This document shows positions 1 through 55,033 of a DNA stretch of 55,033 nt, piece by piece (position 1 is the first letter of the stretch; every line of letters begins with the position of its first letter). The stretch comes from a bacterium (GTDB lineage: Bacteria > Patescibacteriota > Minisyncoccia > UBA6257 > JAGOQP01), in assembly GCA_021780615.1 (NCBI GenBank), contig JAJXYJ010000020.1, positions 1 through 55,033 on the forward strand, given 5' to 3'. A model generated the notes under the pieces. It was given only the letters and a program-made list of their open reading frames with translations, was not told where the DNA came from and did not search any database. The position numbers and the translations under genes were made by a program.

Positions 1-88
1 ACGAAAAGAGATATATACGCAAGTATATACCACATAATGGAGAAAATGAAAGCGTACAACGCACCCTCTTTATGTCTCTTCATGTCCC

Positions 89-124
89 CCATTACATTTT
101 CAGCGATCGCTGAAAATGTAATGG
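89..124. repeat. 36-bp perfect palindrome CCATTACATTTTCAGCGATCGCTGAAAATGTAATGG
   Basis: Read directly; both halves are exact reverse complements; centre GCGATCGC. Confidence 0.95.
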
Positions 125-178
125 TAAAAAAAACGAACGCACAATCTACAACACCATAACATCCCCCCTGAAAAGGAA

Positions 179-236
179 TACACCACATCCGCCCCCCCTT
201 TTTTTATATATAAGAGGGGGGGGCGGATGTGGTGTA
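179..236. repeat. Long inverted repeat (TACACCACATCCGCCCCCC ... GGGGGGCGGATGTGGTGTA), possible terminator hairpin
   Basis: Arms of about 19-20 nt are reverse complements around an AT-rich loop with a T-run. Confidence 0.85.
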
Positions 237-241
237 AAGAT

Positions 242-273
242 AATCCGCTTTCACCAATGGGTGAAAGCGGATT
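242..273. repeat. Inverted repeat AATCCGCTTTCACC-AATG-GGTGAAAGCGGATT
   Basis: 14-nt perfect arms, 4-nt loop. Confidence 0.9.
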
Positions 274-403
274 GAGTTACCAATTACTAGTTACCAGTTA
301 CTTATTCCCTAGTCATAAGTCATGAGAATTTTTTCTTTCCCTCCCCGCTTCTTCCTTTATAACTCCTTTGCATTTCCCCTTTCTGTGCCGTAGTATAAGC
401 ACC

Positions 404-2107
404 ATGCATGATGTGAATGCACTACTTTCCATATACGCGCACAACTTCCCCACGGACCAGGAGGGCGCGACACTCATCAAAAAAGCATACGCCTATGCGT
501 ATGACGCGCATGCGCACCAAAAACGCGCCAATGGAGAAAGTTACATGACGCATGTTTTTCAAACAGCGCTTTCTCTTGCCCGCTGGAAACTTGATGCCGC
601 TACCATTGCGGCGGGATTGCTTCACGACACCATAGAGGATTGCAACATTCCCATCGCAGAAATTACCAAAAATTTTGGCGAAGAAATTTCATTTCTTGTT
701 GAAGGTGTTACTAAACTCAGCACATTGCGCTACCAGGGCATCGAACGCAATGTCGAATCCCTCCGCAAAATGATTCTTGCGGTCACGCATGATTTGCGCG
801 TTATCTTCATTAAATTGGCCGACCGTATGCATAACATGAAGACACTCGCGTCTCTGCCGCCCGCAAAACAAAAACGCATCGCGGCCGAAACCGAAGAAGT
901 GTACGCTCCCCTTGCCTCACGGTTGGGCATGCAAAGTGTTGCTGGTATCTTAGAAGATTTTGCCTTTCCCTATACGCACCCCGAAGCGGCGGCATGGATT
1001 GAAAAAAATATCACCGAATCGTTTCATGAACGTAATCACTACTTAGGACGCGTTCAACCATTTGTTGAAGAACAACTTAAAAAAGTAAATGTTGCCCCCA
1101 TCAGCATTAACTATCGCGCCAAACGTGCCGCAAGTTTATATAAAAAATTACTTCGCTACGATATGGACATAGAACGAGTCTATGACCTCGTTGCCTGTCG
1201 TATTATCGTCAACACCATCGATGAGTGCTACTTGGCGCTGGGAGCCATTCACCAGCTCTGGCGCCCCATGCCAGGACGCATCAAAGACTACATCGCCCTC
1301 CCCAAACCAAACGGGTACCGAAGCCTGCATACAACAGTCTTTTGTTTGGAAAACCGCCCGACCGAATTCCAAATCAGAACCAATGATATGCATGAAGAGT
1401 CAGAATTGGGAAGCGCGGCTCATTGGTTTTACGAAACCAAAAAAGGATCAAAAGAATACCTGCGTAAACAAGCGGCCGAAGTAGATGGAAAAGATGTTTC
1501 TATCGTGCGGCAATTGCAAGAATGGCAAAACCAATTTCCTGGGTCACAGGAATTTATAGAAGCACTGCGTGTGGATCTTTTTTCTGATCGGATTTTTGTA
1601 CTCACGCCAACTGGAGAAGTGATCGATTTACCGGTTACCTCGACCCCCATAGATTTTGCCTACCGCATTCACAGTGAAGTCGGTAACTCATGCATTGGCG
1701 CAAAAGTAAATAATAAAATCGTCCCTTTAGATTACCAACTCCAATCGGGGGACATTGTTGAAATTCTCACACAGAAAAATAAAAAACCATCGGACGCATG
1801 GGTGCAGATGGCAAAAACAAAATACGCAATAAAAAAAATAAAATCATCCGTCAAAAGAAAGATAGCTCTTCCAAAAAAAACGGAATACCGCATTACCTGC
1901 ACCAAGCGTGTGGGTATGCTTAAAGACATTTCAACGGTCTTTTCACGCAATCACATTACCATCACCCACGTACATAGCTTTGATAATGAAAAATTTCCTC
2001 TCATAAAAATAACCGCCGACATTGATACGCGAGAAAAAGCAGAACAAATTTTACTCAAAATACAAAAAGTACAAGACGTCAAAGAAATCAGCTACACACT
2101 GATATAA
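404..2107 (+). CDS. rel: RelA/SpoT-family (p)ppGpp synthetase/hydrolase (HD + synthetase + TGS + ACT)
   Basis: GLLHDTIED HD motif; RIKDYIALPKPNGYRSLHTTV synthetase motif; TGS-like VLTPTGEVIDLP; C-terminal ACT-like region. Start chosen at internal Met (MHDVNALL). Confidence 0.93.
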   Translation: MHDVNALLSIYAHNFPTDQEGATLIKKAYAYAYDAHAHQKRANGESYMTHVFQTALSLARWKLDAATIAAGLLHDTIEDCNIPIAEITKNFGEEISFLVEGVTKLSTLRYQGIERNVESLRKMILAVTHDLRVIFIKLADRMHNMKTLASLPPAKQKRIAAETEEVYAPLASRLGMQSVAGILEDFAFPYTHPEAAAWIEKNITESFHERNHYLGRVQPFVEEQLKKVNVAPISINYRAKRAASLYKKLLRYDMDIERVYDLVACRIIVNTIDECYLALGAIHQLWRPMPGRIKDYIALPKPNGYRSLHTTVFCLENRPTEFQIRTNDMHEESELGSAAHWFYETKKGSKEYLRKQAAEVDGKDVSIVRQLQEWQNQFPGSQEFIEALRVDLFSDRIFVLTPTGEVIDLPVTSTPIDFAYRIHSEVGNSCIGAKVNNKIVPLDYQLQSGDIVEILTQKNKKPSDAWVQMAKTKYAIKKIKSSVKRKIALPKKTEYRITCTKRVGMLKDISTVFSRNHITITHVHSFDNEKFPLIKITADIDTREKAEQILLKIQKVQDVKEISYTLI

Positions 2108-2149
2108 AAAGAAAGAGGTTTTTAAAAACAATAATCCTTTCCGGAACCG

Positions 2150-3334
2150 TTACACATCTTCTTGACGGCGCGGATAAGGATGCATCTTTTGAGCAATGCC
2201 CAGCGCTTCCTCCGATGAATAGAAATGAATGATAATTTTTCCTCCATTCGCCGATACTTCTACCTGGACCGGCGCTCCCAACATTTCCGATAAATCCCGC
2301 TCTAACTGCTTGAATTCCAAAGCATCCGCCGATGGCCGAGTTACCGTTTCATGGACCGCAGGCATCACAGGCCGCTGAAGCTTCTTTTTTATATCCCGCA
2401 CGCTTAAATTGTTTTTGGTGATGTCATGAAACAACGCTTCTTGCCGTCCCTGATCCTGCACCTGCATCAAAATTCGTGCATGACTTTCATTAATAGTACC
2501 CGCCGAAAGAGCGTCTTGAATGGCACTGGGGAGTGACAAGAGGCGGAGCGTATTTGCCACCGATTCCCTGCTCTTCCCCAAGCGTCCCGCAATTTCTCGC
2601 TGAGTCAAACCAAATTCATCGGACAAGCGCGCATAGGCACGAGCCGTTTCAATAATATTCAAATCCCGTCGCTGGATATTTTCCACAATCGCCATTTCCA
2701 ATGCTTCTGTTTTTTTGAGTGCATTGCGCACCACCACCGGCACCGTCTTAAGTCCTGCCTTACGCGATGCCAAGAGTCGCCGATGTCCCGCAATAAGTTG
2801 ATACGAGACCTTCGTGCCAAAATCAGTTTCCTCTTCCATTTTTGAAACAACTAATGGCTGAAGAATACCAAATTCCCGAATAGAAACCGCCAACTCATTA
2901 AGCGCCTCCTCATTAAATTCAGTGCGTGGCTGATAGGGGTTGATGGTAATTTTATCAAGTTCAATATGAAAAATAGGTCCTGACAACACGGGAATCTCAC
3001 GACTCTCTTGACGAGGAATCGATGGAGGCACTACCGCATCATGAGCAAAAGACTTTTGAGGTGCAACAAATGGATCCGAATTAGAAACGGTATACGGAGC
3101 AGAAAAAGAATCACGATCATCACGATCACGATGCGGTGCGGCAACATCGGGTAGAGGAATAGTAAAGGAACCCAGCACACCCAAACTTTCCCGTTCTTCA
3201 CGAATAAAAGAAGTGGCGTCTATGACATCGTCAAGAACATATTCATCCGACACCGCAGGTGGTGGTGATGATTGATTCTTTTTGGGAATAAGAGATTCAA
3301 GTCCGTGCGCATCCATAGTAATACAAGGTAACAA
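2150..3334 (-). CDS. parB: ParB/Spo0J-family chromosome partitioning protein
   Basis: ITINPYQPRTEFNEEALNELAVSI and LIAGHRRLLASRKAGLKTVPV ParB motifs, HTH region; adjacent to parA. Confidence 0.93.
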   Translation of the reverse strand: MLPCITMDAHGLESLIPKKNQSSPPPAVSDEYVLDDVIDATSFIREERESLGVLGSFTIPLPDVAAPHRDRDDRDSFSAPYTVSNSDPFVAPQKSFAHDAVVPPSIPRQESREIPVLSGPIFHIELDKITINPYQPRTEFNEEALNELAVSIREFGILQPLVVSKMEEETDFGTKVSYQLIAGHRRLLASRKAGLKTVPVVVRNALKKTEALEMAIVENIQRRDLNIIETARAYARLSDEFGLTQREIAGRLGKSRESVANTLRLLSLPSAIQDALSAGTINESHARILMQVQDQGRQEALFHDITKNNLSVRDIKKKLQRPVMPAVHETVTRPSADALEFKQLERDLSEMLGAPVQVEVSANGGKIIIHFYSSEEALGIAQKMHPYPRRQEDV

Positions 3335-3370
3335 CGTCTGTAGTATACAGAAAAATCAAGATAAAAAAAA

Positions 3371-4174
3371 CTAGGGGGTCTGCACACCCAATCCTCCATA
3401 TTGAGGAATAGGCCGTTCTTGGGCGATAATCTCGCGAGCAAGCTGCTCATAGGCACGTGCACCCAATGAACGCGGATCGTATTGGATAATCGGCTTGGCA
3501 AAACTAGGTGCTTCAGCAAGGGTAATGGAACGGGGAATAGTTACGTCAAAAACGTGGTGTGGAAAATGCCGTCGAACTTCTTTTTCCACTTCTCGTGAAA
3601 GCGTTTCACGGCGATTATACATAGTCAACAATGCTCCCGCCACATGAATACGCACTCCCAAGTTGGCATTAATAAGCTCAATCGTCTGAAGCAACTGCCC
3701 CAGTCCCTCAAGACTATAATATTCACTTTGAATGGGAATGAGTACTTCGTCGGCGGCCACAAGCCCATTAACAGTCAATAAACTCAGACTGGGAGGAAGA
3801 TCAATAATGATATACTGATACTGATGCCTGATACGATTAATAAAATGACGTAACACAAATTCACGATCAGGCATATCCATAAGCTCCACCAACGCCCCTG
3901 CCAAATCAGGATTTGCCGGAAGCAGATACAGATGCGGCAGTGCTACCGGACGAATAATAGAGCTATATGCAACACCACCAAAAAGTACATGATAAATACT
4001 TGCCGATAACGTCCGCGGATGGACACCAAAGCCCGACGACGCATTTCCCTGTGGGTCAAAATCAATAACAAGCACCCGCTTCCCCTCAGCAGCTAAGTAT
4101 GCGGCAAGATTGATTGACGTGGTTGTTTTTCCCACTCCTCCTTTTTGATTGGTAACAGCAATAACGCGAGCCAT
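3371..4174 (-). CDS. parA: ParA/Soj-family ATPase
   Basis: MARVIAVTNQKGGVGKTTTSINLAAYLA deviant Walker A; VLVIDFDPQGNASSGFG. Confidence 0.95.
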   Translation of the reverse strand: MARVIAVTNQKGGVGKTTTSINLAAYLAAEGKRVLVIDFDPQGNASSGFGVHPRTLSASIYHVLFGGVAYSSIIRPVALPHLYLLPANPDLAGALVELMDMPDREFVLRHFINRIRHQYQYIIIDLPPSLSLLTVNGLVAADEVLIPIQSEYYSLEGLGQLLQTIELINANLGVRIHVAGALLTMYNRRETLSREVEKEVRRHFPHHVFDVTIPRSITLAEAPSFAKPIIQYDPRSLGARAYEQLAREIIAQERPIPQYGGLGVQTP

Positions 4175-4286
4175 ACAAATAAGTTATAAAGTTATAAAGT
4201 TATAAAGTGAATGCATACCCCAAAACATAAATTATTTTTTCATTCTCATGTGACCACTTTCAACTTTAAACGTGCAGTACATTGCA

Positions 4287-4315
4287 TTGATTTTACCTTA
4301 AAATATTGATACTAT
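4287..4315 (+). promoter_or_regulatory. Candidate divergent promoter towards tRNA-Leu (TTGATT-N17-TACTAT)
   Basis: Plus strand reads TTGATT TTACCTTAAAATATTGA TACTAT, overlapping the parA promoter candidate. Confidence 0.4.
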
Positions 4316-4318
4316 CAA
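4290..4318 (-). promoter_or_regulatory. Candidate sigma70-like promoter for parA (TTGATA-N17-TAAAAT)
   Basis: Reverse complement reads TTGATA GTATCAATATTTTAAGG TAAAAT about 120 nt upstream of parA. Confidence 0.5.
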
Positions 4319-4345
4319 TGCGGTTTTTCGCAGTAAGAAATATTT

Positions 4346-4391
4346 GCCGAGGTGGCGGTCCGCCAGTCGGCGGATGGTAGACGCACAGGAC
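4346..4391 (+). pseudogene. Truncated tRNA-Leu 5' fragment interrupted by a TCCGCCAGTCGGCGGA palindrome
   Basis: GCCGAGGTGGCGG and TGGTAGACGCACAGGAC identical to the intact tRNA-Leu at 4438; AAC between them replaced by TCCGCCAGTCGGCGGA; no 3' half. Confidence 0.85.
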
Positions 4392-4437
4392 ATCGACAAA
4401 TAATATAATGAGGCATGTAATTAATATGTCATCATAA

Positions 4438-4521
4438 GCCGAGGTGGCGGAACTGGTAGACGCACAGGACTCAAAATCCTGCGATCGCAAGGTCATGAGG
4501 GTTCAAGTCCCTCCCTCGGCA
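4438..4521 (+). tRNA. tRNA-Leu (anticodon CAA)
   Basis: Acceptor GCCGAGG/CCTCGGC, anticodon stem CAGGA-CTCAAAA-TCCTG, variable arm, GTTCAAGTC T-loop; CCA not encoded. Confidence 0.93.
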
Positions 4522-4556
4522 CTACTTCGCTTAATCTTCAAAATATATAATACGCC

Positions 4557-4591
4557 CATCATAAAATCCCCTTGTCGGGGATTTTATGATG
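4557..4591. terminator. Bidirectional hairpin CATCATAAAATCCCC-TTGTC-GGGGATTTTATGATG
   Basis: 15-bp perfect stem; overlaps the stop codon of the PAP2 gene. Confidence 0.7.
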
Positions 4592-5165
4592 AAACGACTT
4601 CTGCTTGTTCGCGTTGTTCCTGCGAATTCTTGTATGGCAGTAACTTGAAGTATACGATGGCTATCACACCCACAATCACCATGCCGCCGAGAATATCACC
4701 TGCCCAATGAGCGCCGACAATAACACGAGAAAAACCAGAAATTACCGTTGCAAGCGCAAACCACTTTCCCCACTTCGGATACATCTGCCACACCACCACA
4801 GTCAGTGCAGACATGAACATAGTATGCCCAGAAGGAAATGACGATCCCAATGGACGACTAATAAGTAAATGCAATGAAGGAATTGCTTGAAATGGTCGCG
4901 TACGCTCAAATATCCAATTAAAAAGAGTGTGCATAAACCCCCAACCAATCGCCTCCATAAGAATTATCCGCCAAAAAAACATCCATCGACGTACGCGATC
5001 TTTTTCTTTAAAAAGAAGAACAAAAGCCCCAATGACCAACAGGTCAACGATGTATTGCGCACAAAAAATCCAGAGCCACGAGAGAGCACTGATTGATCCC
5101 AAAGAAAAAAACACTTGTGATAGAACAACATCAATTGACGACATGGAAGTAGTAATAAACCACAA
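4584..5165 (-). CDS. PAP2-superfamily membrane phosphatase
   Basis: FERTRPF, SSFPSGHTMF, SRVIVGAHWAGDILGG motifs; multiple TM segments. Confidence 0.88.
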   Translation of the reverse strand: MWFITTSMSSIDVVLSQVFFSLGSISALSWLWIFCAQYIVDLLVIGAFVLLFKEKDRVRRWMFFWRIILMEAIGWGFMHTLFNWIFERTRPFQAIPSLHLLISRPLGSSFPSGHTMFMSALTVVVWQMYPKWGKWFALATVISGFSRVIVGAHWAGDILGGMVIVGVIAIVYFKLLPYKNSQEQREQAEVVSS

Positions 5166-5186
5166 AAAATAACCTCATCCCTGAGA

Positions 5187-5396
5187 TTATTTCTTCACAA
5201 ACGACATGAGCCCCAAAAAGCGTGACCGCTTAATAGCCTGCGCGAGTTTGCGCTGATGCTTTGCACACGTGGCAGTATGTTGTGGGTCTATGATTTTACC
5301 CTGCCCCGACACAAAGCGCCGCAAAAGTCCGGTATCTTTGTAATCAATATCTTTTAAATTCTGCGAGCAGAAAAAACACTGTTTCATAAAATTCAT
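5187..5396 (-). CDS. rpsR: 30S ribosomal protein bS18
   Basis: DYKDTGLLRRFVSGQGKIIDPQHTATCAKHQRKLAQAIKRSRFLGLMSF. Confidence 0.95.
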   Translation of the reverse strand: MNFMKQCFFCSQNLKDIDYKDTGLLRRFVSGQGKIIDPQHTATCAKHQRKLAQAIKRSRFLGLMSFVKK

Positions 5397-5421
5397 CGTT
5401 AGTACGTAATTGTTATATATA

Positions 5422-5913
5422 TTAAAACGGAAGGTCTTCTGGTTTTATCTCATTATCATCAAGTGATATATCCGGAACATCTCCTTCGAGAGAATCGCTA
5501 AACCCTTCTAATGACTCGGCTGATGCGGCAGGAGCGCTCTTTGCTGCGGTAGGACGGGACGATGAAGAGGCAGTAGGCGCGCCACCGCTTCGTGGGCCCA
5601 ACTGAATGCGCTCACAAACAATCTCGGTTGTCCGATGATTCTGCTGATTTGCATCTTTCCACGTCCGTGTCTGTAAACGTCCTTCAATGAGTGCGAGCGA
5701 ACCTTTGGCAAGAAACTGACTAGCAATCTCCGCCTGACGTCCCCATACCACCACATTGTGAAATTCGGTATCCTCCTGTCGCGCACCCGCTTTATCAGTC
5801 CACACCCGATTAGTGGCTACTGAAAAATTAGTTACCGCCTGATTATTGGCAGTCGCCTTGAGCACAATGTCAGAGGTGACGCGACCAATGATAAAAACTT
5901 TGTTGAGATTCAT
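5422..5913 (-). CDS. ssb: Single-stranded DNA-binding protein
   Basis: MNLNKVFIIGRVTSDI OB-fold and acidic C-terminus ending DNEIKPEDLPF. Confidence 0.95.
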   Translation of the reverse strand: MNLNKVFIIGRVTSDIVLKATANNQAVTNFSVATNRVWTDKAGARQEDTEFHNVVVWGRQAEIASQFLAKGSLALIEGRLQTRTWKDANQQNHRTTEIVCERIQLGPRSGGAPTASSSSRPTAAKSAPAASAESLEGFSDSLEGDVPDISLDDNEIKPEDLPF

Positions 5914-5959
5914 ATAAGTAAGTATATACTCCGTGTTTGAAAAAAAGCAACGAGTGATA

Positions 5960-6379
5960 TTACATCAAAATTTCTTCAAGTTTTTTTTCAAGATCCTCAT
6001 TGGTCACCGTGTCTGCCGCTGGCTGTTCTTCTCCTTGTTTTTTCTCGCTCACTCGTCGGGTGGTGTAATCGGTCAACGGACGCGTGTCGCGTGCCGGAGG
6101 ATTAGCGATAATAATAAATCGCAATATGCCACCCTCCAACTGCAGTTCATGATTCAATTCATGAATAACATCAGGCATACCCGAAAAAAGGAGGAATCCA
6201 AAGAACGCTCCTGTTTCTTTTTTAATCGGATACGCAAGCGTCATGCGACGAATATCGCTCTGAAACGATATGTTGCAAGACAGTTTATTAAGCAACGCTA
6301 AAATCGCGGTAATTCCCTGCTCGTCTTTGAGCAAGAAACCTAATTCATATTCTTTTGTATCAAGTATGTCGTGTGTCAT
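5960..6379 (-). CDS. rpsF: 30S ribosomal protein bS6
   Basis: YELGFLLKDEQG; AYPIKKETGAFFGFLLF; position upstream of ssb-rpsR. Confidence 0.88.
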   Translation of the reverse strand: MTHDILDTKEYELGFLLKDEQGITAILALLNKLSCNISFQSDIRRMTLAYPIKKETGAFFGFLLFSGMPDVIHELNHELQLEGGILRFIIIANPPARDTRPLTDYTTRRVSEKKQGEEQPAADTVTNEDLEKKLEEILM

Positions 6380-6457
6380 AAGCTATACAGAACGGATTAC
6401 TAAGAAATAGTGCCTCCGTCCATAACGGCACTACCCTATCATACAATAATAGAAAAC

Positions 6458-9400
6458 TCAAGCTTTTACCTCCGGCGGCACCTCACCCCTCTCTACCACA
6501 GTACGCGCCTCAGCGGCAAGTGCACGGTCAGTAATACGTTTACGCGCGCGAGCTTCAATGCCGGTGCCCGCAGGAATAAATCTGCCAATAATGACGTTTT
6601 CTTTAAGGCCATGAAGATGATCAATACGACACTCGGATGCGGCAGTCACCAAGACGCGTGCCGTTTCTTGGAACGACGCCGCCGAAAGGAAGCTGTCGGT
6701 CGTCAATGAAACTCTGCTGATACCCAACAATAACTGCTTTGCCTTTGCAGGATTTTTTCCTTTTGCTTTAAGGCCACGGTTCACTTCCAAGAAACGTGAT
6801 TTTTCAACCACCTGCCCGATGACAAACGGCGAATCACCCGTTTCCTTGATCATCACGCGAGCAAACATCTGCTTCACGATGATTTCAATATGTTTGTCGC
6901 TAATAAGACTACCATTGGAGAAATAAATTTTTTGCACTTCGTTGACGATATATTTTTCCACCGCCTCTTTATCTCGAAGCTGGAACAATTCTTTTAAATC
7001 AAGACTTCCTTCATACAATTGATCGCCCCGTTTAACGCTATCGCCAATTTGCACAAAGAGAGTGGTAATTCTGGTTGTCGGATATTCAATAATTTTTTGT
7101 TTGGCTTTTCCTTTTCCTGATATGCTCAACTTAATAATACGCTGTGATCCGCGATCCTCGATGTCCTCAATAACACCATCTTCTTTAGCAAGCGCGGCAC
7201 GTCCTTTCGGCGGACGAGCCTCAAAGAGTTCCTGAATACGCGGCAATCCTGAGGTAATATCTTTTTCGGCAACACCACCAACATGGAACGTGCGCAACGT
7301 AAGCTGTGTTCCCGGCTCTCCGATGGATTGCGCGGCAATAATACCCACAGCCTCTCCCTTATCAATGGAATGCAATCGCCCCAAATCCAATCCATAACAT
7401 TTTGAACAAATGCCATAGAGCGACTTACAGGTGATCGGTGAACGGACTACGACGTCGGATACACCCGATGCGTGAATAGCATCGGCAATAGGTCGATCAA
7501 TAATAACTCCCGCATGAGCAATGATTTTATTGCCCACCTTCACATCATGAGCCAAGGTGCGGCCATACAGTCTGGTTGCGAGTGTAAAGCCATACTCATC
7601 ACCATCGGCACGATGAATAGTTACTCCATCACTCGTCTTACAATCATCTCGATTAATAGTAATGTCCTGACAGACATCAACCATTTTACGGGTGAGGTAT
7701 CCTGCTTCTGCAGTCTTAAGCGCAGTATCAGTTAATCCTTTGCGCGCACCGTGCGTGTTAATGAAAAATTCCAACACCGAAAGTCCTTCTTTGTAGGAAG
7801 AAATAACGGGCAATTCGATAGTTTCTCCTTGTGGGTTTGTCACCAATCCCTTCATACCAATCATCTGCAGTGCCTGTCCCCACGATCCACGCGCACCCGA
7901 ATCAATAATATCAAAAATAGCATTTTCAGCATCGCGAGTCAGTGCGGCAGGAGCGACTTCAGCGATACGATCCTTTGCCTTATTCCACACCTGAATACTG
8001 CGCGCTTTCTTTTCTTCAATGTCAAAGAGACCATTCTCGTATTGATCAGTGATAGTTTTAATTTCACCGCGTGCTTCGGCAATAATATTTCCCTTCTCGT
8101 AAGGCACTTTCAAATCAAACGAACTCCATGTCATACCAGAAAGCGCCGCGTAACGGAAGCCAAGCTCTTTAATAGCATCCAAGAATATCCACGTTGAATC
8201 CAATCCGAATTGATCAATGTAGCGAGCAATGAGCTTCTGAAGATTTTTCTTATTCATGAGACTGTTCACATAGCCAAATTCAGGAGGAACAATTTGATTG
8301 AAAATAAGTCGTCCACAGCTCGTCGGCTCATCGGTTACCGAACTCATGAGTATCTGTTCATTAATACGCAAGTGACCAAATTCCATCGCCAAAAATGCTT
8401 CTTGCTGAGTAGCAAAACGCTTCAATGTTTTAGGATCTTCCACTGTACCTACCAATTTAGTCAGGTAGTAGCACCCCAACACAATATCTTGTGACGGTGT
8501 TGCGATTGGATCACCATTTGCCGGACGGATAATATTTTTTGAAGAAATCATCCGATCCCATGCCTCAGCCTGTGCCTCATCAGAAAGTGGCAAATGCACA
8601 GCCATCTGGTCACCGTCAAAGTCAGCATTAAACGCGGAGCAAACCATCGGCGGAATACGAATAGCTAAATCCTCAATGAGTACCGGTTTAAATGCCTGAA
8701 TACCGAGTCGGTGCAACGTTGGCGCGCGGTTGAGTAATACCGCTTTGTTTTGAATGACTTCCTCAAGAATTTCCCATACTTCAGGAACTCCCTGTTCAAT
8801 GAGGCGGTTGGCATTCTTAATGTTGTGCGCCATGCCTCGCTCCAATATTTGATGGATAATAAATGGCTTAAAAAGTTCCAACGCCATCTTTTTAGGAAGA
8901 CCACATTCGTTTAAACGCAAATCAGGTCCCACCACAATAACTGAGCGGCCGGAGTAGTCAACGCGCTTTCCCAATAAATTCTGACGGAACCGTCCTTGTT
9001 TTCCTTTGAGAATATCAGCCAAAGATTTGAGTGGACGATTCTGGGAAGACATTTGCTGTCGTCCAAAGCGTGTAGTGTTATCAATGAGCGCATCCACAGC
9101 CTCTTGGAGCATGCGCTTTTCATTGGTAATGATAATCTCAGGAGCCTTCAGTTCCATGAGTTTCTGAAGACGGTTATTGCGATTGATAACGCGGCGATAC
9201 AAGTCGTTCAAATCGGAGCTGGCGAAGCGATTGCCATCCAACGCCACCATCGGGCGCAAGTCAGGAGGCAATACCGGCAAGACCGTCATAATCATCCATT
9301 CAGGACGAATATTATTTTTATGAAATGAAATAAGAATACGCAGACGACTGGAAAGTTTCTTTTCCAATGTTGTGTCTTTCTTTTTTGAAATAGCATCAAG

Positions 9401-10105
9401 CTCTTTTTCCGTCTCGATGATTTCTTTTTTGATATTTATTTTTTCCAAAATTTTGCGCAAGGCGCCAGCACCTGTTCCTGCTTCAAATACATCGCCGAAT
9501 TTGCGCGAAAAATCAAAGTATTCAAGCTCATTTAAAATAGAGCCGACTTTCACATTACCCAAGAAATCTTTTGATTTGGTAAACGATGTTTCAATAACTT
9601 CGTGTTGTGCATCATCGCCTCCTGTTGCCTGTTTTTTTTCTTTAAATTCAGTTTTAAGACTCTCTAAGGCCTCCTTACGTTTTTCGTCATTGACGCTGGT
9701 GACAATGTAAGCGGCATAGTACACCACCTTTTCCAACTTGCTGATGGATGTGTCAAAAAAGACTCCCACGCGGGAATTGCCGGTTTTCAAAAACCAGATA
9801 TGCGTCACAGGAGCTGCGAGTTTAATATGCCCCATGCGTTCGCGACGGACAATAGCGCGCGTCACCTCAACGCCGCACTTATCACACACCGTCCCCTTGT
9901 AACGAAGTCCCTTAAATTTGCCACAATAACATTTATAATCTTTTGTCGGTCCAAAGATGCGCTCGGAAAATAAACCGTCTTTTTCAGGTCGCTGTGTACG
10001 ATAGTTAATCGTCTCAGGTTTAGTCACCTCGCCATATGAATTTGCGATCACTTCCTCGGGAGAAGGGATTTTAATTCTTAAGAAATCAAATTCTGTAGTA
10101 GCCAT
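6458..10105 (-). CDS. rpoC: DNA-directed RNA polymerase subunit beta'
   Basis: [24 protein letters not shown] zinc finger; [16 protein letters not shown] active site; full length. Confidence 0.99.
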
Positions 10106-10134
10106 AGTAGTAGTTGTACCCGTGGGTATAATGC

Positions 10135-13100
10135 TTATGCCTCTTCATCTTCTTTATTCACCGGTTCGACCTTGAAACCGAGTGCGTTAATTTCATTCAT
10201 TAACACATTAAATGCTGATGGATTATTTGATGTTTGTATTTTTTCTCCTTTCACAATAGCTTCAAAGGCCGCGGCACGTCCCAATACATCATCTGATTTG
10301 ATAGTAAGCATTTCCTGAAGCGTATGTGCCGCCCCATATCCCTCCAAGGCCCACACTTCCATTTCTCCAAAGCGCTGACCACCAAATTGTGCCTTACCAC
10401 CCAAGGGCTGTTGTGTTACCAACGAATAAGGTCCAATGGAGCGCATATGAATTTTATCTTCAACAAGATGTCCGAGCTTGAGCATATAAATGTAGCCCAC
10501 CGTCACGTCTTGATCGAATTTTTTTCCGGTCTGTCCATCATAGAGCGCCATTTTCGCGTTCTGCGGATACCCTGCCGCCTTTAACTCACGAGAAATGTCT
10601 TCTTCGCTGGCACCCACGAATGCAGGGGTGACCACACGATATCCCAACTTGTGCGCGGCGACTCCCAAATGTGTTTCAAGAATTTGTCCCAAGTTCATAC
10701 GAGATGCCACACCCAGCGGGTTAAGCACGATATCTACTGGTGTACCATCGGCTAAATACGGCATGTCTTCTACGGGACGGATTTTTGAAATAACACCTTT
10801 ATTACCATGACGTCCCGCCATTTTATCCCCCGCCTGTACTTTGCGCAGTTTAGCGACTTCAACCTGAATACGCTTCATCACGCCTGGCTCAAGCTTATCG
10901 CCATGTTCGCGAGAAAATATTTTAATACCCACCACGCGTCCGGATTTGCCGTGCGGCACATAGAGTGATGAATCTTTCACATCACGTGCTTTTTCTCCAA
11001 AAATAGAGCGAAGTAATTTTTCTTCAGCGGTCAATTCCGTTTCTCCTTTGGGAGAAATTTTTCCCACTAAAATATCACCAGCGCGCACTTCGGCGCCAAT
11101 GCGAATAATACCTTCTTCATCAAGATTTCTTAATTTTTCTTCAGATACGTTGGGGATGTCGGAGGTAGTTACCTCAGGACCAAGTTTTGTTTCCCGCACA
11201 TCACATGAAAAATCTTCCACATAAATGGACGTGAAGCGATCCTGTTGCGCCACCCGTTCCGAAAGCACAATAGCATCTTCAAAGTTGCCGCCAAAAAATG
11301 GAATAAAGGCAACCAAAAGATTTTGCCCCAACGCCAATACGCCATGATCGGTCGAAGGGCCATCAGCCAAAACCGTTCCTTTTTTTACCTTTTGTCCCAC
11401 CTCCACAATCGCTTTTTGGTTAATGGTGGTGTATTGGTTTGACCGACGAAACTTATGTAAATCGTATGTTTTTGTATGATGAGTGCCTTTGATGGTAATA
11501 GCTGTCGCATCAACGTGAGATACCACACCATCTTCCTCAGATAAGACCACGCGTCCCGAATCACGAGCAACATCCTCTTCAAAACCAGTTCCTACCAAGG
11601 GCATCTGCGGTTTAATGGACGGCACCGCCTGACGTTGCATGTTTGATCCCATGAGAGCACGGTTTGCATCATCATGTTCAAGAAACGGAATAATGTTACT
11701 GGCGGCACTGATAACCTGCGAAGGCGATACATCCATAAAATCAACTTCTTCGCGAGTACAAATACCCGGCTCTCCATTAATACGCGCCTCAACACTTTCG
11801 TGAATAATTTTTCGATGCGCATCAATTTCAGTTCCTCCTTCGGCAATCTTGTATTTACTTTCTTCGGCGGCATCCATCCATACAATTTCACTGGTTACTA
11901 CACCCTGCTTCACGCGGGCATAGGGAGTTTCCAAAAATCCAAGTCGGTTCACCCGTGCAAAAATAGAAAGGTGGTTAATCAAACCGATGTTTTGACCTTC
12001 GGGAGTTTCAATAGGACAAATACGTCCATAGTGTGACGTGTGCACATCGCGTACTTCAAAACCGGCACGCTCACGAGTCAGTCCGCCAGGGCCAAGTGCC
12101 GAAAGACGACGCTTGTGCTCCAATTCGGCGAGCGGATTAATCTGGTCCATAAACTGCGAAAGCTGTGACGACACCAAAAATTCCCGCACCACAGAAGAGA
12201 GCGGCTTTGGGTTTACTAACTGTAACGGCGTAAGAAGCGCCACATCGGTGGTGGACATGCGGTCCTGAATAATTCTACGCATACGCGCAAATCCCACGCG
12301 CATGCGGCCTTGCAATAATTCTCCCACCGAGCGAATGCGACGATTTGAAAGACTATCAATATCATCAGGAACCGCCCGTTCGTCATTGTTGAGGCGAATA
12401 ATTTCGCGAATAATAAGCTCTATATCCTCACGACGAATAAGCTGGGTATCTACTTTCTTTTGATCAATCTGTAAACGCTGATTTAACTTGTAACGTCCCA
12501 CTTCAGACATACTAAAACGATCAGCGCGCTTGAACATGCCATCAATAAGTCCCTTGGCATTTTCCACGCTTGCCAAATCACCCGGACGCAACCGTTTATA
12601 AATTTCAATGTATGATCCGTCAACATCGCTCACCGTATCTTTCTTAAGGGTGGCGGCGATATATTTTAACGCTCCCGTATCAATGTCAGAAAACGTGCGC
12701 AGAATATCGTCATTTGTTTCCAACCCAAAAACCCGCAACAAATCAGTTGCCGGTGCTTTTCGATGTTTATCAATTTTTACCACAATCGATCCGTCAGGAT
12801 CGGTTTCAAATTCCATCCAGCTACCGCGATCAGGAATAATTTTAGCGCCAAAAAACTTTCGTCCTTTCAGCATCCGCACGGTGAAGTTAACACCTGCCGA
12901 ACGAATAAACTGCGACACTACCACGCGCTCAACACCGTTGATAATAAACGTCCCTCTGCCAGTCATCACCGGATAATCTCCAAGGTATACTTCTTGTTCG
13001 AGCTCTTTTTTAGTCTGCAGGTTTACCAATCGCACACGAGCGCGCAACGCCGCCTCATAAGTGGATACCCGCTGCCACGACTCTTCTTCTGAAAACTTAG

Positions 13101-13302
13101 GTTCATCAAATGAATAATCCAAAAAGTACAACTCATACTCTTTCCCCGTATAATCTTTAATGGGGGAAATTTCTGCAAACAAATCCTTAACGCCCGTCGT
13201 CACAAACCACTTCCATGAATTTAATTGGATTTCTCCCAAGTAGGGACGAGTGGTAAAATCGCCAGGGTGTTTTGAAAACGACTTCACGGGTAACGTATGC
13301 AT
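10135..13302 (-). CDS. rpoB: DNA-directed RNA polymerase subunit beta
   Basis: GRICPIETPEGQNIGLI, AGDKMAGRHGNKGVISKI, C-terminal GGQRFGEMEVWALEGYGAAHTLQEMLTIKSDD. Confidence 0.99.
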   Translation of the reverse strand: MHTLPVKSFSKHPGDFTTRPYLGEIQLNSWKWFVTTGVKDLFAEISPIKDYTGKEYELYFLDYSFDEPKFSEEESWQRVSTYEAALRARVRLVNLQTKKELEQEVYLGDYPVMTGRGTFIINGVERVVVSQFIRSAGVNFTVRMLKGRKFFGAKIIPDRGSWMEFETDPDGSIVVKIDKHRKAPATDLLRVFGLETNDDILRTFSDIDTGALKYIAATLKKDTVSDVDGSYIEIYKRLRPGDLASVENAKGLIDGMFKRADRFSMSEVGRYKLNQRLQIDQKKVDTQLIRREDIELIIREIIRLNNDERAVPDDIDSLSNRRIRSVGELLQGRMRVGFARMRRIIQDRMSTTDVALLTPLQLVNPKPLSSVVREFLVSSQLSQFMDQINPLAELEHKRRLSALGPGGLTRERAGFEVRDVHTSHYGRICPIETPEGQNIGLINHLSIFARVNRLGFLETPYARVKQGVVTSEIVWMDAAEESKYKIAEGGTEIDAHRKIIHESVEARINGEPGICTREEVDFMDVSPSQVISAASNIIPFLEHDDANRALMGSNMQRQAVPSIKPQMPLVGTGFEEDVARDSGRVVLSEEDGVVSHVDATAITIKGTHHTKTYDLHKFRRSNQYTTINQKAIVEVGQKVKKGTVLADGPSTDHGVLALGQNLLVAFIPFFGGNFEDAIVLSERVAQQDRFTSIYVEDFSCDVRETKLGPEVTTSDIPNVSEEKLRNLDEEGIIRIGAEVRAGDILVGKISPKGETELTAEEKLLRSIFGEKARDVKDSSLYVPHGKSGRVVGIKIFSREHGDKLEPGVMKRIQVEVAKLRKVQAGDKMAGRHGNKGVISKIRPVEDMPYLADGTPVDIVLNPLGVASRMNLGQILETHLGVAAHKLGYRVVTPAFVGASEEDISRELKAAGYPQNAKMALYDGQTGKKFDQDVTVGYIYMLKLGHLVEDKIHMRSIGPYSLVTQQPLGGKAQFGGQRFGEMEVWALEGYGAAHTLQEMLTIKSDDVLGRAAAFEAIVKGEKIQTSNNPSAFNVLMNEINALGFKVEPVNKEDEEA

Positions 13303-13514
13303 GGTGATATGAATATATTACAAACAAAAGAAGCGACTCCTCCGCGCCAAAGGAGTATATGCTTCCTCTTTAATTTGTGAGTGAATTACTAATAATAGTG
13401 AAAATGGTGACCACTTATTTTTTATGATAGTGTCAAGCCCTTCACGCGCCAGCAGAAAAACGTCTTTTACCGTTTTCTAAAAGCTTTTTGAAAAACCGTA
13501 TGAAGTTGACAATC

Positions 13515-13543
13515 ATTATTGCACAAACAAAAAAACGTGTCAA
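13515..13543 (-). promoter_or_regulatory. Candidate sigma70-like promoter upstream of rpoB (TTGACA-N17-AATAAT)
   Basis: Reverse complement: TTGACA CGTTTTTTTGTTTGTGC AATAAT in the 311-bp mltG-rpoB gap. Confidence 0.55.
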
Positions 13544-13613
13544 CCCTACCATACATACCCACGTTGTCTATGTATCCTGACGTTCCCAATAAAACAAAAC
13601 ACAGAAAAAAGCG

Positions 13614-14609
13614 TTATATCCCCACGTGCACCTGACTGGCGATATGTTCATTAAAGGTGGCGCTAAATATCGTTTTCTTTGTGGTCGGATCAGTTAAATA
13701 AAACCAGTATGAGGATGCAAGCGGACTTAAAGCCGCTCGTATTGAATCAAGCGTCGGATTATCGATGGCGTGCGGCGGCAATCCTTTGTGGAGATAGGTA
13801 TTGAAGGGAGTGTCCCGTTTAAAATCAGACGCACGCAATGACGGACAATCAAGAAATGTCCCGCCGCACGCTCCATATAAAACCGATGCATCTATTTGTA
13901 GCGGCATGCCCGCATCAAGGCGTTTTTGAATAATACCCGCCACCAACTGCTTATCTTTAAAATCAATGACTTCTTTTTCCAAAAGAGATGCGACAATAAT
14001 AGTGCGTTGTACGTCGGATGCGGAAGTTCCCTGCCACAAATTTTTTGTACGTGCGACAAAATTATCCAACAACGTCGTCACCACATCTGCCGGTTTTGAA
14101 TCAGGAGCAAAGCGGTATGTATCGGGCATAAAAAATCCTTCAAAACTGGTAACACCCTTTAAAAAAGGGTACGCATCAACAAACGTCCCTGGCGACAACG
14201 CCTCAAGCGATCCAGCCGGAATAATGCCCTCGCGCGACAAGCGTTGATCAATTTCGATAAGCGTCATACCGGGAGCGATAGTCACGGCAACATCCTGCGG
14301 CCCTTGCGCAAGTTCATGAGCCACAGCCCACACAGGCTGAGGGGCAAGCACATACGTCCCCGGCTTAAAATCACCATACATACCGGACCATGCCGCATAC
14401 ATCGTGAATGCCATGGAAAATCCTATGAGGTGATCATCAGCAAGACGGCTGGCGATGTGGGTGACACTTTCTCCAGGAGCGATGCGAAATGACTGAGCCT
14501 GCCCTGCGGGCGGTACGCGAAAAAGAAATGCCAATCCACCCACAACCAAAGAAACGAGTACAATAAAAAGCATCCCGTACCGTATTAAAAACGATTTATC
14601 TTTTTGCAT
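13614..14609 (-). CDS. mltG: MltG/YceG-like endolytic transglycosylase
   Basis: IAPGMTLIEIDQRL, FEGFFMPDTYRF, IIVASLLEKEV, TPFNTYLHKGLPPHAIDNPTLDSIRAAL. Confidence 0.92.
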   Translation of the reverse strand: MQKDKSFLIRYGMLFIVLVSLVVGGLAFLFRVPPAGQAQSFRIAPGESVTHIASRLADDHLIGFSMAFTMYAAWSGMYGDFKPGTYVLAPQPVWAVAHELAQGPQDVAVTIAPGMTLIEIDQRLSREGIIPAGSLEALSPGTFVDAYPFLKGVTSFEGFFMPDTYRFAPDSKPADVVTTLLDNFVARTKNLWQGTSASDVQRTIIVASLLEKEVIDFKDKQLVAGIIQKRLDAGMPLQIDASVLYGACGGTFLDCPSLRASDFKRDTPFNTYLHKGLPPHAIDNPTLDSIRAALSPLASSYWFYLTDPTTKKTIFSATFNEHIASQVHVGI

Positions 14610-15666
14610 ACAGCGATTGCACGATGCCCACCAAAATAAGATTAATAATCATACTCGATCCTCCATAACTCACGAAAGGAAACGTAACGCCAACCACCGG
14701 AAATAATCCAAGATTTGATCCGACATTAAATACAAATTGTGTCACAAAGAAAATTGCCGTCCCTAAACACACTAGCTTGCCAAAGTTTGTATCCAGAAGG
14801 TACCCCATTTTTAAAAGTCGTAAAATCATCCACAAAAATCCCCCCAGTAATATAATAACGGCAAACATTCCTCCCTCCTGAGCAATAGCCGAAAAAATGA
14901 AGTCTGTCTGCGCTTCAGGTAAAAACCCCAATTGTACCTGCGTCCCCTGCCCAAATCCTTCGCCGAAAATGCCACCGCTTCCAATGGCGATTTTTGCCTG
15001 AATAACATTGTAACTAATTCCTAATGGATCTTGTTGAGGTTGAAAAAGTCCCACAATTCTATCTTTCTGGTAAGGCTTGAGCACTGATGTCCACATAAAG
15101 AAAAGAAGGAGCATAAAAGCACCGATGGTTATGGCAAGTTTCCGCATCGGAATACCGGACACCAAAATAAACCCAAACCAAATGCCAAATAAAATGAGTG
15201 CCGATCCCATATCAGGAAGCAACGCAATGAGTATGCCCGGAATTGCCACGTACATAAAAGAGGTGAGTACTGTTTTCCAGCGAGCAATGCCAATGTGTTG
15301 CTTTGAAAAAAAGAACGCAAGCATGAGCACGAGCAACAACTTTGCAATTTCAGAAGGCTCAAATTGAAACGGTCCAATGAGAATCCATGAACGATTACCA
15401 TTAATATTGGGCGCAATAAATCGCGTCACTACCAACAATCCCAAAAGACCAACATAGAGCACATTAAGAACTCCTCGGTGACTGAAAAATGATCGCAGGT
15501 CAATAACCACAAGAAAAGAAAAGAAAAGAGTGCCAATACCAATCCACATGAGTTGCCTCCAGAATAAATCACGGTGAGAGCTCAACAAGCTTACCAATCC
15601 GATAGCCATCAACATGCCCACCGCACCCTGCAATTTCCAATCTATTTTTTTAAAGGCATCAAACAT
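14596..15666 (-). CDS. rodA: RodA/FtsW-family SEDS protein
   Basis: NGNRSWILIGPFQFEPSEIAKLLLVL, VGVTFPFVSYGGSSM; 10 TM-like pattern; overlaps mltG start. Confidence 0.92.
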   Translation of the reverse strand: MFDAFKKIDWKLQGAVGMLMAIGLVSLLSSHRDLFWRQLMWIGIGTLFFSFLVVIDLRSFFSHRGVLNVLYVGLLGLLVVTRFIAPNINGNRSWILIGPFQFEPSEIAKLLLVLMLAFFFSKQHIGIARWKTVLTSFMYVAIPGILIALLPDMGSALILFGIWFGFILVSGIPMRKLAITIGAFMLLLFFMWTSVLKPYQKDRIVGLFQPQQDPLGISYNVIQAKIAIGSGGIFGEGFGQGTQVQLGFLPEAQTDFIFSAIAQEGGMFAVIILLGGFLWMILRLLKMGYLLDTNFGKLVCLGTAIFFVTQFVFNVGSNLGLFPVVGVTFPFVSYGGSSMIINLILVGIVQSLYAKR

Positions 15667-15713
15667 ATAAAAGAAATCCTACTATATGAACGGTAAAGAT
15701 AAATACCTTGTAG

Positions 15714-16898
15714 TTACAAACTTAATGTTCCATCTGCTACAAGAGGAAGTTTTTTACCGTGCGTAGTATGGCGCACATATGCCGCCAATGCAATCATTGC
15801 CGCATTGTCTTGGCAATATCGTAATGGCGGAATTTGTAGAGACGCAGTATTTTTACCCGACACCAACGTATGACGCAATGTGCGCGCCAACATTTTATTT
15901 GCCGCCACACCTCCACCAATTACTAATGTATGCACACTATATGCCTCCATCGCTCGCGCAGTTTTTATCGCCAATGCCGCGAATGCCGCGTGTTGAAACG
16001 ATGCCGCCACATCAGCTTTCAGCACATCTGCATTTTTAATTTTTTCAAGTGTGTGATGATCGCGAGTAGCCATCGAAAAATTCTGGGCCAAAGATCCCTG
16101 CTTTTTTAAATAATAAAGAACGGCAGTCTTAAGCCCCGCATAACTAAAATTATAATTTTTTTGATGCAACATCGGCGAAGGAAACGGTATCGCCAGTGGA
16201 TTTCCTTTTTTTGCCCATTGTTCCACCAACGGCCCCCCGGGATACGGAAGATCCAGCAGGCGAGCAACTTTATCAAACGACTCTCCCACCGCATCATCAA
16301 GCGTTTCTCCCAACTTTTTATATGACCCCATACCATCCATGCGCGCCAGGATGGTATGTCCTCCGCTCACCACCAGCGCAATAGCGGGAAAGAAATTGTT
16401 TTCTTGCACTCCTTTTGAAGCCGCATCTTTCTTCTCATTCAAAATTCGAAATTCGAAATTCGAAGGTACGGCTTTCTTTGAAAAAAGAAAACTGTATAGG
16501 TGTCCCTCCAAATGATTCGCTCCCACTAACGGCACTTTCTTATTAAAATAATGTTCGTGCAAGTCCTGAGCAAACTGGATGCCAGTCCACAACGCCGGTT
16601 CAAGCCCCGGTCCCACCGTCACCGCCAAAAGATCAATATCCTTTTTTGCCACCGCAGAAATTTTTTTCATCTGATTCCATAAAACAGGAAGGTTTTTGAT
16701 GTGCTCCCGCTTGGCAAGATTAGGTACCACGCCCCCAAACGGCGCGTGAATCGCTATCTGCGACGCAACCAGGTTTTTTACCACTCGGACCGCAGGAAGT
16801 CGGCCACGTTCGTCGCGCACCTCAATAAGCGCAATGGACGATTCATCACAGCTGGTTTCAACGGCAAGTATGCGCACTGGTTTTTTCTTATCCGGCAT
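15714..16898 (-). CDS. tsaD: tRNA N6-adenosine threonylcarbamoyltransferase TsaD
   Basis: ILAVETSCDESSIALIE, NHLEGHLYSFLF, LVVSGGHTIL, VIGGGVAANKML. Confidence 0.95.
   Translation of the reverse strand: MPDKKKPVRILAVETSCDESSIALIEVRDERGRLPAVRVVKNLVASQIAIHAPFGGVVPNLAKREHIKNLPVLWNQMKKISAVAKKDIDLLAVTVGPGLEPALWTGIQFAQDLHEHYFNKKVPLVGANHLEGHLYSFLFSKKAVPSNFEFRILNEKKDAASKGVQENNFFPAIALVVSGGHTILARMDGMGSYKKLGETLDDAVGESFDKVARLLDLPYPGGPLVEQWAKKGNPLAIPFPSPMLHQKNYNFSYAGLKTAVLYYLKKQGSLAQNFSMATRDHHTLEKIKNADVLKADVAASFQHAAFAALAIKTARAMEAYSVHTLVIGGGVAANKMLARTLRHTLVSGKNTASLQIPPLRYCQDNAAMIALAAYVRHTTHGKKLPLVADGTLSL
16438..16465. repeat. Heptad repeat (AATTTCG)n inside the tsaD coding sequence
   Basis: ttcaaaattcgaaattcgaaattcgaag; translated in frame as SNFEFRILNE. 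Confidence 0.9.
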
Positions 16899-16977
16899 AT
16901 ACGCAAGAGTATACGGGCAGAAGATATAAAAATCAAAAAAATAGTCTACCTAGTAATAGATAGACTAAAAAGACTTT

Positions 16978-17418
16978 TTAGTGAGGATGGGATGACTTCC
17001 ACACATAATTCCTCCGACAAAAATATTCATCGCCGGCGGAATCCCTAACAACAATATATCTCTGTTCCTTTCGGATAAAAACCCCTTTTATTTTTGATCC
17101 ATTCCACAAGGCTCCCACCACATCTCCCTTTTTTGGAATTTTAAGCCATCTCATAGACTTCCTTCTAAAAAAGAACGCACACAACATGGCAACCAACACA
17201 TGTGCGTACGTCAGAGAAAATGAAATAGAAACAAAGGAATAAATCCAACCTGTTACAATGGAAAAGATCATGGAACATAAAAATATTCCATTGAACAAGG
17301 TTAATGACCTATTATTTACAATATGAGACGAAACTTTTTGCTCTCGAATGTAATATTCAAAAGCAATAATAAAAGATAATAATAGAAAAAAAGCATACAA
17401 AAACATGATCCCTCCCAA
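16978..17418 (-). CDS. Hypothetical membrane protein
   Basis: 146-aa ORF with several hydrophobic helices and a hydrophilic C-terminal domain; no family recognised. Confidence 0.6.
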   Translation of the reverse strand: MGGIMFLYAFFLLLSFIIAFEYYIREQKVSSHIVNNRSLTLFNGIFLCSMIFSIVTGWIYSFVSISFSLTYAHVLVAMLCAFFFRRKSMRWLKIPKKGDVVGALWNGSKIKGVFIRKEQRYIVVRDSAGDEYFCRRNYVWKSSHPH

Positions 17419-17497
17419 ATAATTTTTTATAACGTGCTATGAAAAGATAGAATATACCGAAATATAGATACTGTCAATTGACCATATCCGCACGCGC

Positions 17498-18256
17498 CTA
17501 TTGTTGGCCGCCATATATCTGATTGGCAGGAATCGTCTGCACCGACGATGTCGCCAGCACACCGTGCATTTCCTCAAGTACTGTTTTAATAAAGGCCGTA
17601 CCATCGTTATTTTCCTCCTGAACTTCCTTGCGAATAACCACGAGGTTCCCCTGCTCCCAGCGCAGTGTTTCGTCATGGTAGCACGCGCCGGCACATCCGT
17701 CAGAGGCATATGAATCGATAGTCCGTGCCGATGCATTGAAGGCGGGATTAAGCAAATGGCCGAGTGCCGCATTATACACAAAAGTTTTACTCGCCGGATT
17801 ATACAGCCAAAAACTATACCGCGCATTGCTGATGCCCAAAAACGATTGGATTTGTATATCGCGATATCCGTCAAAATTCGCATCAGGAGTCGTTATAAAG
17901 CCGAGCGGATTACTCGTATCAGTCCACACAAAATCAAACCCCGAAAGCACCTGGAATGGCGACGATGACGTCCCGTGCGAAAGCTCAATGCAGGTAAGCC
18001 AATTATCGGGAAGCGCGCCATCTTTTTGTTGTTGCTTTGTTGAAAAAAACCGCGCAGTCACATCGCCCGCACCGGCTCCAGGTAAAAAGGTATACGAAGA
18101 AAACTCAATGCTGCCATGGCACGAAGAAGCCGGCATCGATGGCGCGGGCGGCGACACGATTGCCGGAGCTGATGATTTATAATGCAGCGTCACATACATC
18201 ACGCCCGCAAAAGCGGCGATGAGAACGCACACCATAATCATGCGACGCGTATTCAT
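17498..18256 (-). CDS. Hypothetical membrane-anchored/secreted protein (XAC2610-like beta-rich region)
   Basis: N-terminal signal anchor MNTRRMIMVCVLIAAFAGVMYVTL; TPDANFDGYRDIQIQSFLGISNARYSFWLYNPASKTF pattern. Start moved to internal Met. Confidence 0.6.
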   Translation of the reverse strand: MNTRRMIMVCVLIAAFAGVMYVTLHYKSSAPAIVSPPAPSMPASSCHGSIEFSSYTFLPGAGAGDVTARFFSTKQQQKDGALPDNWLTCIELSHGTSSSPFQVLSGFDFVWTDTSNPLGFITTPDANFDGYRDIQIQSFLGISNARYSFWLYNPASKTFVYNAALGHLLNPAFNASARTIDSYASDGCAGACYHDETLRWEQGNLVVIRKEVQEENNDGTAFIKTVLEEMHGVLATSSVQTIPANQIYGGQQ

Positions 18257-18358
18257 ATACACCAGTATACTCTGATGCGACGGGGGCACACAATCACACA
18301 ATTAAAACAAACGTCCGTAAGATTGGTGGCATGCGCGTGTATAACAAGCTATACTGTG

Positions 18359-20002
18359 ATGCATATGGATACATACAATGATCTTGCCGGACTTTTGGAA
18401 GGAGATGTGGCGTCGGACACGGAAACCTTGCGCAGCGCAAGTCGTGACGCAAGCATTTTCACCGTTTCCCCTTCCCTGGTTATTTTTCCCAAAAATGTAA
18501 GCGATGTACAAAAACTTGTTTCATACGTTGCTCAAAAAAAAGCGGCTGGACACGACGTATCGCTTACCGCGCGCAGCGCGGGAACAGATATGGGAGGCGG
18601 ACCGCTCAGCACCTCCATCGTTGTTTCATTCACAAAATATTTTAACCGCATCATAGACATAGGATCCGGTACTGCCACCGTACAACCAGGAGTATTTTAT
18701 CGCGACTTTGAAAAAGCGACGCTTGCCAAAGAACTGCTATTGCCCAGCTATACGGCATCAAAAGATTTGTGCACCGTGGGAGGCATGGTTGCCAACAATT
18801 CGGGCGGCGAAAAAACATTGCGCTACGGCAAAACAGAACAATACATCAAACAACTCAAAATGGTCTTATGGGACGGTAACGAATACGTTTTTAAGCCACT
18901 TTCAGCAACCGAACTCGAAGAAAAGAAAAAACTACAAACAGCCGAAGGAGATGTGTATAGGAAATTGTCCGCACTCATCGAGGAACACGACAGCGAACTA
19001 CAGGCGGCAAAGCCGCGCGTATCAAAAAACTCTGCAGGCTATTACCTCTGGAATGTGCACGATAAAAAAACGGACACATTTGATATCACCAAAGTCATCG
19101 TCGGATCCCAAGGCACATTCGGGCTCATAACCGAAATTACCTTCGCGCTCATTAAACCAAAGAAATATCGCCACATGGTTGTCACGTATCTCAACGATAT
19201 GGAAAAACTTCCCACTATCGTCCAAAAAGTGCTCGCGCACGACCCCGAAAGCTTCGAATCATTCGATGATCACACCTTCCACATTGCCATGAAATTCTTG
19301 CCCCAAGTATTGGGCAAATTGAAGGGCAATATATTTACCATGGCATGGGGGCTCTTGCCGGAAGTATGGATGATGCTGACAGGCGGCATTCCCAAATTGC
19401 TGTTGATGGCGGAATTCACCGGCGACACCGACAGCGAGGCACATGCCACCGCTCAAGCCGCATATAACGAACTTAAAAAAGAAGGATACAAAGTAAAAAT
19501 GACATCGCTTGAAGAAGAAAAGGAATACTGGGTATTTCGACGAGAGAGTTTCAATTTGTTGCGCCAGCGCATCAAAAATTTGCACACCGCGCCGTTCATC
19601 GACGACTTCATCGTGCGCCCCGAAACGCTTCCCGAATTTCTCCCCAAGCTGTATGCAATTTTGGACCAATATCACATCGTCTACACCGTGGCAGGCCACA
19701 TCGGTGACGGCAACTTCCACATTATTCCGCTCATGAAATTTTCAGATCCTAACACAAAAAAAATCATTACCGAACTTTCACAAAAAGTATACGAACTTAT
19801 TGTGCAGTACAAAGGATCCATCACCGCCGAACACAACGACGGCCTCATCCGCAGTCCGTTCCTTGAGTTGATGTATGGCAAAAATATTTGTGCGCTGTTT
19901 GAACAAACTAAAGACATATTCGATCCGCAAGGCCTCTTTAACCCGGGCAAAAAAGTACACGCCAGCATGCAGTACGCACTCGATCACATTAACCATGACT
20001 AA
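18359..20002 (+). CDS. FAD-binding (VAO-type, GlcD-like) oxidoreductase
   Basis: LTARSAGTDMGGGPLSTSIVVSF, PGVFYRDFEKA, CTVGGMVANNSGGEKTLRYGKT, VGSQGTFGLITEITF, GHIGDGNFHIIP. Start moved to internal Met. Confidence 0.88.
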   Translation: MHMDTYNDLAGLLEGDVASDTETLRSASRDASIFTVSPSLVIFPKNVSDVQKLVSYVAQKKAAGHDVSLTARSAGTDMGGGPLSTSIVVSFTKYFNRIIDIGSGTATVQPGVFYRDFEKATLAKELLLPSYTASKDLCTVGGMVANNSGGEKTLRYGKTEQYIKQLKMVLWDGNEYVFKPLSATELEEKKKLQTAEGDVYRKLSALIEEHDSELQAAKPRVSKNSAGYYLWNVHDKKTDTFDITKVIVGSQGTFGLITEITFALIKPKKYRHMVVTYLNDMEKLPTIVQKVLAHDPESFESFDDHTFHIAMKFLPQVLGKLKGNIFTMAWGLLPEVWMMLTGGIPKLLLMAEFTGDTDSEAHATAQAAYNELKKEGYKVKMTSLEEEKEYWVFRRESFNLLRQRIKNLHTAPFIDDFIVRPETLPEFLPKLYAILDQYHIVYTVAGHIGDGNFHIIPLMKFSDPNTKKIITELSQKVYELIVQYKGSITAEHNDGLIRSPFLELMYGKNICALFEQTKDIFDPQGLFNPGKKVHASMQYALDHINHD

Positions 20003-20012
20003 AATAAATAAC

Positions 20013-20041
20013 ATAGCCCTCGTAATAGTTACGAGGGCTAT
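20013..20041. terminator. Bidirectional terminator hairpin ATAGCCCTCGTAA-TAG-TTACGAGGGCTAT
   Basis: 13-bp perfect stem between converging genes, followed by AAAAATTT. Confidence 0.8.
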
Positions 20042-20064
20042 AAAAATTTCCAATCTATCGACTA

Positions 20065-20649
20065 CTAAAAAAAAGAAAAAAGAAAAAAATTTTCCCCTAT
20101 ATGACTATTGAAGTTAATCGTATCAAAATCCCAATAACCAAGTGATTCGTACGATCTTAAGTATATACCTGGAATTTGAGGGCTATGTGAGAAAATAGTT
20201 TCTATAGGAAGAGCCTCTTTTTTATCAAAAGAAAGAAGATATGCATCCAAAGGAAACACTGATTGATTCTTTTCAAAAAGAAGAGAAAGTCCCTGCGAAC
20301 CAACCAAGACCGCATTTTCTGACTTTAAAAAATTAAGGCAATTCTCTGAAGTTGTAGCTTTAAGAATTTGGTAAATTCTTACCACATATGTTTTTCCTGG
20401 AATGAGCTTGTGAGTCACCCGAGCAAAGTTATTATCCGTAATAATACTATTATAATAACTACACTTAGCATCACACAACTCCGAAAATCTTTTTAATTGA
20501 ACCTCATGTTTATAACTATTTGGAATAGTTATATTAAATTCCTTTATACATCTAAATTTGCTAGAAAGAATCGTCCTCCTAACAACTACATATATAATTA
20601 GAATTATAAAAACAGAAAAACTAAAGAGAAAAACGTTTAGCCATATCAT
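20065..20649 (-). CDS. Hypothetical protein with N-terminal TM segment
   Basis: 194-aa ORF, WLNVFLFSFSVFIILIIYVVV helix; no family recognised. Confidence 0.55.
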   Translation of the reverse strand: MIWLNVFLFSFSVFIILIIYVVVRRTILSSKFRCIKEFNITIPNSYKHEVQLKRFSELCDAKCSYYNSIITDNNFARVTHKLIPGKTYVVRIYQILKATTSENCLNFLKSENAVLVGSQGLSLLFEKNQSVFPLDAYLLSFDKKEALPIETIFSHSPQIPGIYLRSYESLGYWDFDTINFNSHIGENFFLFSFF

Positions 20650-20740
20650 TGTGCTTTCCTTTCATTATAAATTTTAAAATTTCTAAAATAAATAATACCA
20701 TTAAAATTATAGTAAGTCAATACTATAAAAATTAATTTAT

Positions 20741-21871
20741 CTAAAGAATTATCCCTCCCCCCAATACCTTCCCCTTTCTATCATACATCACCGCGGATTG
20801 CCCTTCAGCAGGGAATAATTTTTCTTCTGCAGCGAAGTGAATGAGTGCGGTATTATCTGATGTCATTTTCATCATTGCCGCACGCAATGGCTGGCGATAG
20901 CGAAGGCGCACCAATACCTCTTGCTCTTTTTTTTCTTTCATACGTTGTTCAAATGATGCGTCAAGAAAATTAAGCATTCCCACAGAAACTTCGCGCGTCA
21001 TAAGCGCCGGATCATCGCCGGAGGTGACTACAATCCGATTCGTGACAACGTCTTTTGCAACAACAAACAACTCATGCCCAGTGGCATTGGCAAATCCATG
21101 CCGCTGACCAATGGTAAACAGCGCCGCTCCTTCGTGCGTGCCGATAATGTTCCCCGCCGTATCAACCACCTCCCCGGGTTCCATGGGAATATGTTCCTTA
21201 AGAAATTCGGCAAAATTAAATTTTCCCAAAAAACAAATCCCCTGCGAATCTTTTTTATGCGCCGTGTGCAAACCGGCTCGTGCGGCAATGCTTCGCACTT
21301 CCGGTTTTAGGAGATTCCCCAACGGAAACATAATGTGCTCAAACTTTTGGCGAGGAATGTTCCACAAAAAATATGTCTGATCTTTGTTGGTGTCTTTGGC
21401 CGCACACACATAAACATCTTTCCTTTCTTTTTTTCGAAATTCGAAATTCGAAATTCGAAATTTATAACAAAGCCGTGCATAATGACCTGACGCAACCGCA
21501 TCAACTCCCAGCCGCATAGCAGCGTCGTACAACAACCCAAATTTTATTTCCGTATTGCACACCACATCCGGATTGGGCGTTATGCCGTTTTTATATCCAT
21601 CCAATAAATAGCGTACCACTTTTTGTTCATATTCTTTTTCGAAATCAAACACATAAAATGGCATGCCCAGCTTTTCAGCAACCAAGCGCGCGTCCTCAGC
21701 ATCCTTATCCTGGCATCCATCCACATTAAAACCCCGGATAAATCCGCCATACACGTCGTGGCCCTGTTTTTTAAGAAGATACGCCGCCACTGACGAGTCC
21801 ACCCCGCCGGAAAGCGCCACCAGTATTTTCTTTTTTACACGCTTCAAAAACATGCCCCCACCATATATCAA
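20741..21871 (-). CDS. mnmA: tRNA-specific 2-thiouridylase MnmA
   Basis: VALSGGVDSSVAAYLLKKQGHDV PP-loop; TPNPDVVCNTEIKFG; GICFLGKFNFAEFL; FTIGQRHG. Confidence 0.95.
   Translation of the reverse strand: MIYGGGMFLKRVKKKILVALSGGVDSSVAAYLLKKQGHDVYGGFIRGFNVDGCQDKDAEDARLVAEKLGMPFYVFDFEKEYEQKVVRYLLDGYKNGITPNPDVVCNTEIKFGLLYDAAMRLGVDAVASGHYARLCYKFRISNFEFRKKERKDVYVCAAKDTNKDQTYFLWNIPRQKFEHIMFPLGNLLKPEVRSIAARAGLHTAHKKDSQGICFLGKFNFAEFLKEHIPMEPGEVVDTAGNIIGTHEGAALFTIGQRHGFANATGHELFVVAKDVVTNRIVVTSGDDPALMTREVSVGMLNFLDASFEQRMKEKKEQEVLVRLRYRQPLRAAMMKMTSDNTALIHFAAEEKLFPAEGQSAVMYDRKGKVLGGGIIL
21432..21463. repeat. Heptad repeat (CGAAATT)n inside the mnmA coding sequence
   Basis: tttcgaaattcgaaattcgaaattcgaaattt; translated in frame as KFRISNFEFRK. 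Confidence 0.95.
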
Positions 21872-21916
21872 AGAACTTCAATCCGCAACTATAGCCACAC
21901 CAGCACTCTCTCCACA

Positions 21917-21954
21917 CATCTTACAATAGTGACGACCGTCACTATTGTAAGATG
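21917..21954. repeat. 38-bp palindrome CATCTTACAATAGTGACGACCGTCACTATTGTAAGATG
   Basis: Arms are exact reverse complements apart from the central AC dinucleotide; intergenic mnmA/murC. Confidence 0.95.
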
Positions 21955-22157
21955 GTATATTATTTTATTATTTAAACATATATTTTCTATCTATATTAAA
22001 ATAATTATCACACAGCATACCTATAATAAAAATCGGAAAGGTGGACAACTTTATCTACGATATACATATGAAAAAGTAGCTCTTATGGTCAATAGCTATC
22101 ATAAAAACAGCATCACCTATTACAGAAATGCCATCAGAAAATATTGAAAAAGGATTT

Positions 22158-23483
22158 CTATGAGAGAAATAATTTGCTGACTTGCGTCACGTCACCGGCG
22201 CCCATAATGACTGCCATCTCTCCTGGGGCGGCATGCTTAGCAAGAATATCAGCCGCTCTCTGGGGCGCAGACACATATGCAACCGAAAAGCCTTTTTTGG
22301 CTCCGCGCGCCTTAAGCGCATCAAAAAGCATACGCGATGAAATAGAAGAATCTTTTTTCTCACGTGCCGCATATATGGGGAGCAATACGACCTCATCGCA
22401 CGCATCAAAACTTGTCACAAAATCCTTAAACAACAATTTAGTCCGTGAATATAAATGCGGCTGGAACACGCATATAAGCTTTCCCTTACCACATCGCTCG
22501 CGCGCCGCCGCAAGACTTGCTCTAATTTCGGTCGGATGGTGCGCATAATCGTCATATACTGCGACACCATACTTTTCTCCTTTATATTCGAACCGGCGGG
22601 CCGTTCCCGAAAACGACGCAAGTGCCGCACGAATATCTTTAACCGGTACCCGCAGTTCCCGCAGAGTGGCATAGGCCGCCTGCGCATCGCGGCGATTATG
22701 TTCCCCCGTCAACTTGAGCTGCACACCAAGCTGTATCGTCGAATAATCAACAATTTTTGCGGAAATATTTTTGAGCACGCCGCGCACAATCGGATCATGC
22801 ATATCAGCAATAACTCGTCCAGTGAGAGGTACCTTGAGCGCAAACTCTCGAAATGCCTTCTTAATATTGGCAAACGTCTTATAGTAATCCAAATGATCAT
22901 CATCGATATTCGTGATGACCGCAATGGAAGGGGCAAGATCTAGGAATGACTTTTGATATTCACACGCCTCCACCACAAACACATTGCTTTTCCCTGCAAT
23001 AAAATTAGTAGGAATATCAGAAAGTAAACTCCCCACCACCACCGTTGGGTCCTTTTTTGCCTGCAAGAGCGCCCAGGCAATCATACCGGTAGTCGTTGTT
23101 TTACCGTGCGATCCTGCCACTGCAATGGTACGCATGCCCGCCGACACCAACCCCAGCATCTGGGAATATGAAAACGTGGGGATGCCTTTTTTATGCGCCT
23201 CCAAAAGTTCAGGATTTTTAGCATCAATCGCCTTGGTATACATCACCACATCAACATCGGCAGTCATATTTTTTGCATCATGCCCATAGGACACAACCGC
23301 TCCACTTGCGGCAAGCGCTTCAGTAATTGCCGACGGCCCGCGATCGGACCCGCTCACCTTTTTTCCTTCCAACAGAAACTTTTTTGCCAACGCAGACACG
23401 CCGATACCCCCGATGCCGATGCAATGAATATGCCACACCCGTGCAAGAGAAAAATCGCGAACATCAGTAGTTATATTAGCCAT
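22158..23483 (-). CDS. murC: UDP-N-acetylmuramate--L-alanine ligase MurC
   Basis: HCIGIGGIGVSALA, VAGSHGKTTTTGMIAWAL, TNIDDDHLDYY, YDDYAHHPTEIRASL, FQPHLYSRTK. Confidence 0.95.
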   Translation of the reverse strand: MANITTDVRDFSLARVWHIHCIGIGGIGVSALAKKFLLEGKKVSGSDRGPSAITEALAASGAVVSYGHDAKNMTADVDVVMYTKAIDAKNPELLEAHKKGIPTFSYSQMLGLVSAGMRTIAVAGSHGKTTTTGMIAWALLQAKKDPTVVVGSLLSDIPTNFIAGKSNVFVVEACEYQKSFLDLAPSIAVITNIDDDHLDYYKTFANIKKAFREFALKVPLTGRVIADMHDPIVRGVLKNISAKIVDYSTIQLGVQLKLTGEHNRRDAQAAYATLRELRVPVKDIRAALASFSGTARRFEYKGEKYGVAVYDDYAHHPTEIRASLAAARERCGKGKLICVFQPHLYSRTKLLFKDFVTSFDACDEVVLLPIYAAREKKDSSISSRMLFDALKARGAKKGFSVAYVSAPQRAADILAKHAAPGEMAVIMGAGDVTQVSKLFLS

Positions 23484-23525
23484 AATGCCTACACAATATA
23501 GCAAAAAGGTGGTGAGAGCAAATAT

Positions 23526-23552
23526 AAAAGCCGTCCAAAAGGGCGGCTGTAA
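23526..23552 (-). terminator. Intrinsic-type hairpin AGCCGCCC-TTTT-GGACGGCTTTTAT
   Basis: Stem-loop followed by T-run on minus strand downstream of the 23576-24160 ORF. Confidence 0.55.
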
Positions 23553-23575
23553 AAATTACACAACAAATACAAACA

Positions 23576-24160
23576 CTATCCTAGTTTTGTCTCTTCTGTA
23601 TTCTGTTCTAAAAAATCGTTTGGAATTCCTTCGCGATTAAAATATGCGCGAATTTCTGAACGAGAAAGAGAAAGGACTCTGTACCAATCGTATCGATATT
23701 GATCATCATCAAAAACTGGAAAATGTAGATCTTCTGCAGAAGAAATAATCTCATTAAACTTCTCTTTCAAAAATTCTATCTCAGAATTTATTTCTTTTCT
23801 TCTTTTTTGCAGGTCATGTTTTAAATACTCACGAGAAGCACATCCATCCTTCGCATCCACACCAAGCATTTTTTCAAAATCTTTTCGCAGATTCTTTTGA
23901 TCCTTATTAAAGAGATTATAAAGCTTGATAGAGATAATTTTTAAGGAAACATCAATAAGATACTGCGACTCAACGAAGCCAAGAAAATATTTTTTCAGAA
24001 CAGCTTGAGAGAGGAACAGTCTAGTTCGACTATGTGCCACCGAACCATAGAGCCAATCAATGTGATAACTTTGCAAGAGGTTTTTGAAATTTTTATCCGG
24101 ATATTCTGGATATAAAATCTCAACAATTAATAAAACCAGTTTATTAATTCGTTTATTCAT
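23576..24160 (-). CDS. Hypothetical protein
   Basis: 194-aa ORF with charged coiled-coil-like centre; no family recognised. Confidence 0.55.
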   Translation of the reverse strand: MNKRINKLVLLIVEILYPEYPDKNFKNLLQSYHIDWLYGSVAHSRTRLFLSQAVLKKYFLGFVESQYLIDVSLKIISIKLYNLFNKDQKNLRKDFEKMLGVDAKDGCASREYLKHDLQKRRKEINSEIEFLKEKFNEIISSAEDLHFPVFDDDQYRYDWYRVLSLSRSEIRAYFNREGIPNDFLEQNTEETKLG

Positions 24161-24330
24161 TTTTTACTCCTTCTTTCAGCCCTTGCATCGGGCATGGGAG
24201 TTATGGCCCGCCAATGCGGCGTACTCCGGAAACTTATCCGAAAAAACCATTGCATTTCAAATGCGTATATGCACTTGTAATTTGCTTATATAATTATATA
24301 ACAAATATATAATATAGTCAATATAATCAA

Positions 24331-24357
24331 AAAGCGGCCGCATGGGCCACTTTTTGG
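24331..24357 (-). terminator. Terminator-like hairpin AAAAAGTGGCC-CATGC-GGCCGCTTTTT
   Basis: Near-perfect stem with poly-T on minus strand, downstream of efp. Confidence 0.55.
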
Positions 24358-24472
24358 TGTAATCGAACATTAACTGATTTCAAATTGAGATTTGATTTCA
24401 AATTTAAAATTTCAAATTCTACTTTATTTACGGTGCCGGAAATCGACATTAATATATTCCACGTGAAGGGCA

Positions 24473-25042
24473 TTAGCCCTTCTGAACCCGCTCCACATAT
24501 TCCCCCGTCTGCGTATTGACGCGAATCACATCATCCTGGTTGATGAAAAATGGCGTGTTCACTTTCGCTCCCGTTTCAAGCGTTACCGATTTTGATCCAC
24601 CCGACGCTGTATCTCCCTTGATTGCCGGCGGGCATTCGGTTACCTTCAAATCGATTTTGACCGGCAGTTGGATTTCTATAAGCTTTCCATCAAACATCAG
24701 AGCAGTCACTTCACAATTACCTTTCAAAAACTGCGCCTTTGATCCTATTTGATCTTCTTTTAATGAAAAACGATTCTTGGGATTGCCCACTTCATTAAAC
24801 CAGTATTCGCCGCGATTACCGTATAAAAAAACACATTTCTGGCGCTCCAACTCAGCCTCTTCAAGCTGATCACTGGATTGAAATGATGTTTCTTTTACCT
24901 TTCCCGTCATCAAGTCACGAAGCTTTACTTTCATCACCGGCTTACGCTGTTGCATACGCAAAAACGCCGCCTCAAGCACTTCATAAACCGAATTTTCGTA
25001 CTCAATAAACAAACCTGGTTTTAACTCATTATATGCCAACAT
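24473..25042 (-). CDS. efp: Elongation factor P
   Basis: NELKPGLFIEYENSVYEVLEAAFLRMQQRKPVMKVKLRDLMTGKVKETSF; C-terminal GAKVNTPFFINQDDVIRVNTQTGEYVERV. Start at internal Met; upstream part is repeat-derived. Confidence 0.92.
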   Translation of the reverse strand: MLAYNELKPGLFIEYENSVYEVLEAAFLRMQQRKPVMKVKLRDLMTGKVKETSFQSSDQLEEAELERQKCVFLYGNRGEYWFNEVGNPKNRFSLKEDQIGSKAQFLKGNCEVTALMFDGKLIEIQLPVKIDLKVTECPPAIKGDTASGGSKSVTLETGAKVNTPFFINQDDVIRVNTQTGEYVERVQKG

Positions 25043-25119
25043 GATGGTAAAATTTGAAATTCGAAATTTAAAATATACAATCAAATCTCAATTCTAAATT
25101 TCAAATTATAAATTAAAAA

Positions 25120-26607
25120 TTATTTATTTCCTTCTGGCCCATGCTCATCCGGCTTTTTGAGCACGTTACGAATGAGGTTTTTGAGCTTATCAACGGGAAT
25201 TTTTTCTTCAACGGGCGTATGTTCATGCTCTCGCTTTCGGGGAATATGTTCTTCATGGTCATGCTTCGTTAACATTTCCCCCAATGACCGCTCATCACGA
25301 CGACTCACCATCTGATCAACATTCGTATTTTTGACCGAATAAAAATCATCCCTGATCTTATCTTCAACTTTACTGCGCGGTAACGAATATTTATCACGCG
25401 ATGCCTGCAAAATAATATCAAAGAGAGACGGTACTGGCAAGGGGGGCGGGGGCAATGTTTTTGCAGAAAATGGTTTGGAAGACACCCCATCAATCATTAG
25501 GCGAATATATACCTGCGCATTGGGCAGATTCACAAAATCACTGGAAACAAACTCCTCAAAAAACTCTTTTTCCAAAAATTCAGCATCATCGGCACCCACG
25601 CGAAATACAATCATCGTTCCCACGTTACCAAAAATAGCTGATCGCACTTCATCTTCAAGCTGATCAATATATTGATGTGCCACCACAAGTCCTAACCGGT
25701 ACTTACGAGCCTCCGATAAAATATTGGCAAATGACTCCGTTGCAAAGTTTTGAAACTCATCAACATACAGAAAAAAATCACGCCGCTGAGCAATCGGTGT
25801 ATCCACTCGCGACATAGCGGCAAGTTGCAACTTGGTAATCATCATCGCCCCCAACAAGTTCGAATTATCTTCGCCAATTTTTCCTTTAGATAGGTTTACG
25901 ATAAGGATCTTGCCTTCGTCCATAATCTGACGCATATCAAAGGATGATCGTACCTGCCCGACGATATTACGAATAAGTGGATTTGCAATAAACTGCCCAA
26001 TTTTATTTTGAATAGCGGCAACCGCTTCGGTTTCTAAACGCTGAGTATACTTGGCAAATTCATCTGCCCAAAATGACTTGACCACCGGATCTTGCAAGCC
26101 ATCCACAATTTTTTTCCGAAACTCTTTATCAGAAAACATTTTCATAATACCCAACAACGTCGAACTGGGGTATTCCAAAAGCGCTAAGAGGGTGTTATTA
26201 AGAATATATTCCATACGCGCGGACCACGCATCAGGCCATATTTTTTTAAACACCGACATGAGTCCCGATGCCACCAAGTGGCGCATTTCAAAATTCACCC
26301 GCTCCAAAGGATTGAATGCGATGGGAAAGTTGATATCCCCCGGGTTCACATATACCACATCATCAACCCGATCCTCAGGAATAAAGTGAATGAGCTCCTC
26401 AGCCATTTCACCGTGCGGATCAATAACACAAACCCCATGACCGGCCTTAATATCGGCAACAATCATATTAGAAAGCAAAGTACTCTTTCCTGTACCAGAT
26501 TTACCGATAACATACATATGCTGTCGGCGATCACCAAGTTTAATGCCAAATTTCCGCTCTTGATTGCGGAAGTTGGTTTTTCCTAAAAATAAAATATCAT
26601 CATTCAT
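25120..26607 (-). CDS. VirB4/TraG-like type IV secretion/conjugation ATPase (HerA-FtsK fold)
   Basis: MYVIGKSGTGKSTLL Walker A; DFFLYVDEFQNFA Walker B; GLVVAHQYIDQL. Confidence 0.85.
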   Translation of the reverse strand: MNDDILFLGKTNFRNQERKFGIKLGDRRQHMYVIGKSGTGKSTLLSNMIVADIKAGHGVCVIDPHGEMAEELIHFIPEDRVDDVVYVNPGDINFPIAFNPLERVNFEMRHLVASGLMSVFKKIWPDAWSARMEYILNNTLLALLEYPSSTLLGIMKMFSDKEFRKKIVDGLQDPVVKSFWADEFAKYTQRLETEAVAAIQNKIGQFIANPLIRNIVGQVRSSFDMRQIMDEGKILIVNLSKGKIGEDNSNLLGAMMITKLQLAAMSRVDTPIAQRRDFFLYVDEFQNFATESFANILSEARKYRLGLVVAHQYIDQLEDEVRSAIFGNVGTMIVFRVGADDAEFLEKEFFEEFVSSDFVNLPNAQVYIRLMIDGVSSKPFSAKTLPPPPLPVPSLFDIILQASRDKYSLPRSKVEDKIRDDFYSVKNTNVDQMVSRRDERSLGEMLTKHDHEEHIPRKREHEHTPVEEKIPVDKLKNLIRNVLKKPDEHGPEGNK

Positions 26608-26723
26608 ACTGTTGTAGTATACACCATCCGAGAAGATAGTTATCAATTTTCAATTTACAATTGGAAAATATATTGATCATTGTAAACTGTACACTGAACA
26701 TTTCAACAACCTCCGGTTATTGG

Positions 26724-27956
26724 TTACTCCACTGGCAGATTAACTGGTGCTCCCCCACGACGAGAATCAATATGTTGAATACGCGGCGCCTTAACCACCG
26801 CAGTGGGAAAATGAAATATCGTTGCCAATTCTTCGGTGTTGAGCACTGAAAGTTTTTCATCGGCAAGACGATTTGAAATTCCAAAACGACGACTGGTATA
26901 GTAATTATACATCATTTGTTTTTTGGCAAGCACCTTTGATTTTTTATACCAAGGAAAAATCTTTGCCATCCAACCACCGTGAGCGGTAAAAAAGATTGGC
27001 CTAAATCCGTTCATATTTTGCGTATTAAACTGTTGCAATGACCCACTGACCGCGGAAATATTGAGCGGGCTAAAGCTGTCTTTTTTATCAATATATAAAA
27101 ATCGTAACGTCGTTTGAAATACCTGTTTTGATATTTTACGCTCTATCGCCGCAATAACATCCCGCTTACCAGTAGAAAGCACTGGAATACCCGAAGGAAC
27201 GCCATCTTTTTTAGGAGTACTTTCATCCATTATTTTTTTGATCTCTGCCTCGCCTTCTTTTTTAATATCATCACCGGTCGCCGGCCCTGTCGGGCTAATG
27301 AGCAACTGAATCCAAATCATCTCATCATCTTTAAGCTTTGACATTGCTTCAAAAACTGGCGATAACGGATCAAGAAACGAGGGCCCCGCATCACGACTCG
27401 CGGCCATACGCGTTGATTGTTCAAAAAAATCATACGTACGAATCGGATATGCATTTGGTTTAATGAGACCATAAGAAAATCCCATCAAATCATATGTTTC
27501 ATTAGGAAGCGCCGCAGGAAGCTCTTCAATATAGTCAGGAACGGAAATAATTTCCACATCGGGAAATTGCGCGTAGAGAGACGATTCTAACAAGTGACGA
27601 AATTGTCCCGGCGTCCGCACATAAAAGCTTGAAGCACCACCCCGACCAACCATCTCAAATGACATCCACAAATCAACTTTGCCGTCCAGGTATTTATCCA
27701 TCGGCTTGATGCCAAAAGAATACATACCCCATAAACTCGCAAAGACCTGCTCCATGGATTTAAGGCCTTTGTCATTTTTTTCAGGAATTCGAATCTCAAC
27801 CAATTGCCACTCCACTTTCGCCAAAAACTGCATACGCTTATGCTGAAGCCTCAGGCGCCAAAAAAGCATCACAAAAAAGACAGGCAGTACAATCCATACC
27901 GCAGTGATCAATGTTTCATAAAAACTGGATGTCGCAAGCGACAAGAAAGAAACCAT
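26724..27956 (-). CDS. Hypothetical membrane protein adjacent to the VirB4/TraG-like ATPase
   Basis: N-terminal TM VWIVLPVFFVMLFWRLRLQ followed by a large soluble domain; tight operon spacing with flanking genes. Confidence 0.7.
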   Translation of the reverse strand: MVSFLSLATSSFYETLITAVWIVLPVFFVMLFWRLRLQHKRMQFLAKVEWQLVEIRIPEKNDKGLKSMEQVFASLWGMYSFGIKPMDKYLDGKVDLWMSFEMVGRGGASSFYVRTPGQFRHLLESSLYAQFPDVEIISVPDYIEELPAALPNETYDLMGFSYGLIKPNAYPIRTYDFFEQSTRMAASRDAGPSFLDPLSPVFEAMSKLKDDEMIWIQLLISPTGPATGDDIKKEGEAEIKKIMDESTPKKDGVPSGIPVLSTGKRDVIAAIERKISKQVFQTTLRFLYIDKKDSFSPLNISAVSGSLQQFNTQNMNGFRPIFFTAHGGWMAKIFPWYKKSKVLAKKQMMYNYYTSRRFGISNRLADEKLSVLNTEELATIFHFPTAVVKAPRIQHIDSRRGGAPVNLPVE

Positions 27957-27958
27957 GG

Positions 27959-28984
27959 TTAGGCAACGTGGTAATGGCCTTCGGGATTCTTTTTAAAGAA
28001 TTTTTTATTCTGTAAATTAAGGAAAATAGTGTTGTGTTTAAGAACGCGATGCTCTCCTACCAACTGCACAATGTTATCCAACGGCATAGGGCCGTTCTTT
28101 TTAAGGATTTTCTGCAATAATTCGCGAGTAGTTCCCGGTTCAATGCCAAATTCTTTTAAAGAATAGAGACCACGACCTACCAATACAAATCGATTATCTT
28201 TAATGAGTTCATTGTGCACTGTTTGAGGATGCGCCTTCTTTGCGTCAAATTTTATATTATTGATTTCTTGCGCAATGTCACGAAAATGCATCGGGGCGTG
28301 GCGCTTTTTTAAAATAAGATATGATTTATCCCGTACCGTCTTGGGCATAATTTCAGGCCATTCAATCAAACCGAAATCACCAAACGGATTAACGGAGAAT
28401 TTTTTTGAATTCAAGAGAAAATTGAGCGCCATAAACTCCTGCATGTGGTGCTGTGTGGTTACCTGTGAAAAAAGCGTATCAAATTCCTGCCGTTCAATGA
28501 GTGCTTCTTTTTTATTTTTCAAAAACTGCGCAACTTTTGTAACAAACTGTTTATTTTCTTTGAGCGCCGCCGGTGTCACATACCAGAATGCATACATATC
28601 AGCTGTCTCAGGAGCATAGAGCGGCTTTTTAAAGATAGAAAAAAACAACGTCAAAAACGGCAAGGTTATTTGTTGATCCTCAAGGACAAATTTCATGTCA
28701 TCAACGAGATACGATTCATGACGAACGCCTCCCAAGCTCGTAATATGATCGAGCGCTCGCTGGAGTAAATGCTCAAGATCAGAAAATTCATATGAGCTCT
28801 TTAAAAGAACCTTCAGAGCGGCCGTTTCAATCTGCCGCACCCGTTCACGGGTAATACCATACTTATCTCCCAAGTATGCAAGGGTACGGGACTTCCCACC
28901 AATGCCAAATCGCTGGGTGATAATATCTTTTTGCCTTTTGGGAAGTGTCGCCACGAGCGCTTCCAATGTTGACTGTAAAGCCAT
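27959..28984 (-). CDS. Sigma-factor region-4-like protein with C-terminal HARE-HTH-like domains
   Basis: KRQKDIITQRFGIGGKSRTLAYLGDKYGITRERVRQIETAALKVL is sigma70 region 4; C-terminal HFRDIAQEIN...DNRFVLVGRGLYSLKEFG is HARE-HTH-like; no region 2 visible. Confidence 0.8.
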   Translation of the reverse strand: MALQSTLEALVATLPKRQKDIITQRFGIGGKSRTLAYLGDKYGITRERVRQIETAALKVLLKSSYEFSDLEHLLQRALDHITSLGGVRHESYLVDDMKFVLEDQQITLPFLTLFFSIFKKPLYAPETADMYAFWYVTPAALKENKQFVTKVAQFLKNKKEALIERQEFDTLFSQVTTQHHMQEFMALNFLLNSKKFSVNPFGDFGLIEWPEIMPKTVRDKSYLILKKRHAPMHFRDIAQEINNIKFDAKKAHPQTVHNELIKDNRFVLVGRGLYSLKEFGIEPGTTRELLQKILKKNGPMPLDNIVQLVGEHRVLKHNTIFLNLQNKKFFKKNPEGHYHVA

Positions 28985-29002
28985 AGTCGTATTACAAGAA
29001 AA

Positions 29003-29917
29003 TTATTTTATTCTCTTACTTTTACCAAATTTATACCAAATAGTCAAGAGGGGACTAGCAACGAAGATGGAAGAGTATGTTCCGATAACTGTTCCGATAA
29101 GCATAATAAGTACAAACAAGCGAAGGTTAGGTGCTCCAAAAATAATCATGGCAACCAGTACCAACACCAGCGTAAACGACGTATTAATAGAACGAGCAAT
29201 GGTTTGTAAAATACTGTCATTAACCGTTTCATCAAATTCTTTACCCCCCTTCTTAGTAAGAATGTTTTCTCGAATACGATCAAAAACAACAATGGTATCA
29301 TGCACCGAAAATCCCATAATAACCAACAGGGCCACAACAAAGTTCGTGTCCATCTCCACGTTACTCAAGTGTCCCAACAATGCCAAAACTCCCGAAGGAA
29401 TCAACACGTCATGAAACAACGTAATCAAAGTGACCACTCCGTATTTCCACGATGCGATTGGATGCGATACCTTACGAAATGCAAAGGCGATATAGAGCGA
29501 AATACCTACCAACACCAAGATTCCCGCCCAGATAGCTTTTGAGGCAAGCTGTTGGCCTACACTGGGTCCGATTGATTGAAATTCAAGTTCTTGCACCGTG
29601 CCAAATTTCTGTTGCAACGCCATCAAATCAGTGTGATGTTCTTGCTCAGAGAGCGGCTGCGCTTTTATGAAGAATGAATCTCCCATACCGCGATACACAA
29701 CAGGGCTATTGAAATGCAAATCATTCGTAAGAAAAGCAGAGAGCGCCGCATCATTTACCGCATTGCTTGAAAATTGGACTTGCCACAATGTCCCACCGGT
29801 AAAATCAATTGCTGGGCGAAATCCAAACAAAGCCAAACAAACGACTGCCGCCAAAACCAGTGCACCGGAGATAGAAAGAAAGACCGCTTTATGTTTTATG
29901 ATATGTAAGTTTGTCAT
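29003..29917 (-). CDS. secF: Protein translocase subunit SecF
   Basis: IDFTGGTLWQVQF; MGFSVHDTIVVFDRIREN; SINTSFTLVLVLVAMIIFG. Confidence 0.95.
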   Translation of the reverse strand: MTNLHIIKHKAVFLSISGALVLAAVVCLALFGFRPAIDFTGGTLWQVQFSSNAVNDAALSAFLTNDLHFNSPVVYRGMGDSFFIKAQPLSEQEHHTDLMALQQKFGTVQELEFQSIGPSVGQQLASKAIWAGILVLVGISLYIAFAFRKVSHPIASWKYGVVTLITLFHDVLIPSGVLALLGHLSNVEMDTNFVVALLVIMGFSVHDTIVVFDRIRENILTKKGGKEFDETVNDSILQTIARSINTSFTLVLVLVAMIIFGAPNLRLFVLIMLIGTVIGTYSSIFVASPLLTIWYKFGKSKRIK

Positions 29918-31164
29918 ACGCGCGATTGTTTATTTCGTACAAAAAGAGTCATCAGTCCACGAGTTACCGTAATGGCAGTAAACATGCTCACCAAAACACC
30001 CAACATCAACGTCAGTGCCAATCCTTTCACAAAACTTGAGGTGAAGTTAAATAAAATCAAAGAAGTAATAATGGTACTGATGTTTGAATCGCGAATAGAA
30101 GGCCATGCGCGGCGAAACCCTTCTTTAATGGCCGGCACGCGCTCAAGACCGCGGCGCAATTCTTCTTTAGTACGTTCAAAAATAAGAATGTTAGCATCTA
30201 CCGCCATACCAATGGAGAGTAGAAATCCAGCAATACCAGCAAGTGACATCGTCACAAATAATTTAAAGATAATCATGGAAATGACGATGTACACACCCAA
30301 CGCAATGGAAGCAAGGAATCCAAAGTAACGATAGTAGCCGATCATAAAAAGAATAACCAACAGCGTTCCAATAACACCGGCAACCAAGGACATATCCAAA
30401 GAATCTTTTCCTAAGCTTGCTCCAACGGTCTGTTGATTCACAAGACTAATCGGCGCAGGAAGGGCACCCGCATTAATATTTTGCGCGAGACTCTTTGCCT
30501 GATCAATAGTAAACTGACCACTGATAACCGCCTTGCCTCCCGGAATTCGTTCGTTGACCACGGGGCTGCTAATAAGTTGATTATCGACAAAGATACCAAT
30601 TTGTTTACCAATGTTATCTCCGGTCAATTGTTCAAATAACGTCGCACCCTGACCATTGAAGGTAAGGTCAACTTCGGCTTGATGAGTTGTCGGATCAAAA
30701 TTCAACTGTGCCGACTGCACATACTGACCGTTTAACTGACTAGAAACATATGTCGTCGTTGTCGCCGTAGAGGCCGCAACAGTGCGAAAATCCAAGAATG
30801 GTGTCTGTCCGATTTGAGCAATGGCCTGATTTACATCAGACACACCCGCCAACTCAATAACAAGATAGTAATCACTGCCAGATTGTGAAATGGCAACTTG
30901 AGGTTCTTTGACGCCAAAAGTATTAACGCGACGTTCCATAACATCACGCAGCCCGGCTAACGTTGACTGCAAGTCGCCTGACGCAATCTTTGAGGTATCT
31001 ATTTTATAGGTTAAGTGAGTACCCCCAACCAAATCAAGTCCCAACCGCCACGGGGCAGTATTACTTAACCATGAAGACCAGCTCGCTGGGTATACAAAAA
31101 AAACGCCCAAAATCGTTAGTGCCGCAATGGCTATCAGAAGGAGAATTGCATTCTTTTTAGTCAT
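29914..31164 (-). CDS. secD: Protein translocase subunit SecD
   Basis: LGLDLVGGTHLTYKID; IGMAVDANILIFERTKEELRRG. Start at internal Met (MTKKNAILL). Confidence 0.95.
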   Translation of the reverse strand: MTKKNAILLLIAIAALTILGVFFVYPASWSSWLSNTAPWRLGLDLVGGTHLTYKIDTSKIASGDLQSTLAGLRDVMERRVNTFGVKEPQVAISQSGSDYYLVIELAGVSDVNQAIAQIGQTPFLDFRTVAASTATTTTYVSSQLNGQYVQSAQLNFDPTTHQAEVDLTFNGQGATLFEQLTGDNIGKQIGIFVDNQLISSPVVNERIPGGKAVISGQFTIDQAKSLAQNINAGALPAPISLVNQQTVGASLGKDSLDMSLVAGVIGTLLVILFMIGYYRYFGFLASIALGVYIVISMIIFKLFVTMSLAGIAGFLLSIGMAVDANILIFERTKEELRRGLERVPAIKEGFRRAWPSIRDSNISTIITSLILFNFTSSFVKGLALTLMLGVLVSMFTAITVTRGLMTLFVRNKQSRV

Positions 31165-31271
31165 ACAAAAATTTGAAATGATGGTACCACAAAAAATAAG
31201 CAGAATCAATATGGAAAGGAACAGTGACAAGGGATATGTATTAAGAAGTAAGGAGTAAGACTTAAACACAA

Positions 31272-31303
31272 AAGAAAAAGGAGCCGCGAGCGACTCCCCT
31301 ATG
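31272..31303 (-). terminator. Terminator hairpin GGAGTCG-CTCG-CGGCTCC TTTTTCTTTT
   Basis: 7-bp stem (one wobble) followed by a T-rich tract on minus strand between glycerate kinase and secD. Confidence 0.6.
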
Positions 31304-31346
31304 ATAACATATCACCTCCTCTACCGATTCCTTCAACCTTTTAACT

Positions 31347-32690
31347 TTAGACTTTTGATTTAATGACCACCATGATATCCGATACATTAAAACAGTTCTT
31401 TTGAGCAGTAACATGCCCACCTATTTTTTTAAAAAAATGATAAGAATCATTATCACGCAAGAATGTCTCCGCCGATAATCCTGCGCGCAGTGCGCTGTCT
31501 GCTATATCAGTATCAGCAATTGCCCCTGCCACATCAGTATTATCATAGGCATCAGACGCAACACTCGCCGCACACACGCTTTTGTATTGTTGAGCATCTT
31601 TCTGCATGGCCGCAACAACGCCCAGCGCCGCTTCCTGATTTCTTCCTCCTCTACCTGTGCCATGAATCGTTACCGTCGTTTCTCCGGCACATATAATCGT
31701 CTCCCTGTTGCCTACCTTCTGAGCCAACGGCCGCAGCGCTTTATAAGCCTCTCCACTCAACGCAAGAGATCCCACCGATGCAATATATCCCAGCGCTCGC
31801 GCTTTTTTCGTCATCGCCAACACCGCATCTTCATTGCAGGCAAGCATGTGATATGAAGACCGAGCAAATAATTCCTTGTCCTTGGGTGTTTCGGCAAGAG
31901 GACATTCCGGCACGCCATATTTTTTTAACAGAGCACTCGCACCAGTCACTGTTGTCGCATCATACATAGTCGGCCCGGATGCAATGGTTGCCATATCATT
32001 ACCACATACATCGGATACCACCAACGACACTTGCCGTGCCGGTGCGGCATATGCCGCAAGCCACCCCCCTTTCACTAAAGACGTATGCTTGCGCACCACG
32101 TTTAGTTCTTCAATGGCAGCCCCATGCTTTGTCAGGGCATCAAATGAAAATCGGGCGCACTTCATTTCTTCCATTGAGCCACACAACAAAGATGATCCGC
32201 CGCCGCCGACAAAATAAATCACCACATCATCCTTTGTAGCGGACCGCACCATGCGCACTATACGCTTGGTTGCCGCGACGTTCTGCCGTGAGGGCAGAGG
32301 GTGCGTGCCCCAAAACACATGCATACGAGAACCGGAGCGAGTATGATATTTTTTTTCTTGTAACACATCAATAACCACTCCTTCCGTCAGCCGGTTTTTG
32401 AGCTGTGAAGCAATGTACGCACATGCCACAGCAGACCCCTTTCCAAACCCCGCAAGATAGATGTGTCGCACGCCTTTTAATGACATGCGCGTGACCGATG
32501 CCGCGTCGCGAATAATAAGCGTATCGCCTGAAACGCGAAACCGTTTCGGCAGAAGCGCATCAATAGCAATCGCCTTGTATCCCGCCTCAAGAATGCGCAG
32601 CATATCGCGCCGCAGAGGAGTAAGAGGCGTGTGAGTATCATAAGAAACTAACATAGAATAAGCATACCATACTGTATGCGCGTATAACAA
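31347..32690 (-). CDS. Glycerate 2-kinase (DUF4147/MOFRL family)
   Basis: HIYLAGFGKGSAVACAYIASQL, VYFVGGGGSSLLCG, GETTVTIHGTGRGGRNQEAALG, SVASDAYDNTDVAGAIAD. Confidence 0.88.
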   Translation of the reverse strand: MLYAHTVWYAYSMLVSYDTHTPLTPLRRDMLRILEAGYKAIAIDALLPKRFRVSGDTLIIRDAASVTRMSLKGVRHIYLAGFGKGSAVACAYIASQLKNRLTEGVVIDVLQEKKYHTRSGSRMHVFWGTHPLPSRQNVAATKRIVRMVRSATKDDVVIYFVGGGGSSLLCGSMEEMKCARFSFDALTKHGAAIEELNVVRKHTSLVKGGWLAAYAAPARQVSLVVSDVCGNDMATIASGPTMYDATTVTGASALLKKYGVPECPLAETPKDKELFARSSYHMLACNEDAVLAMTKKARALGYIASVGSLALSGEAYKALRPLAQKVGNRETIICAGETTVTIHGTGRGGRNQEAALGVVAAMQKDAQQYKSVCAASVASDAYDNTDVAGAIADTDIADSALRAGLSAETFLRDNDSYHFFKKIGGHVTAQKNCFNVSDIMVVIKSKV

Positions 32691-32749
32691 AAAAATTTTA
32701 AATTTCTGCTATCACAAAAAATGGATACATGTTCAGATACAAAAATCCT

Positions 32750-32787
32750 CCCTGACATTTTCTGACGACCGTCAGAAAATGTCAGGG
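32750..32787. repeat. 38-bp palindrome CCCTGACATTTTCTGACGACCGTCAGAAAATGTCAGGG
   Basis: Perfect arms with central AC; intergenic, downstream of ileS. Confidence 0.95.
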
Positions 32788-32813
32788 GTATGTTTTCCCA
32801 CACATCATAAACA

Positions 32814-32855
32814 CACATCTTACCATAGTGACGATCGTCACTATGGTAAGATGTG
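32814..32855. repeat. 42-bp perfect palindrome CACATCTTACCATAGTGACGATCGTCACTATGGTAAGATGTG
   Basis: Read directly; 27 bp from the preceding palindrome; closely related to the one at 21917. Confidence 0.97.
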
Positions 32856-32925
32856 GGTGATGTGGGATGCGTCGTTTGAAATCGTTTAGAATTGTAATTT
32901 CTTCTTTTTTTACGTCCCTCGTCTC

Positions 32926-35900
32926 CTATTTCACTTTCTTTATGCCGATCCATACGGCATACGTATCAACTTTTGTTTCAATTTCCGCATCAAATTTCTC
33001 CACGCGACTATACACGATGCGTTTTGCTCCCACATCCTTACACAATGACGCTTCATGATGTTGCATCATAGCTATAAGATTGCTGTCCGCAACAACGTAT
33101 AATTCAACGACATCTTTGGGTACATAGCCGGCCGCTTGGCGCAAGTCTTGAATGACACGCGTCAACTCACGAATAACCCCTTCCATTTTTAATGCCGGTG
33201 TTATAACCGTATCAAGTACAAAATCCTGCTCAAGTGCGGCATTAAATACAACACTCTTCACATTAACTTCATCGGCTACAATCGCCAACAATGCATCAGA
33301 AAATTTCCCCTTCAGTTTCGCCCCCTTGATAGTCAACGTTCCTAATGGCTGACGAACTTTTATCCCCGCAGAAGCACGTTGCGCTAACACACCGCTGGCA
33401 ATACCGCGAATCCATGCCATGGAAGTCATCAACTGTTTATCAGAAGCACCAGATCGCACCGTTGGCCAGAGCGTTATATGCACCGAATCATCTTTTTTAA
33501 AGGTATAGGATTTTGCCAATGACTGATACAGCTCTTCGGCAAAAAATGGCGTGAAGGGAGCAATAATTTTTGACGTCTGCAATAACACATACGCCAATGT
33601 ACCCGATGCCGCTTTCCAATCTTTGACATCGTCGGGCTTTTGAAACCGCCGTCGTGATCGACGAATATACCAACGAGAAAGATCATCGATAAATTGCTCA
33701 ATGCACGATGCCGCACCAACAACGTCATACGCATCCATCGCCTCCTTCACCTCGCGAGAACACGCGGCTAAACGCGCCACAATCCATACATCAACAGGAT
33801 GGTCAGACGCAGGAGCTTCCTGAATAGAAAGCTTATCTTTGCCGTATAAATGCAGAAATGTATATGAGTTATACAATACCATCAAAAATCGCCGCGATGC
33901 TTTACTGATATCCTGTTCATTAAAATTTTTCGGTTCTGCCGGAGAATTGACGGTATAAAAATACCAACGAATAGCATCGACGCCATACGTTTGAATAAGT
34001 GACCACGGATCAACCACGTTACCTTTTGACTTGGACATCTTTTGTCCATTCTTATCCAACACCAATCCCAACGACAACACATTCTTGTACGGCGTCCCTA
34101 ACCCCAACATGACCGCCACGGCCATAAGGGTATAAAACCACCCGCGCGTCTGATCGATGCCTTCACAGATAAAATCAGCGGGAAATCCAGGAGGAGTAGT
34201 GGGTACGTTGCTTGCTTTCAGTGTCTTAGTAGCACTCATTTTTTCTCCCGGTGCACCAAACGGAAAATGAGTAGAACCATACGGCATTGATCCTGAATCA
34301 AACCACACATCAGCAACATCGGGCACCCGATGCATCGTGTGACGACACGAAGAACAGAGCAACTCTATGGTATCAACATAGGGACGATGGATATCAAGAT
34401 AGCCATACTCATCAATAGGAAAGTTATCATATGCCACCTCCTTGAAAGTGGCAGGCTTCATATACGGGAAATTTTTTGCGACAGCTTCTTGGTCGGTAGC
34501 GTGTCGAAAAATCGCTTCAAGCATCCACAACGGATCGCCGTGGCTCACGATAAGAATTTTTTTGCCGTGATACCGCGCATCAACATCTTTTATAAAAGAA
34601 GTTACCCGTTTACGGACATCGCGCAATGTTTCTCCTCCTTCCGGCGCCTCAGAAAAACGCGTACGCACATCAGGAAATGTCTTCAAAAAATCTTCAACTG
34701 GCTTATTGTTAAATACTCCCACTTGTAACTCAATGAGCCGATCATCGGTAACAACATCAGCACCGGTCGTTTCAGCAACAATCGCCGCTGTCTCCTGCGT
34801 TCGATGTAACGGTGATGCAAAAATAATATCCACTCCTTCTTGTGCCAATTTTTTTGCCTGCGCGCGAACCGCAGTTATTCCTTTCTGCGTAAGAACCGAT
34901 GTGTATTCTTTTGTTTCGGGAGCCGAGGCGCTACGCTTTTCCACGTTCGCCGTCGCTTCTCCATGCCGCATAAACAAGAATGTATTATGTCGCACCCGAT
35001 GAGTATTTAAATCTTCTAAACTCCCCGCAACCATCATCTTGCCGCACGCATCACACCGCCATATGGGAAGTGGCGTTCCCCAAAAACGTTCGCGCGATAT
35101 TGCCCAATCTTTTGCCTGCCCGATCCATTCTCCAAATCGTCCCTCCTTCAAATACGCAGGCACCCAGTTCACCGTGCTATTCGCTTTCGTGAGTCCCGCA
35201 CGCACGCGCGATACTTCAAAAAACCACGAGGTCCGCGCCATATAGAGCAGCGGCGTCGAACAACGCCAACAGAACGGATATTCATGTTCCGCTTTTGTAA
35301 AGAAAAATAGTAAGCCACGCGCATCCAAATCCTTCACAATCATCTTATCCGCATCTTTCACAAAGAGTCCCTCACCCACAAATCCTTTGGACACCGTACC
35401 ATCCGCTTCAACGGTGTGAGGCAATACGGCATCGCGCATACCCTCCGAAAAAACGAGCGCAAAATCATCCTCGCCAAACGTTGGCGCGATATGCACCAAT
35501 CCCGTACCATCACCCGTGGAAACAAAATCTCCCCCCAATACCGTGTAAAGTGGCACGGGTACCTGCACCTCAGGTTGCGCCACACGAAGATCGTAGAGTG
35601 GTTCATACTCCCAACCAATCATATCTTTCCCTGCAATCGTCTCTATAGATTTTGGCGTCACGCCCTGTAAAGCAGATTCGGGAATAGTATGTGCCCACAC
35701 AAACTTCTCGCCAATCTGATACTTCGTATATGCCACTGTTGGCGAAAGCGCGATTGCCACATTAGCCGACAACGTCCAGGGTGTTGTGGTCCACACCAAT
35801 AAATACTCATCTTTTTTTCCTTTCAGCGGAAAAAGCACAAATACCGACGGATCAGGCACCGTTTTATACACTCCCGGCTGTCCCAATTCATGATTAGCCA

Positions 35901-36468
35901 ACGTCGTCTGACACCGCGGACAATACGGAGTCACTTTATAAAATTCCTTCAAAAAATTTTTATCATACAGTGATTTAAACACCCACCATAAACTCTCCAC
36001 AAAATCTGGCGTGTACGTTACATACGCATGATCCAAATCAAGCCAATAACCAATACGGTCGGTAAGTTTTTCCCACTCATCTTTATATTTAAAAATGGAT
36101 TCTTTCGCTTTTTCATTAAATCGCTCAATACCCAACGCCTCAATTTCTTTTTTAGTAGAAATCCCCAACGCTTTTTCGGCGGCAATTTCAATCGGTAATC
36201 CGTGTGTATCCCAGCCTGCCTTGCGCGGTACCACAAATCCCTGCATCGTCTTGTAGCGCAAAAACACGTCTTTCATGACGCGCGAGAGAATGTGATGGAT
36301 ACCGGGACGCCCATTGGCATACGGCGGCCCCTCCCAAAAATAGAACGTCTTTGTACGCACCCCCTTTTTGGGCGTGATACTTTTTTGAAAAATATGTTTT
36401 TCTTTCCAAAGGGAAAGCACCTTTTCTTCCAATTCAGAAGGTGAAAATGATTTCAGATTTCGCAACAT
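32926..36468 (-). CDS. ileS: Isoleucine--tRNA ligase with inserted histidine-phosphatase domain
   Basis: PPYANGRPGIHHILSRVMKD (HIGH-like), KNGQKMSKSKGNVV (KMSKS), DVWFDSGSMPYGSTHFPF; inserted FLFMRHGEATAN...ILIVSHGDPLWML. Confidence 0.96.
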   Translation of the reverse strand: MLRNLKSFSPSELEEKVLSLWKEKHIFQKSITPKKGVRTKTFYFWEGPPYANGRPGIHHILSRVMKDVFLRYKTMQGFVVPRKAGWDTHGLPIEIAAEKALGISTKKEIEALGIERFNEKAKESIFKYKDEWEKLTDRIGYWLDLDHAYVTYTPDFVESLWWVFKSLYDKNFLKEFYKVTPYCPRCQTTLANHELGQPGVYKTVPDPSVFVLFPLKGKKDEYLLVWTTTPWTLSANVAIALSPTVAYTKYQIGEKFVWAHTIPESALQGVTPKSIETIAGKDMIGWEYEPLYDLRVAQPEVQVPVPLYTVLGGDFVSTGDGTGLVHIAPTFGEDDFALVFSEGMRDAVLPHTVEADGTVSKGFVGEGLFVKDADKMIVKDLDARGLLFFFTKAEHEYPFCWRCSTPLLYMARTSWFFEVSRVRAGLTKANSTVNWVPAYLKEGRFGEWIGQAKDWAISRERFWGTPLPIWRCDACGKMMVAGSLEDLNTHRVRHNTFLFMRHGEATANVEKRSASAPETKEYTSVLTQKGITAVRAQAKKLAQEGVDIIFASPLHRTQETAAIVAETTGADVVTDDRLIELQVGVFNNKPVEDFLKTFPDVRTRFSEAPEGGETLRDVRKRVTSFIKDVDARYHGKKILIVSHGDPLWMLEAIFRHATDQEAVAKNFPYMKPATFKEVAYDNFPIDEYGYLDIHRPYVDTIELLCSSCRHTMHRVPDVADVWFDSGSMPYGSTHFPFGAPGEKMSATKTLKASNVPTTPPGFPADFICEGIDQTRGWFYTLMAVAVMLGLGTPYKNVLSLGLVLDKNGQKMSKSKGNVVDPWSLIQTYGVDAIRWYFYTVNSPAEPKNFNEQDISKASRRFLMVLYNSYTFLHLYGKDKLSIQEAPASDHPVDVWIVARLAACSREVKEAMDAYDVVGAASCIEQFIDDLSRWYIRRSRRRFQKPDDVKDWKAASGTLAYVLLQTSKIIAPFTPFFAEELYQSLAKSYTFKKDDSVHITLWPTVRSGASDKQLMTSMAWIRGIASGVLAQRASAGIKVRQPLGTLTIKGAKLKGKFSDALLAIVADEVNVKSVVFNAALEQDFVLDTVITPALKMEGVIRELTRVIQDLRQAAGYVPKDVVELYVVADSNLIAMMQHHEASLCKDVGAKRIVYSRVEKFDAEIETKVDTYAVWIGIKKVK
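34405..35005 (-). other. Histidine phosphatase (phosphoglycerate-mutase-like) domain embedded in IleRS
   Basis: MRHGEATAN (RHG), SPLHRTQETAAIVAE, EAPEGGETLRDVRKRV, VSHGDP all present between WRCDACGKMMVAGSLEDL and DIHRPYVDTIELLCSSC. Confidence 0.9.
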
Positions 36469-36556
36469 ATATAGTTATGGTGATATGTGCCATCATACAG
36501 AAAAATCCCCTAAAAGTGAAGGCGATTGCCTCAAACAAGCAAATGCTTTACGATGT

Positions 36557-37006
36557 ATGCGTATGGACGCCATAGAGAATAGAAAAGCTCGTCATGAATA
36601 TGCAATTTTAGACACCGTTGACGCCGGCCTTGTTTTGCAAGGCCAAGAAGTGAAGTCTATACGCGGCGGAAAGGCATCGCTTGCCGGCGCCTATGTTAAA
36701 ATCTATAACCATGAAGCATGGCTTATCAATGCCCATATCAGCCCCTATCAAGAAAAAAATACTCCCACTTCATATGACCCTCTCCGTTCCCGCAAAGTGC
36801 TCTTGCACGCGCACCAAATTGCTGATTTACTGGCTCAAACACAGGGAAAAGGATTGACACTTATCCCACTTTTGTTGTATAATAAAAACGGTCATATTAA
36901 GCTTTCCCTTGGTCTTGCTCAAGGAAAAAAGGCTCCCGACAAACGAGCCAGCATCAAAGAACGCGAAGTAAAACGAAGTATTAATCAAACTCTTAAATTT
37001 CGCTAA
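36557..37006 (+). CDS. smpB: SsrA-binding protein SmpB
   Basis: IENRKARHEYAILDTVDAGLVLQGQEVKSIRGGKASLAGAYVKI; C-terminal KRASIKEREVKRSI. Start at 36557 or 36563. Confidence 0.95.
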   Translation: MRMDAIENRKARHEYAILDTVDAGLVLQGQEVKSIRGGKASLAGAYVKIYNHEAWLINAHISPYQEKNTPTSYDPLRSRKVLLHAHQIADLLAQTQGKGLTLIPLLLYNKNGHIKLSLGLAQGKKAPDKRASIKEREVKRSINQTLKFR

Positions 37007-37125
37007 ACTGTCACATATCGTATTGGTAATCGTTTTTCTTATTGAGAATCGCACCTTTAAAAATAACTGGAAAAAATTTTCTCCAGCTTTATAACTTTAT
37101 AAACTTTCAACTTTTAACTACTACT

Positions 37126-37460
37126 GGGGATGCCAGGCATCGACAGGGTATATACTGTATAGAATGCAAGCAGAGCTGACCACCTCTTTAACTGGTCAAA
37201 ACAATAGCTGCGAACAAACAACCAGCGCTCGCGTTTGCCTAAGAACAACCACGAGTTTTCTCTCCTCGTATAACGCAGGAGGGCATCGGTGCCCAACGCC
37301 TCATAGGGGTTACACCGGTGTTATATATGAGGCTCGCCGCGATTGAATGGTTCATAGATCACGGTTAAAAAAGAACCACCTATTGTTGAGTTATCAACTA
37401 AGCTTGTAGATGTTCTATGGAGCCTATCCTGCACGCGGGTTCAACTCCCGCCATCTCCAC
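37126..37460 (+). ncRNA. ssrA: tmRNA (one-piece); predicted tag (A)ANKQPALAFA
   Basis: GGGGATG...CATCTCC acceptor pairing, GGGTTCAACTCCCGCC T-arm, internal GCG AAC AAA CAA CCA GCG CTC GCG TTT GCC TAA tag frame; directly downstream of smpB. Confidence 0.93.
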
Positions 37461-37628
37461 TACTTCGCCCTTCTTTCCTTAAAACTACAGAAGACACCGC
37501 AAGGCTTCGTAGTGTACCCCTTTTCCCCAGTTACCGATTACGTATCTTCCCTTGACTCCCCCTCTTTCTCTCTGGCATGCTCATAAACAGAACTTATAAA
37601 AAATTTTTAAAAACAGAAAGGAGTATGT

Positions 37629-37874
37629 ATGGCTGTACTATTATTAGAAAAGAAATCCTGTCATGAAAATTGGGAATCATTAGAAAAACAACTTCCCAAA
37701 GGATTCTTTAAAACTTCTTTTATGGAGGGGGTGGCAATCCACTACGCCAATCAATCCATGGCACGCGAAGCAATCTTATCCCTACAAGGGATATGTAAAA
37801 TTATTTTAGTAGGAAATATGCAGCCAAAAGCAAAAAGAAAGCCCCCACCCGATTGGGAGAAGCTTATGTCTTAA
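37629..37874 (+). CDS. Small hypothetical protein (81 aa)
   Basis: Strong Shine-Dalgarno AAAGGAG 5 nt before ATG; followed by hairpin terminator. Confidence 0.7.
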   Translation: MAVLLLEKKSCHENWESLEKQLPKGFFKTSFMEGVAIHYANQSMAREAILSLQGICKIILVGNMQPKAKRKPPPDWEKLMS

Positions 37875-37880
37875 GATTTT

Positions 37881-37911
37881 ATATACCGTCCATAAAGACG
37901 GTATATTTTTT
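37881..37911 (+). terminator. Intrinsic terminator ATATACCGTC-CATAAA-GACGGTATAT TTTT
   Basis: 10-bp perfect stem followed by T-run. Confidence 0.85.
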
Positions 37912-37932
37912 AACATATATAATAAGTAACAA

Positions 37933-38424
37933 CTACTCCCCAATCGCCTGGTTACTCACATGCTTCACATACCAGGGTTGCGTGCGTATCCACCGATATA
38001 TCGCCCACGACACAATAATTGCAATCACCACGCTCCCGGCAATATCTACAATGTGATGCACGCCCACATACACGCGCGACACTCCCACCATAAGCGTTAA
38101 GACCCACAACACCATGCTCGTATACTTATTAAACGGATAAAGTACTGATGCCAGCGCACCCCCCAGCAACGCATGATCGGAGGGAAATCCATTATCGGGT
38201 GCATGGGCGACAAGCGGCTCAAAGTGCCCCACCACAAAAGGCCGCGGATCATAAAAGACCAACGCTACAATCTTTGCCACAATATAAATTGCCGGTAATG
38301 CCGCGATAGAAAACAACAATAAACGCGTTCGAACTCCTCGTTCTTGAAAAAGAAAGAAGAGCACAAAAATAATGGCGACAATAAAAATAAGATATTTTGC
38401 TCCAAAAATAAAAATAATATGCAT
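37933..38424 (-). CDS. PAP2-superfamily membrane phosphatase
   Basis: FYDPRPF, NGFPSDHALLGGALAS, SRVYVGVHHIVDIAGS; start at internal Met. Confidence 0.85.
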   Translation of the reverse strand: MHIIFIFGAKYLIFIVAIIFVLFFLFQERGVRTRLLLFSIAALPAIYIVAKIVALVFYDPRPFVVGHFEPLVAHAPDNGFPSDHALLGGALASVLYPFNKYTSMVLWVLTLMVGVSRVYVGVHHIVDIAGSVVIAIIVSWAIYRWIRTQPWYVKHVSNQAIGE

Positions 38425-38640
38425 ATAGATAAGTGTACTATGAAATAACACAATACAAAAGTAGGGACGCACCCATTATAGAACATCCTTTGGATACATC
38501 TGTTTGACAAAAGACCGCTTATAATGCTATCGTAGAGCACAGCTTAGCATATCAGCAATGATATGTTTGCGGTTTAATCACATCTTATCTTGCGTAACGA
38601 TCGACGATACACCCCCTACACGCCTCCCAAACGCTATATC

Positions 38641-39132
38641 ATGAATCATGACATAGCCTCTCCCACTATTCGTGTTATCAACGAACAAGGGGAGAATGTG
38701 GGCATTTTATCAAAAGATGAAGCGCTCCAGTTGGCGGTACAACAGGGTCTGGACTTGATCCAAATCAACGCACAGGTAGATCCCCCTATCGCAAAAATAA
38801 TCAGTTTTGACAAGTTTCGCTACCAACAAGAAAAAGAAGAGAAGCGCCAATTGGCACAGCATCGTTCGGTGGCAGAAATGAAGCAGGTACGTATTTCAGT
38901 CCGTGCCGCAGAAAATGATTTAAAAATCAAAGCTGCAAAGATAGATGAGTTTTTATCGAAAGGGCACAAAGTTGAAATCATGCTTGCACTCCGCGGACGT
39001 GAAAAATACAACCGCGAGTGGATTGCTCTGCGCCTTGAACAATTTCTGGCAATGATTGCCACCGATTACAAAATCACCTCACCCCAAAAACAAGGTGGAA
39101 GAGGCATTACGATACAAATAGCAAACAAATAA
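38641..39132 (+). CDS. infC: Translation initiation factor IF-3
   Basis: IRVINEQGENVGILSKDEALQLAVQQGLDLIQINAQVDPPIAKIISFDKFRYQQEK; infC-rpmI-rplT order. Confidence 0.95.
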   Translation: MNHDIASPTIRVINEQGENVGILSKDEALQLAVQQGLDLIQINAQVDPPIAKIISFDKFRYQQEKEEKRQLAQHRSVAEMKQVRISVRAAENDLKIKAAKIDEFLSKGHKVEIMLALRGREKYNREWIALRLEQFLAMIATDYKITSPQKQGGRGITIQIANK

Positions 39133-39140
39133 ACACCCGT

Positions 39141-39323
39141 ATGAAAAAATCAGTCACTACACGTTTCCGTGTTACCAAAAACGGCAAAGGCATTCAGCGC
39201 AAAATGGCGCAGTGCCATTTCCGCGCAAAAAAGAGTGGCGTTCAGCAGATGCGCAAAGGCCGTCCGTTGCAATCAAGCAAGAGTCTGGTACGCCATATCG
39301 TCTCCAAACAGGGAGAGCTATAA
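39141..39323 (+). CDS. rpmI: 50S ribosomal protein bL35
   Basis: TTRFRVTKNGKGIQRKMAQCHFRAKKS; between infC and rplT. Confidence 0.92.
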   Translation: MKKSVTTRFRVTKNGKGIQRKMAQCHFRAKKSGVQQMRKGRPLQSSKSLVRHIVSKQGEL

Positions 39324-39412
39324 GACCAGTTCAAAGTTGAAAGTTATAAAGAAATTTTTTAAGACCGACCGCTTTCAACTTTACAACATGATAACGTTAT
39401 AACGAATATATT

Positions 39413-39760
39413 ATGACTAGAGTTAAACGGGGTACTATCGCCCACAAAAAAAGAGAAAAAGTCCTCAAGAAAACGAAAGGATTCCGCTGGGGCAGAAAAT
39501 CAAAAGAACGTGCCGCAAAAGAGGCGCTCTTGCATGCGCAATCCCGTATGTTCCGCGGCCGCAAAGAAAAGAAACGCGACTATCGCCGCGTTTGGCAGGT
39601 ACGCATTGGTGCCGCTTCACGAATGGAAGGTGTTTCCTACAGTGCTTTTATCGCCGCCCTTAAAAAGCATAACATCACCTTGGATCGTAAAGTCTTGGCA
39701 CAAATCGCCAACGACGCTCCCGATGTCTTTAAGGCGATTGTCCAACTGGCAATGCAATAA
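39413..39760 (+). CDS. rplT: 50S ribosomal protein bL20
   Basis: TRVKRGTIAHKKREKVLKKTKGFRWGRKSKERAAKEALLHA. Confidence 0.97.
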   Translation: MTRVKRGTIAHKKREKVLKKTKGFRWGRKSKERAAKEALLHAQSRMFRGRKEKKRDYRRVWQVRIGAASRMEGVSYSAFIAALKKHNITLDRKVLAQIANDAPDVFKAIVQLAMQ

Positions 39761-39777
39761 AAAATTTTCAAACTCAT

Positions 39778-39804
39778 AAAAAACGCCCTCGTAGGGCGTT
39801 TTTT
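39778..39804 (+). terminator. Intrinsic terminator AAAAAACGCCCTCGTAGGGCGTTTTTT
   Basis: GC-rich stem flanked by A-run and T-run, directly after rplT. Confidence 0.9.
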
Positions 39805-39825
39805 ATATGAAGCAAAGTCATTGCA

Positions 39826-40467
39826 CTACACTCTCTGTAAGGTCAGTAATAAATCACTCAATGGTTTTATATCACCATCATGCGTTGCAATTGTTAGTTT
39901 TAAAAAAGTAGTAAATGATAACGGAATGATGTATGTCAGATCACCACTGCGCCCCAAAAAAACCGGCAACGTATCAGAAAGATGCAAAATAGGACGAGCT
40001 TCCACTCCCGTATAAGCAATGCCGCTATGAGCATCCACGCCATCAACCAGCCACTGATTTATATCTGGATCCCAATAGTATGTCACCGGATTTCCTGCCG
40101 CGTCAGTATCCGTAATGCGCGCCGCAACACTGTAGGATATCGTTATGATATTCCCCTGTCCCTGCCCTGATGTTTGCTGTAACACCATCGTTTCTGGTGT
40201 TGTACTTGCACTCACCACTGTCCATTGAGTATTTTTAATAAAAGAAACCCTCCAATCATTTTCAACAATACGATTATCATTATATGATTGATGATTGACT
40301 GGTTTTTGCACTAAAGCAATGGCCGCCACACGACTTGTCGAGGAAGCAGTTATATGAAGCGCAGAGGCATACCACCATGCCCCACCACCTGCCAACAACA
40401 TCGTTCCAAAAAAAATATAGAAAAATAACCAAGAAGATTTTTGGGGATGGTTCTGGAAATGATTCAT
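39826..40467 (-). CDS. Hypothetical membrane-anchored protein
   Basis: 213-aa ORF with N-terminal TM WLFFYIFFGTMLLAGGGAWWYA and extracytoplasmic domain. Confidence 0.65.
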   Translation of the reverse strand: MNHFQNHPQKSSWLFFYIFFGTMLLAGGGAWWYASALHITASSTSRVAAIALVQKPVNHQSYNDNRIVENDWRVSFIKNTQWTVVSASTTPETMVLQQTSGQGQGNIITISYSVAARITDTDAAGNPVTYYWDPDINQWLVDGVDAHSGIAYTGVEARPILHLSDTLPVFLGRSGDLTYIIPLSFTTFLKLTIATHDGDIKPLSDLLLTLQRV

Positions 40468-40478
40468 AGGTAATATAT

Positions 40479-41195
40479 TTACTTCCCCGTGCCCTCATCT
40501 AAGGTGGGATCACTCGTTCCTCGGTATGAGGCAGGAATTTCACGCGTCTCAGCGGATTTCTCGCTTACCGTGTGTGATGCCGGTGCCACAGACGGCCGCC
40601 CCATAGTACCATGTCCCATAGGGGAACGCTTGGTGCCGGATCGACGAACTTTTTTAACATCATGCGTACGGTGCATCAAAAAATCATATGCCTGTTTGAG
40701 CACCTTGCGGTTTTCATTATTCTTCACGCCTCCAAAAATTTTGGACGCCTCGCGATATGTAAACCAACAATAGCCTTCAAAATTCGGTTCGATGCGTACA
40801 TGCTTTTTGGTCGTTTCTGCAAGATAAAAAATGACCGTCTTAAATACTTTCTGGTTATTTTTCACAAACGTCCAATTTTCATACGCCTTGAAATAATCCA
40901 CGAATCTGATATCGCTGCGCGAAATCCCCGTCTCCTCGCGCGTTTCCCGCAATGCCGCCGCAAAGCTCCGCTCTTCTCCTTCTATTTTTCCCCGCGGAAA
41001 TGTCCAATGCTCATGTCCATGAAACAACACCAAAAAATTAGGGCCTTCAGGGGTCCGTCGGAATATAATAATACCTGAGGAAATCTCACGTCGCTGACTT
41101 TTAGTTGGCGGCGCACTGTTCCGCTTAACAAACGGGACAGGCGGTGTTTGATGTCCCTCAGGTGAAGCTGGTTTTGAGGCTTCACGGGGAGTCAT
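40479..41195 (-). CDS. NUDIX hydrolase
   Basis: GKIEGEERSFAAALRETREETGI Nudix box. Confidence 0.9.
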   Translation of the reverse strand: MTPREASKPASPEGHQTPPVPFVKRNSAPPTKSQRREISSGIIIFRRTPEGPNFLVLFHGHEHWTFPRGKIEGEERSFAAALRETREETGISRSDIRFVDYFKAYENWTFVKNNQKVFKTVIFYLAETTKKHVRIEPNFEGYCWFTYREASKIFGGVKNNENRKVLKQAYDFLMHRTHDVKKVRRSGTKRSPMGHGTMGRPSVAPASHTVSEKSAETREIPASYRGTSDPTLDEGTGK

Positions 41196-41274
41196 AACGA
41201 TAATGAACTCAGTATAGCACGGACATAGAGTATGTCCAACGCACCTCCTTTGAGGTACGCATAGTGCCTACTCC

Positions 41275-43740
41275 TTACACAAAAGTAACATCCCCAGCTT
41301 CAGTCACATCAATGGTCACCGATCCACCCCGATCAAGAGTTCCTTCAAGAATTTTTTTGGAAAGCGGCGCCTTGATATAATCATCAATCGCCTTGCGCAA
41401 CGGTCGCGCACCTGAAGCAGGGTCATACCCCTTCTGAGCAATAAGATGCACTACCGCGGGAGTAATGGTTGTACTAATCCCTTGGTCCTCCAAAGTTCGC
41501 ACCAACGCTTGCACATTAAGTGCCGCAATCTGTTCCACGTCAGAAGGAGACAGTGGTTTAAAAATAACAATGTCAGAAAAACGATTAATCAACTCCGGCT
41601 TGAAATACTGTGTCAATCTCTTTTTAAATTCATCCGCAAACGACGCACTAGTATTCCCGGCTAAAATCTGCTCCTGAATAAAAACGGAATTCGCATTGGA
41701 TGTTGCAATAATAATAGTATTTTTAAAATCAATAACACGTCCTTGGCTGTCAGTGAGTCGTCCATCATCAAACACCTGTAAAAACAAATTTAATAAATCA
41801 GGGTGCGCCTTTTCAAATTCATCCAAAAGAATGAGGCTATAGGGTTGCGCCATAATTGTTTCAGTCAACGCGCCGGCAACCGCTCCGTCCCGCGCTCCGA
41901 TAAATCGCGCGATAGATTCTTTGTCTTGATACTCAGACATATCAAACCGTACCATAAACTTTTCTCCCCCAAAATGAATGATAGCCAACAATTTGGAAAG
42001 TTCTGTTTTTCCCACACCGGTTGGACCCGCAAAAAGAAAAGTCGCAATAGGCCCACCCGTCCGCGCCAACCCGCTCCGATATGCACGCAACGCCTGTGCC
42101 ACCGCGCCCACCGCCTCATCCTGATCAATAAATGATTGGTGAATAGTATCTTCCAAATGCAAAAGCTCATCAGCTTCTTGACGCGAAGTTCGATGCATTG
42201 GCACGTGCACTTTTTGTTCCACTACTGCCTCCACATCAGTGCCGCGCACTGCCTTCTCTCCCTGCTGTGTTGCTTTCATCATCGCTTCTTGCAAAAGATC
42301 TTCTGCACTCGAGGGAAGCGGTTTGGCGTGCAGATACTTAGCCGCCAACGCCACCGCCCGCTGTATCGCCGTATAATACACCGTCACATGATATTTTTTC
42401 TCCAACACAAGCGCGTCATAAGAAAGAAGGGTGCACGCATCCGCCGACGAAATTTCTTCCACGCGAATAGTTTCAAACATACCCGAAAAAAGCGAATTTG
42501 ATTCCACATACAAAGCAAATTCTTTGGGATAGGTAGATCCGATAACAGGAAACACTCCCTCCTTCATGAGCGGCAGGAGCTGATCCGCCAGCGAAGTACC
42601 CTCACTTTCCTGCACGGTTTTTGCCAACAAGTGAATATGAGGAATGTAAAGAATAATATTTCCCGCATGCGTAATTTCATTAACCACGCGCGCCAGCCGC
42701 TCCGATAAAACGTCGCCACTCGCGCCGGAAAGTAAATCAGGAAGAGATAGCTCAACAAGACGGCGATCAAAGAGCGCCCCAGGAACCGCATCGGAAATAA
42801 TATTGTATGCAAGATGAAATACGACTGATTTTTTCCCGACGCCATCCGCTCCTACCAATAACGCATTACCGTGCACGGGTTTGGTAAGAATAGTCACCAA
42901 TTGATCATAGACATCATGATGACCAATCAAAAATCCCCCCTCTCCCGCACGAGCCTCGTCAGTGATATCTCGTGAAAAAAGATCCAAGACTGGCGTTGGA
43001 CGTGAGGTGTGCGTGCGATTAACCCGATGCGTGTGCACGGGCTTCCCGCCCTGCGCAAAACCTCCCAGCGTGAGTGGCACATGCCGACGCGTTGCATACG
43101 CGCTAAACGCAATGGCGCCATCAAGATCATCGGGCGTAATAGAAAATAAATCAAAAATTTTACGAATAGGCGGAAGGGGCGTGTGTGCCAGAGCCGAAAA
43201 AATATTTTCAAGATCAATATACTTTTTATCCTGCTGTGCCGCCTGCAGTGCCGCATACGCGCTCATACGCTTGAGCATTTCTATGAGCACCGCAGAAGAA
43301 AGAGAAGGAGCCACGGTAGAAGAAACGGCAATTTCTTTTTCTAACGCCTGGCGAAAATCAACAAAAGAAATTTCAAGGCGACGAAACGTCTCAGCAAACA
43401 CCCCTCGATCAAGGAGTGCCGCCATCAAAAGCAACTCCAACGATCCTCCTTCAGCCTCAATATGTTCCATCACCGCTACCATCTGCCGTAGTATCGGCCG
43501 ACGAAGACAAAGTCCCACATTGTTATGCGGCACGCGTCCATTAAGAAGCTGCGGCACGCTATAGTGCGCCGAACGAAAATGCAGAAGATAATCCCCCAGC
43601 ATTAAAGAAAGCAAAATACCCGCCCAAATCAACCGCATAACCCCCGACATAAGCAGTGCGGCAATACAGCCAATAAGAATAATAACCGCAACATACGAGC
43701 ACACACGAACAAACGAACGCGCCCACGAATTCATTGTAAA
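41275..43740 (-). CDS. Membrane-anchored ClpB/ClpC-like AAA+ ATPase with degenerate first AAA module
   Basis: C-terminal module FLFAGPTGVGKTELSK / LILLDEFEKAHPDLLN / ASGARPLRKAIDDYI; N-terminal TM helices; start taken near MNSWARSF (ORF extends to 43860). Confidence 0.88.
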   Translation of the reverse strand, partial: FTMNSWARSFVRVCSYVAVIILIGCIAALLMSGVMRLIWAGILLSLMLGDYLLHFRSAHYSVPQLLNGRVPHNNVGLCLRRPILRQMVAVMEHIEAEGGSLELLLMAALLDRGVFAETFRRLEISFVDFRQALEKEIAVSSTVAPSLSSAVLIEMLKRMSAYAALQAAQQDKKYIDLENIFSALAHTPLPPIRKIFDLFSITPDDLDGAIAFSAYATRRHVPLTLGGFAQGGKPVHTHRVNRTHTSRPTPVLDLFSRDITDEARAGEGGFLIGHHDVYDQLVTILTKPVHGNALLVGADGVGKKSVVFHLAYNIISDAVPGALFDRRLVELSLPDLLSGASGDVLSERLARVVNEITHAGNIILYIPHIHLLAKTVQESEGTSLADQLLPLMKEGVFPVIGSTYPKEFALYVESNSLFSGMFETIRVEEISSADACTLLSYDALVLEKKYHVTVYYTAIQRAVALAAKYLHAKPLPSSAEDLLQEAMMKATQQGEKAVRGTDVEAVVEQKVHVPMHRTSRQEADELLHLEDTIHQSFIDQDEAVGAVAQALRAYRSGLARTGGPIATFLFAGPTGVGKTELSKLLAIIHFGGEKFMVRFDMSEYQDKESIARFIGARDGAVAGALTETIMAQPYSLILLDEFEKAHPDLLNLFLQVFDDGRLTDSQGRVIDFKNTIIIATSNANSVFIQEQILAGNTSASFADEFKKRLTQYFKPELINRFSDIVIFKPLSPSDVEQIAALNVQALVRTLEDQGISTTITPAVVHLIAQKGYDPASGARPLRKAIDDYIKAPLSKKILEGTLDRGGSVTIDVTEAGDVTFV

Positions 43741-43811
43741 AATTCGCCGAGAAAATGTCAGTGATGAAAGAAATTCTTGCGGATGAGAGAGTGATAATAA
43801 TGTCATATACG

Positions 43812-44159
43812 TTATCCAATAATAATGCGATAGATGCCGTATGCCGGAATGGCCGCCCACGCCGCAAATACCACAACTCCACTTAAACCAATGAACGCGT
43901 ACACTAATCCCCCAAACAACAACGTAAGCGCTCGGTACACAAAGCCGATAACGTAGCCAACAATGTTGTACTCCTGATATAATGGTTTAAACAAAAAATG
44001 CGCATTTGCTCTGAGCGCAAATTTTCTCTCAAGCCGCCGAAAAAGAGATCGCACCATATCGTACACGACAAAAAAACCGCCGGCATACCATCGCCGGAAA
44101 AACATGATAATCCTGAAATAGAGCGTTTTTATCAAATATATCGTCACGTCACGCATATG
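43812..44159 (-). CDS. Small hypothetical membrane protein upstream of the Clp ATPase
   Basis: Hydrophobic C-terminal half (VGYVIGFVYRALTLLFGGLVYAFIGLSGVVVFAAW); start uncertain within ORF 43812-44183. Confidence 0.6.
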   Translation of the reverse strand, partial: HMRDVTIYLIKTLYFRIIMFFRRWYAGGFFVVYDMVRSLFRRLERKFALRANAHFLFKPLYQEYNIVGYVIGFVYRALTLLFGGLVYAFIGLSGVVVFAAWAAIPAYGIYRIIIG

Positions 44160-44213
44160 TATGAATATGGTACAGTGTACCAAATAACAGCTCTTAGTGC
44201 TACTCGCAACTAT

Positions 44214-44255
44214 CCCCTATCTCAATTTTTACGATCGTAAAAATTGAGATAGGGG
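44214..44255. repeat. 42-bp perfect palindrome CCCCTATCTCAATTTTTACGATCGTAAAAATTGAGATAGGGG
   Basis: Read directly; both 21-nt halves exact reverse complements. Confidence 0.97.
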
Positions 44256-44342
44256 CACACACAAATCCATCATTTTATTTCATAAAAAGTGCCATTTAAA
44301 GTATTGCTCAAAGCACCATTCAAAGCGCTGTTTCATTCATAG

Positions 44343-44371
44343 AAAAAACCCCCGGCATGATGCCGAGGGCC
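44343..44371 (-). terminator. Intrinsic terminator CCCTCGGCATCATGCCGGGGG TTTTTTC
   Basis: GC-rich stem plus T-run on minus strand, just after the small ORF 44393-44560. Confidence 0.85.
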
Positions 44372-44392
44372 TTTTCCCAAAAACAATAATGG

Positions 44393-44560
44393 TTATTGAG
44401 TCTGTTGCTGCTGAGTTTCCTGTCCCTCAACAGAAGTTTCGGAAGCCGGAGCTTCGGGAGAGACAACACCTTCCTCCTTTTTTTCTTCTTCAGGATTCTG
44501 CACGGGCGGAACCTGTGGATTCTGGTTGTCAGTTCCCACGGTCTGATTTTGTGTGTCCAT
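44393..44560 (-). CDS. Small low-complexity Gln/Glu/Pro-rich protein (55 aa)
   Basis: Own translation: MDTQNQTVGTDNQNPQVPPVQNPEEEKKEEGVVSPEAPASETSVEGQETQQQQTQ*; followed by intrinsic terminator; below the ORF-track length cutoff. Confidence 0.6.
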   Translation of the reverse strand: MDTQNQTVGTDNQNPQVPPVQNPEEEKKEEGVVSPEAPASETSVEGQETQQQQTQ

Positions 44561-44825
44561 AATAGAAATATATTAAAGACGGCTTACGACTATTCACCTT
44601 TATGTTTCTGCGGGTACCATATCACACACAGAAACATGTTGCAAGAAAAATTATCATGACTGCGCCGCAAAACCGCGATTCGACACGCACAGCAGCGCCA
44701 ATATACGATCCTCACAAATTCGGTTCCCGAATTCCGTTTAAGAATTAAGATTTATTTATAAAATTACAAAATTTAAAAATTTAAAATTCTCCTTTCTCCA
44801 GTTACTAATTACTGGTTACCAGTTA

Positions 44826-45746
44826 CTATTGTACCTTATTCAGATACTCATATATATTCAGTACTGCCTTTACCCCGTCACCCATCGCCGTATTAATTTG
44901 ATGATACAACGCATCAGTACCGTCTCCGGCGGCCCATATGCCCGGACATGACGTCTGTTGCGTCTTATGGTCAACGACAATCTGTTTCCGCTCATTGAGC
45001 GTTACCACATCCTGCACCAAACTCGTATTAGGAATGTAGCCAATCTCAACAAACGCGCCACTCACCGGCAAGAAACCCGTTTCACCGGTCTGTGTATTTT
45101 TCCATGCAATACTTTCCAAAAACTGGCTTCCGGCAAATGATTCCGGCGCCGTGTGCATCAGTATCTGCACTTTGGATTCTTTGGCAATACGTTCTTGATA
45201 TACCGGATCACCCTTCAACACATCCGATCTGTTTAAGACATAAATCTTTGTCGCATAAGGAAGCAAATCAATGACCGCCTCAAGCCCGCTGTTACCGCCG
45301 CCAATCACCGCAGCTTCTTTGCCCTTCATTAAAGGCGCGTCGCAAATAGAGCAATAAAAAACACCCTTGCCCTCAAATTGCGCTTCACCGGGAACATCCA
45401 ATTTGCGATAACTACTGCCCACCGTGACCAGTACCGTGTGAGTCTCGTATGTTTTTCCAGCCTGATCAGTGACCACAAATCCCTGTGGCGTTTTTTGTAT
45501 CGCCTGCGCCAATGCCCCCGTGACCACATCAATATGATCCTGCGTCCGCAGATGTTTTTCAAGCGTCTGCGCAAAATCAAAACCACTGATTTTTTCAAAC
45601 CCCACAAAATTTTCTATGAGTGCCGAGTTAATCGATTGCCCGCCAAATGTATCAGTAAGCAACAGCGTCTTTATGCGCTTCCGCGACGCATAAATACCCG
45701 CACCAACGCCTGCCGGCCCTCCGCCGATAATAATAAGATCGTACAT
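44826..45746 (-). CDS. trxB: Thioredoxin reductase-like FAD/NAD(P)-dependent oxidoreductase
   Basis: IIGGGPAGVGAGIYASRK, YCSICDAP redox motif, AAVIGGGNSGLEAV, GIWAAGDGTD. Confidence 0.92.
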   Translation of the reverse strand: MYDLIIIGGGPAGVGAGIYASRKRIKTLLLTDTFGGQSINSALIENFVGFEKISGFDFAQTLEKHLRTQDHIDVVTGALAQAIQKTPQGFVVTDQAGKTYETHTVLVTVGSSYRKLDVPGEAQFEGKGVFYCSICDAPLMKGKEAAVIGGGNSGLEAVIDLLPYATKIYVLNRSDVLKGDPVYQERIAKESKVQILMHTAPESFAGSQFLESIAWKNTQTGETGFLPVSGAFVEIGYIPNTSLVQDVVTLNERKQIVVDHKTQQTSCPGIWAAGDGTDALYHQINTAMGDGVKAVLNIYEYLNKVQ

Positions 45747-45971
45747 ATAAGTTTTAGTAATAAGAAGAAAAATCCCAAATTACAAATTCCAAATCGCAAA
45801 TAAATTCAAAATATCAAATTCGAAATGGATTCATTTCGGTCATTTGTTTTTTAGTATTTCGATACTATTTGATATTTGATGCTTGGTATTTGGAATTTTA
45901 AAAAATTAATTGGAAATTGCGTACCCTCCATAGCTTTCTTAAGCGAAGGAAAGAAAACTGAAAATTATTTC

Positions 45972-46448
45972 CTACTCCTTCTGTGCTCCTGCGTTCTTCC
46001 CCACATTAATCCCTCGCAATATATACAAAAGCACGGCGATAATCACCGCAGAGATAGTTGCAAACGGTATCAATCCAATACCCACCAAGACACCGATAGC
46101 GGCAGTCACCCAAATAACGGCGGCAGTCGTGAGGCCATGCACGCGGGATTCATGCTTCATAATAATGCCCGCTCCCAAAAATCCGATACCCACCACAATA
46201 TTAGCGATCACTCCCAAAAATCCGCTATTGCGCGCAATCACGTCAGCTAAGTTACCCGTTGAAACACTCACAATATAAGGAAGTTCTAACGCCACCATAG
46301 AAAAAAGCGCCGCACCTCCCGATACCAACATAGCGGTTCGGATACCCGCCTCCTTACCAATTAATTCACGCTCAAAGCCCACCAGCACGCCCAACACGAG
46401 CGCCGCCACAAGCCTTATAATCATGTCTTCAAGAGAAAGCATAAGCAA
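45972..46448 (-). CDS. MgtC/SapB-family membrane protein
   Basis: RLVAALVLGVLVGFERELIGKEAGIRTAMLVSGGAALFSMV; GFLGAGIIMKHESRVHGLTTAAVIWVTAAIGV. Confidence 0.92.
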   Translation of the reverse strand: MLMLSLEDMIIRLVAALVLGVLVGFERELIGKEAGIRTAMLVSGGAALFSMVALELPYIVSVSTGNLADVIARNSGFLGVIANIVVGIGFLGAGIIMKHESRVHGLTTAAVIWVTAAIGVLVGIGLIPFATISAVIIAVLLYILRGINVGKNAGAQKE

Positions 46449-46540
46449 GTTTTAATTTTGAATTTCGAATTTTGAATGAAATCAAATGTAAAAATTTTTC
46501 GAAATTTAAACCTCAAAATTCATACATTCTTCCGATATAC

Positions 46541-46774
46541 TTATTTATCGGAAGCGAGCGCTTCATCAATGGCCGCTCGGTCAAAGCCCACGATAATCGT
46601 GTTATTGATATCCAGCACCGGCACGCCCATTTGGCCTGATTTACGAATCATGTCCGCCGCCGCCTGATCATCTTCCTGCACATTAATATCCTTAAACGGC
46701 ACGCCTTTTTGCGTGAGATATTCCTTTGCCATTTTGCAGTACGGACAAAACGTTGTTGAGTATACGGTAATCAT
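46541..46774 (-). CDS. Glutaredoxin-family protein
   Basis: MITVYSTTFCPYCKMAKEYLTQKGVPFKDINV; CPYC motif; start at internal Met. Confidence 0.9.
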   Translation of the reverse strand: MITVYSTTFCPYCKMAKEYLTQKGVPFKDINVQEDDQAAADMIRKSGQMGVPVLDINNTIIVGFDRAAIDEALASDK

Positions 46775-46973
46775 AGTAGTTATAAAGTTTAAAGTTATAA
46801 AGTAAAAAGTAATTAGTAACTGAAAAAAATTTTCAATGACCAATTTCCAATAAATTATACAATTGATCAATTTTAAAATTTATTGATCATTGGAAATTGA
46901 TAACTGATAATCGTATGCCCTCCGCTGTCTTTTGATTTTAAAAAACACATTCTCATAATTAAATACTATTATA

Positions 46974-47738
46974 TTATTGCGCAGTGCTTGTAGAAGAAGA
47001 TGCGGCGTTCAGTTGTGCATCAATACTAGCGCTCAGCGATGAAAAGTCAAATGGATTGGCAATCCGCGTGCCGTTTATAAACAATGCAGGCGTTGACACG
47101 CCTTCCGGCATGGCCTGTTGGGCATCAGCAAGATTCATAGCAAGTTCATCGGCATGGGTATGAGCATCAAAGCACGACGTGAACGTTGGCATGGTAAGTC
47201 CAATATTTTGTGCCGTCTGCAAGAAAAAGTCTCGCGTCAAATTTCCGCTATTCTCATTATTCTTTCCCGCTTTCACCTCAGCCTGTTCGGCGGTATAAAT
47301 AGCATCATGCATCTGCACAAACTTTCCCTGGTCATTTGCGCACAAAGCCGCCACCCCTGCATCCCGCGATTCCTCTGATCCGGTCTTATAACTATCAATG
47401 AATGTCAAAATTTTTACCGCCACCTTCACCTTGCCGGTGTTCACATACGTTTGGCGTAACTGCGGTTCAATTTGTGTAAAAAACGCTCCACATGCCGAAC
47501 ACTGAAAATCAAGAAATTCTGTCAGGGTGACCGGCGCCGAAGGATTGCCAATAATGGGCGCGTTGGCGATAGGAATAGCGCCGCCATTCCCCAATGACGC
47601 CGTTCCCAAGGTGCCTGGTAATGAAGTTTTGCTTAATAACACCGCCCCAACAATAATGCCGACAGCAATTAAAACACTAACCGCAATAATGATTTCACTT
47701 GACCCAAAGCCTGCAAATGAGTAATGTTTTTTATACAT
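46974..47738 (-). CDS. DsbA-family thioredoxin-fold protein, membrane anchored
   Basis: FLDFQCSACGAFFTQIEPQLR; TFTSCFDAHTHADELAMNLADAQQAMPEGVSTPALFINGTRI; start at internal Met. Confidence 0.9.
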   Translation of the reverse strand: MYKKHYSFAGFGSSEIIIAVSVLIAVGIIVGAVLLSKTSLPGTLGTASLGNGGAIPIANAPIIGNPSAPVTLTEFLDFQCSACGAFFTQIEPQLRQTYVNTGKVKVAVKILTFIDSYKTGSEESRDAGVAALCANDQGKFVQMHDAIYTAEQAEVKAGKNNENSGNLTRDFFLQTAQNIGLTMPTFTSCFDAHTHADELAMNLADAQQAMPEGVSTPALFINGTRIANPFDFSSLSASIDAQLNAASSSTSTAQ

Positions 47739-47778
47739 ATATGCGCTATACTGACAATGATAATAGTTCTTAGTATAC

Positions 47779-49089
47779 ATGCTCATCAAGATAAAACAAC
47801 TTACCCTCGTTGCAGGAGATATTGTCACGCTGTACCTCAGTTTATTAATCACTCTCATCTTCCGCTACGGCCTTATCTTTAGCAGATATATCCACGATCA
47901 CTTGGGGCCTTTTTCAATTGTTTTTGCCTGTTGGATAATTATCTTCTACATCGCCGGCCTCTACGATGTCAAAAACCTCAAAAACACCCTTTCGTTCCTG
48001 CGACAATTTATGATTGCCATTTTTGCCGGCACCATCACCGCCATCTCAATGTTTTATGCCGTCAAATATTTCAGCATTTCTCCAAAAACAAACCTCGCCA
48101 TTTTTGTTATTATCTTCTTTTTTATCGGCGCTATTTGGCGATTCTCATTTAACACATTCATCAAAACTCCCCAACGCGCCACCCTCATCATCGGCGATGA
48201 TCCGGAGCTACAAGAACTTGCAACATTCATCACTCATAATCCGCAAGCAGGCTACCACATCACTGCCCACCTCACGATACACGATGCCTCCCACCAAGAC
48301 ATCACCACCATCATAGAAAAAAACAACATTGATACCATTATCATACAACAGCACGCCCCGCTCACCTCGTCGGCTCATATATACGAACGCATTGCCCAAC
48401 GCGTTGACGTTATGGATAGCATCGAAGCCTATGAACTTTTTTTCAAAAAGCTTCCCCTCGCACAGATCGAAACCTCTTGGATTATGACCCATCTCTCCCG
48501 CCATTCCTCAGCCTACGAAATTATCAAGCGCCCCATCGAAGGATTTTTAGCCCTCATACTTACCATCATACTATCTCCGCTCCTCATACTCATTTATCTT
48601 CTCGTTATACTCACCTCGCGCGGTGGCGGCATATATAAGCAACTACGCGTCGGCAAACAAGAAAAAACATTTTTCATCTATAAATTTCGCACGATGATTG
48701 CCAACGCTGAAACAAGTGGCGCGCAATGGGCACAACACAAAGATCCGCGCATCACGCCACTAGGAACGTTTTTACGCTTCTCACACATAGACGAACTGCC
48801 TCAACTGATTAACGTCATCAGAGGCGATCTTTCTTTTATCGGCCCTCGCCCCGAACGTCCCGAATTTGTTAAGGAATTAAGTGAAAAAATCCCCTACTAC
48901 ACTCTCCGCCACATCATCAAGCCCGGCATTACCGGCTGGGCACAGATCAACTACCGCTACGGCTCCTCCGTGCAAGATGCCTATGCCAAACTCCAATATG
49001 ATATGTACTACGTCAAAGAACGCTCTTTTATCTTTGATGTACTCACCATCCTCAAAACGATAAAAATGTTTTTATTCAATTACGCATAA
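47779..49089 (+). CDS. Polyprenyl-phosphate sugar phosphotransferase (bacterial sugar transferase)
   Basis: N-terminal TM bundle; KRPIEGFLALILTIILSPLLILIYLLV, FFIYKFRTMIANAE, LRFSHIDELPQLINVIRGDLSFIGPRPERPEFV, GITGWAQINYRYG. Confidence 0.93.
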   Translation: MLIKIKQLTLVAGDIVTLYLSLLITLIFRYGLIFSRYIHDHLGPFSIVFACWIIIFYIAGLYDVKNLKNTLSFLRQFMIAIFAGTITAISMFYAVKYFSISPKTNLAIFVIIFFFIGAIWRFSFNTFIKTPQRATLIIGDDPELQELATFITHNPQAGYHITAHLTIHDASHQDITTIIEKNNIDTIIIQQHAPLTSSAHIYERIAQRVDVMDSIEAYELFFKKLPLAQIETSWIMTHLSRHSSAYEIIKRPIEGFLALILTIILSPLLILIYLLVILTSRGGGIYKQLRVGKQEKTFFIYKFRTMIANAETSGAQWAQHKDPRITPLGTFLRFSHIDELPQLINVIRGDLSFIGPRPERPEFVKELSEKIPYYTLRHIIKPGITGWAQINYRYGSSVQDAYAKLQYDMYYVKERSFIFDVLTILKTIKMFLFNYA

Positions 49090-49235
49090 AATGAAATAAG
49101 GAGTACGTAGTAAGAAATAAGGAAGACATGAAATACTAACTTCTTCCATACTACATATTCCTTATGACGTACATCCAAACCAAGATTTATTTATAAAATT
49201 CAAAAATTAAAAATTAAAAATTTACTACCACCCAT

Positions 49236-49769
49236 ATGCACAACGAAACACAAAAAACATTTTCATACCTGTGGCTTAAATTCAAAAGTGGCGTCAGCGT
49301 CAGCATCACCATTGTATTCATTTACCTTATCGTAAAATTTGTCATACAAAATGTGTTAGCGCCCACCAGCTTCATCAGCCAAAACATTCTTGTACAACTC
49401 ATCATTGCCGTTGCACTCATTATTATTTTTGGCATCATTGTCGATAAACTCAAAAAGAAACGATCATGGCTCTTATCATTTCTTCCCACATCCGTACTAG
49501 AACGCAAAGAGGTTCGATTCTGGGACGGCGACAAGTATATTAAAGGTATTCTCACCGGCTTTCGCATGAACACGCGCAACGGCGAGGAAATAAAGTTGGG
49601 AGAAATTTCTTTGGCAAACGGTGGGCCCACTAGTGTGGGACTTATTCCTATGTACGAAGTTCCCGAAAATGAATTGGAATATACCGGCCGTACGTTTAAA
49701 GACGCCATCATTGAAACCATAACCCTTGGTGCCGCCGGTAAAAAGAAGAATAGTATTCTCCCTGAATAA
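49236..49769 (+). CDS. Hypothetical membrane protein, possibly DUF502-like
   Basis: Two TM segments then soluble C-terminus; weak resemblance only. Confidence 0.5.
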   Translation: MHNETQKTFSYLWLKFKSGVSVSITIVFIYLIVKFVIQNVLAPTSFISQNILVQLIIAVALIIIFGIIVDKLKKKRSWLLSFLPTSVLERKEVRFWDGDKYIKGILTGFRMNTRNGEEIKLGEISLANGGPTSVGLIPMYEVPENELEYTGRTFKDAIIETITLGAAGKKKNSILPE

Positions 49770-49795
49770 AAAGTGTCTGTAAAAAACAGACTTCA

Positions 49796-49828
49796 AAAAG
49801 CCCCTGTGGTTTTACCACAGGGGCTTTT
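49796..49828. terminator. Bidirectional terminator AAAAGCCCCTGTGGT-TTT-ACCACAGGGGCTTTT
   Basis: 15-bp perfect stem between convergent genes. Confidence 0.9.
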
Positions 49829-49939
49829 ATATCCCGCAACCATCTTCTTTATTGGCACCGCGTAGCGAGTAAAATGCAAAAGTGAAACTTTTAAATTTCC
49901 GAGCACACAAGCCAAGAAGGAGTGTTTATCACCCCTTCA

Positions 49940-50740
49940 TTAGAAGCCAAAGAGATGGCTGAAAAATTGTCCGATTTGTCTAAAGGGTGCAAAGAAACCA
50001 AAATTATTTTGCGGAGCACCGCCCGATGCATGAGATGTTTGATCCACCAGCGTTGATGCGGTTACTGCCGTGCCTTGCACGACTCCTTGCACCACAACCC
50101 GATCACCAACCTGCACGTTTGAAAGAGTACTTACGGCATTGCCCATAACCACTTTTGCATTTGATGTATCAATAGTGTAGCGAATACCGGTAGTCGTTCC
50201 CACCACAACACTCGATCCATTCATACTCACCACACTTCCTGCCACCACCGGCTCACCAGTACCCACAATGGGAGTGGAGGTGCCATGCATCCCATAGATG
50301 CCAACTCCCCGTCCGGGCATCTGCCCATCACGAATTACCGTCGCAACAATTGACGTGCCTTGCAGAGTGCCTTGCACCATAACCCTATCTCCCGTGGCAA
50401 TGGATGCCACCGTGCTTGTTGCTCCATCTTTTATAACCTGCGCGGTACTCGCGTCAACACTGAATACCGTTGGATTTGCCTGCGGTACTGGCGTGTTTGC
50501 CACCCCTCTTGAAGGAAATCCTTGTGTTCGGGTAACCGTCAAAGTGGTGCCACTAATAGAGGTAACAGTTCCCACAACTGCTGGTCGAGCGCCTGACCCT
50601 GGTGCTCCACGGTGCATACCGCCTACCTCATGTACTGGTTGATTCACCGTTGCGGCAGACACTGAAAGCGTCATTCCCAAACCAATCACCGCCCCCAGAG
50701 CCACCATGACAAAAAAATATTTTTTCATAAACATATTCAT
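49940..50740 (-). CDS. Secreted protein with two DUF5666-like repeats
   Basis: Signal peptide; GTVTSISGTTLTV...GDRVMVQGTLQGTSIVA and GSVVSMNGSSVVV...GDRVVVQGVVQGTAVTA internal duplication. Confidence 0.75.
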   Translation of the reverse strand: MNMFMKKYFFVMVALGAVIGLGMTLSVSAATVNQPVHEVGGMHRGAPGSGARPAVVGTVTSISGTTLTVTRTQGFPSRGVANTPVPQANPTVFSVDASTAQVIKDGATSTVASIATGDRVMVQGTLQGTSIVATVIRDGQMPGRGVGIYGMHGTSTPIVGTGEPVVAGSVVSMNGSSVVVGTTTGIRYTIDTSNAKVVMGNAVSTLSNVQVGDRVVVQGVVQGTAVTASTLVDQTSHASGGAPQNNFGFFAPFRQIGQFFSHLFGF

Positions 50741-50807
50741 ACAATGTTACTCATAATGTGATCGAGACAAATCATCTCAATACACTAGTAATACGTACCG
50801 AGCTACA

Positions 50808-50831
50808 AAAAAGGTGCGTTCGCACCTTTTG
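50808..50831. terminator. Hairpin AAAAGGTGCG-TT-CGCACCTTTT
   Basis: Perfect short stem with A/T flanks. Confidence 0.6.
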
Positions 50832-50857
50832 CTATTTTATGTACCATTCTTAAAAAT

Positions 50858-51040
50858 GGTCATTCCGAACGTCTCACGAAGAATCTGTATTGAGATGCTT
50901 CGCCTTCGGCTCAGCATGACAAACAAAGGTTGCCATCCCAAGTATAAAACCCCCTCTGTCATCCTGATCCGCCCAGGGCGGAGAAGGATCTCATACCATC
51001 TTACACAATAGATTCTTCACCTTTGGTTCAGCATGACAAA
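50858..51040. repeat. Two copies of a TCATYCTGA...AAGRATCT / AGATTCTTC...TCAGCATGACA REP-like inverted repeat element
   Basis: TCATTCCGAACG..CGAAGAATCT..AGATGCTTCGCCTTCGGCTCAGCATGACA (about 50858-50922) and TGTCATCCTGA..GAAGGATCT..AGATTCTTCACCTTTGGTTCAGCATGACA (about 50958-51040). Confidence 0.8.
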
Positions 51041-51102
51041 TTACCAATTACTAGTTACCGATTACCATATATCCTCCATTCAAAATTCAATCCGCCAATT
51101 TA

Positions 51103-51166
51103 TTGAAAATTCTATAATTATAAAATTGATTGGAAATTGAAAATTAATTATCTCTTACTAATTACC
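51103..51166. repeat. 64-bp direct repeat, copy 1
   Basis: TTGAAAATTCTATAATTATAAAATTGATTGGAAATTGAAAATTAATTATCTCTTACTAATTACC; 62/64 identical to 54123-54186. Confidence 0.93.
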
Positions 51167-51257
51167 CCTCCTCCGCTTAAGCTATGGAGGACACGCAATT
51201 ACTGATTACTGTTTTTTAATCCCTCCTTTCAATCGAAATTCAAAATTCAAAATTGTC

Positions 51258-52739
51258 TCACTGACTACCAATCTCTCTCCTCCTCAAAATCTCCTTCATC
51301 TTACCCCACCCCTCACTCAAGCTCTCCTCCCGTAAAACTAAGAGAAGTCCAAAGTAAGTTATAAGTCCCGCCCCCACAATCGCATACACATTCATATTTA
51401 TTTCACGTAGTATCACCAGCACCACCGCCATCCCTGCCGATGCGGCAACAATCTTGCCAATCTGGTGCCACACGCGAAAATGAAACTCCCGGCGCATCAC
51501 CCGCATCAAATACACCGTAATAATAATCTGATTGATAACCGTCGAAAGCGCCGCTCCATCAATACCCAAAAAAGGAATCAAAAGAAGATTAAATGCAAAA
51601 TTTCCCACCACGCCCAAAATGACATACGTAAATAATTTTCGTTCTTGGTTGAGTGCAAAAACGGCATTGCCAAACATCGCCGACAAAAACACCGGCAAAA
51701 ACGTTAAGCTTAAAATACGAAATGCCGCCACGCCATACAAATACTGCGCGCCATAAAGAATATGCACCACCTCCCAGGCCAACACCGCGCCCCCCACCGT
51801 CAATGGCACCGCCAGCATGGTAAGCAGTGATAATCCTTTTTCCAAAATCGCCTTCATGCGGTCCTTGTTATCCATAAGTCGCGCCATGGAAGGAAAGAAC
51901 GCGATAGAAATCAATCCGGGAATCAAATAAATCATCTGAATCACCCGCTGTGCCGCCCCATAGTATCCCACATCCTGTATGCTCCCAAACCACCCCACCA
52001 TCACCGTATCAGTATTAAGCATAATTACTCCCATCACCGCCACCATACCAAACGGCCAACTGGCCATAAATATTTTTTTTACCAATCTCTTGTCAAACGA
52101 GCGATACGCATTGCGCACGTACGCGCGAAATGGATAAAATGCCGTCAAAAATCCGATAAACGTACCGGCAATATATCCCCAAATAAGCGCCTCGGCAGTC
52201 CTGGCAATCATCAGTGCCGCAAAACCAAAAATAACAATGGATATATTAGTCACCATCTGTACCATGGACTCCACCTGCATCCGCTCCCATGCCCGCGATA
52301 ACGTCGCTCCAAAATCCCGCAACCCATCAATGCCCAACATAATGACCACCAAGGGAATGAGCTCAAGCACCTCCCCTTGTTTAATAAAGAGCGGTGTCGC
52401 TCCCAACACAAATACCATAATCGCCACAAACATCAACACCTTAATCACCAATGCCGTGGCAAAGTATCGTTCTTGTACCGATAGATCTCTGCTGGACTCA
52501 CGAGTAATAACTGCGTTAATGCCAAAGTCCATAAACACCGTAAAGAGCGCCGCCAAACTGGTCACATACGAAAACGTACCCCACTCGGACACCCCCATCA
52601 CCCGAGCGGCATAGATAATAATCACCAGCTTAATAAGCCGCGAAAAAATCTGACCGATAAACAGCCAGAAGGTGTTTTTTACGATAGTCTGCTTAACCGT
52701 CGTGTTATGAAATAAGAAAGATTTTACGCGCCGTATCAT
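51258..52739 (-). CDS. Polysaccharide flippase (Wzx/MATE-like MOP superfamily)
   Basis: TIVKNTFWLFIGQIFSRLIKLVIIIYAARVMGVSEWGTFSYVTSLAALF; 12+ TM pattern; start at internal Met. Confidence 0.92.
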   Translation of the reverse strand: MIRRVKSFLFHNTTVKQTIVKNTFWLFIGQIFSRLIKLVIIIYAARVMGVSEWGTFSYVTSLAALFTVFMDFGINAVITRESSRDLSVQERYFATALVIKVLMFVAIMVFVLGATPLFIKQGEVLELIPLVVIMLGIDGLRDFGATLSRAWERMQVESMVQMVTNISIVIFGFAALMIARTAEALIWGYIAGTFIGFLTAFYPFRAYVRNAYRSFDKRLVKKIFMASWPFGMVAVMGVIMLNTDTVMVGWFGSIQDVGYYGAAQRVIQMIYLIPGLISIAFFPSMARLMDNKDRMKAILEKGLSLLTMLAVPLTVGGAVLAWEVVHILYGAQYLYGVAAFRILSLTFLPVFLSAMFGNAVFALNQERKLFTYVILGVVGNFAFNLLLIPFLGIDGAALSTVINQIIITVYLMRVMRREFHFRVWHQIGKIVAASAGMAVVLVILREINMNVYAIVGAGLITYFGLLLVLREESLSEGWGKMKEILRRREIGSQ

Positions 52740-52969
52740 ATATGCTCCGCCAAAACAATATCCTGCATCATAGCACAAACCGGGCAAATTTCGAATTTTG
52801 AATTCTGAATTTTGAAACGAAAAATGGATGCGATGTCTTATTTGAAATTCGAAATTATCCCACCAGTTACCAATTACTGCTTACCAGTTACTGATTACTA
52901 CTCTCTCCTCCTTAATACTTCCTCCTGAGACATTAGTCATTATCTTTTAGTCATTGTATACTTATCCCC

Positions 52970-54100
52970 ATGTCCCGTATCCTCATCATCGTTACCAAAG
53001 GAGAAATCGGCGGCGCGCAAACGGTAGTCGCTTCCCTTGCCCGTGGCCTCAAAGAGGCCGGCTTTGACGTTGTTGTTGGTTGTGGTGCCGACACCGGATC
53101 ATTTCTTGAAGAAGAACTTAAAAAATCACTCATTCCCGTTGTCTCATTTAAAAAATTAACTCGTTCCCACAACCCCTTCTCTTTTATTGCCTTCATCGCC
53201 GAACTCCGCACTTTTCTCAAAAAGAATCATTTTGACGTGGTGCATTTCAACAGCACCAACACGCTCTTTGGCGCCATCGCCGCCAAACTCGTTCGTCCCG
53301 CGCCCAAAACCGTATTCACCTTCCATGGACTTTCATTTTTAGACCCTAATCACGATGGCAATGCATTCGTCAAAATTGCCTACTGGATTGCCTTTAAAAT
53401 ACTCATCTGGTTTGTGGATGTCCCCGTGTTTGTGAGTAAAAATAATCTCAACTATACCCGCGAAATCCGTATTACCGCACGAGGCGTTGTTGTCTACAAC
53501 GGCACTTCGCACCAATTTATAGACGGCCAAGAAGCACGTGCTACCCTAGAAGGCTACGCTCATACGCCACTGCAAGACGCCCTCCTCATCGGCTCCATCG
53601 GCCGTCTTGCATACCCTAAAAACTACGAATTTTTTATGCTCGCGGCAAAAGATTTGCACCAAAAATTCCCCGCCGCCCGATTTATCATTATCGGCGATGG
53701 CCCCGACCGCGCCACCTACGAGCATGTAATCGCTTCATTGGACATCGCCTCCATCGTCATTCTTGCCGGCGAAATTCCCCATGCGGAAAATTATTTACAA
53801 GCCTTTGATATCTTCACCCTTACCTCGCTCTACGAAGGCGCACCCATGACACTCATTGAGGCATTGTGCGCCGGCATTACTACCCTCTCTCCCCGCGTCG
53901 GCGGGATTAGCGAAATAATGGCCGACGACAACACGCAACTCTTTGATTCACAGAATATGGCGCAATATGAAGAAAAAATGACTACCCTCATAACCAACAC
54001 CACCCTGCGAATGCAGAAAGCAGTCTGGAACCAAGAACGCTCACACAAATTTTCCACCGAAAATATGGTTCAAAGCTATATCAAGATATATGGAAAGTAA
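52970..54100 (+). CDS. Glycosyltransferase family 4 (GT-B)
   Basis: EIGGAQTVVASLARGLKEAGFDVVVGCG; IGSIGRLAYPKNYEFFMLA; LTSLYEGAPMTLIEALCAGI. Confidence 0.93.
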   Translation: MSRILIIVTKGEIGGAQTVVASLARGLKEAGFDVVVGCGADTGSFLEEELKKSLIPVVSFKKLTRSHNPFSFIAFIAELRTFLKKNHFDVVHFNSTNTLFGAIAAKLVRPAPKTVFTFHGLSFLDPNHDGNAFVKIAYWIAFKILIWFVDVPVFVSKNNLNYTREIRITARGVVVYNGTSHQFIDGQEARATLEGYAHTPLQDALLIGSIGRLAYPKNYEFFMLAAKDLHQKFPAARFIIIGDGPDRATYEHVIASLDIASIVILAGEIPHAENYLQAFDIFTLTSLYEGAPMTLIEALCAGITTLSPRVGGISEIMADDNTQLFDSQNMAQYEEKMTTLITNTTLRMQKAVWNQERSHKFSTENMVQSYIKIYGK

Positions 54101-54122
54101 TGTATTTGTAATAAATTTTTAA

Positions 54123-54186
54123 TTGAAAATTCTATAATGATAAAATTAATTGGAAATTGAAAATTAATTATCTCTTACTAATTACC
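54123..54186. repeat. 64-bp direct repeat, copy 2
   Basis: TTGAAAATTCTATAATGATAAAATTAATTGGAAATTGAAAATTAATTATCTCTTACTAATTACC. Confidence 0.93.
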
Positions 54187-54208
54187 AATTGTTAATTACT
54201 TCACCTTC

Positions 54209-54973
54209 ATGCCTTCCGTCTCCATCATTCTTCCCACATACAACGGTTCACGATTCATTACGCAGGCAATCGACAGCGTGCAAAAACAAACATTCCCCGA
54301 TTGGGAACTTATTGTTATTGACGACGGCTCGACCGATGACACCGCGCACATCATACAAACATACGCACAAAACGACCCGCGCATCACCCTGATGAGGCAG
54401 GCAAATGCCGGTCAGGGCGCGGCACGCAAAAACGGCATTACCCGCGCACAGGGCGCATACATCGCACTCATCGACGATGATGACGTGTGGCAAAACCCGC
54501 TTAAGCTTGAAAACCAAATGGCATTTTTCTTCAAACATTCCGACCACGTGCTGGTTGGATCTGCAAAAACGGAACTCATAAACGAAGCGGGAGAGAACAT
54601 CACCTGGTACAAAAATCCCCAAAGCGATGAAAATATCCGCAATCACATGCTTCTTAAAAACTGCTTCATTACCTCATCAGCTATATTTTCAAAAACCGCA
54701 TACGAAGCGATTGGCGGCTTTTCGAACATGCGCCTTTCGGAAGACTACGAACTTTGGCTCCGCATGGGGAAAGAAGGAAAACTAGCAAACATAGAACACG
54801 CCGACGTGGCATACCGTATACGGCACTCATCAAGTAGCGCATCCCGCCGCCTCAAGCTCTGTGCCAACACACTCTCCCTTATTATTCAACATAAAAATGA
54901 CTACCCACATTTTCTACGAGCATACATCAAGGGCCTACTGCGCTTCCCCTATTATCTTATCAATAAATCATGA
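54209..54973 (+). CDS. Glycosyltransferase family 2 (GT-A)
   Basis: VSIILPTYNGSRFITQAIDSVQKQTFPDWELIVIDDGSTDDT; ALIDDDDVWQNPLKL; LSEDYELWLRMG. Confidence 0.95.
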   Translation: MPSVSIILPTYNGSRFITQAIDSVQKQTFPDWELIVIDDGSTDDTAHIIQTYAQNDPRITLMRQANAGQGAARKNGITRAQGAYIALIDDDDVWQNPLKLENQMAFFFKHSDHVLVGSAKTELINEAGENITWYKNPQSDENIRNHMLLKNCFITSSAIFSKTAYEAIGGFSNMRLSEDYELWLRMGKEGKLANIEHADVAYRIRHSSSSASRRLKLCANTLSLIIQHKNDYPHFLRAYIKGLLRFPYYLINKS

Positions 54974-54976
54974 CCC

Positions 54977-55012
54977 TTTCATTCCAACGTTCTTGAGAAC
55001 GTTGGAATGAAA
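54977..55012. repeat. 36-bp palindrome TTTCATTCCAACGTTCT-TG-AGAACGTTGGAATGAAA
   Basis: 17-nt perfect arms with 2-nt centre, immediately after the GT2 stop codon. Confidence 0.93.
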
Positions 55013-55033
55013 ATAAAACACACATCATAAGAT

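Follow-up and report, generated by a model that had tools for sequence, protein, structure and literature searches.

The isoleucyl-tRNA synthetase (IleRS) gene of the window, the whole 55,033-nucleotide stretch of DNA analysed here, contains a complete histidine phosphatase domain of the RHG superfamily. This insert is probably a second, chemically independent working enzyme, made together with IleRS and kept near it, and the predicted phosphatase activity would itself be under selection. It was unexpected that the catalytic half of an essential synthetase should house a complete phosphatase whose active site is kept across a large bacterial group, and also that RHG domains were inserted repeatedly into two sister synthetases. 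Many tiny Parcubacteria have the IleRS fusion, and together with the further insertions it hints that phosphate chemistry and the first steps of protein synthesis are linked in a way not yet described.

The source genome has a length of 612 kb and is 96% complete. The 1180 aa protein matches the NCBIfam ileS model TIGR00392 with 839 bits, the cut-off being 621. It has the class I core with KMSKS, the CP1 editing domain, and the anticodon domain, and PF00133, PF08264, and PF19302 were detected. The core, CP1, and the CP2 zinc knuckle are common to this protein and type 2 IleRS (Priestia megaterium IleRS2, 8c8v/8c8w; Thermus thermophilus, 1ile), and so is the C-terminal DUF5915 region. The canonical HxGH signature is absent from the window IleRS, where GIHH is located in its place. 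The GIHH motif occurs in hyper-resistant IleRS2 and is linked to mupirocin hyper-resistance (PMC10485003). Since GIHH is a known natural variant of IleRS2 and does not define type 2, the assignment of the protein to IleRS stands. Of 102 single-insert IleRS, 74 have the G/AxHH form, against one of 14 double-RHG IleRS. The synthetase half can be regarded as a presumably ordinary, functional type-2-like IleRS. The features of the gene are listed in Table 1.

Table 1. Features of the ileS gene of the window (positions in the window) and sites of RHG insertion in IleRS and ValRS.
Feature	Position	Strand	Basis or remark
ileS, IleRS2-like isoleucyl-tRNA synthetase with internal RHG phosphatase	32926..36468	(-)	1180 aa, ORF uninterrupted
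GIHH, replaces class I HIGH signature	36292..36303	(-)	Read from sequence
CP2 zinc knuckle, first half, CDAC from C472	35044..35055	(-)	Conserved Cys
RHG histidine-phosphatase insert, residues ~492-690	34399..34995	(-)	1ile alignment gap; AlphaFold2 model of insert
PF00300 match, residues 498-654	34507..34977	(-)	121 bits, E 5e-35, gathering cut-off 21.7
R501-H502, RHG motif; His502 is the predicted phospho-acceptor	34963..34968	(-)	Invariant in 62 aligned fused proteins
R556 (SPLxR), phosphate pocket	34801..34803	(-)	62/62
E580, predicted general acid	34729..34731	(-)	E in 52, D in 10 of 62
E613 (GGET)	34630..34632	(-)	62/62
H643, second catalytic His (VSHGDPLW)	34540..34542	(-)	47/47 inserts not selected by motif
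CP2 zinc knuckle, second half, CSSC from C705	34345..34356	(-)	Conserved Cys
KMSKS motif	34027..34041	(-)	Read from sequence; nearly invariant
Insertion site P1 (window site)			Between the two CxxC, zinc knuckle
Insertion site P2			Before WFDSG motif (RIPEVLDCWFESG)
Insertion site P3			After HYPF loop
Insertion site P4			Between KMSKS and anticodon domain

Where P. megaterium IleRS2 and 1ile have about eight residues, the window IleRS has about 200, which form an enzyme domain. In the alignment with 1ile, residues 490 and 691 of the window protein correspond to residues 479 and 488. The insert separates the two halves of the CP2 zinc knuckle, C472xxC475 and C705xxC708, and all four positions are Cys in 50 of the 62 aligned fused proteins; the CxxC pair presumably plays the same zinc role as in 1ile-type IleRS. 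The phosphatase appears to be a self-contained domain spliced into a surface loop of this knuckle, and because both its entry and its exit are there, the IleRS core would remain undisturbed. The earlier note, made without database searches, had described an uninterrupted IleRS ORF with a complete RHG domain in place of a short linker, and the ORF, the two domain scores, and the 1ile alignment bear this out. Its boundaries for the insert, 34405-35005, were right within about 10 bases, every motif that it quoted is present, and the PF00300 scan that it suggested gave the match shown in Table 1, which is the single match of this family across the whole source genome.

Three-dimensional structures predicted using AlphaFold2 were obtained for the full-length protein (pLDDT 90.9, pTM 0.85) and for the insert alone (pLDDT 95.9, pTM 0.92). 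The TM-scores of the whole IleRS model are 0.93 with 1ile and 0.84 with P. megaterium IleRS2 (by target length), and those of the insert model are 0.83 with PspA (4ij6) and 0.81 with PhoE (1h2e), which the insert also matches by sequence. In the predicted structures, a confident RHG fold sits on an undisturbed IleRS core. Residues 493-690 also match PHROG phrog_12933 of unknown function (100 bits), which indicates that RHG proteins related to the insert occur in phages.

The insert belongs to branch 1 of PF00300, since it scores above the gathering cut-off and carries the RHG...R...E...H set at positions 501, 502, 556, 580, and 643. In the 62 aligned fused proteins, the catalytic residues are invariant, with the exception of E580, which is either E or D. 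In the 47 single inserts that were not selected by motif, R501, H502 (46 of the 46 covered), R556, E580, E613, and H643 are kept throughout, whereas the mean column identity of the insert alignments is only 43–44%. The 80 loci of the genome scan described below were picked by tight alignment; the HGDP[LI]W motif is kept there by the selection and is not counted as evidence. The suggestion that the domain looks catalytically competent agrees with the predicted fold, the full set of catalytic residues, and their conservation over dozens of genomes. We infer that the insert is enzymatically active and that selection keeps the phosphatase activity rather than the bulk of the insert. Its predicted reaction is the cleavage of a small phosphomonoester, during which His502 would be phosphorylated, R501, R556, and H643 would bind the phosphate, and E580 (E or D) would serve as the acid. 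The conservation of these residues could instead reflect ligand binding rather than catalysis.

PspA (4ij5/4ij6), PhoE (1h2e), and CobC have the RHG fold and the full catalytic set in common with the insert; however, they are stand-alone enzymes, whereas the insert is located inside a synthetase. Distinctive signatures of the insert family are E-[ILY]-[ND]-x-G-x-[FY]-N near the acid and, in many members, HGDPLW after the second His. The scores of the insert fall far short of all NCBIfam equivalog cut-offs. It is not a member of PspA (NF045917, 74.5 versus 350 bits), to which it is similar in fold only, nor of the alpha-ribazole phosphatase CobC (TIGR03162, 73.6 versus 162.9 bits). Its best non-synthetase match is the bifunctional RNase H/acid phosphatase NF005567 (98 bits), in which an RHG domain is likewise fused to an RNA-related enzyme; however, that protein is an RNase H fusion and not an internal synthetase insert, and the score is under the cut-off of 326. 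NF040702, an IleRS with an N-acetyltransferase domain, also bears an extra catalytic domain, but this domain is GNAT and not RHG, and the window protein reaches 243, where the cut-off is 1999. Given that the nearest solved relatives are a phosphoserine phosphatase (PspA) and a broad-spectrum phosphatase (PhoE), the most likely substrate, by analogy, is a small organic phosphate.

The search for IleRS with an internal RHG domain in other genomes, also proposed by the note, revealed many. The insert was matched in 57 of 60 genomes (the source genome and its near relatives) and in three it was not; in 51 of the 57 it is located within a long frame, some of these frames being ended by contig ends, and in six it is a stand-alone gene of about 184–215 aa. 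All 30 long frames examined align with IleRS. The scan of genome contigs yielded 144 relatives, and 76 of the 80 loci kept are within IleRS, the other four being free genes. Of the 32 phylum-sample genomes from the window's class, 25 have a split ileS match, a proxy for the insert, whereas many IleRS in the rest of the phylum are unsplit. The named carriers are Patescibacteria: Colwell-, Harrison-, Azam-, Nealson-, Uhr-, Doudna-, Vogel-, and Ryanbacteria, among others. The spacing between C472 and R501 is 28–30 residues in 53 of 62 fused proteins, and the junction lengths are near-constant. The distances between inserts and those between cores are correlated (Mantel r 0.56, 0 of 999 permutations). 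Near-constant spacing and such a correlation are what a single ancient insertion, passed on with the gene, should produce.

RHG domains were found at four sites of IleRS and ValRS, the window site and three further ones. Some IleRS bear two RHG domains (1441–1551 aa), and one, L086, bears three (1572 aa). Tandem duplication was rejected as the origin of the double-RHG IleRS: the two copies occupy different sites, and the second copies fall in another RHG branch than the first ones. ValRS carries an RHG domain at P1 in L066 and L095, at P2 in L065, and at P3 in L084, and the G408 genome has RHG in both IleRS and ValRS. Among the matches listed for the phylum sample, all 29 RHG-bearing frames of at least 800 aa are IleRS or its paralogue ValRS. 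Two ValRS are very long. That of L065 (1327-5157 (+), 1277 aa) contains a HAD phosphatase (HAD_2), a serine hydrolase (PF06821), and RHG as inserts; that of L070 (1195-5037 (+), 1281 aa) has an RHG insert and a similar length. Shorter RHG fusions also occur in the phylum (L091, L092, L093, and L094), with RHG C-terminal on MFS, 2-hydroxyacid dehydrogenase, and VTT proteins; the L093 fusion was judged by length and tree position only.

The repeated use of just these two synthetases by different RHG branches, the double and triple proteins, and the two long ValRS speak for a phosphatase that serves the synthetase cycle in cis, the fusion being mechanistically needed. Such an enzyme might remove a phosphorylated product, an inhibitor, or a mis-made adduct at the Ile and Val synthetases, or it might dephosphorylate the synthetase. 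Tolerance of the CP2 loop could, however, also explain the insertion sites, and no known substrate is tied to IleRS or ValRS.

Free RHG genes bear on the same question. The ileS gene follows argS in 46 of 80 parcubacterial loci, and recO is next after ileS in many loci. In seven genomes, a free RHG gene is located between argS and an insert-free ileS. In L162, L180, L195, and L206, it lies 1–17 bases from ileS; in G334 (L226), the distance is about 0.9 kb; the other two cases are G276 (L225) and G351 (L227). On the RHG tree, all seven genes nest inside the IleRS-insert clade. Three further genomes with an insert-free ileS (G175, G411, and G428) have an unlinked free RHG gene; the copies of G428 (L101) and G175 (L230) are also inside this clade, and the G411 copy (L102) pairs with that of G428 with 100% support. 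The best RHG trees place the free genes nested among the inserts; in the AU test, a fused-only clade was not rejected (p = 0.106), and a single free clade was only just rejected (p = 0.048). Most lineages without the insert, although not all of them, have the phosphatase as a free gene. The G204 genome has the argS–ileS–recO order and an insert-free ileS, and no RHG was found anywhere in it, so some lineages can do without the activity.

The note had proposed that the insert may couple aminoacylation to the hydrolysis of a phospho-metabolite, such as an alarmone, or may clear inhibitors. Free RHG genes beside an insert-free ileS, together with the repeated insertions, make coupling more plausible, and direct coupling of the phosphatase to aminoacylation is possible. 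On the other hand, the adjacency of the free genes to ileS may be a mere trace of history, and the unlinked copies, which suffice in three genomes, indicate that the phosphatase need not be physically fused. The repeated choice of IleRS and ValRS is the strongest argument for coupling, and the sufficiency of unlinked genes in some lineages is the strongest against it. Obligatory action in cis is doubtful. Equally tentative is the idea of a synthetase-bound phosphatase system of Parcubacteria, in which the target of the RHG domains of IleRS and ValRS would be either the synthetase or a phosphorylated compound belonging to its aminoacylation or editing cycle; we consider it rather unlikely. If true, this system would add a level of quality control or regulation that has not been described elsewhere. 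We prefer an independent enzyme, whose tethering would mainly serve co-production with IleRS and closeness to it.

An insert that is catalytically silent and has a structural or regulatory role would fit its position in a structural zinc knuckle of a protein with an essential function. A degenerate insert should, however, lose catalytic residues, whereas the catalytic set is complete in all insert subfamilies and in nearly all free genes, which makes this explanation improbable.

Even less credible is that IleRS houses, as this insert, a phosphoglycerate mutase otherwise missing from the cell. The insert belongs to the same superfamily, is the only PF00300 protein of the genome, and coexists with phosphoglycerate kinase. 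However, the genome has neither enolase nor the iPGM family, and all dPGM models are far under their cut-offs (84.7 versus 225 and 36 versus 81.7 bits). Of 12 fused genomes of the class in which the insert is the only RHG, six lack enolase, and PF01676 (iPGM-type) proteins are present in five of the six that do have enolase. The glycolytic role was therefore rejected. A glycerate 2-kinase gene (DUF4147/MOFRL; 31347-32690 (-)) is located just downstream of ileS in this genome. A functional link between it and the insert was also rejected; the kinase family is found at only two of 81 loci (80 and the window), so there is no conserved neighbourhood. That the insert is an assembly chimera, a possibility named in the note, or a chance ORF is practically excluded, since dozens of independent assemblies share the architecture and the junctions and nothing was found in favour of a chimera.

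Synthetases with extra catalytic domains are already known. A literature search, with most subscription journals outside its reach, found no paper on an RHG–IleRS fusion; the architecture is visible to Pfam and may therefore appear in domain databases. New here are the free RHG genes of the same clade where ileS has no insert, the RHG domains from other branches at three further IleRS/ValRS sites, and the finding that the insert is not a glycolytic phosphoglycerate mutase. Fused, free, double, triple, and absent states offer ready comparisons for work on the substrate, and the system is a clear test case for whether minimal-genome bacteria couple phosphate metabolism to isoleucine and valine charging.

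In L109 (G431, a genome of the window's order), TGA seems to code for tryptophan in ileS: 16 of 20 scorable in-frame TGA codons are located in Trp-consensus columns. In-frame TGA was likewise observed in the ileS-family (synthetase) matches of G414, which is from the genus of G431.
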